A stretch of 64,000 bases of DNA from Agromyces terreus (lineage in GTDB: Bacteria; Actinomycetota; Actinomycetes; Actinomycetales; Microbacteriaceae): positions 496,001 through 560,000 of the forward strand of contig NZ_WBIS01000001.1 of the NCBI RefSeq assembly GCF_009749465.1. Direction: 5' to 3'. Made by a program: the position numbers and the translations under genes. Shown one piece after another: positions 1 through 64,000 of the stretch. The notes under the pieces were generated by a model. That model did no database searches and was not told where the DNA came from. It saw only the letters and a program-made list of their open reading frames with translations. Within the stretch, counting starts at the first letter, position 1. The number at the start of each line of letters is the position of its first letter.

Positions 1-1285
1 TCTCGACCGAGGCGATCTGGGAACCGTTCGCCGGGAAGAGCCAGACACCGATGAGTGATGGCCACATGGCCGTGATGACGCCCGGCCCGAGGCCCGCGGC
101 GAGTGCGATCGGGATGAGGGTGTTCGTGGTCGCCGACTGGCTGGTCGTGAGGCCGGCGACGACGAACAGCGCGACCGCGAGCAGGAGCGGGTTGGCCTCG
201 ATCATCGCGCCGAGCGGCTCGATGATCGTCTCCTGGTTCGCCGCGATGAACGTGTCGGCCATCCAGGCGATGCCGAAGAGCGCCACGGCGGCGACGAAGC
301 CCGCCTTGAGGAGCGGCTGCTCCACGACCTTCGCGGGCTTGACCTTGCGGGCCAGGATGATCACGAGCGCCACGGTGAACATGATCATCTCGATGACGGT
401 CGACATGCCGATCGGCACGGGTTCGCCCGACTCGTCGGGGAACGCGGGGCGGAGCGCCGGGAACAGGCCGAAGAGCACGATGAGCAGCGTGCCCGAGACG
501 AAGATCCAGGCCGAGATCGCGCCGCCCTCGGGAACCGGGTGCTCGATGAGCTTCGGGCGGGCGGCGGGGGCGCCGTCGGCCGGGCCCGATCCGGCGGAGA
601 CGCCGACCTTGGCCTCGTACTCGGCGCGGAGCACGGCCGGGACCTCGACGGTGCCCTCCTTGACCCGGGCGAGGAACACGGGGTCGTCGAGGAGGTCCTT
701 GCCGATGCGCTGCTGCACCAGCGAGGTGACGACGCACGCGACGAGTGCGGCCGGGACGGTGATGAGCAGGATCTGCGGCAGCCCGAAACCGGTGCCGTCC
801 ATGAGCACGAGATAGGCCGCCATCGCGGCCGAGACGGGGCTCGCGGTGATGCCGAGGCCCGAGGTGACCGTGGACGCCGCGAGTGCGCGCTCGGGCCGCT
901 GCCCGTTGCGGTACGAGGTCTCGTAGATGACCGGGATGAGCGCGAAGAAGATGTTCGAGGTGCCCGAGAGCACCGTGAAGACGAACGCGACGATCGGCGC
1001 GACGTAGGTGAGCCGCTTCGGATTGCGCTGGATGATCTTCGACGCGATCGAGACGAGGTAGTCGATGCCGCCGGCCGCCTGCATCGCCGACGAGGCCGTG
1101 ATCACGGCGATGATGATGAAGAAGGCGTCGATCGGTATGGAACCGGGCGGAAGCTGGAAGCCGAACACCAGGATCACGGTGCCGACGACGCCCCAGAGGC
1201 CGAGCCCCAGACCGCCGGTGCGGACGCCCATCGCGATCGCCCCGATGACGACGATGCCCTGCAAGACCACGAGCGCGATCTCCAT
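1..1285 (-). CDS. Dcu-family C4-dicarboxylate transporter (3' end outside window)
   Basis: An inner-membrane carrier of the DcuA/DcuB type, which exchanges or takes up fumarate, succinate, malate or aspartate. I translated the minus strand from ATG at 1285; 428 residues are visible and the C-terminus is cut by the window edge. The protein is a chain of hydrophobic segments, and its order of motifs follows E. coli DcuA closely: a GIDYLVSIASK stretch near residue 75, RNPKRLTYVAPIV near 88, the ITASPVSAA segment near 148, and SQSATTNTLIPIAL near 385. A charged loop around residues 195-260 splits the two membrane halves. It stands alone, with its own promoter upstream. Dcu carriers are best known from anaerobic or microaerobic growth, so the physiological role here is open. 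Confidence 0.85.
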   Translation of the reverse strand, partial: MEIALVVLQGIVVIGAIAMGVRTGGLGLGLWGVVGTVILVFGFQLPPGSIPIDAFFIIIAVITASSAMQAAGGIDYLVSIASKIIQRNPKRLTYVAPIVAFVFTVLSGTSNIFFALIPVIYETSYRNGQRPERALAASTVTSGLGITASPVSAAMAAYLVLMDGTGFGLPQILLITVPAALVACVVTSLVQQRIGKDLLDDPVFLARVKEGTVEVPAVLRAEYEAKVGVSAGSGPADGAPAARPKLIEHPVPEGGAISAWIFVSGTLLIVLFGLFPALRPAFPDESGEPVPIGMSTVIEMIMFTVALVIILARKVKPAKVVEQPLLKAGFVAAVALFGIAWMADTFIAANQETIIEPLGAMIEANPLLLAVALFVVAGLTTSQSATTNTLIPIALAAGLGPGVITAMWPSLIGVWLFPANGSQIASVE

Positions 1286-1342
1286 CGCAACCCCCCAGTT
1301 CGACGATGCCCCGACAGGACCGCCCCCATCGGCGGTCGCTGC

Positions 1343-1372
1343 ACTGTATCGCCGTTCGACGGCCGCAGACAA
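1343..1372 (-). promoter_or_regulatory. Promoter of the Dcu-type transporter gene
   Basis: Reading the minus strand, TTGTCT (1372-1367) and TACAGT (1348-1343) are separated by 18 bases. A start near 1336 would give a leader of about 50 bases before ATG 1285, with a G-rich run just upstream of the start codon. Confidence 0.5.
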
Positions 1373-1386
1373 GGAGGCGCGCGCGG

Positions 1387-1424
1387 GGCATCCGACGTGT
1401 CGCGGCGAGGGTCGGGCGGATGCC
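1387..1424 (-). terminator. Hairpin after the exonuclease gene
   Basis: GGCATCCG (1387-1394) pairs with CGGATGCC (1417-1424), just beyond the stop of the minus-strand exonuclease at 1433. No T-run follows. It belongs to the recurring GGATGCC hairpin family of this window. Confidence 0.5.
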
Positions 1425-1432
1425 GCGGGTCG

Positions 1433-2362
1433 CTACGAGTCGTTGCCGAGCGCCGTCAGCACGCGCGGCGCCGCGCCGCCGAGGTTCCAGGTCTCGGCGA
1501 AGCGCCCGAACGCGTCGAGCGCCGCATCGTCGAGCGGGCGGATGCTCGCGTCGAACGCGGGGAACCGGAGGTCGCGCACGACTTCGACGACGGTCGGGGC
1601 GACGTCGAGGTAGGCGGCGGCGTCGGTGATGCGCGCCCGCATGGTCGCGGACAGCGCCGTCGACGGATCGGCCGCGGCCGCCCGGATGCCGTCGAGGTCG
1701 ACGAAATCGCGCAGCAGGCTCGCGGCGGTCTTCTCGCCGATGCCCTTGACCCCCGGCAGGCCGTCGGATGCATCGCCGCGGAGCGCGGCGAAGTCGGCGT
1801 ACTGCTCGGGGAGCACGCCGTACCGGCCCACCACGGAGGCGTCGGTCAGCACCTCGAGCTTGCTCATGCCGCGCGCGGTATAGATCACGCGGACGCCGTG
1901 GGCGTCGTCGACGAGCTGGAAGAGGTCGCGGTCGCCGGTGACCACGTCGACCGGGACGCCCGCCCCGGTCGCCAGGCTGCCGATCACGTCGTCGGCCTCG
2001 TGCTCGGCCGCTCCGACGATGGGGATGCCGAGGATGCCGAGCACCTCGCGGATGAGCGGGATCTGCACGACGAGCGGGTCGGGCGTCTCTTCGACGTCGG
2101 GACCGGTGGTGAGAGCCTCGACCACGCGGTGCGCCTTGTAGCTCGGGATGAGCTCGACCCGCCAGCCGGGTCGCCAGTCGTCGTCCCAGCAGGCGACGAG
2201 CTGCGTGGGCTCGTAGTCGGTCACGAGACGGGAGATGATGTCGAGGAGTCCGCGGACGGCGTTGATCGGGGTGCCGTCGGCGGCCTTCAACGAGTCGGGC
2301 ACGCCGTAGAAGGCGCGGAAGTACAGCGAGGCGGTGTCGAGGAGCATCAGGCGTTCGGTCAC
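1433..2362 (-). CDS. Stand-alone 5'-3' exonuclease / flap endonuclease
   Basis: 309 residues, equivalent to the 5' nuclease domain of DNA polymerase I without the polymerase. Expected role: removing 5' flaps or RNA primers. The acidic metal-binding residues of the family are visible: LLDTASLYFRAFYG at the N-terminus, EADDVIG, TGDRDLFQLVD, and then the helix-hairpin-helix GLPGVKGIGEKTAASLL. GTG at 2362 was chosen because a -10-like CAGGAT lies exactly 6 bases upstream (leaderless pattern) and the family's N-terminal LMLLDTASLYFRAF motif follows immediately; a longer in-frame extension has no family similarity. The family also includes E. coli Xni/ExoIX, but homology alone does not show whether this one has exonuclease or only flap activity. 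Confidence 0.85.
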   Translation of the reverse strand: MTERLMLLDTASLYFRAFYGVPDSLKAADGTPINAVRGLLDIISRLVTDYEPTQLVACWDDDWRPGWRVELIPSYKAHRVVEALTTGPDVEETPDPLVVQIPLIREVLGILGIPIVGAAEHEADDVIGSLATGAGVPVDVVTGDRDLFQLVDDAHGVRVIYTARGMSKLEVLTDASVVGRYGVLPEQYADFAALRGDASDGLPGVKGIGEKTAASLLRDFVDLDGIRAAAADPSTALSATMRARITDAAAYLDVAPTVVEVVRDLRFPAFDASIRPLDDAALDAFGRFAETWNLGGAAPRVLTALGNDS

Positions 2363-2368
2363 ACCGCG

Positions 2369-2374
2369 ATCCTG
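2369..2374 (-). promoter_or_regulatory. -10 box, leaderless promoter of the exonuclease gene
   Basis: Minus-strand CAGGAT is separated from GTG 2362 by exactly 6 bases, so transcription should begin at or next to the start codon. Confidence 0.4.
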
Positions 2375-2412
2375 CCACGGACCGCCGGCGGCCGTGCGGA
2401 TCGCCCGCAGGC

Positions 2413-3225
2413 TCAGGTGCCCGCCAAGCCGGCGAACCCGATCAGGCGAAGGCTCTCGTACGCGAAGTTCGCGAGGCAGTAGAGCCCGAGCGAAGCGCCG
2501 AGCAGGCTCTCGCGGAACGAGCCCGTGTCGCCGAGCAGCGGAAGCGACACGTGCCCGCTCGCGAGCCAGAGGCGGTTGACCACCGGGATCTCGCGGAACC
2601 GCTCCGGCGGCCGGACGACCTGCGGCCAGAGGACGCCCGGCACCCCGCCCGTCGTGAGGAAGTCGCCGGCGAGGTGGGCGACGAACCCGATCGTGACCGC
2701 GAGCGGGAACCAGGCGACCTGCTCGGGCGCGAAGACGACGATCGCCGTGCCCGTCGCCGCCCCGAGCACCCACGCCGCCGGCCAGTTGCGCACGAAGCCG
2801 CGTGCCTTGAGGCCGAAGCAGATGAGCGTGGCCGCTCCGATGCCGGCGCCGATCGAGATGCCGTGGGGGCCGTCGGCCCGATCGGCCCCGCCGGCTCCAT
2901 CGACCGTGACGGTGAGCAGCGTGAGCGCCCAGGCGGCGAGCGCGACGACGATGACCGCGACGGCCGAGTGCGCGCCCTGACGGTGCCCGCCAGAGAGCGT
3001 GCCGACGGTGCGGGCGACGAGACGGCCGAGCACCGGCACCGAACGGGCGATGGTCGCGCTGTGGTGGTCGGCGTCGGGAAGCAGCGCGGCACCGGCGGCG
3101 ACGGCGGTGCCGGCGAGCACGCCCACCGGGTCGAGCGGGTAGGCGCCGGTGCCGAGGACCGGCATCGTGCTGGTGACGGCGATCCACGCCGCGGCCCCGC
3201 TCGTCGCGTGGGTGATGCCCATCAT
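2413..3225 (-). CDS. Membrane-bound metal-dependent hydrolase (YdjM/DUF457-like)
   Basis: 270 residues with about six hydrophobic segments. The start MMGITHATSGAAAW, followed by LLPDADHHSAT near residue 48 and GGHRQGAHS near residue 80, gives the conserved His and Asp residues of the YdjM/DUF457 group of membrane hydrolases; VAHLAGDFLTTGG near residue 185 adds another His/Asp pair. Substrates of the family are not established; some members are induced by DNA damage. ATG 3225 has a GGAGGA ribosome-binding site about 9 bases upstream. The gene is unlinked by function to its neighbours and lies 50 bases upstream of the exonuclease gene. Confidence 0.75.
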   Translation of the reverse strand: MMGITHATSGAAAWIAVTSTMPVLGTGAYPLDPVGVLAGTAVAAGAALLPDADHHSATIARSVPVLGRLVARTVGTLSGGHRQGAHSAVAVIVVALAAWALTLLTVTVDGAGGADRADGPHGISIGAGIGAATLICFGLKARGFVRNWPAAWVLGAATGTAIVVFAPEQVAWFPLAVTIGFVAHLAGDFLTTGGVPGVLWPQVVRPPERFREIPVVNRLWLASGHVSLPLLGDTGSFRESLLGASLGLYCLANFAYESLRLIGFAGLAGT

Positions 3226-3360
3226 GGCGTCGCGTTCCTCCGGTCGGCGCGGTGCTCGGCCGATCGGCCGTCGATCATTCTGCCGGGCTCCGCCGACATC
3301 GCGCGAACCGGGCGCCCGCCGTCCGTCCCCGGCGCGTGTCGGCCTCGCGCCGCGGGTCGA

Positions 3361-3954
3361 TCAGTCGTCGAACCCGCGGGCGGTGAGGGCTTCCCCGAGG
3401 TGCTCGGCCGTGCGCAGCGACCTGACGATCACGGGCACCGCGAGGGAGAGCAGCGACCCTTCCGAGCCGCGCGCCTTCCTGGCCTCCATGACCTCGCGGA
3501 CGAGGTCCGCGAGCAGCGGGACGCACCTGATGGCGAGCGCGAGGGCGAGGCCGACCCGATCGGCGTCGATCCAACGGCGGAGCGGCCGCAGCAGCGTCTG
3601 CATCGCATCGAGCGTCGCGCTCACCGGCGTGGTGAGGGTGTAGACCGCCGCGAGCGCCACGGCGATCACGAGGCGCAGCGCCATGACGCCCGCGGCCTCC
3701 CATCCGCCGAAGAGCACCTGCACGGGCATCGCGAACGCGAGCAGCCAGAGGATCGGCACGATCTGCCGGAGCGCGGCGCGTGCCGGCACCCGGGCGACGA
3801 GGAAGAGCAGGGCGACGACGACGGATGCCGCGCCGAGCCAGGGGAGCGAGACGACGAGCGCCGTGGCGGTGACGAATGCCGCGAGCAGGGCGAGCTTCAG
3901 GAGCGCGGGGGCCCGGTGCACGACAGAGGTGCCCGGATGGAAGACGCCGATCAT
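3361..3954 (-). CDS. bioN: ECF transporter T component (BioN-like)
   Basis: 197-residue integral membrane protein, the energy-coupling transmembrane (EcfT) subunit that joins the substrate-binding BioY to the ATPase. It starts with the EcfT-like GVFHPGTSVVHR and has four or more hydrophobic segments. The coupling-helix region near residues 150-175 (VREVMEARKARGSEGS) carries an Ala-Arg-Lys-Ala-Arg-Gly motif, the A-R-G type contact used to grip the ATPase. It begins 10 bases after the ATPase gene and is the last gene of the bioY operon. It is short for EcfT (often 200-260 residues), as is usual for BioN. Confidence 0.85.
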   Translation of the reverse strand: MIGVFHPGTSVVHRAPALLKLALLAAFVTATALVVSLPWLGAASVVVALLFLVARVPARAALRQIVPILWLLAFAMPVQVLFGGWEAAGVMALRLVIAVALAAVYTLTTPVSATLDAMQTLLRPLRRWIDADRVGLALALAIRCVPLLADLVREVMEARKARGSEGSLLSLAVPVIVRSLRTAEHLGEALTARGFDD

Positions 3955-3964
3955 GGCCGCGTGC

Positions 3965-4645
3965 TCACGAGATCAGCGTCCGGTAGGCCTCGAGGGCGAC
4001 CCCCGGCACGTCGTCGGCGACGACCCGGCCGTGCTCCATGACGATGACCCGGTCGAAGTCCTCGAGCAGTTCGAGCTGGTGGCTGACCACGACGAGCTGC
4101 TGATCGAGGTCGGCGAAGTACCGGGCGATCCGGCGCGCGTTGCGCGCGTCGAGGAGCGTCGTCGGCTCGTCGGCGACGACGATCCCGGGCTCGGCCACGA
4201 GCACCGACGCGAGCGCGAGCAACTGCTTCTGGCCGCCCGAGAGGCGGTGCGCCGGGCGGTCGGCGAGCTCGGTCAGCCCGAAGCGCGCGAGGGCGGCGTC
4301 GACGCGGGTCGCGGCATCCGCCCGGTCGAGCCGGTGGCGGCGCAGGGTGAAGGCGACGTCCTCGCGCACGGTGGGCATGACGATCTGGTTGTCGGCGTTG
4401 GTGAAGACGAAGCCGACGCGGCGACGCACCGCCCTGGCCTCACGGGAGACGTCGAGTCCGTCGACGAGCACGCGTCCCGCGGTGGGGGCGACGAGCCCGT
4501 TGATCATGCGGGCGAGCGTCGACTTGCCCGAGCCGTTCGCCCCGACGATGCCGACGCGCCGCTCGCGCAGGTCGAGCGAGACGTCCTCGACGACCCGCTC
4601 GGCGCCGAAGTCGTGCGAGACGCCCTCGAACACGATGCCGCTCAT
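3965..4645 (-). CDS. bioM: ECF transporter ATPase (BioM-like)
   Basis: 226-residue ABC ATPase that powers vitamin uptake on the inner face of the membrane. Walker A is GANGSGKST (K41), the Q-loop is ADNQIV near residue 86, the signature is LSGGQ (135-139), Walker B is GIVVADEPTT, and the switch histidine is in VVSHQ. ATG 4645 overlaps the thiolase stop by 4 bases (ATGA), so translation is coupled. It sits with bioN and bioY, which points to biotin rather than another ECF substrate; specificity is inferred from this linkage. A single ATPase gene is present, as in BioMNY systems. Confidence 0.87.
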   Translation of the reverse strand: MSGIVFEGVSHDFGAERVVEDVSLDLRERRVGIVGANGSGKSTLARMINGLVAPTAGRVLVDGLDVSREARAVRRRVGFVFTNADNQIVMPTVREDVAFTLRRHRLDRADAATRVDAALARFGLTELADRPAHRLSGGQKQLLALASVLVAEPGIVVADEPTTLLDARNARRIARYFADLDQQLVVVSHQLELLEDFDRVIVMEHGRVVADDVPGVALEAYRTLIS

Positions 4646-5793
4646 GAGAGCCGCTCCACGATCATCGCGACGCCCTGTCCTCCGCCGATCGAGCAGGCGG
4701 CGAGGCCGGGGCGGGGGTCGTCGGAGACCGCCATGCGCGCCGCGAGACGGACGAGCAGCACCGCTCCCGATGCACCCCACGGGTGCCCGAGGGCGATGGC
4801 CCCGCCGTCGGCGCCGATGAGGCGTTCGTCCAGTCCGAGGTCGTCGGAGACGGCGAGCACCTGCGCGGCGAACGCCTCGGTGATCTCGACGAAGCCGAGG
4901 TCGCGCGCCGTCAGGCCCGCGCGACGGAGCGCGGCCCCGGCGGCGGGCGCGGCGCCGAGGCCGGGCAGCGCCGGATCGGTGCCGGCCACCGCGGACGCGA
5001 GGATGCGCAGCGCGGGGAGCCCGAGTTCGCGCGCGAGACGCCGAGTGGTCACGGCCATCGCGGCGGCGCCGTCGGAGAATCCGCACGAGTTGCCGGCGGT
5101 CACGGTCGCGTGCTCGCCGCTCGAGAAGACGGGGGCGAACCTGGCGAGCCGCGCCGCGTCCATGCCGGCCCGCGGGCGCTCGTCGCGGACGATGCCGTCG
5201 ACGGCGACGATCTCGTCGTCGAACACCCCCGTTTCGACGGCGGATGCCGCGAGCGCGTGCGATCTCGCCGCCCACGCGTCCTGGCGGGCCCGGCCGATGC
5301 CCAGCGCGGCGGCGAGGTCGTCGGCGGCGGGGCCCATGTCGGGATCGGGCATTCCGGCGGGCGCGAACGGCGCCCGCGAGTAGCGCTCGCCGGTGTCCGG
5401 CCAGTGGCGGTGGGGCGCCGTCGAGGCGGATTCCGCGCCGCCGGCGAGCACGAGCCGGGCATCGCCGGCGCGCACGCGGGAGGCGGCCTGGAGCACGGCG
5501 TCGAGCCCCGAACCGCACTGGCGGTCGACCGTGACCGCGGGCACCTCGGAGCCGAGGCCGGCCCGCAGCGCGCTCACCCTGGCGATGTCGCCGCCGGGAC
5601 CCATGCAGTTGCCGAGCACGACGTCGTCGACGGGGAGGCCGAGCGGGGCCACCAGCCTGGCCGTCTCGGCCAGCACCGGAGCCGCGAGCGCGTCGACGGT
5701 GTGCGTCGAGAACGCGCGGCCGGCGGTGCCGATCGCGGTGCGCCGCGCCGCGAGGATGACGGGGGTCGCGTCGTCGGCGGCGATGCGGGTCAC
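4642..5793 (-). CDS. Thiolase (acetyl-CoA acetyltransferase family)
   Basis: 383-residue thiolase. The nucleophilic cysteine is C93 in DRQCGSG, the GHPWGASGA motif carries the active-site His, and the C-terminal CSIGGGQG provides the second catalytic Cys, so the enzyme should be active. GTG 5793 overlaps the stop of the upstream ligase gene by 4 bases (GTGA), and the 3' end overlaps bioM the same way. Lying between an acyl-CoA ligase and the biotin-transport genes, it resembles yhfS of the Bacillus subtilis yhfUTS operon, a predicted member of the biotin regulon. Its substrate is unknown; a role with a pimeloyl-like or other biotin-related acyl chain is inference only. Confidence 0.8.
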   Translation of the reverse strand: MTRIAADDATPVILAARRTAIGTAGRAFSTHTVDALAAPVLAETARLVAPLGLPVDDVVLGNCMGPGGDIARVSALRAGLGSEVPAVTVDRQCGSGLDAVLQAASRVRAGDARLVLAGGAESASTAPHRHWPDTGERYSRAPFAPAGMPDPDMGPAADDLAAALGIGRARQDAWAARSHALAASAVETGVFDDEIVAVDGIVRDERPRAGMDAARLARFAPVFSSGEHATVTAGNSCGFSDGAAAMAVTTRRLARELGLPALRILASAVAGTDPALPGLGAAPAAGAALRRAGLTARDLGFVEITEAFAAQVLAVSDDLGLDERLIGADGGAIALGHPWGASGAVLLVRLAARMAVSDDPRPGLAACSIGGGQGVAMIVERLS

Positions 5794-7088
5794 GAGGCGC
5801 CTCCGGCTGCCGTCGCGGCGGTGACTTCGCCTGCGCCGAACCCGCCCGGCTCGCTCCGGCCCGCATCGACGCGGCCCGGGCCCAGCTCGCCCGCGGCGAT
5901 CGCGTCGCGCAGCGCCCCGCGGGCGACCTTGCCGGAGTCGGTCCGCGGCACCGGCGCGGAGAACCACCTGCGGGGCAGTTCCGCGCCGGAGAGGGAGGTT
6001 CGAGCCGCTGCGGCGACCTGGTCGAGCGCGATGCCCTCGTCGAGTTCGACGACCGCGACGAGGCGTTGGCCCAGCAGTTCGTGGGGCTCGCCGACCGCGG
6101 CGGCGGCCAGCACTCCCGGCAGTCCGAGCAGTCGCTCCTCGACGTGTTCGGCGAGCACGGTCGCCCCGGCGGTCGTGATGGCCGAGTCCCCGCGGCCGAG
6201 CACGTGCCATCCGCCGTCGGGTCCGGGTTCGACGAGGTCGCCGACCGTCGCGAATCCGCGGTCGTCGCGACGGAGCCCGGCCCCGCCGACGACGCCGAGG
6301 GCGAGGTAGGGGGAGCGGGCCCAGAGCTCTCGTGCGGCATCCGTCGCGTGACGGCGTCGTGCCTCGACCTCGACGCCCGGGAAGGCCCGGAGCCCGCCAT
6401 CGGACCCTGCGAGCACGAACGAGAGCTCGGCCGCCCCGTAGTACTCGACGAGGCGGATGCCGCGTTCGTGCGCTCTGGCCCGGAGCCCGGGGCTCAGCAC
6501 GGCGCCGGCGACCACGGCCGACGGCGGGCAGCGGTCGCCGTCGAGCATGCGCGCGAGCCGGGTCGGCGTCGCATGCGCGATCGTCGCGCCGTCGAGTTCA
6601 TCGGTCGCGGTCGCCCCGGCCCACAGCGCGTGCAGCGTCGCGTACAGGTGCATCGACACGTGCAGCGGTCCGGTGACGGCCACGCGGTCGGCCGAGGTGA
6701 TGCCGGCGACGCCTGCGAGCGGGCCCGCGGAGGCCAGCCACGAGCGGTTGGTGCGGGCGACGAGACGCGGCCGGCCGCCGGAGGATCCGGAGGTGAGCAG
6801 GGCCAGCTCGGTTCCGGCGGGCAGGTCGGATGCCGCAGCGTCGACGTCCTCCTCGCCGACGCCGATGAGCGCGGGTCGCCCCTGCGCGAGTGCTGCGAGC
6901 ACGCGGGTGACGAGCGTCACGGCGTCGACGTCGGGCGGGCACGCGACCGGGCGGTCGCCGTGGGGGAGGGAGGTCGCGGCCACGGCGGCGGAGAGCTCCC
7001 CGTACCGCACGTCGACGCCTCCGAACGAGAGGGCGGTCGCGTGCGGCGGGCCGTTGAGCCAGCCCGAGCCGTCGTGCCGAATGCTCAT
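5790..7088 (-). CDS. AMP-dependent acyl-CoA ligase in the biotin-uptake operon
   Basis: 432-residue adenylate-forming enzyme, expected to activate a carboxylic acid to its CoA thioester. It has the P-loop-like TSGSSGGRP near residue 120, the YYGAAELSF adenine-binding motif near 243, and the C-terminal catalytic lysine in RTDSGKVARGAL near 395. It is shorter than typical ligases (about 500-550 residues) because the N-terminal lobe is reduced, as in OSB-CoA-ligase-like members. ATG 7088 overlaps the bioY stop (ATGA). The order bioY, ligase, thiolase parallels yhfU-yhfT-yhfS of B. subtilis. The acid substrate is not known. Confidence 0.75.
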   Translation of the reverse strand: MSIRHDGSGWLNGPPHATALSFGGVDVRYGELSAAVAATSLPHGDRPVACPPDVDAVTLVTRVLAALAQGRPALIGVGEEDVDAAASDLPAGTELALLTSGSSGGRPRLVARTNRSWLASAGPLAGVAGITSADRVAVTGPLHVSMHLYATLHALWAGATATDELDGATIAHATPTRLARMLDGDRCPPSAVVAGAVLSPGLRARAHERGIRLVEYYGAAELSFVLAGSDGGLRAFPGVEVEARRRHATDAARELWARSPYLALGVVGGAGLRRDDRGFATVGDLVEPGPDGGWHVLGRGDSAITTAGATVLAEHVEERLLGLPGVLAAAAVGEPHELLGQRLVAVVELDEGIALDQVAAAARTSLSGAELPRRWFSAPVPRTDSGKVARGALRDAIAAGELGPGRVDAGRSEPGGFGAGEVTAATAAGGAS

Positions 7089-7729
7089 GCCGACGGTTCG
7101 GCCGCCCGGCGACGAGCCCAGGGCCACGAGCGGGGCGCGATCAGTCCGGGCCACGCCCGGTGCACGCCCTTCGCCACGAGGACCGTGACGACGACCTTGA
7201 CGAGATCGCCGGGAAGGAACACGAACGAGGCCGTGAGCGCGGCCCAGAACGGGGTGCCGGTGATCAGGGCGAAGACGGGCACGCCCACGAGGTAGATGGC
7301 GACGATACCGCCGAGCGCGGTCCACGCGATGGCGGGGAACAGGCGGTACTTCGGCAGCAGTCGGGCCGTGGCCCAGCCGATCACGGCAGCCCCGAGCAGC
7401 CAGCCGAGCAGGTAGCCCACCGACGGGCCGACGAACACGCCGAGGCCCCCGCGTCCGCCCGAGAGCAGCGGAAGCCCCGCCGCCACGAGCGCGATGAACA
7501 GCAGCACCGAGAGGAATCCCTTGCGTGCGCCGAGGATCGCGCCGGCGAGCATGACGCCGAGCGTCTGGAACGTGATCGGCACGGCCGCCGCGCCGACGTA
7601 GAACGCACCGGGCAGGCCGAGTGCCGCGATGAGCGCGGCGAACACGGCGATCTGGGCGAGGTCGGTCGCCGTGCTGCGGCGCGGCGGGCGCGACGTCTCG
7701 ACGCGTTCGGCGTTCTCGGTGGCGGTCAT
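7085..7729 (-). CDS. bioY: Biotin transporter substrate-binding subunit BioY
   Basis: 214-residue S component of the ECF biotin transporter. Six hydrophobic segments and BioY-typical motifs are visible: VPITFQTLGVMLAGA near residue 50, GARKGFLSVLLF near 66, GGRGGLGVFVGPSVGYLLG near 92, and a late FLPGDLVKVVV near 170. ATG 7729 is preferred over ATG 7735 because AGAGGG (7741-7736) is 6 bases ahead of it and only touches the upper ATG. It is the first gene of a five-gene operon with every internal junction overlapping or at most 10 bases apart. I could not find a BirA- or BioQ-type operator in the 217 bases upstream. Confidence 0.92.
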   Translation of the reverse strand: MTATENAERVETSRPPRRSTATDLAQIAVFAALIAALGLPGAFYVGAAAVPITFQTLGVMLAGAILGARKGFLSVLLFIALVAAGLPLLSGGRGGLGVFVGPSVGYLLGWLLGAAVIGWATARLLPKYRLFPAIAWTALGGIVAIYLVGVPVFALITGTPFWAALTASFVFLPGDLVKVVVTVLVAKGVHRAWPGLIAPRSWPWARRRAAEPSA

Positions 7730-7925
7730 CGGCATCCCTCTGATCGTGGCGGAGTCGGACCGTGCGGCCCACTCATCACGCTAGGGAAGACCGTTCGGGC
7801 GCCGCGCGGATCGTCGTACAAGAATCGGGCGCCGAATTTGGACGGCGTACGTCGGATGCGCCGCGAGCATCGAGAGGCCGGAGGAACCGATGCCGATGGC
7901 GTCGCCGATGACACCGATCGGTCAC

Positions 7926-7958
7926 GCGGACCGATCAGGCGGCGCGGACCGATCAGGC
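7926..7958. repeat. Tandem 15-base direct repeat at a gene's 3' end
   Basis: The word GCGGACCGATCAGGC occurs at 7926-7940 and again at 7944-7958, period 18. The second copy contains the end of the minus-strand gene that stops at 7953, while the first lies just past the stop. It looks like a small duplication of the gene terminus. The rest of the 217-base gap to bioY shows no other feature I can support. Confidence 0.7.
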
Positions 7959-8387
7959 CGCGCGGGCCTCGAATTCGTGCTCGGCGTAGATCGGGGTCTC
8001 GCGGTCCTCTGCGGAGTCCGCGGCGGTCTCGCCGGTGACGGGCTCGGCCCACACCACGAGCGGCGCGGGCTCCCAGGTGAGCGCGATCGGCTCGGCCTCG
8101 GCGGGCACCACGACCGCGACCGCGTCGCGCTCGTCGAGCACCGCACGGGTCAGCTCGGCCGAGATCTGATGCGTGATCACGGCGTCGAAGATGCGATCGG
8201 TGTCGCCTTCGGCGCGGCGCACGAGCGACCACGAGCCGTTGGGGCCGATGAACTCCGACAGTTTCGCGTTCAACAGCTCGAAGAGGTGTTCGCCGCGCAG
8301 GTCGGCCGCGGTGGGGCGCGGCGGCTTGGCGGCGGCGTGCGCGGAGGCCTGTGCGGCAAGCCTCGCTCTGCGCCAACGGCGGAACAT
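7953..8387 (-). CDS. Hypothetical protein, 144 residues
   Basis: Not recognised. The N-terminus is basic and Ala-rich (MFRRWRRARLAAQ), followed by an acidic, soluble-looking protein with no membrane segment or signal peptide. The core around residues 30-110 (LRGEHLFELLNAKLSEF, then FDAVITHQISAELT and VPAEAEPIALTWEP) has the composition of a compact alpha/beta fold. ATG 8387 has a strong GAGAGGGG ribosome-binding site 6 bases away. It is a single-gene unit between bioY and a small membrane protein. No function is proposed. Confidence 0.6.
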   Translation of the reverse strand: MFRRWRRARLAAQASAHAAAKPPRPTAADLRGEHLFELLNAKLSEFIGPNGSWSLVRRAEGDTDRIFDAVITHQISAELTRAVLDERDAVAVVVPAEAEPIALTWEPAPLVVWAEPVTGETAADSAEDRETPIYAEHEFEARAA

Positions 8388-8507
8388 CGGTGGCCCCTCT
8401 CGTGGGAATCGGACCGTGCGGTTCGGGCCGCGCGGCGCTGCATCAAGTGTCGGCCCAAGCGGCCCGGGATGCCGGTGAACACGCCGAGAACGGCGGTCTT
8501 CACGAGA

Positions 8508-8696
8508 TTAGTCGGTCAGCTCGCCGTCGCTCGCCTCTTCGGCCACCGTGCCGATCGCGATGGCGAGGGTCGCGGCCCATGAGACCCACATGAGCACGAG
8601 CCGCCAGTCGCGGGGGCCCGACGCGGTGGCACGCACCACGCCCACCCCGCTGAGGATCGCTCCGAGGACGGCTCCGCTGAACAGGTACTTGCGCAT
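8508..8696 (-). CDS. Small membrane protein, 62 residues
   Basis: Two hydrophobic stretches (residues 5-22 and 33-52) joined by a short polar loop (ATASGPRDWR), ending in an acidic tail EEASDGELTD. No family recognised. The start is supported by a -10 TAGCGT exactly 6 bases upstream of ATG 8696. It is transcribed away from the divergent trehalose gene otsA-otsB. Confidence 0.55.
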   Translation of the reverse strand: MRKYLFSGAVLGAILSGVGVVRATASGPRDWRLVLMWVSWAATLAIAIGTVAEEASDGELTD

Positions 8697-8702
8697 GCCG
8701 CA

Positions 8703-8708
8703 ACGCTA
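8703..8708 (-). promoter_or_regulatory. -10 box, leaderless promoter of the small membrane protein gene
   Basis: Minus-strand TAGCGT, then 6 bases, then ATG 8696. This is the same -10-to-start spacing as many other genes in the window. Confidence 0.5.
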
Positions 8709-8808
8709 CCGTCCGGAAGCGGTCGCGTGCGAGACATCCGCCGCCCCTTGACAACGGATGCCCCGTGCGGCGAGCACGCCACGGCCCGCGGTGTCCGCCG
8801 CGCCGCGG

Positions 8809-8814
8809 TAGCCT
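8809..8814 (+). promoter_or_regulatory. -10 box upstream of otsA-otsB
   Basis: TAGCCT is followed by a leader of roughly 25 bases containing a GAGGAGGG ribosome-binding site (8827-8834) before ATG 8846. No clear -35 box is visible. Confidence 0.4.
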
Positions 8815-8845
8815 GATTCCGAACGCGAGGAGGGACTCCGACCGC

Positions 8846-11107
8846 ATGAACCCCGTTCACACCGACGCCGACGACCTGTACGTCGATCACGCCTACGACA
8901 TGATCGTCGTGTCGAACCGCCTGCCCGTCGATTACGAGGAGCAGCCCGACGGCAGCACCGGATGGCGCAGTTCCCCCGGCGGCCTCGTCACCGCGCTCGA
9001 ACCCGTGATGAAGGCGGCCGACGGTGCGTGGATCGGCTGGGCGGGCGTCGCCGACCGCGAGTTCGACCCGTTCGAGCACGACGGCATCTCGATCATCCCC
9101 GTGCCGCTCAGCGCCTCCGAGCTCGAGGAGTACTACGAGGGCTTCTCCAACGACACCCTCTGGCCCCTCTACCACGACGTGATCGCGCCGCCGTCCTTCC
9201 ACCGCGAGTGGTGGGACGCCTACGTGCGCGTGAACCGCCGGTTCGCCGAGGCGGCCGCGCGGGCGGCGTCCGACGGCGCGGTCGTGTGGGTGCAGGACTA
9301 CCAGTTGCAGCTCGTGCCGAAGATGCTGCGCGAGGTGCGGCCCGATCTCGTCATCGGCTTCTTCAACCACATTCCGTTCCCGGCATACGGCATCTACTCG
9401 CAGCTGCCCTGGCGTCGGCAGGTCATCGACGGGCTCCTCGGCGCCGATGTCATCGGCTTCCAGCGGGTCGCCGACGCCGGCAACTTCTCGCGCGCCGTCC
9501 GCCGCCTGTTCGGCTACCGCACCCACGGCACCGTCATCGACGTGCCGAAGGAGGACGCCGCGTCCGACGACCCCGAGGTGCGCCGCGTGGTCGCCCGCGC
9601 GTTCCCCATCTCGATCGACGCCGAGGGGTTCGAGCAGATGGCGAGGCGGCCCGAGGTGCAGGCGAGGGCGGCCGAGATCCGCGAGAGCCTCGGCAACCCC
9701 GAGACGATCATGCTCGGCGTCGACCGGCTCGACTACACCAAGGGCATCCGCCACCGCATGAAGGCGTTCGGCGAGCTCCTGCGCGACGACCGGCTGAAGG
9801 TCGAGGACGTCACCCTCGTGCAGGTCGCGAGCCCGTCGCGCGAGCGCGTCGAGACGTACCGGCAGCTGCGTGACGAGATCGAGCTCACCGTGGGCCGCCT
9901 GAACGGCGACCACGCGACGCTCGGGCACCAGGCCATCGCGTACCTCCACCACGGCTACCCCCGCGACGAGATGGTCGCGCTCTACCTCGCGGCCGACGTG
10001 ATGCTCGTCACCGCGCTCCGCGACGGCATGAACCTCGTCGCGAAGGAGTACGTCGCGTGCCGGTTCGACGGCGACGGCGTGCTCGTGCTGAGCGAGTTCG
10101 CCGGGGCGTCCGACGAGCTGCGGCAGGCGGTCCTCGTCAACCCGCACGATATCGAGGGGCTGAAGGACGCCATCGTCGAGGCGGTGCGGATGCCGCGGCG
10201 CGAACGCGCCCGTCGCATGCGGGCGCTGCGGCGCCGGGTCATCGACAACGACGTGGCGAAGTGGTCGGCGGACTTCCTCGAGACCCTCACCGGGGCCGGG
10301 ATCATCCAGGCCGGCATCACCGAGCCGCTGCAGCGGGCGATCGAGGAGCTCGCCTCGACCGAGCGGCTGCTCGTCGCCCTCGACTTCGACGGAACGCTCG
10401 CGCCGCTCGTCGACCGGCCCGACGAGGCCAGGGCGACCGACCGCGCGAACGCGGCGATGGCGCGCCTGCTCGCGTCGCCCGACACGCGCGTCGCCCTGGT
10501 GTCGGGCCGAGCGCTCGAGAGCCTCGGCGCGGTCGCCGACCCGGGCGAGGGCATGCTGCTCAGCGGTTCGCACGGCGTCGAGCTGAAGCTCGACACGGGC
10601 GCCATCACCATCGACCTCCGCGACGCCGAGCAGTTGAAGCTCGCGCAGCTGACCCGGGTCCTCGACGAGGTGGCCGCCGCGCACGAGGGCGTCGGCGTCG
10701 AACGCAAGCCCGCCGGGCTCGCCCTGCACACCCGAGGGCTCACCTCGAGCGCCGCGGCCGCCGCGCAGCTCGCCGCCCGCGAGCGGGTCGGCGCCGAGCT
10801 CGGCGGCATCACCATGCGCACCGGCAAGTCGGTGCTCGAGTTCTCGGTGCGCTCCACGAACAAGGGCGAGTCGTTCACGAGGCTCCGCCAGCACGCGGGC
10901 GCGACCGCGGCGATCTACCTCGGTGACGACGTGACCGATGAGGACGCGTTCGCCGCGCTCGAATCCGGCGATCTCGGCGTCAAGGTCGGCCAGGGCAAGT
11001 CGATCGCAGCGTACCGGGTGCGCAACCCCGACGACGTCGCCGACCTGCTCGAGCGTCTGGCGACGGCACGGGAGGCGGCGACCGACGGCGCCTCCCGCTG
11101 GCAATAG
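8846..11107 (+). CDS. otsA-otsB: Trehalose-6-phosphate synthase/phosphatase fusion
   Basis: 753-residue bifunctional enzyme. Residues about 15-490 are a glycosyltransferase family 20 synthase (IVVSNRLPV start, [47 protein letters not shown]) joining UDP-glucose and glucose-6-phosphate. Residues about 505-745 are a HAD-type phosphatase with nucleophile motif DFDGT (513-517), VSGR, and a late [10 protein letters not shown] metal site, releasing free trehalose. Both halves keep their active-site motifs, so the protein should carry out both steps. ATG 8846 sits 12 bases after GAGGAGGG. In E. coli the two activities are separate genes; fusions are known elsewhere. Trehalose is a stress protectant in actinobacteria. 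The stop codon TAG is the start of the ilvD -10 box. Confidence 0.93.
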
Positions 11108-11110
11108 ACT
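11105..11110 (+). promoter_or_regulatory. -10 box, leaderless promoter of ilvD, overlapping the otsA-otsB stop
   Basis: TAGACT starts with the TAG stop codon of the upstream gene and is 7 bases from ATG 11118, so ilvD mRNA should begin at its start codon. There is no Shine-Dalgarno sequence before this ATG. Confidence 0.55.
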
Positions 11111-11117
11111 CGAACCC

Positions 11118-12812
11118 ATGTCGGAGTTCGATCCAAAACCGCGTAGTCGCACCGTCACCGATGGCATCGAGGCCATGACCAGCAGGGGCATGCTCCGTGC
11201 GGTCGGCATGGGTGATGCCGATTGGGACAAGCCCCAGATCGGCATAGCCAGCTCGTGGAACGAGATCACGCCGTGCAACCTCTCGCTCGCCCGCCTCGCG
11301 CAGGCCGCGAAGGAGGGCGTGCACGGCGGCGGCGGGTACCCGCTGCAGTTCGGCACGGTGTCCGTCTCCGACGGCATCTCGATGGGGCATGAGGGCATGC
11401 ACTTCTCGCTCGTGTCGCGCGAGGTCATCGCCGACTCCGTCGAGGTCGTCATGCAGGCCGAGCGCCTCGACGGCTCGGTCCTCCTCGCCGGATGCGACAA
11501 GTCGATCCCCGGCATGCTCATGGCCGCGGCCCGTCTCGACCTGTCCTCGGTCTTCCTCTACGCGGGCTCGATCGCGCCCGGGTGGGTCCGTCTCTCCGAC
11601 GGCACCGAGAAGGACATCACGATCATCGACTCGTTCGAGGCGGTCGGCGCCGTGAAGGCCGGCACCATGAGCGCCGAAGACGCCCACCGCATCGAGTGCG
11701 CGTTCGCACCCGGCGAGGGTGCCTGCGGCGGCATGTACACCGCCAACACCATGGCCTCGGTGGCCGAGGCGCTCGGGCTCTCGCTGCCGGGCTCCGCATC
11801 GCCCGCCTCCGCCGACCGCCGTCGCGACTACTACGCGCACCGCTCCGGCGAGGCCGTCGTCAACCTCCTGAAGCACGGCATCACCGCGCGTCAGATCCTC
11901 ACGAAGAAGGCGTTCGAGAACGCCATCGCCGTCGGCATGGCCCTCGGCGGTTCGACGAACATCGTGCTGCACCTGCTGGCCATCGCCCGCGAGGCCGAGG
12001 TCGACCTCACGCTCGACGACTTCAACCGCATCGGCGCGAAGGTGCCGCACATCGGCGACCTCAAGCCGTTCGGCAAGTACGTCATGAACGACGTCGACCG
12101 CCGCGGCGGCGTGCCGGTGCTCATGAAGGCGCTGCTCGACGCGGGCCTCCTGCACGGCGACGTGCTGACGGTCACGGGCAAGACGATGGCCGAGAACCTC
12201 GAGGAGCTGAACCTCCCGCCCCTCGACGGCGAGGTGCTGCGCACGCTCGACAACCCGATCCACGAGACGGGCGGCCTCACGATCCTGCACGGGTCGCTCG
12301 CCCCCGAGGGCGCGGTCGTGAAGACGGCCGGCTTCGACGCCGCGACCTTCGAGGGCCCCGCCCGCGTGTTCGAGCGCGAGCGCGCCGCCATGGACGCGCT
12401 GACCGCCGGCGAGATCGTGGCCGGCGACGTCGTCGTCATCCGCTACGAGGGGCCCAAGGGCGGCCCCGGCATGCGCGAGATGCTCGCGATCACGGCGGCC
12501 ATCAAGGGCGCCGGCCTCGGAAAAGATGTACTACTCTTGACGGACGGTCGATTCTCAGGCGGCACAACCGGACTGTGCATCGGCCATCTGGCACCCGAAG
12601 CGGTGGACGCAGGTCCCATCGCCTTCGTGCGCGATGGTGATCTGATACGGGTCGATATCGCAGCTCGTTCCATCGACCTACTGGTCGATGACGCCGAGCT
12701 GGCTGCCCGCCGTGACGGCTGGGCTCCGCTTCCCCCGCGCTACACCCGAGGCGTTCTCGCGAAGTACTCCAAGCTCGTGCGCTCGGCCGCCGAAGGCGCC
12801 ACGACGGGCTGA
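11118..12812 (+). CDS. ilvD: Dihydroxy-acid dehydratase
   Basis: 564-residue iron-sulfur dehydratase, the third common step of valine and isoleucine synthesis. Family landmarks: [12 protein letters not shown] near residue 40, the cluster-ligand motif [17 protein letters not shown] near 125, [20 protein letters not shown] near 200, and [14 protein letters not shown] near 278. Length matches the family. ATG 11118 lies 7 bases past a -10 box with no ribosome-binding site, which points to leaderless translation. The last 70 or so codons (from about 12520) use clearly less G/C-biased codons than the rest. ilvB starts 47 bases downstream, so ilvD-ilvB-ilvN likely form one transcript. Confidence 0.96.
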
Positions 12813-12859
12813 ATGCTGCGCGACTCTCCGCACACATCGCTCATCAGAACAGGAACCGA

Positions 12860-14662
12860 ATGACCACGGAATCCAGTCCCGTGCCATCGCCCGCCCTCGT
12901 GCCGTCGCACGCCCCGGCCGAGATCACCGGAGCCGAGGCGGTCGTCCGCACGCTCGAGATGCTCGGCATCACCGACGTCTTCGGCCTTCCCGGCGGCGCG
13001 ATCCTCCCCGTCTACGACCCGCTGCTCGACAGCAAGAAGCTGCGCCACATCCTCGTGCGCCACGAGCAGGGCGCCGGCCACGCGGCCCAGGGGTACGCCT
13101 CCTCGACCGGCAAACTCGGCGTCTGCATCGCGACATCCGGTCCCGGTGCGACGAACCTCGTCACCGCCATCGCCGACGCCCACATGGACTCGGTGCCGCT
13201 GCTCGCCATCACCGGCCAGGTGTTCTCGAACCTCATGGGCACCGATGCGTTCCAGGAGGCCGACATCGTCGGCATCACCATGCCGATCACGAAGCACTCC
13301 TTCCTCGTGAAGAGCGCCGAGGACATCCCGGCGACCATCGCCGCGGCGGTGCACATCGCCACGACCGGGCGCCCCGGGCCGGTGCTCGTCGACATCACGA
13401 AAGACGCCCAGCAGGCGTCGTTCGCGTTCTCGTGGCCGCCGAAGATCGACCTCCCGGGGTACCGCCCGATCACGAAGGCGCACGGCAAGCAGGTCACGGC
13501 GGCGGCGCAGATGCTCGCCGAGGCGAAGCGTCCCGTGCTGTACGTCGGCGGCGGCATCATCCGCTCGAAGGCTTCGGCAGAGCTGCTCGAGCTCGCGGAG
13601 ACCACCGGCGTGCCGGTGGTCACCACCCTCATGGCCCGCGGCGCGTTCCCCGACTCGCATCAGCAGCACCTCGGCATGCCCGGCATGCACGGCACCGTCC
13701 CCGCGGTGCTCGCCCTCCAGGAGGCCGACCTGCTCGTCGCCCTCGGCGCCCGATTCGACGACCGCGTGACGGGCAAGTCCGAGCTCTTCGCGCCGAACGC
13801 GAAGGTCGTGCACGTCGACATCGACCCCGCCGAGATCTCCAAGATCCGGGTGGCCGACGTCCCCATCGTGGGCGACCTGAAGGACGTGCTCGTCGATCTG
13901 CACGCCGCCTACCGCGAGCAGACCGCCGACGGCCGGCCCGACCTGTCCGAGTGGTGGGCCACGCTCGACGGTCTGCGCGCCGAGTTCCCGCTCGGCTTCA
14001 CCGAGCCGACCGACGGCCTGCTCTCGCCGCAGTACGTGATCCAGCGCATCGGCGAGCTCACCGGGCCCGAAGGCGTCTACGCGGCCGGCGTCGGCCAGCA
14101 CCAGATGTGGGCCGCGCAGTTCATCAAGTACGAGCGGCCGAACTCCTGGCTCAACTCCGGCGGCGCCGGAACCATGGGCTACGCGGTCCCGGCCGCGATG
14201 GGGGCCAAGGTCGCCGAACCGAACCGCCACGTGTGGGCGATCGACGGCGACGGCTGCTTCCAGATGACGAACCAGGAGCTCGCGACCTGCACGTTGAACG
14301 ACATCCCGATCAAGGTCGCCGTCATCAACAACTCGTCGCTCGGCATGGTGCGGCAGTGGCAGACGCTCTTCTACGACGGCCGCTACTCGAACACCGACCT
14401 GAACACGGGTCACGGCAGCGTGCGCGTCCCCGACTTCGTGAAGCTCGCCGACGCGTACGGCGCGCTCGGCATCCGCGTCACGAGAGAAGACGAGGTCGAC
14501 GCGGCCATCAAGCTCGCGCTCGAGACCAACGACCGTCCCGTCGTGATCGACTTCGTCGTCTCGGCAGATGCCATGGTGTGGCCGATGGTGCCGCAGGGCG
14601 TCTCGAACAGCTACGTCCAGTACGCCCGCGACCACTCGCCGGCCTTCAGCGAGGAGGACTGA
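12860..14662 (+). CDS. ilvB: Acetolactate synthase large subunit
   Basis: 600-residue thiamine-diphosphate enzyme making acetolactate or acetohydroxybutyrate from pyruvate. N-terminal domain has [15 protein letters not shown] near residue 53 with [13 protein letters not shown] (catalytic Glu of the cofactor site); the C-terminal domain has the diphosphate-binding [12 protein letters not shown] ending with VINN near residue 490. The first 20 residues are a Pro/Ser/Ala-rich extension outside the catalytic fold. It precedes ilvN by 2 bases. Confidence 0.96.
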
Positions 14663-14664
14663 CC

Positions 14665-16390
<1,726 letters not shown>

Positions 16391-16400
16391 CCCACCCGCT

Positions 16401-16436
16401 GAACGGCGGGGTCGACTTCGGTCGGCCCCGCCGTTC
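16401..16436 (+). terminator. Terminator of ilvC with TTCG tetraloop
   Basis: A 16-base stem (16401-16416 with 16421-16436, one G-U pair) is closed by the stable C(TTCG)G tetraloop. It is the strongest hairpin after the ilv genes, although no T-run follows. Confidence 0.75.
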
Positions 16437-16470
16437 GCGTCGGTGCGCGGCCGGGGCGCCGGCGAACGGG

Positions 16471-16476
16471 TAGCGT
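16471..16476 (+). promoter_or_regulatory. -10 box, leaderless promoter of cutC
   Basis: TAGCGT, exactly 6 bases, then GTG 16483. Confidence 0.5.
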
Positions 16477-16482
16477 GTCGGG

Positions 16483-17247
16483 GTGAGCCGAAACCTCCCC
16501 GTCGAAATCGCCGTCCAGGATGCCGCGGGCACGCGCGTCGCCCTCGAGCACGGCGCCGCCCGCATCGAACTCTGCCAGGCCCTCGGCCTCGGCGGCCTCA
16601 CGCCGTCGATCGGGCTCGTCGAGTCCGCCGTCGCGGCGGCCGCCGAGGCGGGCGCCTCGGCCTTCGTGCACGTGCTCGTGCGTCCGCGCGGCGGCGGTTT
16701 CGTGTACGACGCCGACGAACTCGACACGATCGCGCGCGACATCCGCTCGGCCGCAGCCGCGGGCGCCGACGGCGTCGTGGTCGGCGCGCTCACCGACGCC
16801 GGCCGACTCGACCTCGACGCGGTGCGCCGATTCGTCGATGCCGCGGGCGACGCCGATGTGACGGTGCACCGCGCCGTCGACGCGTCCATCGATCCTCGGG
16901 GCGCCGTGGCGGCGCTCGCGGGTCTCGGCGTGCGGCGCGTGCTCACCTCTGGCGGTGCCGCCGACTGCCGCGGCGGACTCGTGGCGCTCGAGGCCATGGC
17001 GGCGGCATCCGGCCCGCTCGAGATCATGGCCGGAGGCGGCGTGAAGATCGACGACATCCCCGCGCTCGCGGCGGCCGGCGTCGACGCGGTGCATCTCTCG
17101 GCGCGCGGGCGCGCACTGCGCGGCGGCGCGAGCGGCCCCGGAGGCGGCGTCGACGGATTCGACGAGACCGATGCCGCGCTCGTCGTCGCGGCCGTCCGTG
17201 CGGCGGGCGCCGCGATCAGCGGAGCCGGTTCGGCCGCGCGCGCGTGA
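16483..17247 (+). CDS. cutC: CutC-family protein (copper homeostasis protein CutC)
   Basis: 254-residue TIM-barrel protein. Motifs of the family are clear: IELCQALGLGGLTPS near residue 28, VHVLVRPRGGGFVY near 60, VTVHRAVD near 125, RVLTSGGAADC near 148 and IMAGGGVK near 176. CutC was named for copper tolerance in E. coli, but its biochemical role is unsettled. The GTG start is set by the -10 box 6 bases upstream. It lies after the ilvC terminator and is unrelated to the ilv genes. Confidence 0.9.
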   Translation: MSRNLPVEIAVQDAAGTRVALEHGAARIELCQALGLGGLTPSIGLVESAVAAAAEAGASAFVHVLVRPRGGGFVYDADELDTIARDIRSAAAAGADGVVVGALTDAGRLDLDAVRRFVDAAGDADVTVHRAVDASIDPRGAVAALAGLGVRRVLTSGGAADCRGGLVALEAMAAASGPLEIMAGGGVKIDDIPALAAAGVDAVHLSARGRALRGGASGPGGGVDGFDETDAALVVAAVRAAGAAISGAGSAARA

Positions 17248-17312
17248 GCCCGGCGGCCGCGCGTCCGGGGGAGACGTGTGGAGGTCGGCGCCGGCGACGG
17301 GTCCTCGCTGGC

Positions 17313-17318
17313 TAGGCT
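17313..17318 (+). promoter_or_regulatory. -10 box, leaderless promoter
   Basis: TAGGCT, 6 bases, then ATG 17325 of the first membrane protein of a two-gene pair. Confidence 0.5.
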
Positions 17319-17324
17319 GGAGGC

Positions 17325-17843
17325 ATGCGAGCAGACTCCGACGACGACGCCCTGCGCTGGGAGGGCGACGACGATCCGACGCTCGCGCCCGGGTGGAAGG
17401 CGGTCGGTGCGCCGGCCGCCGCCGAACCCGCGACGAGCGAACCGACCGTCGGGGCCGACGACGCATCGGCCCGCGCGGTCGCCGACGACCCGGCCGGCGC
17501 CGACGGCCCGGCAGACGCCGTCGACGAGACGGCAGCGGGCGACGGGGCGTCGGCCCCCGCGCAGACCAGCTCGGTCGAACTCGTCGTCCTCGGCGTGCTC
17601 GCGGGCGTCTACCTGCTCTACACGATCGGCTGGCTCATCACGGCGCTGCGCACCTCGGCGCCCGGCATCAGCATCGTGAGCGACGCCATGTACTCGCTCG
17701 GACTCTGGCTCGCGGTCCTCGCGGCACCGTGCTGGTTCGCGCTCGCGCTCCGCGCGCGCACGCACCGGGTCCGTCTCGTGTGGCTCATCGCGGGCGCCGT
17801 CGTGCTCGTTCCGCTGCCGTTCGTGCTGGGGGCGATCTCATGA
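17325..17843 (+). CDS. Membrane protein with acidic Ala-rich N-terminal region
   Basis: 172 residues. Residues 1-83 are acidic, Ala/Asp/Pro-rich and probably disordered in the cytoplasm; residues 84-172 hold three hydrophobic segments (VVLGVLAGVYLLYTIGWLI, YSLGLWLAVLAAPCWFALAL, LVWLIAGAVVLVPLPFVLGAI). No catalytic motif and no family recognised. It overlaps the next gene by 4 bases (ATGA), so the two small membrane proteins are probably made together. Confidence 0.65.
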   Translation: MRADSDDDALRWEGDDDPTLAPGWKAVGAPAAAEPATSEPTVGADDASARAVADDPAGADGPADAVDETAAGDGASAPAQTSSVELVVLGVLAGVYLLYTIGWLITALRTSAPGISIVSDAMYSLGLWLAVLAAPCWFALALRARTHRVRLVWLIAGAVVLVPLPFVLGAIS

Positions 17844-18229
17844 GCGCGGCATCCGTCTCGCCCGGCCAGGAGCCGGGCCCCGCGGCATCCGGCGCACTCG
17901 ACGGAGCGCGACGGCCGTCGCTGCCGACCTGGCTCGACGCGACCCTCGCCGTGCTCTTCGGGCTCTTCTACGCCTACGACGTGTGGGAGGTGGTCGAGAG
18001 CATCGTGCAGCTCCTCGGTCTCGGCCTCTCGTTCAGCGCGGGCGGCTGGGTCGTCATGATCGCAGCCCTCCTCGCCCCGCTCGCGTGCTTCGCGGCGGCG
18101 TTCGCGCTCGGGCGCCGAACGGGCGTGCTCGGCCGCATCGCGCTGTACTTCGCCGGGCTCTGCGTCTCGGCGGTGCTGTTCCTCAGCCTCTCGGTGCTCG
18201 TCGGGCAGATCGGCGGCGTCGTCGTCTGA
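17840..18229 (+). CDS. Small four-segment membrane protein
   Basis: 129 residues: a polar N-terminus of about 30 residues, then hydrophobic segments around residues 33-47, 54-79, 80-94 and 102-127. Not recognised. ATG 17840 is inside the stop region of the preceding membrane protein gene (ATGA), indicating translational coupling and perhaps a shared complex. Confidence 0.6.
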   Translation: MSAASVSPGQEPGPAASGALDGARRPSLPTWLDATLAVLFGLFYAYDVWEVVESIVQLLGLGLSFSAGGWVVMIAALLAPLACFAAAFALGRRTGVLGRIALYFAGLCVSAVLFLSLSVLVGQIGGVVV

Positions 18230-18315
18230 GGCGCTCCGACCGGGCGCGGTGCGCCGCGAACGGGTCGCGGGCCGTCGCGCGCCGTCACACGAACGGAGTC
18301 GCCCCGCGGCTGAAG

Positions 18316-18321
18316 TAGGCT
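18316..18321 (+). promoter_or_regulatory. -10 box upstream of serA
   Basis: TAGGCT followed by about 80 bases of leader before GTG 18407. The leader contains a CA-rich stretch and no obvious riboswitch. Confidence 0.4.
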
Positions 18322-18406
18322 GGGCGGGTTGCGCCCCGACGGCGTGTGGCGCATCCCACCCACACACAGCAGCGCCCTGTGCGCGCAAGACCCGAAGGAA
18401 CCGTTC

Positions 18407-19996
18407 GTGTCAAAGCCGGTCGTGCTGATCGCAGAAGAACTCTCGCCCGCCACCGTCGACGCCCTCGGGCCCGACTTCGACGTCCGCAACGTCGACGGCA
18501 CCGATCGTGCAGCGCTGCTGTCCGCCCTCTCCGATGCCGAGGCGATCCTCATCCGGTCGGCGACCCAGGTCGACGCCGAGGCGATCGCCGCGGCGCCGAA
18601 GCTCCGGGTCGTGGCGCGCGCGGGCGTCGGCCTCGACAACGTCGACGTGAAGGCCGCGACGACCGCGGGCGTCATGGTCGTGAACGCGCCGACGTCGAAC
18701 ATCATCTCGGCGGCCGAGCTCACGATCGGCCACATCCTGAGCCTCGCCCGCCACATCCCCGCGGGGCACAGCTCGCTCGCCGCCGGGCAGTGGAAGCGTT
18801 CGGCCTACACGGGCACCGAGCTCTACGAGAAGACCGTGGGCATCATCGGCCTCGGCCGCATCGGCGCGCTCATCACGGCTCGCCTGCAGGCGTTCGGCAT
18901 GAACGTGATCGCCTACGACCCCTACATCACGGCGGCGCGCGCGCAGCAGCTCGGCGTGCACAACGTCACGCTCGACGAACTGCTCGAGCGCAGCGACTTC
19001 GTCACGATCCACATGCCGCGCACGCCCGAGACGCTCGGCATGATCGGAACCGAGCAGCTTGCGAAGATGAAGAAGACCGCCTACGTCGTGAACGTCGCGC
19101 GCGGCGGGCTCATCGACGAGGAGGCGCTGCACGACGCGCTCGCGAACGGCGTCATCGCCGGTGCCGCGCTCGACGTGTTCGTGCAGGAGCCGCCGAAGGA
19201 GTCGCCGCTGCTCGGCCTGCCGAACATCATCGTCACGCCGCACCTCGGCGCCTCGACCGACGACGCTCAAGAGAAGGCGGGCGTCTCGGTCGCGAAGTCG
19301 GTGCGCCTGGCCCTCGCGGGCGAGCTCGTGCCCGACGCGGTGAACGTCGCGGGCGGCGTCATCGACCAATACGTGCGTCCGGGCATCCCGCTCGTCGAGA
19401 AGCTCGGCCAGCTCTTCTCGGGCCTCGCCAACGGCCCGCTGACGAGCCTCGACGTCGAGGTCAGGGGCGAGCTCGTCGACTACGACGTGAGCGTCCTGAA
19501 GCTCGCGGCGCTGAAGGGCGTCTTCACGAACGTCGTCAGCGAGACCGTGTCGTACGTGAACGCGCCGCTCCTCGCCGAGCAGCGCGGCATCGCGGTGCGG
19601 CTCATCACCGAGGCCGACAGCCCCGAGTTCCGCAACGTGATCACCCTCCGCGGCGCCCTCGCCGACGGCACGCAGGTGTCGGTCGCGGGCACGCTCACGG
19701 GCACGAAGCAGATCGAGAAGCTCGTCGGCATCAACGGCTACGAGCTCGAGGTGCCCATCGCCACGACGCACATCGTCATGGAGTACGTCGACCGCCCCGG
19801 CATCGTGGCCGTGTACGGCCAGGAGTTCGGCGAGGCCGGCATCAACATCGCGGGCATGCAGATCGCCCGTCGCGAGGCCGGCGGCTCGGCGCTCAGCGTC
19901 CTCACGGTCGACTCGCCGGTGCCCACCGAGGTGCTCGACCGGGTGCGCGAGGCGATCGATGCGCAGATCTTCGTCGAGGTCGACATCACCGAGTAG
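18407..19996 (+). CDS. serA: D-3-phosphoglycerate dehydrogenase
   Basis: 529-residue first enzyme of serine synthesis. N-terminal substrate domain, then the NAD-binding GIIGLGRIG near residue 145, the catalytic Arg in NVARGGLID near 232, Glu near 261, and His in VTPHLGAST near 280. Residues about 310-450 form the allosteric-substrate-binding domain of the long (mycobacterial) form and residues about 455-529 an ACT domain (HIVMEYVDRPGIVAVYG) that binds serine. GTG 18407 follows a GAAGGAA ribosome-binding site 7 bases away and gives the family length; in-frame codons further upstream have no similarity. Confidence 0.95.
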   Translation: MSKPVVLIAEELSPATVDALGPDFDVRNVDGTDRAALLSALSDAEAILIRSATQVDAEAIAAAPKLRVVARAGVGLDNVDVKAATTAGVMVVNAPTSNIISAAELTIGHILSLARHIPAGHSSLAAGQWKRSAYTGTELYEKTVGIIGLGRIGALITARLQAFGMNVIAYDPYITAARAQQLGVHNVTLDELLERSDFVTIHMPRTPETLGMIGTEQLAKMKKTAYVVNVARGGLIDEEALHDALANGVIAGAALDVFVQEPPKESPLLGLPNIIVTPHLGASTDDAQEKAGVSVAKSVRLALAGELVPDAVNVAGGVIDQYVRPGIPLVEKLGQLFSGLANGPLTSLDVEVRGELVDYDVSVLKLAALKGVFTNVVSETVSYVNAPLLAEQRGIAVRLITEADSPEFRNVITLRGALADGTQVSVAGTLTGTKQIEKLVGINGYELEVPIATTHIVMEYVDRPGIVAVYGQEFGEAGINIAGMQIARREAGGSALSVLTVDSPVPTEVLDRVREAIDAQIFVEVDITE

Positions 19997-20010
19997 CGCT
20001 CCACGACCGC

Positions 20011-20051
20011 GGATGCCGCGACCCGCCGCTCTTCGGCCGGTCGCGGCATCC
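20011..20051. terminator. Bidirectional GGATGCC hairpin between serA and the tetR gene
   Basis: Perfect 13-base stem (20011-20023 with 20039-20051) and a 15-base loop, between two convergent stops (19996 and 20074). Confidence 0.7.
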
Positions 20052-20073
20052 GTCGTCTCGGGCGGTCTTCGGC

Positions 20074-20703
20074 TCAGCCCGGGGCTGACGCGTCGCCCGC
20101 GACGATCTCCGCGGCGGGCGTCGACGAGCGCGACTGCGACGCGAGCCGTTCGAGCAGTTCGACGAGCGCGTCCATCTCGGCGGGACCGAGCGGGTCGGAT
20201 GCCGCGTCCGCATCGTCGGAGGAGGGGTCGTCGGCCTCGGCTCGCAGGGCGGAGTGGTAGTACAGGCCGTCGCCGATGAGGGTGACGGCGAGGGCGAGGG
20301 TCGGGTCTCCGACGTGGTGCCCGAGGGTCTCGAGCCACCTGGTGCGGACCTCGTCGATGGCGTGGGCCGCGTCGCGGTCGCCGCCCTGCGCGAGTCGCAC
20401 GGTGGCGACGAACGTGCGGTCGAGCGGGGTCTCGAGGGCGACCGACGAGCGAACGAAGTACGAGACGGCGCCCTCGGGGGCCGCGTCGATGCGCGAGATG
20501 TCGTCGTCGACGAGGCGGTGCAGGCGGGTGAGGAGCCCGCCGATCAGTGCGTCGCGGGTGCCGAAGTGGTAGAGCAGCCCGCCCTTCGAGACCCCGGCGG
20601 CGCGGGCGGTGGCGTCGATGGTCGCGCCCCGTTCGCCGTCGGCGATGATGAGGCGTTCGAAGGCGTCGAGCACGGCTTCGCGGGCGGCGGGCGGTCGGCT
20701 CAT
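20074..20703 (-). CDS. TetR-family repressor, divergent to an MFS pump
   Basis: 209 residues. The N-terminal helix-turn-helix is typical of TetR (AVLDAFERLI, then GATIDATARAAGVSKGGLLYHFGTRDALI, residues about 10-55). The rest is a helical ligand-binding domain. The C-terminal 25 residues are Ser/Ala-rich and likely flexible. It starts 130 bases from the divergent MFS gene, and a strong 30-base inverted repeat lies between them, so it very likely represses that pump. A GGAG precedes ATG 20703. Confidence 0.9.
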   Translation of the reverse strand: MSRPPAAREAVLDAFERLIIADGERGATIDATARAAGVSKGGLLYHFGTRDALIGGLLTRLHRLVDDDISRIDAAPEGAVSYFVRSSVALETPLDRTFVATVRLAQGGDRDAAHAIDEVRTRWLETLGHHVGDPTLALAVTLIGDGLYYHSALRAEADDPSSDDADAASDPLGPAEMDALVELLERLASQSRSSTPAAEIVAGDASAPG

Positions 20704-20709
20704 GACTCC

Positions 20710-20715
20710 ATTGTG
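20710..20715 (-). promoter_or_regulatory. -10 box of the tetR gene
   Basis: Minus-strand CACAAT lies 6 bases before ATG 20703, matching the leaderless spacing, though a GGAG within the spacer could also serve as a ribosome-binding site on a longer mRNA. Confidence 0.3.
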
Positions 20716-20774
20716 GCGGAGCGCGGCGAGAACGGCCGCGTGTGCGCCGACGTGGCGGCGAGCATCGTCATGCT

Positions 20775-20804
20775 GTTACTATACCAACTGGACGGTACAG
20801 TAAC
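20775..20804. promoter_or_regulatory. Operator between the tetR and MFS genes
   Basis: Nested inverted repeat: GTTACT (20775-20780) with AGTAAC (20799-20804) outside, and TACC (20782-20785) with GGTA (20794-20797) inside, centred at 20789/20790. It is AT-rich against its surroundings and is the expected TetR-dimer site controlling both divergent genes. Confidence 0.75.
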
Positions 20805-20832
20805 CGCCCTCCGACCAGAACGAGCGAACCGC

Positions 20833-22443
20833 ATGACCGAACACCTCTCGAACCCCGAAATCCGCACTGACGTGTCCGCAGCGCGGCCCGCGCACTCGGC
20901 TCCGGCTGCAGCCGCCGCAGCGGCCGCCGCCGCCCGCGCGCCGCGTCGCGCCTGGGTCGGGCTCGCCGTGCTCATGCTGCCGGTGCTGCTCGTCTCCGTC
21001 GACAACACGGTGCTGAGCTTCGCGCTGCCCGAGATCGCGCTCGCGCTCGAGCCCACGGCCGCCCAGCAGCTCTGGATCATCGACGCCTACCCGCTCGTGC
21101 TCGCCGGCCTGCTCGTCGCCATGGGCAGCGCCGGAGACCGGTGGGGTCGCCGACGGATGCTGCTCATCGGGAGCGTGGGATTCGCCGTCGTCTCGATCGG
21201 CGCGGCGTTCGCGCCCACCGCCGAAGCGCTCATCGCGGCCCGGGCCGCGCTCGGCTTCTTCGGCGCGATGCTCATGCCCTCGACGCTGTCGCTGCTGCGC
21301 ACGATCTTCGCCGATCGCGAGCAGCGCCGGCTCGCGATCGCCATCTGGGCGACCGGCTTCGCCGCGGGCAGCGCGCTCGGCCCGATCGTGGGCGGCGTCC
21401 TGCTCGAGCACTTCGCCTGGGGGTCGGTGTTCCTCCTCGCGGTGCCCGTGCTCGTGCCCCTCATCGTGCTCGTGCCCCTGCTCATCCCCGAGAGCCGCGA
21501 CCCGGCGCCCGGCGCGATCGACGTGCCGAGCATCCTGCTCTCGCTCGCCGCCATGGTGCCCATCGTCTTCGGCATCAAGTCCATCGCGACCGAGGGCGTC
21601 GAGGGATTCGGCATCCAGGCGATCGTGCTCGGCTTGTTCTGCGCGGTCTGGTTCGTGCGGCGACAGCTCCGCAGCGCCTCGCCGATGCTCGACGTGCGGC
21701 TGTTCGCGAAGGGCTCGTTCGGGGGCGCCGTCGTCGTCAACCTGTTCAGCGTCATCGCGCTCGTCGGGTTCCTCTACTTCGTGTCCCAGCACCTGCAGCT
21801 CATCGCCGGCCTGAGCCCGGTCCAGGCGGGCGTCGCACTGCTGCCGGGCCTCGTCGCGATGATCATCGCGGGACTCGTCGTGGTGCCGATCGCCAGGCGG
21901 GTGCGTCCGCGGGTCCTGGTGCCGGCCGCGCTCGTGCTCTCGGGACTCGGGTACCTGGTCATCGCCCTCCTGACCGACGCCGAGTCCATCGCACCGATCG
22001 TGGTCGCGTTCGTGCTGCTCGGCGTCGGCATCGGCGCCGCCGAGACGGTCTCGAACGAGCTCATCCTCTCGAGCGCGCCCCCGGCGAAGGCCGGGGCCGC
22101 CTCGGCCGTGTCCGAGACCGCGTACGAGCTGGGCGCCGTGCTCGGCACGGCGGTGCTCGGCAGCATCCTGGCCGCGCACTACCGGTCGGCGATCGTGCTG
22201 CCGGCCGCGCTCACGGCGGATCAGGCGGATGCCGCGCGCGAGACGCTCGCCGGGGCGACCGCGGTCGCCGGCGACCTGCCGGCCGGGGTCGCCGACGAGC
22301 TGCTCGCGTCGGCCGCCGCCGCGTTCGACGGGGGAGTGGTGCTGACCTCGCTCATCGGGGTCGCGCTCATGATCGGTGCGGCCGTGATCGCCGCGGTGAC
22401 GCTGCGGAACCCGCGGTCCTCGAGCTCGGCCGCCTCGCATTGA
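20833..22443 (+). CDS. MFS drug-efflux transporter, DHA2 (14-helix) type
   Basis: 536 residues. After a polar N-terminus with a run of ten alanines, the first helix carries LLVSVDNTVLSFALPEI (motif D1 of DHA2 pumps), loop 2-3 has the motif A form GDRWGRRRMLL near residue 100, and helix 5 has GSALGPIVGGVLLE (motif C, antiporter signature) near 180. Fourteen hydrophobic segments fit the QacA/EmrB group that expels cationic or lipophilic drugs by proton exchange. Regulation by the divergent TetR protein is suggested by the operator upstream of this start. The exact substrate cannot be read from the sequence. Confidence 0.9.
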   Translation: MTEHLSNPEIRTDVSAARPAHSAPAAAAAAAAAARAPRRAWVGLAVLMLPVLLVSVDNTVLSFALPEIALALEPTAAQQLWIIDAYPLVLAGLLVAMGSAGDRWGRRRMLLIGSVGFAVVSIGAAFAPTAEALIAARAALGFFGAMLMPSTLSLLRTIFADREQRRLAIAIWATGFAAGSALGPIVGGVLLEHFAWGSVFLLAVPVLVPLIVLVPLLIPESRDPAPGAIDVPSILLSLAAMVPIVFGIKSIATEGVEGFGIQAIVLGLFCAVWFVRRQLRSASPMLDVRLFAKGSFGGAVVVNLFSVIALVGFLYFVSQHLQLIAGLSPVQAGVALLPGLVAMIIAGLVVVPIARRVRPRVLVPAALVLSGLGYLVIALLTDAESIAPIVVAFVLLGVGIGAAETVSNELILSSAPPAKAGAASAVSETAYELGAVLGTAVLGSILAAHYRSAIVLPAALTADQADAARETLAGATAVAGDLPAGVADELLASAAAAFDGGVVLTSLIGVALMIGAAVIAAVTLRNPRSSSSAASH

Positions 22444-22456
22444 GCCGCACGCGGAC

Positions 22457-22492
22457 GAGCCCGCCCGACGCCTGACGGCGAGGGGCGGGCTC
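22457..22492. terminator. Bidirectional terminator between the MFS and DUF6458 genes
   Basis: GAGCCCGCCC (22457-22466) pairs perfectly with GGGCGGGCTC (22483-22492), with a nested CGCC/GGCG stem in the loop, between convergent genes. Confidence 0.7.
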
Positions 22493-22500
22493 GGCGAGGT

Positions 22501-22755
22501 TCAGAGGTCTTCGGGCCGCGACTGCTCGCTGCGCGTGACCCGGTCGCCCGTGGAGGGGTCGACCGAGGTCTGGCTCGTCGCGACGGTGCGGCGACGGCGG
22601 GCCATCAGCACGAGCCCGAGGATGACGACGACCGCGCCGGCGGCCATCAGGATGTAGCCGACCAGCTGCAGGTCGATCCAGTCGACGCTCACCTGCAGCG
22701 CGAAGGCCAGGATGGCGCCGATGACGAACAGGACGATTCCGAGTCCGAGACTCAC
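22501..22755 (-). CDS. Small membrane protein, DUF6458-like
   Basis: 84 residues: two transmembrane helices (residues 3-22 and 30-52) linked by VDWIDLQL, then a short basic patch MARRRRT and a polar tail. The pattern [18 protein letters not shown] plus [17 protein letters not shown] matches the widespread actinobacterial DUF6458 proteins of unknown function. GTG start with GGAGGT 6 bases upstream. Confidence 0.75.
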
Positions 22756-22846
22756 GAGGTACCTCCAATGCCGGGGCGGTCGGATGCCGCGTCCGACGGC
22801 GGCGGGGACCTGCCCCGCACGGCGTCAGGCTAGCTCGCCCACGCAC

Positions 22847-22852
22847 TACGCT
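22847..22852 (+). promoter_or_regulatory. -10 box upstream of leuB
   Basis: TACGCT, with a predicted leader of about 22 bases holding AAGGGA (22869-22874) before ATG 22881. Confidence 0.4.
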
Positions 22853-22880
22853 GGGAGGGCTGGCGCACGAAGGGACGTTC

Positions 22881-23942
22881 ATGGTACGCACGGTCAAGCT
22901 CGCAGTCATCCCCGGTGACGGGATCGGACCCGAGGTGGTGGGCGAGGCGTTGAAGGTCCTCGACGCCGCGACGGCGGGAACCGACCTCGTGTTCGAGCAG
23001 ACGCCGTTCTCGCTCGGCGCCGCACGATACCTCGAGACGGGCGAGGTGCTGACCGACGAGGACCTCGAGGCGATCAAGGCCCACGACGCGATCCTGCTCG
23101 GCGCCGTCGGCGGCGTGCCCGGCGACCCGCGCCTCGCGGGCGCCAACATCGAGCGCGGCCTGCTCCTCAAGCTCCGCTTCTCGCTCGACCACTACGTCAA
23201 CCTGCGGCCGACGGTGCTGCACGAGGGCGTCGCGAGCCCGCTGGCGAGCCCGGGCGAGGTCGACTTCGTGGTGGTCCGAGAGGGCACCGAGGGCCCCTAC
23301 GTCGGCAACGGCGGGGCGATCCGGCAGGGCACGCCCGCCGAGGTCGCCAACGAGGTGTCGGTCAACACCGCGTACGGCGTCGAGCGGGTCGTGCGCTACG
23401 CGTTCGCCGCGGCATCCGATCGCCCGCGCAAGAAGCTCACGCTCGTGCACAAGACCAACGTGCTCGTCTTCGCGGGCTCCCTCTGGAAGCGCACGGTCGA
23501 CGAGGTCGCGGCCGAGTTCCCCGACGTGAGCGTCGACTACCTGCACGTCGATGCGGCGACGATCTTCCTCGTCACGGATCCTGCTAGATTCGATGTCATC
23601 GTCACAGACAACCTCTTCGGCGACATCCTCACCGATCTGGCCGGCGCGATCAGCGGCGGCATCGGACTCGCAGCCTCGGGCAACATCAACCCCGACGGAC
23701 GATTCCCCAGCATGTTCGAGCCGGTTCACGGTTCCGCACCCGACATCGCCGGGAAGGGCATCGCCGATCCGACGGCCGCCATCGGCTCGGTCGCGCTCCT
23801 GCTCCGCCACCTCGGCGAGACGGAAGCCGCGGTCGGCGTCGAGCAGGCGATCGCCTCCGACATCGCCGACCGCGGCGACCGCGCCCGCACGACCTCCGAG
23901 GTCGGCGACGCGATCGCGGCCCGCATCGGCTCACACGACTGA
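22881..23942 (+). CDS. leuB: 3-isopropylmalate dehydrogenase
   Basis: 353-residue NAD-dependent decarboxylating dehydrogenase, third step of leucine synthesis. Motifs: [20 protein letters not shown] at the start, [17 protein letters not shown] near residue 95, [14 protein letters not shown] near 132, [10 protein letters not shown] near 190, the metal-binding [19 protein letters not shown] near 237, and [14 protein letters not shown] near 275. It is of the actinobacterial length. ilvE follows 23 bases later. The stretch around 23575-23700 uses noticeably less biased codons than the rest. Confidence 0.96.
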
Positions 23943-23965
23943 TCCATCGCATCGAAGGGCACATC

Positions 23966-25081
23966 ATGAGCATCAACCTTCCGCTCCAGGCTCCCTCACC
24001 CGCGGGCCTGATCTGGCAGACGGTCCGCAACGAGCAGGCGAAGACGCCCGAGGCGCGCGCCGAGATCCTCGCCGACCCCGGGTTCGGCCAGCACTTCACC
24101 GACCACATGGTCGACGTCTGCTGGTCCGAGAAGGGCGGCTGGCACCGCCCGCGGGTCACGCCGTACGGCCCGATCTCGCTCGACCCGGCCGCGGCCGTGC
24201 TGCACTACGGGCAGGAGATCTTCGAGGGCATGAAGGCGTACCGTCACGCCGAAGGCTCGATCCGCACGTTCCGCCCGTACGAGAACGCGGCTCGCATGCA
24301 GCGCTCGGCGAAGCGCCTCGCGCTGCCCGAGCTGCCGAGTGAGATCTTCATCGAGTCGCTGAAGAAGCTGGTCGAGGTCGACGGCGACTGGGTTCCCGAT
24401 GCTGCCGAGACGAGCCTGTACCTGCGCCCGTTCATGTTCGCGAAAGAGGCGTTCCTCGGTGTGCGTCCCTCGAAGAAGGTCGCGTACTACGTCATCGCGA
24501 GCCCCGCGGGTGCGTACTTCTCGGGTGGCGTGGCTCCGGTGAACATCTGGTTGTCGACCCAGTACGCCCGCGCGGGCAAGGGCGGCACGGGTGCGGCCAA
24601 GACCGGCGGCAACTACGCGTCGAGCCTGCTTCCGCAGGCCGAGGCCTACGAGCACGGATGCCAGCAGGTCGCGTTCCTCGACGCCGAGGGCAACCTCGAA
24701 GAGCTCGGCGGCATGAACGTCGTGCTCGTCAAGCGCGACGGCACCCTCGTGACGCCCGAATCCGACTCGATCCTCGAGGGCATCACCCGCGATTCCATCC
24801 TCCAGCTCGCGGCCGACCGCGGGCACACGGTCGAGCGTCGCGCGGTGCACATCGACGAGTGGCGCGAGGGCGTGGCATCCGGTGAGATCGTGGGCGCGTT
24901 CGCGTGCGGCACGGCGGCGGTCGTCGTGCCCATCGGGCGGCTGCTCGCCGACGGGTTCGAGATCGAGCACTCGGACTCCGAGGCATCCGCCCTCGCCCTG
25001 TCGCTGCGCGAGGAGCTCACCGGCATCCAGTACGGCCGCGTCGAAGACCGCCACGGCTGGATGCTGCGCCTCGACGTCTGA
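23966..25081 (+). CDS. ilvE: Branched-chain amino-acid aminotransferase
   Basis: 371-residue class IV PLP enzyme, the last step of leucine, isoleucine and valine synthesis. FEGMKAYR near residue 88, RPFMFA near 153, catalytic lysine in GAAKTGGNYASSLLPQ near 213, then LEELGGMNVVLVK near 243 and the phosphate-binding EGITRDSILQLA near 271. ATG 23966 has AAGGGC 9 bases upstream. It is probably cotranscribed with leuB and ends at a strong hairpin. Confidence 0.96.
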   Translation: MSINLPLQAPSPAGLIWQTVRNEQAKTPEARAEILADPGFGQHFTDHMVDVCWSEKGGWHRPRVTPYGPISLDPAAAVLHYGQEIFEGMKAYRHAEGSIRTFRPYENAARMQRSAKRLALPELPSEIFIESLKKLVEVDGDWVPDAAETSLYLRPFMFAKEAFLGVRPSKKVAYYVIASPAGAYFSGGVAPVNIWLSTQYARAGKGGTGAAKTGGNYASSLLPQAEAYEHGCQQVAFLDAEGNLEELGGMNVVLVKRDGTLVTPESDSILEGITRDSILQLAADRGHTVERRAVHIDEWREGVASGEIVGAFACGTAAVVVPIGRLLADGFEIEHSDSEASALALSLREELTGIQYGRVEDRHGWMLRLDV

Positions 25082-25100
25082 GCACCGAGAGCTTCGGATG

Positions 25101-25150
25101 CCGCGGACGTCGTGGCGAGCTGCCGCACACGGCTCGCCACGACGTCGCGG
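25101..25150 (+). terminator. Terminator after ilvE
   Basis: A perfect 15-base stem (25106-25120 with 25132-25146) and 11-base loop, extended by CCGC/GCGG around a single bulge. No T-run. Confidence 0.7.
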
Positions 25151-25204
25151 CGTCTCTGCGGCTCCGCGGCCTCGTCGCCCGAGGTGCCGGGCGGCCTGCG
25201 CCGA

Positions 25205-25210
25205 TAGGCT
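25205..25210 (+). promoter_or_regulatory. -10 box, leaderless promoter of the FAH-family gene
   Basis: TAGGCT, 6 bases, then ATG 25217. Confidence 0.5.
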
Positions 25211-25216
25211 TGGGCC

Positions 25217-25987
25217 ATGAAGATCGCGCGCTTCTCACACGGTGAGTCCATCTCGTTCGGCGTCCTCGACGAGGAGGAGAGCGAGCTCGTGGTGTTGAAG
25301 GCGGACCCGATGTACGCCGGCTACGAGCCCACGGGGCAGCGCGTGGCGCTCGCCGACGCGACCCTGCTCGCGCCGGTGATCCCGCGCTCGAAGATCGTCG
25401 CGGTCGGCAAGAACTACCGCGACCACGCGGCCGAGATGGGCGGCGAGGCGCCGACCGAGCCGCTGCTCTTCCTGAAGCCGAACACCTCGGTCATCGGCAC
25501 GGCCGACATCATCGTGCTGCCGCCCCAGAGCGAGCAGGTCGAGCACGAGGGCGAGGTCGCGGTCGTCATCGGGCGCGTCGCGAAGAACGTCTCCGAGGCC
25601 GATGCCGCGGGCGTCGTGTTCGGGTACACGATCGCGAACGACGTGACCGCGCGCGACCTGCAGCGCCGCGACGGCCAGTGGTCGCGGGCGAAGGGCTTCG
25701 ACACGTTCTGCCCGCTCGGCCCGGTCATCGACACCGACCTCGACCTCGAGGCCGGCACGATCGAGACCCGCGTGAACGGCGAGGTCCGCCAGCACGGCTC
25801 GCTGTCCGACATGGTGCACTCGATCCCGGCGATCATCGCCTACGCGTCGAGCGTGTTCACCCTGCTGCCGGGCGACGTGATCCTCACGGGCACGCCGGCC
25901 GGCGTCGGCCCGCTCGTCGACGGCGACGTCGTCGAGGTCGAGGTGTCGGGCCTCGGCACGCTCACGAACACCGCACGTCGCATGTAG
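25217..25987 (+). CDS. Fumarylacetoacetate hydrolase-family enzyme
   Basis: 256 residues. The short bacterial FAH fold: [15 protein letters not shown] near residue 62, [10 protein letters not shown] near 87, metal-binding acids in [12 protein letters not shown] near 107 and NDVTARDLQ near 138, catalytic Lys in the [14 protein letters not shown] stretch near 157, and [16 protein letters not shown] near 220. Relatives hydrolyse or decarboxylate acylpyruvates and oxaloacetate; the substrate here is not evident. Monocistronic. Confidence 0.85.
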
Positions 25988-26022
25988 CCGAGCGCGGCGC
26001 GCGTGGGGGCGTGGTCGAGCGG

Positions 26023-27111
<1,089 letters not shown>

Positions 27112-27137
27112 GCGTCAAGCCTCGATCAGGCGCGCAT

Positions 27138-27161
27138 ATTGCACAACGGCAACTGTGCAAT
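27138..27161. promoter_or_regulatory. LysR-type operator between the aminotransferase and lysR genes
   Basis: ATTGCACA (27138-27145) and TGTGCAAT (27154-27161), a perfect inverted repeat with 8-base spacer and the LysR T-N-A form. It lies 19 bases upstream of the lysR -10 box and 27 bases from the aminotransferase start, suited to controlling both. Confidence 0.75.
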
Positions 27162-27180
27162 CGCATGCATGCCGTCGCGT

Positions 27181-27186
27181 TATGAT
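27181..27186 (+). promoter_or_regulatory. -10 box, leaderless promoter of the lysR gene
   Basis: TATGAT, 6 bases, then ATG 27193. Confidence 0.55.
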
Positions 27187-27192
27187 TCGACC

Positions 27193-28134
27193 ATGTCCGA
27201 CGCCTCGATCGAAGCCCTCGCCGACGCCCTCGACCTGCAGACCGTGCGCGTCGTCGGCCGCATCCGCGAGCACGGCTCGCTGACGGCGGCGGCGGCCTCG
27301 CTCGGCTTCAGCCAGCCGGCCGTGAGCCAGCAGCTGCGACGATTCGAGCAGCGCACCGGCATCGCGCTCGTCGAACGCGCGGGCCGCGGCATCCGCCTCA
27401 CCGAGTCGGGGCACATCCTCGCGCGGCACGCGAACGCCGTCGCGACCGCGCTCGAGGCCGCCGCGGGCGAGCTCGCCGAGATCCGCGGGCTCCGGGCCGG
27501 GCGGGTGCGGCTCGCGGCGTTCCCGTCGGCGTCGGCCACCCTCGTGCCGAAGCTCATCGCGGGCCTCGCGTCGCGGCATCCGGGCGTCACCGTCACCTAC
27601 GTCGAGGCCGAACCGCCCGAGGCCGTCGCCGCGGTGCGCGCCGACCGCGCGGACCTCGCGATCACGTTCAGCTACCCGGGCGACCGCGACGACCCGCACA
27701 CCGAGAGCGCCAAGGGCCTGGACGTGCGCTCGATCGGCGCCGAGGGCATGCGGCTCGTGCTGCCCGAGGCGCATCCGGCCGCGGCATCCGACCTCGTCGA
27801 TCTCTCGGCCCTCGCCGACGACGCCTGGATCGCCGGATGCCCCCGCTGCCGCGGCCACCTCCTCGAGCTGACGACGAGGGCCGGGTTCCGCCCCCGCATC
27901 GGCTTCGAGACCGACAACTTCGTCGCCGTCGAGTCGATGGTGGCGCAGGGGCTCGGCGTCGCGCTGCTGCCCGAGCTCGCGCTGGCGGCGTCGCCGCGGC
28001 ATCCGGGCGTCGTCACCCGGCCGACCTCGGGAGCCGACGTGCGCTCGCTGCACCTCGTCACCGCGCGCGGGGGAGTCCGGGTGCCCGCGGTGGCCGCGGC
28101 GGTCGCCGTGCTCGAGCAGCTCGCGCCGCGGTAG
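27193..28134 (+). CDS. LysR-family transcriptional regulator
   Basis: 313 residues. The N-terminal winged helix (residues about 15-75: [37 protein letters not shown]) is followed by a periplasmic-binding-like effector domain (residues about 95-300). Its likely targets are the divergent class V aminotransferase gene and itself, through the inverted repeat in the 81-base gap. The effector cannot be deduced. An unusual pair of cysteines (GCPRCRG near residue 216) lies in the effector domain. Confidence 0.9.
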
Positions 28135-28149
28135 CGCCGGGGCGCTCGG

Positions 28150-28155
28150 TACGAT
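28150..28155 (+). promoter_or_regulatory. -10 box, leaderless promoter of gltX
   Basis: TACGAT, 7 bases, then ATG 28163. Confidence 0.5.
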
Positions 28156-28162
28156 TGACGGG

Positions 28163-29677
28163 ATGTCTGAGACCACGCACCCCACGACCACCGCCACCGG
28201 CAGCGACGTCCGCGTCCGCTTCTGCCCGTCGCCCACCGGCACGCCGCATGTCGGCCTCGTCCGCACCGCCCTCTTCAACTGGGCGTACGCCCGGCACACC
28301 GGCGGCACGTTCGTGTTCCGCATCGAGGACACCGACGCCGCCCGCGACAGCGAAGAGAGCTTCGAGCAGATCATCGACGCGCTCACCTGGCTCGGCCTCG
28401 ACTGGGACGAGGGCATCGGCAGGGGCGGCCCGAACGAGCCGTACCGCCAGTCGCAGCGCAGCGACATCTATCAAGACGTCATCGCCAGGCTGAAGGATGC
28501 CGGACACCTCTACGAGTCGTTCTCGACGGCCGAAGAGATCGACGCGCGCAACGCCGCCAACGGCCGCCCGAAGCAGCTCGGCTACGACAACTTCGACCGC
28601 GACCTCACCGACGAGCAGAAGGCCGCGTTCCGCGCCGAGGGCCGCGAGCCCGCCCTGCGCCTGCGCGTGCCCGAGGTCGACCTCGGCTTCGACGACCTCG
28701 TGCGCGGCCGCATCGACTTCCCGGTGGGCTCGACCATCGACTTCGTGCTCGTGCGCCCCAACGGCGCGCCGCTCTACACGCTCGTGAACCCCGTCGACGA
28801 CGCGCTCATGGGCATCACGCACGTGCTCCGCGGCGAAGACATCCTGAGCTCGACGCCGCGCCAGATCGCGCTCTACCACGCCCTCATCGACATCGGCGTG
28901 ACCACGTTCGTGCCGCGCTTCGGCCACCTGCCCTACGTCATGGGCGAGGGCAACAAGAAGCTCAGCAAGCGCGACCCCGAGTCGAACCTGTTCCACCACC
29001 GCGACCGCGGGTTCATCCCCGAGGGCCTCGTCAACTACCTCGCCCTCCTCGGCTGGGGCTTCTCGGCCGACCGCGACGTCTTCAGCCGCGACGAGTTCGT
29101 CGCGGCCTTCGACGTCGCGAACGTCAACCCGAACCCGGCGCGCTTCGACCAGAAGAAGGCCGAGTCGATCAACGGCGACCACATCCGCCTGCTCGAGCCC
29201 GCCGACTTCGCGTCGCGCACCGTTCCCTACCTCGAGGCCGCCGGCGTGCTCACGGCCCCGCTCCCGCCCGCGCAGGAGGCGATCCTCGCCGAGGCCGCGC
29301 CGCTCGTGCAGGAGCGCATCGGGCTGCTCGGCGAGGCGCCCGGCATGCTCGGCTTCCTCTTCACCGACGCCGCGGGTCTCGCCTACGACGACGACGCCAT
29401 CAAGGGCCTGCCCGCCGACACCGCCGCGGTGCTCGCCTCGTCGCGCGAGGTGCTCGACCGGCTTCCGGCCGAGGAGTGGACGCACGACCAGATCGAGCAG
29501 GCGCTGCGCGCCGCGCTCATCGACGGGCTCGGCCTGAAGCCCCGCGTCGCCTTCGGCCCGGTGCGCACGGCGATCTCGGGCCGTCGCATCTCGCCGCCGC
29601 TCTTCGAGTCCATGCAGATCCTCGGCAAGATCGATTCGCTCGAGCGCATCGACAAGCTTGCGGCGCAGGTCGGCTGA
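28163..29677 (+). CDS. gltX: Glutamyl-tRNA synthetase
   Basis: 504-residue class I aminoacyl-tRNA synthetase. The HIGH-type motif is in [10 protein letters not shown] near residue 22, the KMSKS-type motif is KLSKR (266-270), and the C-terminal helical anticodon domain is present. Many actinobacteria charge tRNA-Gln through Glu-tRNA(Gln), and tRNA-Gln lies 145 bases downstream, though whether this enzyme is non-discriminating cannot be read from the sequence. A strong hairpin separates it from the tRNA. Confidence 0.96.
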
Positions 29678-29684
29678 GCACGGC

Positions 29685-29720
29685 GACGGATGCCGCGGGG
29701 CTCGCGCCGCGGCATCCGTC
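29685..29720 (+). terminator. Terminator after gltX (GGATGCC family)
   Basis: Perfect 14-base stem (29685-29698 with 29707-29720) and 8-base loop, 7 bases past the gltX stop. Confidence 0.75.
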
Positions 29721-29759
29721 GCCCGACGCCCGCATCGACCGCCTCGAGACCGTCTCGGT

Positions 29760-29788
29760 TTGGACGAGCCTCGTCGATAGGCTAGAGT
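29760..29788 (+). promoter_or_regulatory. Promoter of tRNA-Gln
   Basis: TTGGAC (29760-29765) and TAGAGT (29783-29788) with a 17-base spacer. It is one of the few places in the window with a clear -35 box, as expected for a strongly expressed stable RNA. Confidence 0.75.
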
Positions 29789-29822
29789 CGTATGTCGGCG
29801 CGGAACTCAGGTTTCGAGCCAT

Positions 29823-29894
29823 TGGGGTATGGTGTAATTGGCAACACGGCGGTTTCTGGTTCCGTTGTTCTTGGTTCGAGTCCAGGTACCCCAG
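29823..29894 (+). tRNA. tRNA-Gln (anticodon CTG)
   Basis: 72 bases folding as a cloverleaf: acceptor TGGGGTA/TACCCCA with discriminator G, T arm CTTGG-TTCGAGT-CCAGG, anticodon loop TTCTGGT with CTG at its centre. The anticodon stem has a T-T mismatch next to the loop. CCA is not encoded. Confidence 0.9.
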
Positions 29895-29900
29895 CTTCGA

Positions 29901-29925
29901 AAACCCCCGGTCGATCCGGGGGTTT
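29901..29925 (+). terminator. Terminator of tRNA-Gln
   Basis: AAACCCCCGG (29901-29910) with CCGGGGGTTT (29916-29925), a 10-base stem and 5-base loop ending in TTT. The 222 bases from here to the next gene hold three near-copies of a 13-base unit (29938-29976) and a GACCAG/CTGGTC pair (30089-30094, 30119-30124); no gene is seen. Confidence 0.85.
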
Positions 29926-29937
29926 CGTCGTTTCCGG

Positions 29938-29976
29938 GCTGAGCTTCGCGGCTGAGCTTCGCGGCCGAGTTTCGCA
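29938..29976 (+). repeat. 13-base tandem repeat downstream of tRNA-Gln
   Basis: GCTGAGCTTCGCG occurs twice in tandem (29938-29950, 29951-29963), followed by a third copy with three changes (29964-29976). Confidence 0.8.
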
Positions 29977-30147
29977 CCCGCAGCGAGGCATCCGCACCCC
30001 GCATGAGGAGTCGCGACCCCGCGTCGATCCCGGCGCGTCGATCTGCCGGTACTGGACACGCGCCCTCGGCTGCGGTTCGATTGGTAGCGACCAGTGCGGG
30101 CCGCCCTGCGGGCCGACCCTGGTCGGGCCTCTGGGGGGTGAGCCGGA

Positions 30148-32601
30148 ATGGAACGCAACAAGCGCAACCGGGACTTCGCCGAGACGCGTACGCCCATCGG
30201 CGTGCTCGGCGGCATCCTGGGGCTCGTGGTCGCGAGCGCCATGGCGGCCGGGCTCATCGTCGTGGGGGTCACGCCCGCGCTCGCCACCGTCGGCATGGCG
30301 GCGTCCGGCACGATCGACATGTTCGAGCGGCTGCCCGGATACCTGCGCATCGGCGAGCTCTCGCAGAAGAGCAACATCTACGCGACCCGTTCCGACGGCA
30401 CGAACGTGCTGCTCGCCTCCTTCTACGACCAGAACCGGGTCGAGGTCGGCTGGGATCAGATCAGCGACTTCGCGAAGGACGCGACCGTGGCCGGCGAGGA
30501 TCCGCGGTTCTACGACCACGGCGGCGTCGACCTGCAGGGCACGCTGCGCGCCGCGCTGACGACCGCCGCCGGGCGCGAGACGCAGGGCGGATCCTCGATC
30601 GCCCAGCAGTACGTGAAGAACGTGCGCGTCCAGCAGTGCGAGCGCGACGCCGACGAGGTCGCGCTCGAAGACCTCACCGAGGAGGAAATCGCCGCCCTCA
30701 CCGGCGACGAGCGGTTCGCCCTCGTCGAGGACGCGCGGCTCGACTGCTACGACTCGGCGACCGAGACGAGCATCGACCGCAAGCTGAAGGAGATGCGCCT
30801 CGCGATCGGGGTCGAGAAGCGCTACTCGAAGAACGAGATCCTGCTCGGCTACCTCAACATCGCGGGCTTCGGCGGAACGGTCTACGGCATCGAGGCCGCC
30901 GCGAACTACTACTACAGCACCTCCGCCGCGAACCTCACGCTGCCGCAGGCCGCATCGCTCGTCGCGATCGTGAACAACCCGGTCAAGTTCCAGCTCGACA
31001 AGCCCGAGAGCGAGACGAACGGCGCCGCGAACGGGTACGCCGCGAACACCGCTCGCCGCAACTACCTGCTGCGTCAGATGGAGCACGAGAAGAAGATCAC
31101 GCCCGAGCAGTACGAGGCGGCGATCGCGACCCCGGTCGAACCGGTCATCACCGAGCCGAGCACGGGCTGCCAGACGGCGAAGGGCGCCGCCTACTTCTGC
31201 GACTACGTCAAGCACATCCTGCAGAACGATCCGACGTTCGGCGACGACGACGAGGAGCGACTGCTGAACTTCCGCCGCGGCGGCTATCAGGTGTACACGA
31301 GCCTCGACCTCGACCTGCAGGCCGCGGCCGAGCGGGCGATCGCCGAGAACGTGCCCTCCACGTATCCCGGATGGGACGTGGGGGCCGTGATCTCGAGCGT
31401 CCAGGTCGGCACGGGGCGGGTGCTGGCGATGGCGCAGAACAAGGTCTACAGCCAGGACCCGAAGGTCGTGAACGGCAATCCGGCCTACTCGGGCATCAAC
31501 TACAACACCGACTACGACTACGGCGGCTCGAGCGGGTTCCAGCCGGGTTCCTCCTACAAGGTCTTCACGCTCGCGGAGTGGCTCGCGTCGGGGCATGCGC
31601 TGACCGAGCGGGTCAACTCGAGCCGCAAGTCCAACTGGGGGGCCTTCAACGACAGCTGCCTCGGAACCCAGTACGCCGACCCCGGTTGGAACCCCCGCAA
31701 CGACGCCAACGAGCCGGGCGGGCGATACAGCGCGCTCGAGTCCACGATCGGATCGATCAACACCGGATTCCTCGGCATGGCCAAACTGCTCGACCAGTGC
31801 GGCATCGCGAACAAGGCCAGGGCGTTCGGCGTGCACCGCGCCGACGGCGACCCGCTCGTGCAGTTCCCGTCGGCGGTGCTCGGCATCAACGAGGTCGCCC
31901 CGCTCAGCATGGCGGTCGCGTTCGCGGGCATCGCGAACAACGGCGTCGCGTGCACCCCGATCGCGATCGACCGCATCGTCGGCCCCGACGGCGCCGAGAT
32001 CACGCCCCCGAAGTCGGCCTGCGCCGCCGCGGTGACCCCCGCCGTCGCGGGCGCCATGCACTACGCCATGTCGCGCGTCATGGAGTACGGCACCGGCTAC
32101 GCCTCGAGCGCGGCGCTGAACCCGTGGGTGCCGGTCATCGGCAAGACCGGCACGACCGACGGCGCGAAGGACACCTGGATGGTGGGCGCGAGCATGAAGG
32201 TCGCGACCGCGGCCGCGGTGGTGAGCGTCAACGGCGATGCGAACCAGCGCGGCATCTCCTTCGCCTCCGGCGAGGCTGCGACGGCGCGACACCGGATGTG
32301 GCCGATCGTGATGTCGGCCGCTTCCGCCAAGTACGGCGGGGGAGGGTTCACGATGGCGGGCCCCGAGGCGGTCGCCCCGCTGACCTCGCCCACGCCGTTC
32401 GACGACATCCCGCTGGCGCCCGTCGAGCCGTCGCCGTCTCCGTCCCCGTCTGCTCCCGCGGCGCCCGCGCCCGCGCCCGCGCCGGCGCCCTCCCCGGACG
32501 GCGGCGGAGGCGGCGACGACGCCGGACAGCCCGGCGACCGCACCCTCGAGCCGCGCGACGACGGCGACCGCGGCGGGCCGAATCAGCCGGACGGCGGCTG
32601 A
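30148..32601 (+). CDS. Class A penicillin-binding protein (transglycosylase/transpeptidase)
   Basis: 817 residues building peptidoglycan outside the membrane. One N-terminal helix (residues about 17-45). Glycosyltransferase 51 domain: catalytic Glu E117 in AGEDPRFYDHGG, GGSSIAQQYVKN near 148, then an acidic insert of about 50 residues containing two Cys before the RKLKEMRLAI motif near 210. Transpeptidase domain: S468-x-x-K471, SIN near 535, KTGTT at 666. The tail is Pro/Ala then Gly/Asp-rich. Start supported by GGGGGGTGAG upstream of ATG 30148. The nearby transglycosylase inserts may mark a PonA-type subgroup; which PonA cannot be told. Confidence 0.93.
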   Translation: MERNKRNRDFAETRTPIGVLGGILGLVVASAMAAGLIVVGVTPALATVGMAASGTIDMFERLPGYLRIGELSQKSNIYATRSDGTNVLLASFYDQNRVEVGWDQISDFAKDATVAGEDPRFYDHGGVDLQGTLRAALTTAAGRETQGGSSIAQQYVKNVRVQQCERDADEVALEDLTEEEIAALTGDERFALVEDARLDCYDSATETSIDRKLKEMRLAIGVEKRYSKNEILLGYLNIAGFGGTVYGIEAAANYYYSTSAANLTLPQAASLVAIVNNPVKFQLDKPESETNGAANGYAANTARRNYLLRQMEHEKKITPEQYEAAIATPVEPVITEPSTGCQTAKGAAYFCDYVKHILQNDPTFGDDDEERLLNFRRGGYQVYTSLDLDLQAAAERAIAENVPSTYPGWDVGAVISSVQVGTGRVLAMAQNKVYSQDPKVVNGNPAYSGINYNTDYDYGGSSGFQPGSSYKVFTLAEWLASGHALTERVNSSRKSNWGAFNDSCLGTQYADPGWNPRNDANEPGGRYSALESTIGSINTGFLGMAKLLDQCGIANKARAFGVHRADGDPLVQFPSAVLGINEVAPLSMAVAFAGIANNGVACTPIAIDRIVGPDGAEITPPKSACAAAVTPAVAGAMHYAMSRVMEYGTGYASSAALNPWVPVIGKTGTTDGAKDTWMVGASMKVATAAAVVSVNGDANQRGISFASGEAATARHRMWPIVMSAASAKYGGGGFTMAGPEAVAPLTSPTPFDDIPLAPVEPSPSPSPSAPAAPAPAPAPAPSPDGGGGGDDAGQPGDRTLEPRDDGDRGGPNQPDGG

Positions 32602-32658
32602 CGGCGCTCGCGCCCGCCCGCGCCCGCGTCTGCGCGCATGCGGCGCGCGACCTCTGCG

Positions 32659-33297
32659 TCAGAAGTCGAGCGTGTCGCCCGGTTCGAGCGGGAGGTACTC
32701 GCCGCCGCCCTGCTCGACGGCCCACGCGAGCCGCGCGTTCGAGAGCGCCTTGCCCGCCTGCGAGAGCAGCATCTCGTGCGTCGGGAACGCGCGGCGGGGC
32801 GCGACGGCGATCACGTAGTCCATGGCCTCGGAGATCTTCATCCAGGGCGCGCTGGCCGGAGCGGCCAGGACGTCGACCTCGACGCCGGACGGCACCGTGA
32901 ACGAGTCGCCGCCGTAGTAGAGGGCGTCGTCGACGAGCACGCCGAGGTTGTCGATGATCGGGATCGACGAGTGGATCTCGGCGTGGTGCCCGCCGAAGAA
33001 GCGCAGACGGAAGGGGCCCACCTCGACCTCGTCGCCCGCGGCGACGACCTCGACGGCGAAATCGGATGCCGCGGCCGCGACGCCCGCGGGCCCGAAGATG
33101 CGCACGTCGGGGCTGGCCTCGATGATGCGGTTGAGCTGCTCGGGCGTCCAGTGGTCGTTGTGCTCGTGGGTGATCACGACGGCCACGGCACCCGTGCCCT
33201 CGGTGATCGGGGTGGTGAACGATCCGGGGTCGATGAAGAGCCGGTCGCCCGAGTGGTCGATGACGAGGGCGGCGTGTTCGAGCTTCGTGAGGCGCAT
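32659..33297 (-). CDS. MBL-fold metallo-hydrolase (UlaG-like)
   Basis: 212 residues. Start MRLTKLEHAALVID, a metal-binding HEHNDH motif near residue 46, GGHHAEIH near 104, and PTHEMLLS near 178 give the His/Asp ligands of the metallo-beta-lactamase fold. The arrangement is that of small UlaG-like proteins, which include L-ascorbate-6-phosphate lactonase, but the substrate is not known. ATG 33297 is preferred over an in-frame ATG at 33333 because the fold begins directly at MRLTKLEH. It is divergent from the lipid kinase with a 62-base gap. Confidence 0.85.
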   Translation of the reverse strand: MRLTKLEHAALVIDHSGDRLFIDPGSFTTPITEGTGAVAVVITHEHNDHWTPEQLNRIIEASPDVRIFGPAGVAAAASDFAVEVVAAGDEVEVGPFRLRFFGGHHAEIHSSIPIIDNLGVLVDDALYYGGDSFTVPSGVEVDVLAAPASAPWMKISEAMDYVIAVAPRRAFPTHEMLLSQAGKALSNARLAWAVEQGGGEYLPLEPGDTLDF

Positions 33298-33347
33298 GTT
33301 CCGAGCCAACACCCGCGGCCCCGCGCGATGCAACCCGTCGCGGATGC

Positions 33348-33353
33348 CAGAAT
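33348..33353 (+). promoter_or_regulatory. -10 box, leaderless promoter of the lipid kinase gene
   Basis: CAGAAT, 6 bases, then ATG 33360. Confidence 0.45.
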
Positions 33354-33359
33354 CACTGC

Positions 33360-34265
33360 ATGACCGCCTCCGCCAAGCGACTGCTCGTCGCCGTGAACCC
33401 GTCTGCCTCGTTCGGGCGGCATCGCGACGTGGGCGCGGCCACGACGACCCGGTTGCTCGCGGCGGGGCACGACGTCGCGATGCTGCAGGAGGCGAACTTC
33501 GAACTGCTGCGCCGCGAGGCCGAGCACGCCTTCGCGGGCGGCGTCGACGGCCTCGTGGTCGTCGGCGGCGACGGCATGGTCTCGCTCGCGGTGAACATCG
33601 TCGCGGGCACCGGGGTGCCGTTCGGCGTGGTTCCGGCCGGCACCGGGAACGATCTCGCCCGGGGCCTCGGCCTTCCCCACGACGACCCCGCCGCGGGACT
33701 GGACGCCCTCATGGCCTCGCTCGACCGCGAGCCCCGGGTCATCGACGCGGGCGTGATCCGGCGCGAGGCATCCGCTCCGGTGTGGTTCGCGGGCATCGTG
33801 TCGGCCGGGTTCGACGCACTGGTGAACGAGCGTGCCAACCGCATGACGAGGCCGAAGGGCCCCAGCCGGTACACGCTCGCCCTGGTGCGCGAACTCGCGA
33901 CGTTCACCCCGCGCCGATACGTGATGACGATCGACGGGGTGCGGCGCGAGCAGCGCGCGATGCTCGTCTCGGTGGCGAACAACTCCTCGCTCGGCGGCGG
34001 CATGACGCTCGTGCCGCACGCCGACCTGTCCGACGGCCTGCTCGACGTCTTCATCGTGCACCCGCTCTCCCGGGCGGGCCTCGTGGCCGTCTTCCCGAAG
34101 GTGTTCAAGGGCGAGCACACGGGGCATCCGCGGGTCGAGTTCCTCCGCGCGCGGCACGTGAGCCTCGAGGCATCCGACGTCGTGGCCTACGCCGACGGCG
34201 AGCGGGTCGGCGCGCTGCCGGTCGAGATCGAGGTCGTGCCGGGGGCGCTGCGGGTCTTCGCCTGA
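33360..34265 (+). CDS. Diacylglycerol kinase-family lipid kinase
   Basis: 301 residues. LLVAVNPSASFGR at the N-terminus, the nucleotide-binding VVGGDGMVSLAVN near residue 72, and PAGTGNDLARGLGLP near 92 are the hallmarks of DagK/YegS/sphingosine kinases. The C-terminal half is a beta-sandwich with YADGER near 278. The usual role is phosphorylating diacylglycerol back to phosphatidic acid, or making phosphatidylinositol-mannoside precursors in actinobacteria; the exact lipid is undetermined. Confidence 0.88.
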   Translation: MTASAKRLLVAVNPSASFGRHRDVGAATTTRLLAAGHDVAMLQEANFELLRREAEHAFAGGVDGLVVVGGDGMVSLAVNIVAGTGVPFGVVPAGTGNDLARGLGLPHDDPAAGLDALMASLDREPRVIDAGVIRREASAPVWFAGIVSAGFDALVNERANRMTRPKGPSRYTLALVRELATFTPRRYVMTIDGVRREQRAMLVSVANNSSLGGGMTLVPHADLSDGLLDVFIVHPLSRAGLVAVFPKVFKGEHTGHPRVEFLRARHVSLEASDVVAYADGERVGALPVEIEVVPGALRVFA

Positions 34266-34285
34266 CCCCGATCGGATGCCTCGAC

Positions 34286-34306
34286 GCGGCGTCTCGTCGA
34301 CGCCGC
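34286..34306 (+). terminator. Hairpin after the lipid kinase gene
   Basis: GCGGCGT (34286-34292) with ACGCCGC (34300-34306), followed by a second overlapping GC-rich hairpin (GCCGCC/GGCGGC) up to 34321. It separates the kinase from the tRNA-Glu promoter. Confidence 0.55.
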
Positions 34307-34326
34307 CGCCTCGGCGGCGGCTCGAT

Positions 34327-34356
34327 TTGGACGGCGCCCCGAACCTGTGTCATACT
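34327..34356 (+). promoter_or_regulatory. Promoter of tRNA-Glu
   Basis: TTGGAC (34327-34332) and CATACT (34351-34356) with an 18-base spacer. The -35 box is identical to that of tRNA-Gln. Confidence 0.7.
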
Positions 34357-34373
34357 CTTCAAGTTGTCAGTTC

Positions 34374-34446
34374 GGCCCCATCGTTTAGCGGCCTAGGACA
34401 CCGCCCTCTCACGGCGGCAGCGCGGGTTCAAATCCCGCTGGGGTCA
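34374..34446 (+). tRNA. tRNA-Glu (anticodon CTC)
   Basis: 73 bases: acceptor GGCCCCA/TGGGGTC with discriminator A, anticodon arm CCGCC-CTCTCAC-GGCGG with CTC, T arm GCGGG-TTCAAAT-CCCGC. CCA is not encoded, although the downstream bases begin CCA by chance. Confidence 0.95.
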
Positions 34447-34475
34447 CCAATCGCGTGACATGCTGACAACACCCG

Positions 34476-34503
34476 GAATGCCCTCGCCTCGGCGGGGGCA
34501 TTC
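34476..34503 (+). terminator. Terminator of tRNA-Glu
   Basis: GAATGCCC pairs with GGGCATTC around a nested CGCC/GGCG stem (34476-34503). Confidence 0.75.
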
Positions 34504-34556
34504 GGCGTTTCCGGGCGGGTGTCCCGGCATCGGGCGACCGGGTCGCGGATGACCGC

Positions 34557-34562
34557 TAGACT
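34557..34562 (+). promoter_or_regulatory. -10 box of the terC riboswitch transcript
   Basis: TAGACT just before the aptamer; a start near 34569 would place the RNA's 5' end at the base of the first riboswitch stem. Confidence 0.5.
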
Positions 34563-34570
34563 CGCCGGAG

Positions 34571-34723
34571 CGAAGGGGAGTATCCCGCAGGGCGTCCGCG
34601 TCCTGAGCCACGATCGTCAGTACGAGCGCCGAAGTCGCCGCTCCGGGCGTGGCAGCGCACGAGTCGTGCGACAGGGAGAGACTTTCGGGTTCCGTCGTAC
34701 CCATCCTCCCGAAAGGCCGCACG
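34571..34723 (+). promoter_or_regulatory. Manganese riboswitch (yybP-ykoY) controlling terC
   Basis: The aptamer landmarks are present: AAGGGGAGTATCCCG (34573-34587), the second conserved loop with CGTCAGTACG (34615-34624), and the closing AGACTTTCG (34679-34687). The basal stem can form between CGAAG (34571-34575) and CTTTCG (34682-34687). The same 3' strand, CTTTCGGG (34682-34689), is perfectly complementary to CCCGAAAG (34708-34715), which includes the GAAAGG ribosome-binding site of terC. This predicts a translational ON switch: metal binding keeps the basal stem and frees the ribosome-binding site. The family senses Mn and often sits in front of TerC-type exporters. Structure was judged by eye. 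Confidence 0.85.
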
Positions 34724-35745
34724 TGCTGCAGCTCCCCGCCTGGTTCGAAATCGGGTCCCTCGTCGTCCTCACGTTGATCCTGATCGCCGACCTCCTGCTC
34801 GTCGTGAAGCGGCCGCATGTCCCGTCGTTCCGCGAGTCCACCCTCTGGGTCGTGTTCTACGTGGGTCTCGCGCTGCTCTTCGCGCTCCTCATGTTCCTGC
34901 TCGGCGACGCCGAGCACGCGGGGCAGTTCATCGCCGGATGGCTGACGGAGTACAGCCTGTCGATCGACAACCTGTTCGTGTTCGTGATCATCATGGCGAG
35001 GTTCGCCGTGCCGAAGAAGCTCCAGCAGGAGGTGCTCATGGTGGGCATCATCCTCGCCCTGATCTTCCGCGGCGTCTTCATCCTGCTGGGCGCGCAGCTC
35101 ATCGAGAACTTCAGCTGGATCTTCTACCTCTTCGGCGCCTGGCTCGTCTACACCGCCTACCAGCAGGCGTTCGTCGAGCACGACGACGACAAGGACAACC
35201 TCCTGGTGCGCATCCTGCGTCGGCGCGTGAAGATCTCCGACGAGTACGACGGCATCAAGATCCGCACGGTGGTCGACGGCCACCGCATGTACACGCCGAT
35301 CCTGTTCGTCTTCATCGCGATCGGCACGACCGACCTGCTCTTCGCGCTCGACTCGATCCCCGCGATCTTCGGCATCACGCAGAGCGCGTTCATCGTCTTC
35401 ACGGCGAACGTGTTCGCGCTCATGGGGCTGCGCCAGCTCTACTTCCTCCTCGGGGGCCTGCTCGAGCGGCTCGAGTACCTCAAGTACGGCATCGCGTTCA
35501 TCCTCGCCTTCATCGGGGTCAAGCTCGTGCTGCACGCGATGCACGTCAACGAACTGCCCTTCATCAACGGCGGCGAGCACATCGAGTGGGCGCCCGAGAT
35601 CTCGACCTGGATGTCGCTCGGCGTCATCGTCGCGGCCATGGCCGTGGCGACGGTCGCGAGCGTCATCAAGGCGAACGTCGACGCCAAGCAGCGTGGGCAC
35701 AAGCTCATGGACGAGGTGCCGCACTTCACCGACGACGCGCGCTGA
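34723..35745 (+). CDS. TerC-family membrane protein (probable manganese exporter)
   Basis: 340 residues with nine or so hydrophobic segments. TerC motifs: LTEYSLSIDNLFVFVIIM near residue 80, GTTDLLFALDSIPAIFGIT near 205 (acidic residues in membrane), and LGGLLERLEYLKYG near 248. A polar cytoplasmic loop lies around residues 148-188. Bacillus TerC relatives (MeeF/MeeY) export Mn2+ to metallate secreted enzymes, and the Mn riboswitch upstream supports the same metal here. GTG 34723 is fixed by GAAAGG 6 bases upstream. Confidence 0.9.
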   Translation: MLQLPAWFEIGSLVVLTLILIADLLLVVKRPHVPSFRESTLWVVFYVGLALLFALLMFLLGDAEHAGQFIAGWLTEYSLSIDNLFVFVIIMARFAVPKKLQQEVLMVGIILALIFRGVFILLGAQLIENFSWIFYLFGAWLVYTAYQQAFVEHDDDKDNLLVRILRRRVKISDEYDGIKIRTVVDGHRMYTPILFVFIAIGTTDLLFALDSIPAIFGITQSAFIVFTANVFALMGLRQLYFLLGGLLERLEYLKYGIAFILAFIGVKLVLHAMHVNELPFINGGEHIEWAPEISTWMSLGVIVAAMAVATVASVIKANVDAKQRGHKLMDEVPHFTDDAR

Positions 35746-35814
35746 CCGGGCCGTCCCTCGGGGCGCACGGCCGCCCTCCGGCCGTCGCGGTCCGAGCACG
35801 GCGCCGCGACTTGC

Positions 35815-35820
35815 TAGTTT
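35815..35820 (+). promoter_or_regulatory. -10 box upstream of the PP2C gene
   Basis: TAGTTT with a predicted leader of about 60 bases and GAGGAG (35876-35881) ahead of GTG 35886. It is the likely main promoter of the phosphatase-FHA-kinase operon. Confidence 0.4.
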
Positions 35821-35885
35821 GGGGTGGCGGCGCCGGGTGCGGCGCCCGGGAATCTCCCGGTTGGTGAACGGCGACGAGGAGCACC

Positions 35886-36770
35886 GTGTCCCCTGATGGC
35901 GAAGACGTCGTCGCGCTCGAGCAGGCTTCGGCCGTGATCGCTCACAGCGCGCGAACGGATGTCGGGCGCGTGCGCAGCGTGAACGAAGACGCCTTCCTCG
36001 CGGAAGCGCCCGTCTACCTCGTGGCCGACGGCATGGGCGGTCACGCGCGCGGCGACGCGGCGAGCCGTGCCGTCGTCGAGACGTTCCGACGCCACCTCGC
36101 GGTCGGCTCGCCGTCCACGCCCGAACAGGTGCTCGACGCGATCCACTCCTCGAACGAGGCCGTCCGCGCCCTGAGCGACGAGGGCGACGAGGGCACGGCG
36201 GTGGCCGGCACCACGCTCACGGGCGTGGCGCTCGTCGACGCCGGCGACGGCGCCGGGTTCCACTGGCTGGCCTTCAACGTCGGCGACTCCCGCATCTACA
36301 CCTGGGACGGTCGCACGCTCCGCCAGCTCAGCGTCGACCATTCCGCGGTGCAGGAACTCGTCGACGCCGGGCTCCTCTCGCCAGAAGACGCCGAACGCCA
36401 TCCCGACCGCAATGTGATCACGAGGGCCATCGGCGCCGACGACGTCGTCGAGCCCGACCTCTGGCTCATCCCCGCCTCCGGGCGGCAGGTCTTCCTGCTC
36501 TGCTCCGACGGCCTCAGCAAGGAGGTCGACGACGAGACCATCGCGCGGGTGCTCACGGGCGACACCGGGCACGCGGCCGGCCTCGCGGGCGAGCTCGTCG
36601 ACCTGGCGCTCGAGCACGGCGGCCGCGACAACGTGAGCGTGGTCGTCGTCGAGTCGGCGCTCGCCGCACCCGACGACGCGTCCACGAGGGACCGCCCCGC
36701 CGAGGTCTTCGCGTCAGAGGACACGACCCCGAGACGAGAGGACGGCGCCCATGGCGACGTACACGACTGA
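35886..36770 (+). CDS. PP2C-type Ser/Thr protein phosphatase
   Basis: 294 residues. Metal-binding acids are in VNEDAF (E34, D35) and VADGMGGH (D48), then GDSRIY near residue 135, LLCSDGLSKEVDD near 203 and GGRDNVSVVVVE near 244: a complete, probably active PPM phosphatase of the PstP type. It is expected to reverse the action of the kinase two genes downstream. The last 35 residues are Asp/Arg-rich and outside the fold. Its 3' end overlaps the FHA gene by 20 bases. No membrane helix, so unlike PstP it is cytoplasmic. Confidence 0.92.
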   Translation: MSPDGEDVVALEQASAVIAHSARTDVGRVRSVNEDAFLAEAPVYLVADGMGGHARGDAASRAVVETFRRHLAVGSPSTPEQVLDAIHSSNEAVRALSDEGDEGTAVAGTTLTGVALVDAGDGAGFHWLAFNVGDSRIYTWDGRTLRQLSVDHSAVQELVDAGLLSPEDAERHPDRNVITRAIGADDVVEPDLWLIPASGRQVFLLCSDGLSKEVDDETIARVLTGDTGHAAGLAGELVDLALEHGGRDNVSVVVVESALAAPDDASTRDRPAEVFASEDTTPRREDGAHGDVHD

Positions 36771-38085
36771 TCCAGAGGGCTCCGCGCTCGCCGTGGTCCG
36801 CGGCTCGACCGTGCTGATGGTTCCGGCCGAGGCGGCCGACGCCCTGAACGACCTGTGGCCCGTGCTCGCCGAGGCCGACCCCACGCGCGCCGTGCTCGAC
36901 CGGCTGACGGCCGACGGCCTCTCCGAGACGCCGTCCTTCGCCCTCGCGGTCCACACCGAGGGCGGCGGCGAGGTGCGCCTCGTCGTGCGCGGTCGGTTCG
37001 CGGCGCGCGTCGACCTCGAGCTCGTCGAGGGCGCCGGCGTGTCGACCTGGGTCGAGCGGGTCGTCAGGGGCCGCACGGTCGTCGTGAAGGCGACGGATGC
37101 CTCGCCCACGGGCCGCCCGACGTTGCCGATCATCGAGGGCGTGGTGCCTGCGGCATCCGTCACGTCGACGGGCATCGAGGCCGTGACGGAGTCGGTCGCG
37201 CCCGCGCCCGTGTCCGTGGCCGCCGCCGAGTCGGGCGAGGCCGCTGCGGCGGACCCGGGCGATGCCGGCCCGTCCGAGGCGGGTGCGGCCGAGAGCCCGG
37301 CCGCCGCCGCAACGAAGGGCACCTCGGCCGCGGGCGCGGTGCCGACGGAGCCCGTGCGCACGCCGGCCTTCCCGCCCCCGCCGGCTCCTCCGGCGTCCCC
37401 GGCCGCCCCGGGCGCCGACTCCGATGCCGACGGCGGGGCCCCGGCCTCGCTCGACGACGCCACCGTCGTCTCGGTGTCGGGCCGCTCCGCCCGCGCGCTC
37501 GCGGCGCAGCAGGCCCAGTCCGGCGCCGAGCAGACCATGATCCCGCCGACCGAGACCGCATCCGGCGACGACGCCGACGGCGCCGACGGCGGCGACGGCG
37601 GCGACGGCGGCGACGGCGGCGACGCGGTGCAGGCGGGCGACCATGACGGCATGACCATCGTCGGCCTCGACCTCCAGCGGCTGCGCGAGCGTCGGGGCGA
37701 CGCTGAGCGGTCCGCGCCGCAGGCGGCCGATTCCCCGTCCGAGGCGAAGTCGCTCGCGCTCCGCCTGCCCGACGGCACCATCGAGCCGATCACCCACGAG
37801 GTCGTGCTCGGGCGCTCGCCGAGCGCGAGCCAGCTCGCCGGCGGGCGGTTGCCGAAGGTCGTCGCCATCGGCGCGGGCGATCACGACATCTCCCGCAACC
37901 ACGTGCGCGTCACCGTCGAAGGCGACACGGTCGTCGTCACCGACCTCCACTCGCGCAACGGCACGCATGTCGCCCAGCCCGGCAAGGCGCCGGTGCGGCT
38001 CCGCGCCGGGGAGCCGACGCCGGTGCTCACGGGCACCGTGGTCGACCTCGGCGGCGGTTGGACCCTCCAGGTGGTCGCGATCTGA
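36751..38085 (+). CDS. FHA-domain protein with long Ala/Pro-rich linker
   Basis: 444 residues. Residues 1-125 form a conserved N-terminal domain (VVRGSTVLMVPAEAADALN, then FALAVHTEGGGEVRLVVRGR) not recognised. Residues about 130-320 are Ala/Pro/Asp-rich, including a GGD repeat near residue 285. Residues about 335-440 are an FHA domain: EVVLGRSPSA (phosphothreonine-binding Arg), ISRNHVRV and DLHSRNGTHV. It would bind phosphothreonine on partners, probably substrates of the kinase that follows. It ends with a TGATG junction on that kinase gene. Confidence 0.85.
   Translation: MATYTTDPEGSALAVVRGSTVLMVPAEAADALNDLWPVLAEADPTRAVLDRLTADGLSETPSFALAVHTEGGGEVRLVVRGRFAARVDLELVEGAGVSTWVERVVRGRTVVVKATDASPTGRPTLPIIEGVVPAASVTSTGIEAVTESVAPAPVSVAAAESGEAAAADPGDAGPSEAGAAESPAAAATKGTSAAGAVPTEPVRTPAFPPPPAPPASPAAPGADSDADGGAPASLDDATVVSVSGRSARALAAQQAQSGAEQTMIPPTETASGDDADGADGGDGGDGGDGGDAVQAGDHDGMTIVGLDLQRLRERRGDAERSAPQAADSPSEAKSLALRLPDGTIEPITHEVVLGRSPSASQLAGGRLPKVVAIGAGDHDISRNHVRVTVEGDTVVVTDLHSRNGTHVAQPGKAPVRLRAGEPTPVLTGTVVDLGGGWTLQVVAI
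37587..37622 (+). repeat. 9-base tandem repeat in the first FHA gene
   Basis: Four in-frame copies of a GGCGGCGAC unit code Gly-Gly-Asp repeats in the disordered linker; copy number could change without frameshift. Confidence 0.85.
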
Positions 38086-39794
38086 TGCGCCGCGCCACCT
38101 CCACTCCGCCCGAACTGCCCGGGTACACCCCGATGAACCTGCTCGGTTCGGGCGGGTTCGCCGACGTCTTCCTCTACGAGCAGCGCCTGCCTCGCCGCAA
38201 GGTCGCCGTCAAGGTGCTGCTCACGGAGCAGCTCGGCCGCGACACCCGCGCGCAGTTCGTCGCCGAGGCGAACCTGATGGCGCAGCTCTCGGCCCACCCG
38301 TTCATCGTGACGATCTTCCACGCGGATGTCTCGGCCGACGGCCGCCCGTACTTCGTCATGGAGTACTGCTCCGGGCCGAGCCTCTCCGAGCAGTACAAGC
38401 GCGCGCCGTTCGCCGTCGCCGACGCGCTGCGCACCGGCATCCGCATCTCGGGGGCCGTGGCGACCGCGCATGCCGCCGGCATCCTGCACCGCGACATCAA
38501 GCCCGCCAACGTCCTGACCAATGACTACGGATGGCCGGCCCTCACCGACTTCGGCATCTCCTCGAACCTCGACGGCGAACTTCCCGTGCACACGATGACG
38601 ATGCGCCCGGGGGAGTCCGCCACCGGGAGCACCGGGTCGGCCGCGGTCGGCATGAGCGTGCCCTGGTCGCCCGCCGAGATGTTCGAGGACGATCCCCGAC
38701 CCGATCCGCGCAGCGACGTCTTCTCGTTGGCGGCGACGGTGCACACCCTGCTCGCCGGCCGTTCGCCGTTCGAGATCCCGGGGCGCTCGAACGGCACCCT
38801 CGACCTCATCGGGCGCATCGAGCGCGGCTCGATCACGCCCATGCAGCGCGACGACGTGCCGCGCAGCCTGAACGCGGTGCTCGCGAAGGGCATGGCGGTG
38901 CGGCGTGAAGACCGCTACCCGAGCGCGGTCGAGTTCGCGCGCGCCCTGCAGCGCGTCGAACTCGAGCTCGGATACGCGGCCACGACGATCGAGGTGCCGA
39001 ACCTCGTCGTGGCCGAGTCCCACGACTCCGACGACGACGCCGACGCCACGAGGGCCCGCAGCGTCCGCACCATCGACGCGCAGGCCGCCGGGGCGGCCGC
39101 GGCATCCGTCGCCGCGCCGGGCGCCGACGAGACGGTCGCACGCGCGCCGAAACAGGTCGTCGCGCAGACGCCGGCGAGCGACGCGACCCTCGCCCGTCCC
39201 TCGGCCGATCCCGCCGCATCCGGGGTCGAGGATCGCACCGTCGTCCGCGGCGCCCCGTCGACGACGGCCGCTCAGGCCTCCCCGACCGCGGGCTCCGACG
39301 TCGACGACGGCACGATCATGCGCCCGGCGGGCGCCGCGCCGGCGACGTCGCCCGCGACATCCGCCGACGGCACGCCGCGCCCGCGCCGCTCGAAGACGGG
39401 CCTCGTCGTCGGCCTCGTCGCCGGCCTGATCGTGGTCGGCGCGGTCGTGACCGCGATCGCGATGGCCGGATCGATGCCGGGGCCCGAAGCGGAACGACCC
39501 GCGGCCACGAGCGGCGAGGACGCGGTGGCCGAGGCGACCGTTCCCAAGCCGACCGTCGCCGAGGGCGTGCGATCGGCCGACGGCGCGAGCGTCGCATTCG
39601 AGATCTCCGTCGACGGGGCGGAGGAGGGCGACCTCTTCCGGTGGAAGCGTTCCGACGGCAGCGGCACGGTCGAGGTCGCCGAGGCGTCCCCGATAGTGGT
39701 CGCCGGTGTCGGACCGAACGAGAAGGTGTGCATCGACGTGCAGACGCAGCGCGGCAGCCGAACGTCCGAGCCGACCACGGGGTGCACGCCGTGA
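38085..39794 (+). CDS. Membrane-anchored Ser/Thr protein kinase
   Basis: 569 residues. Kinase domain about 15-280: Gly-rich LGSGGFADV, ATP lysine K43 in VAVKVLL, HRDIKPAN with D137, DFG with D155. The activation segment is unusual: instead of the GTPxYMAPE pattern it has a Ser/Thr/Gly-rich stretch ending MSVPWSPAEMF. Residues about 310-435 are a Thr/Ala/Pro linker with repeated acidic-Thr spots (DETV, DATL, DRTV, DGTI), which look like FHA-binding or autophosphorylation sites. One helix at about 438-462, then a short extracellular domain of about 85 residues with two Cys. The start codon overlaps the FHA stop by one base. Confidence 0.92.
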   Translation: MRRATSTPPELPGYTPMNLLGSGGFADVFLYEQRLPRRKVAVKVLLTEQLGRDTRAQFVAEANLMAQLSAHPFIVTIFHADVSADGRPYFVMEYCSGPSLSEQYKRAPFAVADALRTGIRISGAVATAHAAGILHRDIKPANVLTNDYGWPALTDFGISSNLDGELPVHTMTMRPGESATGSTGSAAVGMSVPWSPAEMFEDDPRPDPRSDVFSLAATVHTLLAGRSPFEIPGRSNGTLDLIGRIERGSITPMQRDDVPRSLNAVLAKGMAVRREDRYPSAVEFARALQRVELELGYAATTIEVPNLVVAESHDSDDDADATRARSVRTIDAQAAGAAAASVAAPGADETVARAPKQVVAQTPASDATLARPSADPAASGVEDRTVVRGAPSTTAAQASPTAGSDVDDGTIMRPAGAAPATSPATSADGTPRPRRSKTGLVVGLVAGLIVVGAVVTAIAMAGSMPGPEAERPAATSGEDAVAEATVPKPTVAEGVRSADGASVAFEISVDGAEEGDLFRWKRSDGSGTVEVAEASPIVVAGVGPNEKVCIDVQTQRGSRTSEPTTGCTP

Positions 39795-40504
39795 AGGCGC
39801 TCAAGGTCGAGTACTGCGGCGAGTGGTACACGGTCGAGACCGACCGGACGTTCACGATCGGGCGAGACGCCGACCTGACCATCGACGAGAACCCCTACCT
39901 GCACCGCGTGTTCCTCACGCTCACGTTCGAGTTCGGGCTGTGGTGGCTCTCGAACGTGGGGCAGCTCCTCGCCGCGACCGTCTCCGACGCGACCGGCAGC
40001 GTGCAGGCCTGGGTCGCCCCCGGCGCGAAGCTCCCGCTCGTGTTCCAGCAGGTGCAGGTCATCTTCAGCGCGGGCGCCACGACCTACGAGTTCGCGGTCC
40101 ACGCCGAGGAGGACTTCTACAACACCTCGCTCACGGCGACGACGACCGACGGCGGCACGACGATCATGCCGGTCGCGCTCACGTCCACGCAGCGGCTGCT
40201 CGTGCTCTCGCTCGCCGAGCGCGTGCTGCTGCAGCCCTCGGCCGGGCGCGCGACGGTGCCGACCTCGGCCGAGGCCGCCGCCCGACTGGGGTGGAGCATG
40301 ACGACCTTCAACCGCAAGCTCGACAACGTGTGCGAGAAGCTCGACCGGCTGGGCGTCGACGGCCTGCGCGGCGGGCGCGGCAAGCTCGCGACCAACCGTC
40401 GCATGCGGCTCGTCGAGTACGCCGTGGCGACGCGCCTCGTCAGCGCCGACGACCTGCCGCTGCTCGACCGCGCGGAGCCGGCCGCCGCGGACGCCGCAGA
40501 GTGA
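39791..40504 (+). CDS. FHA-like domain fused to a helix-turn-helix domain
   Basis: 237 residues. N-terminal half is FHA-like (YTVETDRTFTIGRDADLTI, then ENPYLHRVFLTL) although the pThr-binding Ser/His pattern is only partly kept. C-terminal half, from about residue 130, begins STQRLLVLSLAERVLL and has a helix-turn-helix-like SAEAAARLGWSMTTFNRKLDNV stretch, then a basic RGGRGKLATNRR patch; it probably binds DNA. GTG 39791 overlaps the kinase stop (GTGA). This could turn kinase signals into transcription of the adjacent surface-protein genes. Confidence 0.75.
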   Translation: MKALKVEYCGEWYTVETDRTFTIGRDADLTIDENPYLHRVFLTLTFEFGLWWLSNVGQLLAATVSDATGSVQAWVAPGAKLPLVFQQVQVIFSAGATTYEFAVHAEEDFYNTSLTATTTDGGTTIMPVALTSTQRLLVLSLAERVLLQPSAGRATVPTSAEAAARLGWSMTTFNRKLDNVCEKLDRLGVDGLRGGRGKLATNRRMRLVEYAVATRLVSADDLPLLDRAEPAAADAAE

Positions 40505-40508
40505 CGGG

Positions 40509-40539
40509 CGGATGCCTCGGCTCCGCGCCGCGGCATCCG
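40509..40539 (+). terminator. GGATGCC hairpin after the FHA-HTH gene
   Basis: CGGATGCC (40509-40516) with GGCATCCG (40532-40539), followed by a small hairpin ATGGGG/CCCCAT (40559-40576). These split the signalling genes from the giant-protein gene. Confidence 0.6.
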
Positions 40540-40599
40540 TCGATGACCGACCGTGTCGATGGGGATGCCTCCCCATTCGGGGGACGGCCGCGCCCGTGT

Positions 40600-40605
40600 T
40601 AGGTT
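40600..40605 (+). promoter_or_regulatory. -10 box upstream of the giant surface-protein gene
   Basis: TAGGTT, with a leader of about 55 bases that ends in AGGAG (40655-40659), 7 bases from GTG 40667. Confidence 0.45.
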
Positions 40606-40666
40606 ATGCCGGACGCCGGCCACGCATCCGCCGGCGTCGGGTCGTCGCATTATGAGGAGTCGAGAC

Positions 40667-43600
40667 GTGGGCACGTTCACCTCCTGGCTTCGTGCGCGCA
40701 AGACCCTCGCCTCCGGCGTCGCGATCGCCGTGCTCGCCGGCGTGCCGCTCACGGTCGCGGTGCTCCACCAGGGATTCCCGGTCACCGATCCCGACCTCCG
40801 TGCGCGCGACGTCTGGGTCACGAACGCCGAAGAACTGCTCACCGGTCGGCTGAACCGGCAGATCGAAGAGCTCGACGCGGCCGTCTCGACGGCCTCCAAC
40901 GAAGCCGACGTGTTCCAGAACGGCGACGACGCGTTCCTCTACGATCCGAGCGCCGGTTCCATCGAGCGCATCGACCCCTCGTTCACGACGCTGTCGCAGC
41001 GCATCGACGTCCCACCGGCCTCGCGCATCGCCTACGGCGGCGACGTCATCGCCGTGCTGTCGCCGAAGGGCGAGCTCTGGAACGTGCAGGCCGGCGCCGA
41101 GCTCTCGTTCGACTGGCGGGGCACCGAGCCGCTCGCGAAGCTCGGAGAAGACGCCCAGGTCGCGGTGACCGACGAGGGCACCATCCTCGCGACCTCGAAG
41201 AAGTCGTCGAACCTGCAGCGGTTCGTGCGCGGCACCGCCGACGACCCCGAGATCACCGAGCTGCCCGAACTGGGCGACCACCAGCTCGCCGCGGTCGGCG
41301 ACCGAGCCGTCGTCTTCGACGAGGAGGCGAACGAGGTCCTCGTCGACGGGCGGGCGACCGAGCTGCCCGCGCCCGGGCTCCGCCTGCAGCAGACGAGCGC
41401 CGAGAACGGGGCCGCGTACGTGGCCACGGCGTCCGGCCTCGTCGAGATCGGGCTCGACGACGGTGCGGTGCGCGAGCTCGACACCGACGAGCCCGCCCCC
41501 GAAGCGGGCAGGGCGGATGTCGCGGCGCCCGTGTGGCTCGACGGCTGCGTCCACGGCGCCTGGGCGCCGAACGGCCGCTACCTCGTCGCATGCGACGAGG
41601 AGAAGCCGCGCACCATCGCGATCGACCAGCCCACCGCCGGCGCACGGCTGGAGTTCCGGGTCAACCGAGACGTGATCGCCCTGAACAACCTCACCAACGG
41701 CAACGCCTGGCTCGTCGACTCCGAGCTCCGCCTCGTCGACAACTGGGAAGAGGTGACGCCGCCCGAAGAGAGCGACGAGCTCGAGGGCGACGAGAAGAGC
41801 GCGCAGCAGACCTTCGAAGACACGATCGCCGAGCGCACCGACCAGAACCGCCAGCCCACGGCACGCGAAGACGACTACGGCGCACGCCCCTCGCGCACGA
41901 CGATCCTCGACGTCCTCGAGAACGACACCGACCCCGACGGGGACGTGCTGACCGTTGCCTCCACGACGGGCATCCCCGAGTCGATGGGCCGCATCGAGCC
42001 GATCGACGACGGGCGGGCGCTCCAGTTCTCGCCGGCCGAGAACGCCGCGGGCACCGTCTCGTTCCGGTACACCGTCGACGACGGCCGCGGGGGCGTCGCC
42101 GAGACATCCGTCAACGTGCGCATCGTGCCCGAGAGCGAGAACACCGCGCCGACGTCGATGCGCTCCGGGGCGATCAGCGTCGAGCAGGGGCAGCAGGTCT
42201 CCTACAACGTCCTCGCCGACTGGCGCGACCCCGACGGCGACGATCTCTACCTCGTGAACGCCTCGCCCGTCGGCGGCGACTCGGTGCGGTTCAGCCCAGA
42301 CGGCTACCTGACGTTCCAGCACAAGTCGGCCGAGATCGGGCAGAAGGAGGTGCAGTTCACGGTCTCCGACGGCGAGACGTCCGCGAGCGGCACCCTCACC
42401 GTCGAGGTCAAGCCGTCGGGCGACTTGAACCCCATCGGCACGCCCGACTTCGCCCGCGTCTTCGCCGGAGAGACGGCGCTCATCGAGCCGCTCACCAATG
42501 ACGTGTCGCCCTCTGGCGCGCCGCTGACGCTCCTCGGCGTCGAGGAGGTGCCCGACGACGCCGTCGTCACGCCCAACGTCGAGCGGGGCTCGATCACGTT
42601 CGAGAGCGGTGTGCCGGGCGACTACGTCTTCGTGTACAACCTCGGCGCAGAGGCCACCGTGAGCGTCGGCCTCATCCGCGTGCAGGTCGTCGAACAGCCC
42701 GCCGAGGCGCTCGCGCCCATCGCGGTCAAGGACACCGCCTACCTGCGCCCCGGCGAGCCGCTGTCGATCCCGGTGCTCGCGAACGACGTGTCGCCGTCCG
42801 GTCGCGTGCTCGCGGTGCAATCGGTCGACGACACCGCGACCGACGGGCTCGTCTCGGTCGAGATCCTCACCAACACGGTCGCCCGCGTCACGGCCTCAGC
42901 GGCGCTCGACCGCCAACTCCAGTTCAGCTACACCGTCTCCGACGGCATCAACACCGCGAGCACGACCGTGACGGTCGTGCCGGTGCCGCCGCTCGTGAAG
43001 AACCAGCCCCCGGTCGCGGTCGACGACCGTGCGATCGTGCGCGCCGGCGACATCGTCACCGTGCCCGTCACGAAGAACGACTTCCACCCCGACGCGGCGA
43101 GCTTCCACGTGCTGCCCGAGTTGTCCGCTGTCGACGAGCTCAAGGGCCTCGCCTTCGTCGACGACGACACGGTGCGCTACCAGGCTCCCGAGACGGCGGG
43201 CGTGTACAGCCTCGCCTACACGATCGCCGACGAGGCCGGCGAGACCGCGAAGGCGAAGCTCTCGTTCACCGTGATCGCGCGCGACGCCGACTCCAACCGG
43301 CCGCCGCTGCCCACCCCGGTCACCTCGCGCACATTCGCCGGGTCCGCCGTCAAGATCGACATCCCGCTCGACGGACTCGACCCCGAAGGCGACTCGGTCA
43401 CGCTGACCGGCATCACCGTCGCGCCCTCGCTCGGCCGGCTGATCGACCGCACCAGCACCTCGCTCACGTACGAGGCCATGCCGGGGTCGGCCGGCACCGA
43501 CACGTTCGAGTACGAGGTGCGCGACACCTACGGTGCGACCGCGACCGGCACCATCCGCATCGGCGTGGTGCCCCGCCCGCCGGTGCAGCTGCCGCCCACC

Positions 43601-46054
43601 GCGGTCGACGACGCGATCGAGATGAAGCCCGGCCGCACGGCGTCGGTCGAGGTGCTGCTCAACGACTCCGACCCGAGCGGATACAGCCTGAGCGTGACGA
43701 AGCTCGCCGACATCGACGAGGGCATCACGGCCGAGATCCGCGACCGCCGCCGGGTCATCGTCGAGGCACCCGAGACCGAGGGCGCCTACACGGTGCGCTA
43801 CGAGATGTCGAACGGGCACGGCGGCGCCGACGCCGCGTTCCTCCAGATCGCGGTCACCGAAGACGCCGTCATCCTGCCGCCCACCGCCGAAGACCAGGTC
43901 ATCGAACCCGAAGAGGTGCTCGACGGCGAGAAGGTCACCGTCACCCCGCTCGCCGACGCGACGAACTCCGGCGGGCTGGTCGAAGACCTCGTGGTCACGG
44001 CCGAGGGCCCGAACGCGGGTCGCGCCGAGATCGACGAAGACGGACGCATCACGGTGGAGCCCGGCCGCGAGCGGTACGCGGTCGCCTACCGGCTCACGAA
44101 CGAGCTCGACGACCTCTCGGCGATGGCCTTCGTCATCGTGCCGCCGGCTCCCGATCCCGAGAGCGGCGAAGAGGCCGTGACCGAAGAGACGTTGAAGCCG
44201 CAGGAGACCGAGAAGGCCGAAGAGGAGAAGGAGCAGAAGACTCCCGAGCAGCTCGCGGCCGAAGAGAAGGCGAAGTTCCCGGCGCCGTACCTGAAGGATC
44301 TCGAGGCCATCGTCGTGCCGATGAACGGCGAGATCTCGTGGAGCGTCGACGAGCTCGTCGAGGTGCCCTCGGGCAACCCCGCCCTCATCCTCAGCGCGAA
44401 CGCGACGAACACCGACGACGACCCGCTCGTCGACGGCACGCACCTGCAGTACATCCCGCAGACCGACTACCGCGGTCAGGCGTCCCTCACGTTCGAGGTG
44501 ACCGACGGCGAGAGCGCCGACGACCCGATCGGGCGCACGGCGATCCTCACGCTGCCGATCACCGTCGGAGACCCCGAGTTCAACGACTCGCCGCCGACGT
44601 TCACCCCGCGCACCGAATCGATCGAGGCCGGCGAGAAGGCGATCGAGCTCGATCTGCGGCAGTCGAGCGACCAGCCGAACCCCGACAACATCGAGCGCAT
44701 CACCTACACGAACCTCGGCGGAACGAGCGCCGACATCGAGGCCGAGATCGTCGACGGGGCCACCCTGCGGGTCTCCGCTCCGCTCGGCGTGCAGCCCGGA
44801 ACCTCCACACGGCTCACCTTCGACGTGAACTTCAACGAGTTCACGGTCGAGGGTTATGTCGACGTGAAGGTCGTCTCCTCGACGAGGGCCCTTCCGAAGG
44901 CGAAGGACGACCTCGACCACGAGATGGATCGGAGCTCCTCGCTCGACATCGACGTGCTCGCCAACGACTTCAACCCGTTCGCGCAGGACGGCGTTCCGCT
45001 CCGGGTCGTGGGCGCCGAGCTCACGCAGGCCGGCGTCGAGGCGAGGGCCTCGGTGTCCTTCACCGACAAGGGCATCACCGTCAACACCGGAGCCGCGTTC
45101 ACCGGAACCCTCGCGGTCATCTACACGATCGAAGACGGCACGAAGGACAAGCTGCGACGCACCACCGGCAACGCGACCGTCATCGTGCGCGCACCGCCCG
45201 ACAAGCCGAACGCGCCGACGGCGACGGCCTCCGACGCGTCTGGAACGGTCAAGTGGGCGGCGCCGGCGAAGAACAACGCCGACATCGACGCGTACCAGGT
45301 GCAGCGCATCAACGGCGGCACGACCAAGACGTACGACTTCGGCGCCGGCGCAGACGGCACCGCCCACCGCATCGACATGGTGAACGGCACGACGTACACG
45401 TTCAAGGTGCGTGCGCACAACGTCAAGGGCTGGGGCGCGTGGTCGTCGGCGAGCAACGCCGTCACCCCCTACGGCACGCCCGGTCCGGTCCCCTCGGTGA
45501 GCGCCTCGGCGCGCGGGTACGGCCCCACGGCCGTCGACTTCTCGTGGTCGGCGCCTCGCGAGACCGGCGGCGGCGGAATCACCTACGAGGTCAAGCTCGA
45601 CGGCGGCGGCTGGACCAACGTGGGCACGGGTCGCACGCACGCGATCGGCGGGGTCGGCATCGGCAACCACACCGTGCAGGTGCGCGCGGTGAACACCGGG
45701 AGCGGCGAGAAGGGCGGCGCGGCCTCGCGCACCTTCACCGTCGAGAAGAAGCCCGATCCGCCGAAGTCGCTGACGCTCAACCGAGGATCGGCGATGGGCC
45801 CGTACCACGGCGCCTACGGAAACTGCAACGGCACGTGCTACTTCTTCAACGTGTCGCTCGACAACTTCCCGCCGAACACGACGGTGACGGTGTCGCTCTT
45901 CTGCAACAGCTACGAGCTCAGCACGAAGCCGAAGGTCAACATCAACGGCAGCGGGCACGGGTCGTGGAGCGGCGGCTGGGTCAACGGCAACCCCTCGGCG
46001 TTCTGCGGTGACCAGGGATACGCCGAGGCCGGCGGACTGAGAGACGGTTGGTAA
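40667..46054 (+). CDS. Giant Ig-like/fibronectin III repeat surface protein
   Basis: 1795 residues. One N-terminal helix (residues about 14-34) after a basic start makes a signal anchor or signal peptide. Residues about 40-390 look like a beta-propeller-type region (repeated short strands such as FLYDPSAGSIERID). Residues about 397-1505 hold about eleven Ig/cadherin-like repeats of 90-100 residues, with starts like PPTAVDD and cores like VLENDTDPDGD. A Glu/Lys-rich linker interrupts them near 1165-1205. Two fibronectin III domains (about 1511-1600, 1604-1690) and a 100-residue tail with four Cys follow. No LPxTG sorting signal. GTG 40667 has AGGAG 7 bases upstream; an ATG at 40652 has none. 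The MoxR gene follows 21 bases downstream. Confidence 0.88.
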   Translation: MGTFTSWLRARKTLASGVAIAVLAGVPLTVAVLHQGFPVTDPDLRARDVWVTNAEELLTGRLNRQIEELDAAVSTASNEADVFQNGDDAFLYDPSAGSIERIDPSFTTLSQRIDVPPASRIAYGGDVIAVLSPKGELWNVQAGAELSFDWRGTEPLAKLGEDAQVAVTDEGTILATSKKSSNLQRFVRGTADDPEITELPELGDHQLAAVGDRAVVFDEEANEVLVDGRATELPAPGLRLQQTSAENGAAYVATASGLVEIGLDDGAVRELDTDEPAPEAGRADVAAPVWLDGCVHGAWAPNGRYLVACDEEKPRTIAIDQPTAGARLEFRVNRDVIALNNLTNGNAWLVDSELRLVDNWEEVTPPEESDELEGDEKSAQQTFEDTIAERTDQNRQPTAREDDYGARPSRTTILDVLENDTDPDGDVLTVASTTGIPESMGRIEPIDDGRALQFSPAENAAGTVSFRYTVDDGRGGVAETSVNVRIVPESENTAPTSMRSGAISVEQGQQVSYNVLADWRDPDGDDLYLVNASPVGGDSVRFSPDGYLTFQHKSAEIGQKEVQFTVSDGETSASGTLTVEVKPSGDLNPIGTPDFARVFAGETALIEPLTNDVSPSGAPLTLLGVEEVPDDAVVTPNVERGSITFESGVPGDYVFVYNLGAEATVSVGLIRVQVVEQPAEALAPIAVKDTAYLRPGEPLSIPVLANDVSPSGRVLAVQSVDDTATDGLVSVEILTNTVARVTASAALDRQLQFSYTVSDGINTASTTVTVVPVPPLVKNQPPVAVDDRAIVRAGDIVTVPVTKNDFHPDAASFHVLPELSAVDELKGLAFVDDDTVRYQAPETAGVYSLAYTIADEAGETAKAKLSFTVIARDADSNRPPLPTPVTSRTFAGSAVKIDIPLDGLDPEGDSVTLTGITVAPSLGRLIDRTSTSLTYEAMPGSAGTDTFEYEVRDTYGATATGTIRIGVVPRPPVQLPPTAVDDAIEMKPGRTASVEVLLNDSDPSGYSLSVTKLADIDEGITAEIRDRRRVIVEAPETEGAYTVRYEMSNGHGGADAAFLQIAVTEDAVILPPTAEDQVIEPEEVLDGEKVTVTPLADATNSGGLVEDLVVTAEGPNAGRAEIDEDGRITVEPGRERYAVAYRLTNELDDLSAMAFVIVPPAPDPESGEEAVTEETLKPQETEKAEEEKEQKTPEQLAAEEKAKFPAPYLKDLEAIVVPMNGEISWSVDELVEVPSGNPALILSANATNTDDDPLVDGTHLQYIPQTDYRGQASLTFEVTDGESADDPIGRTAILTLPITVGDPEFNDSPPTFTPRTESIEAGEKAIELDLRQSSDQPNPDNIERITYTNLGGTSADIEAEIVDGATLRVSAPLGVQPGTSTRLTFDVNFNEFTVEGYVDVKVVSSTRALPKAKDDLDHEMDRSSSLDIDVLANDFNPFAQDGVPLRVVGAELTQAGVEARASVSFTDKGITVNTGAAFTGTLAVIYTIEDGTKDKLRRTTGNATVIVRAPPDKPNAPTATASDASGTVKWAAPAKNNADIDAYQVQRINGGTTKTYDFGAGADGTAHRIDMVNGTTYTFKVRAHNVKGWGAWSSASNAVTPYGTPGPVPSVSASARGYGPTAVDFSWSAPRETGGGGITYEVKLDGGGWTNVGTGRTHAIGGVGIGNHTVQVRAVNTGSGEKGGAASRTFTVEKKPDPPKSLTLNRGSAMGPYHGAYGNCNGTCYFFNVSLDNFPPNTTVTVSLFCNSYELSTKPKVNINGSGHGSWSGGWVNGNPSAFCGDQGYAEAGGLRDGW

Positions 46055-46075
46055 CGACAGGATGAGGAAGAAGCA

Positions 46076-47044
46076 ATGGCAGTAACGCAGGAGCAGGCCA
46101 CCTGGTTCCAGGACGCCTTCTCGAAGCTGGTCGACAACATCGATCAGGCGATCCTCGGCAAGCGGCCGACGATCGAACTGGTGGTGACCGCACTGCTCTC
46201 CGACGGCCACGTGCTGCTCGAGGACTTCCCCGGCACCGGCAAGACCGTGCTCGCGAAGGCGCTCGCCAACACGCTCGACGGCACCCACTCGCGCATCCAG
46301 TTCACGCCCGACCTGCTGCCCTCCGACGTCACAGGCGTGACGATCTTCGACCAGGGCAAGGGGCACTTCGAGTTCCACCGCGGCCCGATCTTCGCCTCCA
46401 TCGTGCTCGCCGACGAGATCAACCGCGCGAGCCCCAAGACGCAGTCGGCGCTGCTCGAGGTCATGGAGGAGGGCCGCGTCACGGTCGACGGCGTCGGCTA
46501 CGAGGTCGGCAGCCCGTTCATGGTCATCGCGACGCAGAACCCGGTCGAGCAGGCGGGCACCTACTCGCTGCCCGAGGCGCAGCTCGACCGGTTCCTCATC
46601 AAGACCTCGCTCGGCTACCCCGACCACGACACCGCGGTGACGCTGCTGCTCGACTCCGCCAACCGCGCACGCGCGTCGAAGGTCTCGCCGATCATCGCGT
46701 CGAGCTCGGTGACGACCATGGCGCAACTCGCGTCCGACGTGTACGTCGACGCGGCCGTGCTCGGCTACCTCAACGAGATCGTCACCGGCACGCGCGAGCA
46801 CAAGGACTCCGCCCTCGGCGTCAGCATGCGCGGGGCGCTCGCCCTGGCCCGCGCGACGAAGACCTGGGCGATCGGCCACGGCCGCACGTACGTGACGCCC
46901 GACGACGTGCGCGAGCTCGCCGTGCCGGTGCTCGCGCACCGCATCATCGTCGATCCCGAGGCCGAGTTCGCCGGTGCCAAGGCGGAGGACATCGTCTCCT
47001 CCGTGCTCGTCGACGTCGCTCCGCCCGCGTACCGCGCCGCATGA
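46076..47044 (+). CDS. MoxR-family AAA+ ATPase
   Basis: 322 residues. Walker A GTGKT (53-57), Walker B IVLADEIN near 112, sensor 1 TQNP near 151, sensor 2 region near 254 (SMRGALALARATK). MoxR ATPases act as chaperones that mature or activate partner proteins, typically with a DUF58/VWA protein coded next door, as here. The ribosome-binding site GAGGAAG lies about 8 bases before ATG 46076. The stop overlaps the DUF58 start (ATGA). Confidence 0.93.
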   Translation: MAVTQEQATWFQDAFSKLVDNIDQAILGKRPTIELVVTALLSDGHVLLEDFPGTGKTVLAKALANTLDGTHSRIQFTPDLLPSDVTGVTIFDQGKGHFEFHRGPIFASIVLADEINRASPKTQSALLEVMEEGRVTVDGVGYEVGSPFMVIATQNPVEQAGTYSLPEAQLDRFLIKTSLGYPDHDTAVTLLLDSANRARASKVSPIIASSSVTTMAQLASDVYVDAAVLGYLNEIVTGTREHKDSALGVSMRGALALARATKTWAIGHGRTYVTPDDVRELAVPVLAHRIIVDPEAEFAGAKAEDIVSSVLVDVAPPAYRAA

Positions 47045-48339
47045 GCGCGGAGCCGCGCGCGCCCCGACCCCCGTCGCAGGCGCGCATCGCCGCACGGTCG
47101 GTCGGGCGTTCGCTCGCGGCATCCGCCGTCTCCGCCTCGACCGCGATCGCCGGCGCCGGACGTCGGGTGCGGGAATGGGCCTCGCCCGTCACGGGCATCG
47201 TGTCGCTCACCGGCTGGTTCGTGCTGCTCGCCTCGCTCATCGCGTTCATCGGGGCGGCGCTGCTCGGCTGGATCGAGCTCGTGTTCCTCGGCGCGACGCT
47301 GCTCGCGGCGCTGCTCGTGAGCGTACCGTTCACCTTCGGCCGCATGCAGTACCGCGTGCAGGTCGCGCTCCAGCCCACCCGCGTCGTCGCCGGCGAACGC
47401 GCGTTCGGCCGCCTCGCGGTGACGAATGCCGGCCAGAAGCCGTCGATCCCGTCGCGCATGGAACTGCCCGTGGGCGCCGGCCTCGCCGAGTTCGTCGTGC
47501 CCGGCCTGCCCGCAGGCGCGGAGCACGAGGAGCTCTTCGCCGTTCCGACATCCCGCCGCGCCGTGATCGTCGCGGGCCCGGCGATCTCCGTCCGCGGCGA
47601 CCAGCTCGGCCTCCTCCGGCGCATCGTGCGATGGAGCGAGCCGGTCGAGCTGTTCGTGCACCCCGTGACTGCGCGGCTCAAGCCGTCGGCCGCGGGACTC
47701 GTGCGCGACCTCGAGGGCGAGATCACGAAGACGATCACCGACAACGACATCTCCTTCCACGCGCTCAGGGCGTACCAGCCCGGCGACCCGCTGCGGAACG
47801 TGCACTGGCGCACCTCCGCGCGCACGGGAACGCTCATGGTGCGCCAGTTCGAGGAGACGAGGCGTTCGCAGCTCGCGCTCCTGCAGTGCACCGAGCGCGC
47901 CCACTACGCCTCCGACGACGAGTTCGAGCTCGGCGTGTCGGTGCTCGCCTCGCTCGGCGTGCAGGTGATCCGCGACGCGACGCGGGTCGACATCCTGACC
48001 GAGCAGCTCACCCTCCGCACCGCCACGCCGACGGCGCTGCTCGACGACACCAGCCGCATCGACGCGGCATCCGGCGCCCACGACACCCTTCGCACGTTCG
48101 TGCGCGAGCGCACGAAGCGCCTGTCGCCCCCGAGCGTCGCGATCCTCGTCGCGGGTTCTCTCGTGCCCCTGGCGGAGTTCCGGTCCGCCGAGACGGTCTT
48201 CGGGCCTGACACGCAGACGCTCGCGTTCCGGGTCGAGGCGGGCGCCGCGTCGCGGATCGCGAAGGTGGCCGGCACGATCGTCATCACGGTCGGCTCCCTG
48301 GCCGACCTCGCCGGCCTCGTCGGGAGGGTCCGACCATGA
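47041..48339 (+). CDS. DUF58-domain membrane protein
   Basis: 432 residues: two transmembrane segments at about 54-75 and 78-98, then a large domain with the DUF58 signature YQPGDPLRNVHWRTSARTG near residue 243, followed by a VWA-like region. DUF58 proteins are the usual partner of MoxR ATPases; the pair is thought to act in assembly or activation of an envelope complex. It is coupled by ATGA overlaps both to MoxR upstream and to the transglutaminase-like gene downstream. Confidence 0.9.
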   Translation: MSAEPRAPRPPSQARIAARSVGRSLAASAVSASTAIAGAGRRVREWASPVTGIVSLTGWFVLLASLIAFIGAALLGWIELVFLGATLLAALLVSVPFTFGRMQYRVQVALQPTRVVAGERAFGRLAVTNAGQKPSIPSRMELPVGAGLAEFVVPGLPAGAEHEELFAVPTSRRAVIVAGPAISVRGDQLGLLRRIVRWSEPVELFVHPVTARLKPSAAGLVRDLEGEITKTITDNDISFHALRAYQPGDPLRNVHWRTSARTGTLMVRQFEETRRSQLALLQCTERAHYASDDEFELGVSVLASLGVQVIRDATRVDILTEQLTLRTATPTALLDDTSRIDAASGAHDTLRTFVRERTKRLSPPSVAILVAGSLVPLAEFRSAETVFGPDTQTLAFRVEAGAASRIAKVAGTIVITVGSLADLAGLVGRVRP

Positions 48340-50627
48340 CGCGCATCCCCAGATCGGCCACGACCGACCTCATCGTGCTCGCCGTGCTCTCGGTGCTCGC
48401 CATCGCGGGCTACGAGACGAGCTTCGGCGACCTCGACTTCCTCCTCGCCGCCGCAGCGGGGCTCGTCATCGGCACGCTCGCCGCGGTCGTCGGCACCCTG
48501 CTGCGCCTCGGCGTGCTCACGACCGTGCTGCTCGGGCTCGCCGCCTACTTCGTGCTCGGCACGCCCTTCACGATGCCCGACTCGGCGCTGTTCCTCGTGC
48601 TGCCGAGCCTCACCTCGCTCGCCGGGCTCGCCCTCGGCGCCGTGTACGGCTGGGCCGACATCCTCACGATCGGCACGCCCGTCGAGGCGCCGTACTACAT
48701 CGCCGTCGTGCCGTACTTCGCGGCCTGGGCGGTCTCTCTCGTCGGATCGATGCTCGTCCTGCGCTGGCTTCCGCGACGACGCACCGTGCTGCGCAGCGCC
48801 GTCATCCTCGTCGGTCCGCTGCTGCTGTTCATCTCGGGCATCCTCCTCGGCACCGACGAGGCGTTCTTCGCGGGCGTCCGCGGCGTCGCGTTCGCCGTCA
48901 TCGCGCTCGTCTGGCTCGCCTGGCGCCGTGGCGCCGACGTCGAGACCGACGAGGCCGGCGCCAAGAAGCTCCGGGCGCAGAAGCTGCGGGGCTCGGCCGT
49001 CGTCGTCGTCGGCGCCGTCGCGATCGGCGCCCTCGCCGGCCTCGCCGTCGCACCCGTCGCACCCGACCGGTTCGTGCTGCGTGACGAGATCGTGCCGCCG
49101 TTCGACCCGCTCGAGTTCTCGAGCCCCCTTGCCGGATTCCGCAACTACACGAAGGACCTCGCCGAGGAGCCCCTCTTCACCGTCACGGGCCTCGAGCCGG
49201 GCGACACGATCCGACTCGCGTCGATGAACTCCTACACCGGCCGACTGTGGAACGTCGCGGGCCCCGGCGACGCCGATGCCGACGGCGGGTACGCGATCAC
49301 CGGCCCGACGCTGCCGCAGCCCTCGCTCGCGACCCTCGGCCGCACCCGCTCCGTCGAGATCGACGTCTCGGGCTACGACGACGTCTGGCTCCCGACGGTC
49401 GGCTACGGATCGCAGCTGGAGCTGGAGGACGACGAGACGGCCGCACGCACCGGCGACCTGCGGTACAACGCCGCCGCGGGCACGGCAGTCCTCACGAGCG
49501 GCCTCGGCGAAGGCGCGCGGTACCGCCTCGACGCAGCGCTCCAGACCGAGCCGAGCGACGACGCGCTCGCCGATGTGCCCGTCGCGACCGTCGAGCTGCC
49601 CGCGGTCGAGAACGTGCCCGACGTCGTCGCGGCGAAGGGGGAGGAGTACGCGGGGGAGGCCACCACGCCGATCGAGCAGCTCCGCAACATCGAACGCGGA
49701 CTCAAGACCAACGGATTCCTCAGCCACGGGCTCGCGTCGGACTCGGTCGCCTCGCGAGCCGGGCACGGCGCCGACCGGCTCATCGAGCTCTTCACACGGA
49801 CCTCGATGGTCGGCGACGAGGAGCAGTACGCCGCGGCGATGGCGCTCATGGCGCGCCAGCTCGGATACCCGGCGCGCGTCGTCATGGGATTCGCCCCCGA
49901 GATCGGCGAGGACGACGCCACGGTCGAGGTGCTCGGCGAAGACGTCACCGCGTGGGTCGAGGTGCCGTTCGAGGGCGTCGGCTGGGTCTCGTTCCATCCC
50001 ACGCCCGAGGAGATCGACGCGCCGCAGGAGCAGACGCCGAAGCCGAAGTCCGAGCCGCAGCCGCAGGTGCGCCAGCCCCCGCGCGCCGAGGCGGTCGAGG
50101 ACGACCTGCTCTCCACCGTCGAGATCGACGACACCGACGACGAGGACAAGGACCGCGAGTTCCGCATCCCGGGCTGGGTGTGGGTGGCCACCGCCTCGAT
50201 CGCCATCCCGCTCGCCATCGTCTTCCTGCCGATGCTCGTCGTCGCCCTCGTGAAGGCGCGCCGGCGCCGCCGACGCCGCGCCGAGGCGAACGAGGTCGCC
50301 GCCGCCGCCGCGTGGGACGAGCTCATCGATCGCTACGCCGAACTCGGCTTCGAGCCGCCGCAGCGCTCGTCGCGTCTGCAGACGGCGTACGCCCTCGAAC
50401 GCCAGGCGGCCGATCAGGGCGTCGCGCCCGACGGCGACTCCGGCGCGCTCGCGCTCACGGCGCTCGCCGCGAGCGTCGACCGCGACGTCTTCGACGGCGA
50501 GCAGGTCGCGTCCGAGACGGTGGTCACGCGATGGAACGAAGCGGATGCCGCCGCCGCCGCCGTCTCGGCGGCCGTCGGCCGAACACGGCGCTTCGTCGCC
50601 CGCTACCGCATCCGTCGTCGTCGGTAG
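48336..50627 (+). CDS. Transglutaminase-like membrane protein lacking its catalytic triad
   Basis: 763 residues. Seven or so helices in residues 8-245, an extracytoplasmic region of about 360 residues containing a transglutaminase-like core, a helix at about 612-636 and a cytoplasmic tail of about 125 residues. Standard members carry G-x-C-E-x-Y/F-A, then H-A-W-V-E-V, then F-D-P-T-P. Here the three catalytic positions read E495 (GDEEQYA), T538 (VTAWVEV) and H554 (FHPTP): Cys, His and Asp are all replaced while the flanking motifs stay intact. It is predicted to be a pseudoenzyme, perhaps binding rather than cross-linking. The stop codon TAG also begins a -10 box for the next gene. Confidence 0.88.
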
Positions 50628-50630
50628 AAT
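50625..50630 (+). promoter_or_regulatory. -10 box, leaderless promoter overlapping the upstream stop
   Basis: TAGAAT begins with the transglutaminase-like gene's TAG stop and is exactly 6 bases from GTG 50637. Confidence 0.55.
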
Positions 50631-50636
50631 GCCCTC

Positions 50637-51446
50637 GTGGTCGCACCGGAGTTCATCGTCCCCCCGCCGGGGTTGATCCCCGACGCGCCCGAGCCCCGCG
50701 CGCAGAAGCCGGAAGACCGTGCTGCCGAGGGCGCCGACGGCGTGCACCACGTCGACGACGGCGGCGGTCGCCCGGTCGAACCGCTTCAGCCGCACACGGG
50801 CAGCGTTCCCGGCGCGACCGATCGCACGGTGAGGGCTGTGCCCGTGCGGCCCCTCCCCGGCTACACCCCGTTGCCCTCGGCTCCGCCGTCCGCGCTCGTC
50901 GCCCAGCCGAACGCGGCTCCGCTCCCGGCCGCGCCCGCGCCCGCGCCTTCGGCCGCGCCCGCGCCTCCAGCCCTGCCGACGCCGTCGGCCGTGCCGTCCC
51001 CGCCCTCCATGCAGGCCGCGCCGGCACCCGCGGCCCCGCCGGCCGAGCTGACGATGCCGCCGGCGTTCCTGCCGACCGCGACCGCGCCGAGGCCCTCGGC
51101 AGCCCGGTTCCGCCTCGAGACCCCCGACGGCGTCGAGATCGAACTGTCGGATCGGTGCGTCCTGGGTCGCAACCCGGTCGCCGCCGGCACGAACGCCGAT
51201 GCCCGTGCCGTCGCCGTCGTCGACCCCACCCGAACCGTCTCCAAGACGCACGCGCTCATCGAGATCCGCGAGGGGCGCGTGATCGTCACCGACCTGCACT
51301 CGACCAACGGCGTCGCCGTCCAGGCCGGCGGCGGCGAGGTCACGGTCCTCGACGCCGGGGCCCCGGCCGCGGTCGAGCCGGGGTCGGTGCTCCGCCTCGG
51401 CGACCTGGCCCTGACGCTGCGCAGGTCTGCCGGGTTGACGGTGTAG
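50637..51446 (+). CDS. FHA-domain protein with Pro/Ala-rich N-terminal half
   Basis: 269 residues. Residues 1-150 are Pro/Ala-rich with scattered acids and look disordered; [24 protein letters not shown] (from about 158) opens an FHA domain with the binding Arg in LGRN, SKTHALI near 201 and [10 protein letters not shown] near 218. The pThr-binding residues (Arg, Ser, Asn) are kept, so it should bind phosphothreonine. It closes the surface-protein cluster and could link the kinase to the MoxR/DUF58/transglutaminase-like part. GTG start set by the -10 box 6 bases upstream. Confidence 0.88.
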
Positions 51447-51449
51447 CCT
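51444..51449 (+). promoter_or_regulatory. -10 box of the leuCD leader transcript
   Basis: TAGCCT, 6 bases, then GTG 51456, the predicted leaderless start of the leader peptide (an ATG in the same frame lies one codon earlier). Confidence 0.55.
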
Positions 51450-51455
51450 GTCATG

Positions 51456-51506
51456 GTGCGCGCAGCCCGTCTTCTCCTTCGCTGCCGCGGCGGGGCCTCG
51501 TTCTAG
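51456..51506 (+). CDS. Leucine leader peptide of leuCD
   Basis: 16 codons (17 if read from ATG 51453), ending at TAG 51504-51506. The product contains [12 protein letters not shown]: three consecutive Leu codons CTT-CTC-CTT at 51471-51479, in a genome that almost always uses CTC or CTG. A perfect hairpin begins 6 bases after the Leu codons. The layout is that of a translation-dependent attenuator sensing charged tRNA-Leu. Expression is inferred from position and codon content only. Confidence 0.6.
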
Positions 51507-51522
51507 GCCGATCCCGCCGCGG
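51485..51522 (+). promoter_or_regulatory. Attenuator-type hairpin upstream of leuC
   Basis: CCGCGGCGGG (51485-51494) pairs perfectly with CCCGCCGCGG (51513-51522), with an inner GCCT/AGGC stem; the leader stop codon is in the loop. No T-run follows. A competing structure was not obvious by eye. Confidence 0.6.
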
Positions 51523-51562
51523 AGTCCGTCGCCGGCTGCCATCATTCCGAGGAAGCGAACGC

Positions 51563-53038
51563 ATGAACAACCCCGCAAGTACTGCACGCCCGCGCACTCT
51601 GGCCGAGAAGGTCTGGAGCGACCACCTGGTCAAGAAGGGTGAGGACGGCACGCCCGACCTCATCTACATCGACCTCCACCTCGTGCACGAGGTGACGAGC
51701 CCGCAGGCCTTCGACGGCCTCCGCATGGCCGGTCGGCCGGTGCGTCGGCCGGACCTGACGATCGCCACCGAAGACCACAACACCCCGACGCTCGCGATCG
51801 ACAAGCCGATCGCCGACCTCACGAGCCGCACGCAGATCGAGACCCTGCGCCGCAACGCGGCCGAGTTCGGCATCCGCCTGCACTCCCTCGGCGACAAGGA
51901 GCAGGGCATCGTGCACGTCGTCGGGCCGCAGCTCGGCCTGACGCAGCCCGGCATCACCGTTGTCTGCGGCGACTCGCACACCTCCACGCACGGCGCCTTC
52001 GGGGCCATGGCGTTCGGCATCGGCACGAGCGAGGTCGAGCACGTCATGGCCACGCAGACGCTGCCGCTCAAGGCGTTCAAGACCATGGCGATCAACGTCG
52101 AGGGCACCTTGCGCCCGGGGGTGACCGCGAAGGACATCATCCTCGCCGTGATCGCGAAGATCGGCACCGGCGGCGGCCAGGGCTACGTGCTCGAGTACCG
52201 CGGCAGCGCCATCCGCGCCCTCTCGATGGACGGCCGCATGACGATCTGCAACATGTCGATCGAGGCCGGCGCCCGTGCGGGCATGGTCGCGCCCGACCAG
52301 ACGACCTTCGACTACCTCGAGGGACGCGCGCACGCGCCGCAGGGTCAGGACTGGCTCGACGCGGTCGAGTACTGGAAGACGCTCGCGACCGACGAGGGCG
52401 CCGAGTTCGACGCCGAGGTGTTCATCGACGCCGATGCGCTCGAGCCGTTCGTCACGTGGGGCACGAACCCGGGCCAGGGCGTCTCGCTCTCCGAGACCGT
52501 GCCCGACCCCGCGAGCATCGACGACCAGCACGAGCGTGCCGCGGCCGAGCGCGCGCTCGAGTACATGGACCTCGAGCCGGGCACGCCGCTGAAGGACATC
52601 CGGGTCGACGCCGTGTTCATGGGCTCGTGCACGAACAGCCGCATCGAAGACCTCCGGGCGTTCGCGTCGATCATCGAGGGCAAGCAGAAGGCCGACGGCG
52701 TGCGCGTCATGGTCGTGCCGGGCTCCGCCCGGGTGCGCCTCGAGGCCGAGGCCGAGGGGCTCGACAAGGTGTTCGAGTCGTTCGGCGCCGAGTGGCGATT
52801 CGCCGGCTGCTCGATGTGCCTCGGCATGAACCCCGACCAGCTCGCCCCGGGCGAGCGGTGCGCCTCCACGTCGAACCGCAACTTCGAGGGCCGGCAGGGC
52901 AAGGGCGGACGCACCCACCTGGTCTCGCCGCTCGTGGCGGCGGCCACCGCGATCCGCGGCACGCTCTCGAGTCCGTGGGATCTGGGTCTCGACACGGGCC
53001 CGGCGGCCCACTCGACCGGCGAGAGCGAAGGGCGCTGA
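51563..53038 (+). CDS. leuC: 3-isopropylmalate dehydratase large subunit
   Basis: 491-residue aconitase-type enzyme, second step of leucine synthesis. The 4Fe-4S ligands are C356 (GSCTNSR), C416 and C419 ([11 protein letters not shown]). Substrate motifs EDHNTPT near residue 73 and [13 protein letters not shown] near 135 are present. ATG 51563 has GAGGAAG 7 bases upstream. A stretch of about 35 extra residues near 285-320 and an acidic tail are within the family's range. leuD starts one base after its stop. Confidence 0.96.
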
Positions 53039-53039
53039 C

Positions 53040-53660
53040 ATGGAGAAGTTCACGACCGTCTCGGGCGTCGCGGTGCCGATGCGCCGCTCGAACGTCGACA
53101 CCGACCAGATCATCCCCGCCGTGTTCCTCAAGCGGGTCACGAAGACCGGGTTCGACGACGCGCTGTTCTTCGCGTGGCGCCAGGATCCCGACTTCATCCT
53201 GAACCAGGAGGCCTATCAGGGCGCGCGCGTGCTCATCGCGGGACCCGACTTCGGCACCGGGTCGAGCCGCGAGCACGCCGTCTGGGCGCTTCGCGACTAC
53301 GGCTTCGACGTGGTCATCAGCTCGCGTTTCGGCGACATCTTCCGAGGCAATTCCGGCAAGCAGGGGTTGCTCGCGGCGCAGGTCGCGTACGAAGACGTCG
53401 AGCGGCTCTGGGAGGTCGTCGAGGCCGAGCCGGGAATAGCGGTGACGGTCGATCTGGTTGAGCGTACGGTCAGCGTCGGTTCGCTGACCGTGCCCTTCGA
53501 CGTCGACGACTACACTCGTTGGAGGCTTCTCGAAGGGCTCGACGACATCGGTCTCACCCTGCGCGACGAACCGGCCATCGCCGAGTTCGAGACGCACCGA
53601 GAGGCTTGGCGGCCGAAGACGCTCCCCATCAGGGAGCCGGCGGAATCAGGAACTCTGTGA
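53040..53660 (+). CDS. leuD: 3-isopropylmalate dehydratase small subunit
   Basis: 206 residues. [16 protein letters not shown] near residue 19, and the substrate-binding [22 protein letters not shown] near residue 70, define LeuD. It forms the heterodimer with LeuC. The C-terminus uses less biased codons from about 53431. The stop overlaps murA by 4 bases (GTGA). Confidence 0.96.
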
Positions 53661-55027
53661 ACACACTCGGGCAGGATGCCAAGAACCACGCGTCGGCGGT
53701 AGGGCTGAACGTCGACCGCATCACGATCAACGGCGGCAAGCCGCTGGTGGGCCGCATCGAGCTCAAGGGCGCGAAGAACCTGGTCACCAAGGCGATGGTC
53801 GCGGCGATCCTCGGCGACACGCCCAGCGTGCTGAAGGACGTGCCGAACATCAGCGACGTGCGCATCGTGCGCGGGCTCCTCGAGGTGCACGGCGTCACCG
53901 TGACCGACGGCCCGGTCGAGGGCGAGCTCATCCTCGACCCGTCCGCGGTCGAGACGGCGCACATGGCCGACATCGACGCGCACGCCGGCTCGAGCCGCAT
54001 CCCGATCCTGTTCTGCGGCCCGCTGCTGCACCGGCTCGGCGAGGCGTTCATCCCCGACCTCGGCGGATGCCGCATCGGCGACCGCCCGATCGACTACCAC
54101 CTCGAGGTCCTGCGCAACTTCGGCGCCATCGTCGAGAAGCTCCCGAGCGGCATCCGCATGTCGGCTCCCGGCGGCCTGCACGGGGCGAAGGTCGAACTGC
54201 CCTACCCGAGCGTCGGCGCCACCGAGCAGGTGCTGCTCACCGCGGTGCTCGCCGACGGCATCACCGAGCTCTCGGGCGCGGCGATCGAGCCCGAGATCAT
54301 GGACCTCGTCAACATCCTCCAGAAGATGGGCGCCATCATCACGGTCGACACCGACCGGGTCATCCGCATCGAGGGCGTCGACAGGCTCGAGGGCTACACG
54401 CACCGCGCCCTCTTCGACCGCAACGAGGCCGCGAGCTGGGCCGCTGCGGCGCTCGCGACCGAGGGCGACATCTTCGTCGGCGGCGCCCGCCAGGCCGAGA
54501 TGCTGACGTTCCTCAACGTGTTCCGCAAGGTCGGCGGCGACTTCGACATCGCCGAAGACGGCATCCGCTTCTTCCACCCCGGCGGCGACCTCAAGCCCGT
54601 GATCATCGAGACCGATGTGCACCCCGGGTTCATGACCGACTGGCAGCAGCCGCTCGTGGTCGCCCTGAGCAAGGCCAAGGGCGTCTCGATCGTGCACGAG
54701 ACCGTGTACGAGCAGCGGTTCGGCTTCGTCGACGCGCTCGTCGAGATGGGCGCCTCGATCGAGGTGCACAAGGAGTGCCTCGGTTCCGCGGCGTGCCGGT
54801 TCGGCCAGCGCAACTTCAAGCACTCCGCCGTGATCTCCGGTCCGTCCGTGCTGACGGGCGCCGACATCGAGGTGCCCGACCTCCGAGGCGGGTTCAGCCA
54901 CCTCATCGCCGCCCTGACCGCAGACGGCCGGTCGACGGTCTCGAACGTCGGCATCATCGCCCGAGGGTACGAGAACTTCATCACGAAGCTCGAGCTCCTC
55001 GGGGCGGACTTCGAACTCGACGCATAA
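53657..55027 (+). CDS. murA: UDP-N-acetylglucosamine 1-carboxyvinyltransferase
   Basis: 456 residues, first committed step of peptidoglycan synthesis (enolpyruvyl transfer to UDP-GlcNAc). [15 protein letters not shown] near residue 36, the loop Cys C138 in GGCRIGDRP (target of fosfomycin; some actinobacteria have Asp here), and [11 protein letters not shown] near the C-terminus. GTG 53657 sits in the end of leuD. This begins a series of envelope genes (murA, acyltransferase, gpsA, ddl) coupled to leucine genes. Confidence 0.95.
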
Positions 55028-55034
55028 TGGGGGA

Positions 55035-55811
55035 GTGCACGACGACGCCGCGGCTCCCGAACCTCCTGTGAAGGCCCGTTCGGAGACCCGCCGGCCGTCG
55101 TTCTTCTGGGTTCTCGCGTTCCTGGTGCTCCCGCTGCTGAGCACGATGGTCAAGTACCGATTCCATCATCGCGAGCGGATGCCGCAGACGGGCGCGTTCG
55201 TGCTCGCGCCCAACCACTACAGCGAGATCGATCCGGTGGTGATGGGCGCGGCGACGTGGCATCTCGGTCGGGCTCCGCGCTTCATGGCGAAGGCGTCGCT
55301 GTTCAAGAACCCGGTGCTCGGGTGGCTGCTGCGCACCTCGGGCCAGATCCCGGTCGAGCGCGCCGGCAGCAAGAGCCACGCGGCGCTGCGAGCGGCCGAA
55401 GAGCTCGTCGAGAACGGCCGCGTGGTCATCGTCTACCCCGAGGGGTCGCTGACGCGCGATCCCGACCTGTGGCCCATGCGCGGCAAGACGGGCGCCGTGC
55501 GCATCGCGCTCGAGCGCGACATCCCGATCGTGCCCGCCGCCCACTGGGGCACGCAGGAGCTCATGGGCCGGTACGGCAAGAAGCTGCGGCCGTACCCGCG
55601 CAAGACCATCGACGTCATCGTCGGCGAACCGCTCGACCTCTCGGCGTACCGCGGCCGGCCGCTCACGCAGACGCTGCTGCTGGAGGCCACCGGCGAGCTC
55701 ATGGACGCCATCGCGGCGCTCCTCGGCGAGCTCCGCGGCGAGCAGCCGCCCGCCGAACGCTGGGACCCGGCCAAGCACGGGCAGAAGGAGACGGGGCGCC
55801 TCGATGGCTAG
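55035..55811 (+). CDS. plsC: 1-acyl-glycerol-3-phosphate acyltransferase family (PlsC-like)
   Basis: 258 residues. Membrane-associated N-terminus (residues about 18-35), catalytic NHYSEID (N-H-x4-D) near residue 58, FMAKASLFKNPVLGWLLR near 83, IPVERAG near 105, and VIVYPEGSLTRDPDL near 133 (motif III). It adds the second acyl chain of phosphatidic acid; specificity is inferred from the motifs. GTG 55035 has GGGGGA directly upstream; GTG at 55068 is an alternative. The C-terminus overlaps gpsA by 8 bases. Confidence 0.85.
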   Translation: MHDDAAAPEPPVKARSETRRPSFFWVLAFLVLPLLSTMVKYRFHHRERMPQTGAFVLAPNHYSEIDPVVMGAATWHLGRAPRFMAKASLFKNPVLGWLLRTSGQIPVERAGSKSHAALRAAEELVENGRVVIVYPEGSLTRDPDLWPMRGKTGAVRIALERDIPIVPAAHWGTQELMGRYGKKLRPYPRKTIDVIVGEPLDLSAYRGRPLTQTLLLEATGELMDAIAALLGELRGEQPPAERWDPAKHGQKETGRLDG

Positions 55812-56934
55812 GGCCAAGACCGTGCACGGCACCCGGGTCGCCGTGCTCGGCGCCGGCAGCTGGGGCACCACCTTCGCGAAGATCCTCGCCGACGGCGGCG
55901 CCGACGTCGTGCTGTGGGCACGCCGCCCCGAGCTGGCGAAAGAGATCCAGGAGGGCAAGCGCAACAGCGACTACCTCTCCGGCGTCAACCTGCCGCTCGG
56001 CCTCCGGGCGACGAGCCGACTCGACCTCGCCCTCGCCGGGGCCGAGCACGTCTTCATGTCGGTGCCCAGTCAGTCGCTGCGCGACAACCTCATCGCGGCC
56101 GAGCCGCACCTGCACGCGCAGGCCACGATCGTCTCGCTCATGAAGGGCGTCGAGAAGTCCTCGGGCCTGCGCATGAGCGAGGTCATCGCCGACGTGCTTC
56201 CCATCGACCCGGGCCAGATCGCGGTCATCTCGGGGCCGAACCTCGCGCTCGAGATCGCGAAGGAGCAGCCGACGGCCGCCGTGGTCTCCTCGACGAGCCT
56301 CGAGACGGCCCAGGCCGTCGCATCCATCTCCCGCAACCGCTACTTCCGGTCCTTCGTGAACACCGACGTGATCGGCACCGAGTTCGGCGGCGTGCTGAAG
56401 AACCTCATCGCCGTCGCGATCGGCATCGTCGACGGCGTCGGCTACGGCGAGAACACGAAGGCGTCGATCATCACGCGCGGGCTCGTCGAGATGACCGACT
56501 TCGCCGTCGCCTACGGCGCACAGCCCGAGACGCTGTCCGGCCTCGCCGGGCTCGGCGACCTCATCGCGACGAGCCAGTCGCCGCTCTCGCGCAACAACAC
56601 CGCCGGGCGTCTGCTCGGCCAGGGCTACCATCTCGCCGACGTGGTGAACCAGATGAACCAGACCACCGAGGGACTCGCCTCGGTCGGGCCGATCCTCGAG
56701 CTCGCCCGCGCGAAGGGCGTTGACATGCCGATCGTCGAGCAGGTACGCCAGGTGCTCGCCGGAACGCTCGAGCCGAGGGACATCGCGCCCCACCTCACGA
56801 CCGATGACGAGCCGCAGGGCGAAAGGACTTTGGATGGACAAGCTCAGGGTGGTTCTGCTCTTCGGCGGGCGTTCAAGCGAACACTCGATCAGCTGCGCAA
56901 CGGCGGGCGGAGTCCTGGGAGCGATCGATCGTGA
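55804..56934 (+). CDS. gpsA: Glycerol-3-phosphate dehydrogenase, NAD(P)-dependent
   Basis: 376 residues, supplying sn-glycerol-3-phosphate for phospholipids, consistent with the acyltransferase upstream. VAVLGAGSWGTTFAKILA near residue 11, the catalytic Lys in GGVLKNLIAVAIGIVDG near 202, and GLAGLGDLIAT near 247. The family is usually 330-340 residues; here the last 34 codons run 101 bases into the ddl coding region, giving an Arg/Gly-rich tail (FKRTLDQLRNGG) outside the fold. Confidence 0.94.
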   Translation: MARAKTVHGTRVAVLGAGSWGTTFAKILADGGADVVLWARRPELAKEIQEGKRNSDYLSGVNLPLGLRATSRLDLALAGAEHVFMSVPSQSLRDNLIAAEPHLHAQATIVSLMKGVEKSSGLRMSEVIADVLPIDPGQIAVISGPNLALEIAKEQPTAAVVSSTSLETAQAVASISRNRYFRSFVNTDVIGTEFGGVLKNLIAVAIGIVDGVGYGENTKASIITRGLVEMTDFAVAYGAQPETLSGLAGLGDLIATSQSPLSRNNTAGRLLGQGYHLADVVNQMNQTTEGLASVGPILELARAKGVDMPIVEQVRQVLAGTLEPRDIAPHLTTDDEPQGERTLDGQAQGGSALRRAFKRTLDQLRNGGRSPGSDRS

Positions 56935-57919
56935 CCGCTTCGAGGTGATCCCGGTCGGCATCACCCGCGACGGCGCCTTCGTGCTCGAGAGCGACGACCC
57001 GGGTCGCTTCGCCCTCGATCCCGACCGCCTCCCCGAGGTCGTCGACAACGGGTCCCGGGTGCGCTGGCCCGAGGGCTCCGGCTCGCGAGAGCTGCGGGTG
57101 TCCGACCCCGACGGCGAACGCTCGCTCGGCGAGGTCGACGTCGTGTTCCCGATCCTGCACGGTCGGTTCGGCGAGGACGGCACCGTGCAGGGCCTCCTCG
57201 AGCTCGTGGGGCTGCCCTACGTCGGCAACGGCGTGCTCGCGTCGGCCGTCGGCATGGACAAGCACTTCACGAAGACGGCCCTCGAGGCCGCCGGCATCCC
57301 GGTGGCGCCGTGGGTGACGCTGACGCGTGCCGCGCTCGACGCCGACGCCGAGCTCTGGCAGCGGCGGGTCCGCGGGCTCGGGCTGCCGGTGTTCGTCAAG
57401 CCGGCGCGGGCGGGCTCCTCGGTCGGCGTCACGAAGGTGACCGACTGGTCCGAGCTCGACGCCGCGCTCGACGTGGCCTTCGACGAGGACCGCACCGTCC
57501 TCGTGGAGCAGGCGATCCCCGGCCGCGAGATCGAGGTCGCGGTGCTCGAGGGTCGCGACGGCGTCCGCGTCAGCGTCGCGGGCGAGGTCGTCGTCTCGGG
57601 GCGGGACTTCTACGACTTCGAGGCGAAGTACCTCGATGCGCCGGGCGTCGACCTGGTGTGCCCGGCCGAGCTCGGCGACGGCGAGGGCTTCGAGCTCGAG
57701 CGCATCGCCCGCCGCGCGTTCGAGGCGATCGGCGCCGAGGGACTGGCCCGGGTCGACGTGTTCCTCGGCGACGAGGGATTCGTCGTCAACGAGATCAACA
57801 CGATGCCCGGCTTCACGCCCATCTCGATGTTCCCCACCTGCTGGCTCAACACCGGCCTCAGCTACCCCGAGCTGATCGGCGAGCTCATCGACGTCGGCCA
57901 CGCCCGCGGCGCCCGCTGA
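56834..57919 (+). CDS. ddl: D-alanine-D-alanine ligase
   Basis: 361-residue ATP-grasp enzyme joining two D-Ala for the peptidoglycan stem. LLFGGRSSEHSISC at residues 8-21, VFPILHGRFGEDGTVQGLLEL near 98, LPVFVKPARAGSSVGVTKV near 183, VNEINTMPGFTPISMFP near 319. Full length with a start at ATG 56834 preceded by AAAGGA. The first third of the gene lies within gpsA in another frame for 101 bases, which explains its local codon pattern. Confidence 0.96.
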   Translation: MDKLRVVLLFGGRSSEHSISCATAGGVLGAIDRDRFEVIPVGITRDGAFVLESDDPGRFALDPDRLPEVVDNGSRVRWPEGSGSRELRVSDPDGERSLGEVDVVFPILHGRFGEDGTVQGLLELVGLPYVGNGVLASAVGMDKHFTKTALEAAGIPVAPWVTLTRAALDADAELWQRRVRGLGLPVFVKPARAGSSVGVTKVTDWSELDAALDVAFDEDRTVLVEQAIPGREIEVAVLEGRDGVRVSVAGEVVVSGRDFYDFEAKYLDAPGVDLVCPAELGDGEGFELERIARRAFEAIGAEGLARVDVFLGDEGFVVNEINTMPGFTPISMFPTCWLNTGLSYPELIGELIDVGHARGAR

Positions 57920-57933
57920 GGCGATCGGCCGGC

Positions 57934-58452
57934 TCAGTCGGTCGGCGTCGCGTCCTCGACCGAGGTGCACCCGCCCTCGGCCGGAATGGCGCTGACGGCG
58001 CGGGAGAGGTCGGTGAGCGCCGTCGTGCCCGAGACGACGTCGTTGTCGACGATCACCTCGACGGCGGGGGTGCGGCCGTAGGTCGTGAACGCGTAGTTCG
58101 GCTGCTGCGTCTCGTCGACGAGCCAGTCGATGCCGTCGACGCTGACGCAGCGATCGGTCGTCGGACCGGGCGTCGGCACACCGCAGCGCAGCAGCACCGA
58201 TGCGGGGTCGCCCCAGGCGCCCGTGCCCTGCGCGTCGGTCTCACGGGCCGGCTGCTCGGCGACGGTGTCGGGCAGCAGCACGACGAGGTCGGCGCACGCG
58301 GGATCGCTCGCCGCGGGGGCGGCCTCGAGGTTCACGATGGGGCTGCAGGCGGTGAGGGCCGCGGCAGCGAGGACGACGGTGAGGATGCCTCCCGCGAGTC
58401 GACGGTGCCGGGGGCGACGCACGGACGGGCGAACGGCGGGGTGCTGAGACAT
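57934..58452 (-). CDS. DUF3515-family lipoprotein
   Basis: 172 residues. A basic N-terminus, a hydrophobic stretch LAGGILTVVLAAAAL and the lipobox LTAC at residues about 33-36 mark a lipoprotein. The mature part has Cys pairs and an SVDGIDWLVDETQQPNYAFTTYGR-like segment typical of DUF3515. The function of the family is unknown. It is convergent to ddl, with 14 bases between stops, and its position beside ddl/thiL is common in actinobacteria. Confidence 0.8.
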   Translation of the reverse strand: MSQHPAVRPSVRRPRHRRLAGGILTVVLAAAALTACSPIVNLEAAPAASDPACADLVVLLPDTVAEQPARETDAQGTGAWGDPASVLLRCGVPTPGPTTDRCVSVDGIDWLVDETQQPNYAFTTYGRTPAVEVIVDNDVVSGTTALTDLSRAVSAIPAEGGCTSVEDATPTD

Positions 58453-58459
58453 CCGCTTC

Positions 58460-58465
58460 AGGTTA
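58460..58465 (-). promoter_or_regulatory. -10 box, leaderless promoter of the DUF3515 gene
   Basis: Minus-strand TAACCT, 7 bases, then ATG 58452. Confidence 0.5.
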
Positions 58466-58476
58466 CCCCGTCGCGT

Positions 58477-60207
58477 TCAGCAGTTCGGACGGCACGAACG
58501 CTGCGACAGGGCATCGGTCAGCACCGTCTTCAGGTCTTCGGGCCGCTGCGCGGAGTAGGCGGCGCCGCCCGTGGCCTCGGCGATCAGCCGCATCGATTCG
58601 AGGTCGGTGTCGGGTCCGATGCCGACGAGCACGACGGGCACGGGCCGGTCGCTCTCGGCGATCGCGGTGAGCTGCTCGAGGAGGGCCTCGCGGCTGATGC
58701 CGTTCTCGTCCTCGTTGCGCCCGTCGGTGAGGAGCAGGACCGAGTTCACGTTGGCCGGGTCGTAGTTCTCGCGTACCGCCTCGACGGCGGCCAGGGTCGA
58801 GTCGTAGAGCCCGGTGGCCCCGCCGAGCCGGCCCGGCAACGACGCGATGGCGTCGAGCACCGCCTCGCGGTGGGCGTCGTCGGCGAGCGGTTCGATCGCG
58901 GACAGCGGCTCCCAGTCCTGATCTCCGACCCGCGTCGTCGAGAACGCCCAGAGGCCGACGTCGACCGCCTCGGAGAGCTGCGAGACGGTGCCGGTCGCGG
59001 CCTGGGTGAGCAGGTCGATGCGGCGGAGGCCGGTGACCGTGGGCTCCTCCATCGAGCCCGACACGTCGATGACCGAGAGGATGCGGGATCGGAGGCTCAG
59101 CACGCCCCAGTTGCGGAGGATCGAGACCTGGGCGGATGCCGCGGCCGAACCGACCTCGGTCGCGTCGGCGAGCACGCCGTCCTGTTTGAGCTCGCCGCCG
59201 CCGGTGCCGTTGCGGAAGCCCTCGGACGCGAACCGGGCGGAGTCGTCCCAGAGCGCGATCTTCAGCGCGTTCAGCTGGGCCGCGCGCTGGGCGAGGCGCT
59301 CCTGTTCGGCACCCTCCGGCTGGGTCTCGGCGGACTGGTACTTCGCGAGCTCGGACTTGTCGAGCATGCGCAGGAACGGGAACTGCAGGGCGAGGGTGCC
59401 GTCGTCGGGGTAGAGGGCGAGCAGGGGAGTCGCCGCGTCGTCGTGGTTGTGCATGGCGACCTGCTGCTCGCTCGCGATCGCCACGGTGCCGGGAGGGCTG
59501 ACCGCGAGCGCCGCGAACGCGGCGTCGACCCTGGTCGGCGCGCCGTCGCTCAGGCGGATCATCGCGTTGCGGAACTGGCGCGCCTGCCCGATGGGCGTCG
59601 CGCGCTCCATGGCCTGCAGGCCGTTCAGGCTGGCCGAGGACGCCTCGGGGTCGGCGAGGAGGGTCGGCAGCTCGCCCGTGAGCACGTCGGCCCAGTCGAG
59701 CTCGCGGCCGGCGAGCGCGTCGGCCCCGCTGACCGGCGCCGCGAACACGACCGGGCTCGAGGCGATCGACCGCTCGAGGGCCACGTCGGGCACGTCTCGG
59801 CCGAGCGAGCGGGCGCTCGCCGCGGTGCGCACGAGCCAGACGGGGGAGTCGGGGATCCACGCGTCGATGTCGGAGCCGTTGCCCGAGGCGAGCAGCGCGG
59901 AGGTGTCGGCCGAGTCCTGCGCGATGACCTCGGTGCGGGCGCAGGCGTCCTCGCGTGCGTCGTACTCGGCCGCGATCGCCTTGACCGGTCGCGCGATGGC
60001 CGTGTCGGCGACCACCTTCAGCGTGACGGGTTCGGTGCACGCGGGCGCCGCGGCGAGCCAGGCGCTCAGGGATCCGCCCGCCCAGGCCGTTCCGGCGATG
60101 CCCACGAGGGCGAGGCTCCCGGCTGCCGCGGCGACGATCACGGCCGTCCGGCGGTGTCGGCGGGCGCGTGCGCGTGCGCGTTCTGCTCGTTCGCTTCGTC
60201 GGTTCAC
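58477..60207 (-). CDS. Substrate-binding-like plus von Willebrand A domain envelope protein
   Basis: 576 residues. Basic N-terminus and one helix (about 25-45) act as anchor or signal. Residues about 55-330 resemble a periplasmic solute-binding fold (TLKVVADTAIARPVKAIAAEYD, then WIPDSPVWLV). Residues about 370-560 are a VWA domain with a MIDAS motif DVSGS (D381), TDGR near 490 and GIGPDTDLE. No permease is nearby, so it probably binds a surface ligand rather than feeding a transporter. GTG 60207 has GGAG 5 bases upstream. The protein ends with a C-x3-C pair. Confidence 0.8.
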   Translation of the reverse strand: MNRRSERAERARARARRHRRTAVIVAAAAGSLALVGIAGTAWAGGSLSAWLAAAPACTEPVTLKVVADTAIARPVKAIAAEYDAREDACARTEVIAQDSADTSALLASGNGSDIDAWIPDSPVWLVRTAASARSLGRDVPDVALERSIASSPVVFAAPVSGADALAGRELDWADVLTGELPTLLADPEASSASLNGLQAMERATPIGQARQFRNAMIRLSDGAPTRVDAAFAALAVSPPGTVAIASEQQVAMHNHDDAATPLLALYPDDGTLALQFPFLRMLDKSELAKYQSAETQPEGAEQERLAQRAAQLNALKIALWDDSARFASEGFRNGTGGGELKQDGVLADATEVGSAAASAQVSILRNWGVLSLRSRILSVIDVSGSMEEPTVTGLRRIDLLTQAATGTVSQLSEAVDVGLWAFSTTRVGDQDWEPLSAIEPLADDAHREAVLDAIASLPGRLGGATGLYDSTLAAVEAVRENYDPANVNSVLLLTDGRNEDENGISREALLEQLTAIAESDRPVPVVLVGIGPDTDLESMRLIAEATGGAAYSAQRPEDLKTVLTDALSQRSCRPNC

Positions 60208-60284
60208 TTGGGCTCCATTGCTGCACGGTGAGCAACAGAGAGCCACCGCGTTTCGGGTATCGCGGCCTGGTGAGGCGACTTCAC

Positions 60285-60312
60285 CTTACGTCACGATCGA
60301 CCGATACGTAAG
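60285..60312. promoter_or_regulatory. Inverted repeat in an AT-rich promoter gap
   Basis: CTTACGT (60285-60291) with ACGTAAG (60306-60312), next to a further GTAA/TTAC pair, in the most AT-rich stretch of the window between the VWA gene and thiL. It is a possible operator for the VWA gene. Confidence 0.5.
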
Positions 60313-60382
60313 TATTCGTTACATTCCCGTCACGTCCCCCGCCCGGGTGACACTCCGAGAAGGCCTGATGAGCGGCCTGTCC

Positions 60383-60388
60383 TAGGCT
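60383..60388 (+). promoter_or_regulatory. -10 box, leaderless promoter of thiL
   Basis: TAGGCT, 6 bases, then GTG 60395. Confidence 0.55.
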
Positions 60389-60394
60389 TGCGGC

Positions 60395-61417
60395 GTGCCA
60401 GATTCACCGACGCGGAGCGAGCCCCGAGACGATGACGCCACGATCGGCGCCATCGGAGAGATCGCGGCGCTCCGACGCATCCTGCCGCGTCTCGAGTCGG
60501 GCGCCTCGGCGCTGCTCGGGCCGGGCGACGACGCCGCCCTCGTCGCGGCATCCGACGGCCGATTCGTGGTCACCACCGACCTCCTCGTGCACGGGCCCGA
60601 CTTCCGCCTCGCCTGGTCGACGCCGTTCGAGCTCGGCTGGAAGGCGGCCGCGACGAACCTCACCGATGTGGCGGCCATGGGCGCGCGGCCCACCGCGCTC
60701 GTCGTGGCGATCGCCGCGCCGCCCTCCGCGCCGGCGTCGCTGCTCGAGGGCATCGCCGACGGACTGCGGGAGGCGCTCCGGGCGCTCGCACCCGGCGCGG
60801 GCGTCGTCGGCGGCGACCTCTCCGCCTCCGACGTGCTCACGATCGCCGTCACCGCCTTCGGCGATCTCGAGGGCCGGGCGCCCGTACGGCGCTCCGGAGC
60901 CCGCATCGGCGACGTCATCGCGCACGCCGGCGCGCGGGGCGACGCGGCGAGGGGTCTCGCGCTCCTCTTCGCCGAGGCGACGGATGCCGCGGGCGAGCCG
61001 TCCGCGACCCTGGCCGCCGAGCTCAGGGCGCGGCATCCCGACCTCCTCCGCGCCCAGTTGGCGCCCTCGCCGCCGGTGGCCGCGGGCGTCGTCGCCGCGC
61101 TCGCGGGCGCGACCTCGATGCTCGACGTGTCCGACGGGCTCGCGCGCGACGCCCGCCGCGTGGCCGAGTCCAGCGGGGTCGCCCTCGATTTCTCGTCCTC
61201 GGCGCTCGGCAGCGACCCAGAGACGGTACGCGTCGCCCTCGCCGGCGGCGAGGACCACGGGTTCCTCGCGACCTTCCCCGACGACGCCGCGGTGCCCGAC
61301 CCGTTCGAGGTCATCGGGCGCGTGGTCGCGGGCGACGGCGAGGTGCTGCTCGACGGCCTCGACGTCGGGGCCGACGGATGGGATCCCTACGCGGGATGGG
61401 ACGGCAGATCCGGCTGA
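60395..61417 (+). CDS. thiL: Thiamine-monophosphate kinase
   Basis: 340 residues, phosphorylating thiamine phosphate to the active diphosphate. LLGPGDDAALVA near residue 45, VVTTDLLVHGPDF near 62, TNLTDVAAMGARPTALVVAIAAP near 88, GGDLSASDVLTI near 142 and a late GGEDHGFLATF near 285 define the ThiL/PurM-like fold. The GTG start follows the -10 box by 6 bases. Its last 31 bases overlap the 3' end of rsmD on the other strand. Confidence 0.93.
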   Translation: MPDSPTRSEPRDDDATIGAIGEIAALRRILPRLESGASALLGPGDDAALVAASDGRFVVTTDLLVHGPDFRLAWSTPFELGWKAAATNLTDVAAMGARPTALVVAIAAPPSAPASLLEGIADGLREALRALAPGAGVVGGDLSASDVLTIAVTAFGDLEGRAPVRRSGARIGDVIAHAGARGDAARGLALLFAEATDAAGEPSATLAAELRARHPDLLRAQLAPSPPVAAGVVAALAGATSMLDVSDGLARDARRVAESSGVALDFSSSALGSDPETVRVALAGGEDHGFLATFPDDAAVPDPFEVIGRVVAGDGEVLLDGLDVGADGWDPYAGWDGRSG

Positions 61418-61983
61418 GCCGGCGTCGCACCGGCCCACCAGAGCGTCGTCTCGCCGTAGTCCCGCCGACGCTCGACCGCGAGCCCCGCGGGCCAGGTCGG
61501 CTCGGGGGAGCGGGCGCTGCGTTCGACGACGACGAGGGCGTCGGCGTGGAGGAGCGGAGCGAGCAGCGCCAGGTCGCGCGCGAGCGCGCCCTCGTCGAGG
61601 TCGTACGGCGGGTCCACGAACGCGAGATCGACGCCGGACGGCGCGGACTCGAGGTAGGAGGCCACGGAACGGGGGACCACCCGGATGCGCGCCGCGCCCC
61701 GGCCGAGGGCTCGCGTGACGGCCTCGGCGTTGCGCCGGCACACGTCGGCCGCGGGCTTCGCGCGCTCGACGAGCACGACCTCGGCCGCGCCGCGGCTCGC
61801 GGCCTCGAGGCCGAGGGCCCCGGAGCCCGCGTAGAGGTCGAGCACCACGCCGCCGTCGACGGCGTCGCGCGCCTCGAGGGCGGAGAAGATCGCCTCGCGG
61901 ACGCGGTCGCTCGTGGGACGCGTGCCGGAGCGCGGCACGGCGAGGGCGAGTGAGCCGGCGGCCCCGGCGATGATGCGCGTCAT
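61387..61983 (-). CDS. rsmD: 16S rRNA (guanine-966 N2)-methyltransferase
   Basis: 198 residues. RIIAGAAGSLALAVP start, RPTSDRVREAIFSAL near residue 22, SAM motif LDLYAGSGALGLEAASRGA near 47, and the catalytic DPPY motif near 125 identify RsmD. The C-terminal WWAGATPAQPDLPSHPA tail is coded in the thiL overlap. recG, its frequent neighbour in actinobacteria, lies two genes away. Confidence 0.93.
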   Translation of the reverse strand: MTRIIAGAAGSLALAVPRSGTRPTSDRVREAIFSALEARDAVDGGVVLDLYAGSGALGLEAASRGAAEVVLVERAKPAADVCRRNAEAVTRALGRGAARIRVVPRSVASYLESAPSGVDLAFVDPPYDLDEGALARDLALLAPLLHADALVVVERSARSPEPTWPAGLAVERRRDYGETTLWWAGATPAQPDLPSHPA

Positions 61984-61992
61984 GCTCCCCGC

Positions 61993-61998
61993 AGCCTA
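61993..61998 (-). promoter_or_regulatory. -10 box of rsmD
   Basis: Minus-strand TAGGCT, 9 bases from ATG 61983 with GGGGAG in the spacer. Confidence 0.4.
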
Positions 61999-62086
61999 CC
62001 GGCCCGGTCGAGGCATCCGCCCCGCTCAGCTGCACCCGTGGCATCCGCCCGCTCGTCCGGGGACCGGTCCGGTTCAGCCGCGCTGC

Positions 62087-62092
62087 CATGAT
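62087..62092 (+). promoter_or_regulatory. -10 box, leaderless promoter of the TPR-like gene
   Basis: CATGAT, 6 bases, then GTG 62099; the spacing supports this GTG over the upstream ATG codons. Confidence 0.4.
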
Positions 62093-62098
62093 GGACGG

Positions 62099-62896
62099 GT
62101 GGATGACCAGAACGTGGAAGCCCCTCCCGCTCCCGTGGCCGCCCGACGTCCGATCGTCGACCAGTCGGTGCTCGACGGCATGTGGGACTTCGCAGACCCC
62201 GGGGCGACGGCGGCGCGGTTCCGTGCGGTCGTCGACGACGAGTCGGCACCGGCGCCGGTCCGCGCCGTGATGGCCACCCAGCTTGCTCGCGCCCTCGCGC
62301 TCCTGGGCTCGGTCGACGAGGCCGAGCGACTCCTCGACGCGGTCGAGCAGGGCCTCGCGGAGTCCGACGCCGAACTGCGCGCGCGGGTCGCCGTCGAGCG
62401 GGGCCGCATCATCGCCGACGGCGAGGAGCCGTCGGCCGCCGTGCCCGCCCTCACGCTCGGCGTGCGCGAGGCGGCGCGCGCCGGATCCCCGTTCCTCGTG
62501 CTCGACGCGCTGCACCTGCTCGCCCTGCACGACCACGGCCACGAGGAGGAGTGGGCGGTCGAGGGACTCGACGTGCTCGACGGCCAACGCGACCCCCGCG
62601 TGCTGCGCTGGGGCATCGCGCTGCACCACAACCTCGGCTGGGCCAAGCACGATCAGGGGCGATCCGTCGGCGCCCTCATGGAGTTCGAACGTGCCGTCGA
62701 GATCGCCGACCGCCACGGTTCGGCAGAGCAGCGGCAGGTCACGCGATGGTCGGTCGCGAGGTGCCTGCGCACGCTGGGCCGCACCGACGAAGCCCTCGCG
62801 ATGCAACGCGAGCTCGCCGAGGCGCGTCCCGACGACGCGTACGTGCTCGCCGAGATCGAGGCGTTGACGGCGGGCGCGCCTACGATCGAGGCATGA
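62099..62896 (+). CDS. TPR-like helical repeat protein
   Basis: 265 residues, soluble. Repeated helix pairs with tetratricopeptide spacing: QLARALALLGSVDEAERLLDAVEQGL near residue 62, VLRWGIALHHNLGWAKHDQG near 168, VARCLRTLGRTDEALAMQRELAEARPDDAYVLAEIEAL near 222. Likely a protein-interaction scaffold; partners unknown. It overlaps recG by 4 bases (ATGA) and so is made together with it. Confidence 0.75.
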   Translation: MDDQNVEAPPAPVAARRPIVDQSVLDGMWDFADPGATAARFRAVVDDESAPAPVRAVMATQLARALALLGSVDEAERLLDAVEQGLAESDAELRARVAVERGRIIADGEEPSAAVPALTLGVREAARAGSPFLVLDALHLLALHDHGHEEEWAVEGLDVLDGQRDPRVLRWGIALHHNLGWAKHDQGRSVGALMEFERAVEIADRHGSAEQRQVTRWSVARCLRTLGRTDEALAMQRELAEARPDDAYVLAEIEALTAGAPTIEA

Positions 62897-64000
62897 CGGC
62901 CGAGCAGACGCAGCACGGGGGCGTCGGCCGATTCACGCTCGACACCCGGCTGACGGGCGCCCTCGGCGGTCGCACGGCGCAGGCGCTCGAGCGCGCGTTC
63001 GGGTACCGCACCGTGGGCGACCTGCTCGGCCACTACCCGCGCCGATACGCGCTCCGCGGCGAGCTGACCGCGCTCGCGAGCCTGCCGCTCGACGAGAACG
63101 TCACCATCGTCGCCGAGGTCATCGAGGTGCGCGAGCGCACGATGCGGTCGCGCAGGGGCTCGATCCTCGAGGTCAAGATCTCCGACGGCACGGGCATCCT
63201 CACGCTCACCTTCTTCAACCAGGCGTGGCGGTCCCGCGAGCTCGTCCCCGGTGCGCGGGGCATCTTCGCCGGCAAGGTCGGCGACTACCGCGGAGCGCGC
63301 CAGCTCGCCCACCCCGACTACGAGCTCTTCGACGACGAGGCGCCCGCATCGCCGACCGACGCCTCGGTCAAGCGCTGGGCCGAGGCGCCCATCCCGATCT
63401 ACCCGGCCACCGGCGCGCTCGCCAGCTGGCAGCTCGCGAAGGCGATCGCCCTCCTGCTCGACGGGCTCGACCCCGTGCCCGACCCCGTGCCGGCGGCCGT
63501 GCGCTCGGCGCATGGGCTGCTGTCGCACCGCGACGCGCTCGAACGCGTGCATCGGCCCGAGGCCGAGCGCGACTGGAAGGCCGCAAGACGCACTCTGCGG
63601 TTCACCGAGGCGATCGTGCTGCAGACCACGTTGCTGCTCAGGCGGGCCGAGCTGCGGGCGCACGCGGCCACCGCGCGGCATCCGTCGCCCGACGGCCTCC
63701 TCGCGCGCTTCGACGACGCGCTGCCCTTCGAGCTCACCGGCGACCAGGTCGAGGTCGGCGGGCAGATCTCCGAAGACCTGGCCGAGCCCGTGCCCATGAA
63801 CCGTCTCGTGCAGGGCGAGGTGGGCTCGGGCAAGACCGTCGTCGCGCTCCGGGCGATGCTCGCGGTCGCGGATTCCGGCGGCCAGTCGGCGCTGCTCGCG
63901 CCCACCGAGGTGCTCGCCGCGCAGCACCTGCGCTCCATCGTCCGCATGCTCGGCCCCGACCTCTCGTCCCAGCTCGTGCCGACCCTGCTCACGGGCCAGC
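62893..64000 (+). CDS. recG: ATP-dependent DNA helicase RecG (5' part)
   Basis: 369 residues visible; the window ends inside the gene. Wedge/OB domain about 40-160 (DLLGHYPRRYALRG, FFNQAW), then the helicase start FELTGDQ near 282 and Walker A GEVGSGKTVVALRAMLA near 312, with PTEVLAAQH near 337. RecG remodels stalled replication forks and branched DNA. ATG 62893 overlaps the preceding stop. Confidence 0.93.
   Translation, partial: MTAEQTQHGGVGRFTLDTRLTGALGGRTAQALERAFGYRTVGDLLGHYPRRYALRGELTALASLPLDENVTIVAEVIEVRERTMRSRRGSILEVKISDGTGILTLTFFNQAWRSRELVPGARGIFAGKVGDYRGARQLAHPDYELFDDEAPASPTDASVKRWAEAPIPIYPATGALASWQLAKAIALLLDGLDPVPDPVPAAVRSAHGLLSHRDALERVHRPEAERDWKAARRTLRFTEAIVLQTTLLLRRAELRAHAATARHPSPDGLLARFDDALPFELTGDQVEVGGQISEDLAEPVPMNRLVQGEVGSGKTVVALRAMLAVADSGGQSALLAPTEVLAAQHLRSIVRMLGPDLSSQLVPTLLTGQ

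Follow-up and report, generated by a model that had tools for sequence, protein, structure and literature searches.

The window analysed here, a stretch of 64,000 nucleotides from Agromyces terreus, carries nine tightly packed genes on its forward strand (35886..51446, all confirmed as real) that, judged by sequence comparison, are a fuller form of the PFNA operon of Bifidobacterium. We lean towards the view that the locus is one functional unit of two cassettes, in which a phosphothreonine circuit would control the synthesis and handling of a giant surface protein. The argument is built on the linkage of the genes, the loss of the catalytic Cys from the transglutaminase-like protein, arrays of acidic-Thr tags, a palindrome that recurs upstream of the giant gene, and predicted FHA and propeller folds; the mechanism, including a role of the machinery in building, folding or anchoring the giant, is one that we infer.

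Architecture of the nine-gene locus

The nine same-strand genes with overlapping or very short junctions described in an earlier note on this DNA were all recovered. The PP2C phosphatase (35886..36770; Pfam PP2C_2, E 1e-13) has its catalytic motifs and a C-terminal tail with an SEDTTPRR tag, and is followed by FHA1 (36751..38085), in which a long linker precedes a canonical C-terminal FHA domain (Pfam FHA, E 1e-7; GR/SRNH/NGT motifs). The membrane Ser/Thr kinase (38058..39794, start codon uncertain; Pfam Pkinase, E 5e-31) retains HRD and DFG and consists of a kinase domain, an acidic-Thr linker, one transmembrane helix placed by hydrophobicity at residues 449-467, and a small extracellular domain; its PADLOC matches cover the kinase domain and were set aside. 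Beyond the FHA-HTH gene (39791..40504) lie the giant of 1795 residues (40667..46054), the MoxR AAA+ ATPase (46076..47044; Pfam AAA_3, E 5e-62), which has Walker motifs and is without an N-terminal tail, and the DUF58 membrane protein (47041..48339; Pfam DUF58, E 1.5e-11) with two predicted transmembrane helices. The pseudo-transglutaminase, TGM (48336..50627; Pfam Transglut_core), has eight predicted N-terminal transmembrane helices, a dead core with GDEEQ at residue 493 and a ninth helix, and FHA3 (50637..51446; Pfam FHA, E 6e-8) joins a proline-rich N-terminal part to a canonical FHA domain with the FHA motifs. A sigma-70 and terminator scan returned no promoter and a single terminator-like site, on the opposite strand and below the shuffle mean.

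The FHA-HTH protein combines a predicted FHA beta-sandwich (about residues 1-108) with a helical, HTH-like C-terminal part, as seen with an AlphaFold2 model, Foldseek, VIA-align and sequence alignment. Its FHA relation is visible in three-dimensional comparison only: profile-profile comparison recovered no FHA relation and a PDB profile search gave no match. In an alignment of 17 sequences GR and N-V-G are invariant, and NP[YF]LH occupies the stretch where FHA domains usually have S-x-x-H. The C-terminal helices are predicted in the model. By domain layout the protein resembles mycobacterial EspM, which in the available part of the published account has an N-terminal FHA and a C-terminal HTH and controls genes of ESX-1, the system next to it; the likeness lies in domain order and in adjacency to a membrane system.

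The giant is modelled with an N-terminal transmembrane helix (residues 4-33) and a predicted beta-propeller at about 45-357, this N-terminal domain having also been compared by VIA-align, followed by an Ig/cadherin-like stalk, FN3 domain(s) and a tip. Within one genus the tip evolves fast: pairs of giants are 29% identical there, compared with about 72% in residues 1-1500. Single-linkage clustering placed 134 tips in two big classes (83 and 39), the rest being small. Tip swapping was rejected: all 20 same-genus orthologues share one tip class, and in only 9 of 25 tandem loci does every tip belong to a class of its own. A terminal Trp was likewise discarded as a signal, since W ends only 31 of the 117 giants counted.

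Linkage and taxonomic range

The earlier note held that its proposed union of the kinase/FHA and MoxR gene sets would fail if homologues of the giant usually occurred without them; the survey points the other way. Of 81 testable loci, 74 have the MoxR-DUF58-TGM trio after their last giant, the seven exceptions being four giants without an adjacent trio, a fifth with only a MoxR some 8 kb off, and two loci without MoxR. Among 85 TGM-bearing loci, kinase-cassette genes lie on the same strand in 69, one locus encodes its kinase and FHA1 on the opposite strand, and 15 are not judgeable; for strong TGM matches, a giant on the same strand lies at most 13 kb away in 76 of 80. In loci of a second type the regulatory genes stand downstream rather than upstream (16/16 checked), FHA-HTH immediately follows the kinase in all 16, and all nine genes are visible in 15, which amounts to a circular permutation. 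Because these loci keep the genes in permuted order, the linkage of the regulatory and surface sets survives rearrangement.

The union itself is not new, having been published as the PFNA operon. The available part of the published description gives the order pkb2-fn3-aaa-atp-duf58-tgm, with prpC, a hypothetical gene and fha, and reports that in B. longum the genes are co-transcribed and the kinase phosphorylates MoxR, and that the operon is restricted to Bifidobacterium. The core of kinase, FN3 giant, MoxR, DUF58 and TGM is homologous and in the same order in the window, with FHA-HTH inserted after the kinase, and the PP2C and FHA genes of the eight-gene form are both present. Two stretches of one genome, L031 and L158, the latter with the 204-residue hypothetical gene, jointly reproduce the eight-gene order exactly, and the giant of a presumed Bifidobacterium genome matches that of the window at E 1e-123. 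The window differs in its additional FHA1 and FHA-HTH, in its palindrome, and in the position of the tags, on kinase and phosphatase in the window but on the MoxR tail in bifidobacterial-type loci. Neither FHA-HTH nor the palindrome occurs in the bifidobacterial-type stretches read, and transcriptional control therefore lies outside the core.

The published restriction to Bifidobacterium fails, because homologous loci are found in Agromyces, Cryobacterium, Microbacterium, Arthrobacter, Cellulosimicrobium, Isoptericola, Actinomyces, Schaalia and others, and the N-terminal domain of the giant was matched in 108 of 198 genomes of the window's order. In the presumed Bifidobacterium genus, 90 of 112 species have a TGM match, at least six of these being weak. 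Record titles of some homologous loci contain the words Root or Soil, and Actinomyces and Schaalia we take to be host-associated.

Acidic-Thr tags and the palindrome

The acidic-Thr spots of the kinase linker that the earlier note offered as candidate FHA ligands gain strength from their enrichment, and the candidate set now extends to the PP2C tail. Defined as acidic-Thr-x-x-Arg, five tags lie in the window's linker (T331, T359, T377, T394 and T419; 39048..39314, forward strand). Across the survey, in which the counted sequences are related and the counts thus not independent, kinase linkers hold 110 tags against 14.4 expected from shuffles (sd 3.6, maximum 27, 1000 shuffles), and 34 mutually dissimilar linkers still hold 81 against 11.3; 7 of 42 linkers are tag-free, a count that leaves out 18 further, unmeasurable kinases. 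A tag is present in 47 of 52 PP2C tails, which total 63 against 8.1 expected (shuffle maximum 17). That the 3.1-fold T-x-x-R excess of PP2C might be a catalytic-motif artefact was rejected, as the excess sits in the C-terminal tail. By the T-x-x-R definition MoxR, FHA1, FHA3, FHA-HTH, DUF58, TGM and the giant stand at 0.47-1.02 of expectation; a looser motif is enriched in FHA1 linkers (73 versus 22.7), and another related motif in ten bifidobacterial-type MoxR tails (38 versus 5.9). Some loci, such as L035 and L040, have tags on neither kinase linker nor MoxR tail. No published description was found of tags on kinase linkers and PP2C tails, or of the MoxR-tail array.

Just before the giant gene, the palindrome GGGGATGCCTCCCC and TGTTAG stand at fixed spacing (40561..40602, forward strand) as a predicted operator/promoter, for which no published description was found. 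In its strict form the palindrome lies upstream of 41 of 123 giants and 2 of 57 PP2C genes, and it occurs in none of the 446 stretches taken from in front of seven other genes. The patterns were written after viewing same-genus upstream sequences, so that the same-genus counts are not independent. With at most two mismatches it precedes 30 of 61 giants accompanied by FHA-HTH against 0 of 12 without (Fisher 0.001, uncorrected for kinship), leaving 31 of the 61 with no recognisable palindrome. The group of 12 comprises nine giants without FHA-HTH in their locus (two in the window's own genome) and three from genomes where none was found; 50 further giants, 23 with the palindrome, belong to neither group. 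The window's genome has the palindrome at one site only, and a stricter composite pattern occurs once each in 4 of 25 relatives' genomes, each time just upstream of a giant, with no control matches. Outside the genus, a weight matrix of 42 bases built on the same-genus sites is less telling: it passes the 99.5% level at 14 of 36 giants whose locus has FHA-HTH and at 14 of 88 with none in view. FHA-HTH is the putative factor that binds the palindrome.

Likeness to known systems

In the threonine phosphorylation pathway of the T6SS, a surface machine is gated by a kinase and a PP2C phosphatase whose output an Fha protein reads. The locus would share this kinase/phosphatase/FHA logic, but none of its nine genes belongs to a T6SS structural family and FHA3, with a score of 31.7, stays below the TagH cut-off of 120. 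With the known MoxR-DUF58-transglutaminase trio (MRP subfamily of MoxR ATPases) it has the order MoxR-DUF58-TGM in common, a match by adjacent genes, MRP membership of the window MoxR aside, while the window TGM is without the Cys. MoxR is also central in MoxR-vWA ternary conflict systems, where, as far as the available part of their published account goes, it is joined by a vWA protein and a third protein of VMAP type; the window MoxR scores 39.1 bits for bpMoxR (cut-off 27) and far higher for AAA_3, and by Pfam none of the nine genes matches a vWA or VMAP family.

Proposed mechanism and alternatives

We propose that PP2C, FHA1, the kinase and FHA-HTH form a regulatory cassette and that the giant, MoxR, DUF58, TGM and FHA3 form a surface cassette. 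The giant would serve as an adhesin or contact receptor, anchored by its N-terminal helix; outside the cell the propeller would lie close to the membrane, with the long stalk and the variable tip further out. The polytopic TGM, its dead domain used for binding, would form a membrane complex with DUF58, on which the MoxR ring would act, folding, releasing or remodelling the giant. The kinase would sense something through its extracellular domain and phosphorylate the Thr of acidic-T-x-x-R tags, both those in its own linker and those in the PP2C tail, or, in bifidobacterial-type loci, those in the MoxR tail; FHA1 and FHA3 would bind the phosphorylated tags, gathering kinase, phosphatase and assembly complex, PP2C would reset the circuit, and FHA-HTH would relay the same phospho-signal to DNA at the palindrome. 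In its most specific form, which we put forward tentatively and as rather less than an even bet, this is a self-addressing phosphothreonine code, in which interchangeable acidic-T-x-x-[R/L] tags on the kinase linker, the phosphatase tail and one lineage's MoxR tail are read by FHA proteins to assemble the pseudo-transglutaminase/DUF58/MoxR machine on the giant, with FHA-HTH passing the signal to a single palindromic operator.

The giant might instead be a receptor and not a client, its tip binding outside, its propeller or stalk touching the extracellular domain of the kinase, the circuit reporting contact inward and MoxR-DUF58-TGM resetting the receptor. We regard this as unlikely: the divergence of the tip relative to the stalk fits it, as do one genome whose three parallel systems are each equipped with a separate kinase and giant (besides a separate PP2C, trio and FHA protein) and the high variability reported, in the available part of the bifidobacterial literature, for the C-terminal region of the kinase, but giants also occur with no kinase in view (L024, L070, L072, L093, L097) and the giant-kinase contact is putative. 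Equally improbable, in our estimate, is a regulatory cassette that sets expression only, through FHA-HTH on the giant promoter, the trio being an unregulated chaperone. The association of palindrome and FHA-HTH, the single site in the window's genome and the control of adjacent genes reported for EspM would suit such a scheme; it leaves no role, however, for two further FHA proteins and the PP2C tag, and bifidobacterial-type loci, which have no FHA-HTH, still retain a kinase, an FHA protein and a tagged MoxR.

Two further readings have far less to recommend them than these. An enzymatic role of TGM, crosslinking the giant as a transglutaminase or cleaving it as a cysteine protease, we consider the least credible of all, even with the Transglut_core match of TGM, its match to structure 6g49 and the retention of both His and Asp in 30 of 75 copies: the nucleophilic Cys is present in 0 of 75 survey copies (the Cys site is preceded by GD in all 75 and followed by EQ in 73) and in none of the 35 from the presumed Bifidobacterium genus, the window TGM has Cys, His and Asp of the triad all replaced, and a separate trio just past the window's end in the same genome has a TGM that keeps Cys and His. 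Cys chemistry is refuted for the copies read, unless another residue substitutes; no published description of this loss in a PFNA-type TGM was found. Scarcely more credible is the operon as a sensor of a host immune signal, the cytokine-sensing function published for bifidobacteria, where, in the part of that work available, a B. longum FN3 fragment binds TNF-alpha and TNF-alpha induces the operon. WSxxS, an approximation of the published cytokine-receptor mark, is carried by 78 of the 134 giants, with 111 copies in all where 14.2 would be expected, and this argues against that reading, as do the homologous loci in Agromyces, Cryobacterium, Arthrobacter, Microbacterium, Isoptericola and others. 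The spread of such loci across many other actinobacteria makes host-immune sensing an unlikely original job and contradicts it as the general function; it may be a side use in bifidobacteria.

The main basis for the PFNA operon having evolved for host-immune sensing thereby falls away, and its 'transglutaminase' is unlikely to use cysteine chemistry. For MoxR-DUF58-transglutaminase trios, the phosphothreonine circuit proposed here would provide a compact, testable model: an ATPase machine with a likely client identified and a phospho-switch.

Relation to the bifidobacterial PFNA operon

The nine same-strand genes at 35815..51446, encoding in order a PP2C phosphatase, FHA1, a membrane Ser/Thr kinase, FHA-HTH, the giant exported surface protein, MoxR, DUF58, a transglutaminase-like protein (TGM) and FHA3, represent a more complete version of the already known PFNA operon. 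According to the published accounts, this operon in Bifidobacterium consists of pkb2 (the kinase), fn3, aaa-atp (MoxR), duf58 and tgm, and some species additionally carry prpC, a hypothetical gene and fha; it is reported to be co-transcribed in B. longum, its FN3 protein is reported to function in adhesion and TNF-alpha binding, and it is stated to be exclusive to bifidobacteria (PMC8430577, PMC6803598, PMC10688814). A review points out the resemblance of mycobacterial moxR operons to PFNA (PMC12067865). We found no report of the full system beyond Bifidobacterium in the open-licence PMC literature.

Gene linkage, order and taxonomic range

The earlier note had described the nine-gene set correctly, and its central idea, that the genes form one dedicated unit, is well supported by gene linkage across 100 loci (79 named, 20 picked from relatives' matches, and the window). 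The MoxR-DUF58-TGM trio follows the last giant in 74 of the 81 loci with enough sequence; the seven exceptions comprise four with giants but no trio (L024, L070, L072, L093), L097, where the only trio gene is a MoxR ~8 kb away from the giant, and L026 and L061, where giant, DUF58 and TGM are present with no MoxR between. Same-strand genes of the kinase cassette (PP2C, FHA1, kinase, FHA-HTH) accompany 69 of 85 TGM-bearing loci, with kinase, PP2C and FHA1 all seen in 54 of these; one locus has none on that strand, and 15 were left uncounted, mostly because the sequence ends. Conversely, a same-strand giant lies within 13 kb of 76 of the 80 strong TGM matches (rows to E 5e-25), and of the four others two are on fragmented assemblies, one has a giant elsewhere and one comes from a genome without a giant.

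A second locus type (24 loci) has the surface cassette leading, in the order giant-MoxR-DUF58-TGM-FHA3-PP2C-FHA1-kinase. FHA-HTH is present in 21 of the 24 genomes searched and was not found in those of L055, L088 and L114; it lies immediately 3' of the kinase in 16 of 16 stretches adjoining such loci, and at another genomic place (L201, L202) in the genomes of L063 and L094. Thirteen of those 16 loci carry the nine genes in one copy each, the order being circularly permuted. Of the remaining three, L071 has two giants, the TGM of L083 is split in frame, and FHA3 was not detectable in L075. More than one giant, counting frames > 1200 aa, occurs in 26 of the 100 loci. In eight loci with tandem giants (L038, L039, L041, L042, L043, L045, L046, L053) the first copy belongs to one tip class and a later copy to the other, in constant order.

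The named-genome scan kept 79 loci from the best 80 of 515 confirmed and is therefore biased to close relatives; among these best 80 are loci of Agromyces, Cryobacterium, Schumannella, Microbacterium, Rathayibacter, Agreia, Herbiconiux, Occultella, Cellulosimicrobium, Arthrobacter, Sinomonas, Oerskovia, Promicromonospora, Isoptericola, Georgenia, Glutamicibacter, Propioniciclava, Brachybacterium, Actinomyces, Schaalia and others. When the N-terminal domain of the giant was searched as a profile, it matched 108 of 198 genomes and 35 of 71 genera of the order. Phylum-wide it matched 27 of 296 genomes, 12 with E < 1e-30, of which 8 are from the window's own order; the weak matches may be other propellers. 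In the genus reached via genome G056, 90 of 112 species have a TGM match, and two G056 stretches (L031, L158) between them match the eight-gene PFNA arrangement exactly; we infer that this genus is Bifidobacterium. A small contig with an actinobacterial-type giant and MoxR (L073, 1-10967), in a record titled Stenotrophomonas maltophilia strain P13, is probably a contaminant in this gammaproteobacterium-named record.

The transglutaminase-like and DUF58 proteins

None of the 75 survey TGMs that could be aligned (the frameshifted L109 row left out) has the nucleophilic Cys; its position is taken by D, E, Q, A, S or G, with GD before it in all 75 and EQ after it in 73; His is retained in 36, Asp in 43 and both in 30. 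Of the TGMs from the presumed Bifidobacterium genus, each of the 30 that match best, one of them the L031 protein, has the sequence GDSEQ here and has lost both His and Asp; in five less similar TGMs of that genus the Cys site is S, S, S, D or G. Since the dead site is conserved, we read it as a putative binding surface. Three of the seven Transglut_core matches in the window's own genome lie in PFNA-type loci, and two gave no clear reading with the site pattern used. A separate MoxR-DUF58-TGM trio (L157, G000:C12:561688-566260), ~1.7 kb past the window end, has a TGM that keeps Cys and His with Glu replacing Asp; another own-genome match keeps Cys and His as well. The only solved TGM relative found was 6g49 (E 7e-11), which we take to be TgpA. 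The window's DUF58 (47041-48339) reads LLQCTER where several relatives carry Asp, presumably at a metal-binding (MIDAS-like) place, and it may for this reason be a second degenerate partner.

Proposed phosphothreonine tags and a candidate operator

Taking as a tag, the proposed phosphothreonine site read by FHA proteins, any Thr that has Arg at +3 and is preceded by an acidic residue within three positions (-1 to -3), we counted 110 in 42 kinase linkers versus 14.4 expected (sd 3.6, maximum 27, 1000 shuffles), such counts being dependent because the sequences are related. At least one tag occurs in 35 linkers and at least three in 25; 18 more kinases were excluded, the script having missed the linker end or TM. 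The 34 linkers with mutual string similarity < 0.5 hold 81 tags versus 11.3 expected, and PP2C tails 63 versus 8.1, with at least one in 47 of 52. By the same definition MoxR, FHA1, FHA3, FHA-HTH, DUF58, TGM and the giant reach 0.47-1.02 of expectation. FHA1 linkers contain 73 looser [DE]T[VILM] motifs versus 22.7 expected (controls 0.64-0.99). The MoxR N-terminal tail in ten bifidobacterial-type loci bears SD-x-T-x-L motifs, often in tandem; under a third motif definition these tails score 38 versus 5.9 expected (maximum 18, 2000 shuffles) and kinase linkers 95 versus 25.1. Eight kinase linkers read from the presumed Bifidobacterium genus have 0 or 1 tag each, the window's MoxR is without a tail, and in L035 and L040 tags were found neither on the kinase linker nor on the MoxR tail. 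The tagged tail fits the published phosphorylation of MoxR, which is reported to be a substrate of the PFNA kinase Pkb2 (PMC8430577).

A palindrome, GGGGA-N4-TCCCC, then TGTTAG (40561-40602), stands before the window's giant. Of 20 giants from the same genus, the window's counted in, 14 have this pattern in front of them, as do single copies within tandem giants, the palindrome-TGTTAG span being 42 bases at every site but one. In the window's genome the composite pattern occurs once, and so does the palindrome searched by itself (exact TGGGGANNNNTCCCCA). Two paralogous loci of this genome, G000:C3:33001-53000 (L021) and G000:C20:539501-559500 (L022), have their own kinases, and neither has FHA-HTH or the palindrome before its giants. 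The strict pattern occurs upstream of 41 of 123 giants and 2 of 57 PP2C genes; for seven other genes, 446 upstream windows gave no hit. Allowing up to two mismatches, the palindrome precedes 30 of 61 giants with FHA-HTH in locus or genome versus none of 12 without it in locus (9) or genome (3) (Fisher 0.001, kinship ignored), and 23 of 50 giants placed in neither group, against a background of 14 in 2000 random windows, real sites possibly among them. From this distribution we propose that FHA-HTH would be the reader of the palindrome. EspM, described as an FHA-HTH regulator adjoining a membrane system, is a precedent for regulation in such a setting (PMC7002343, PMC11005418).

Implications

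The published range of the PFNA operon and its enzyme assignment are in need of correction, and the candidate phospho-code, together with the candidate operator, makes the mechanism of the unit open to direct testing.
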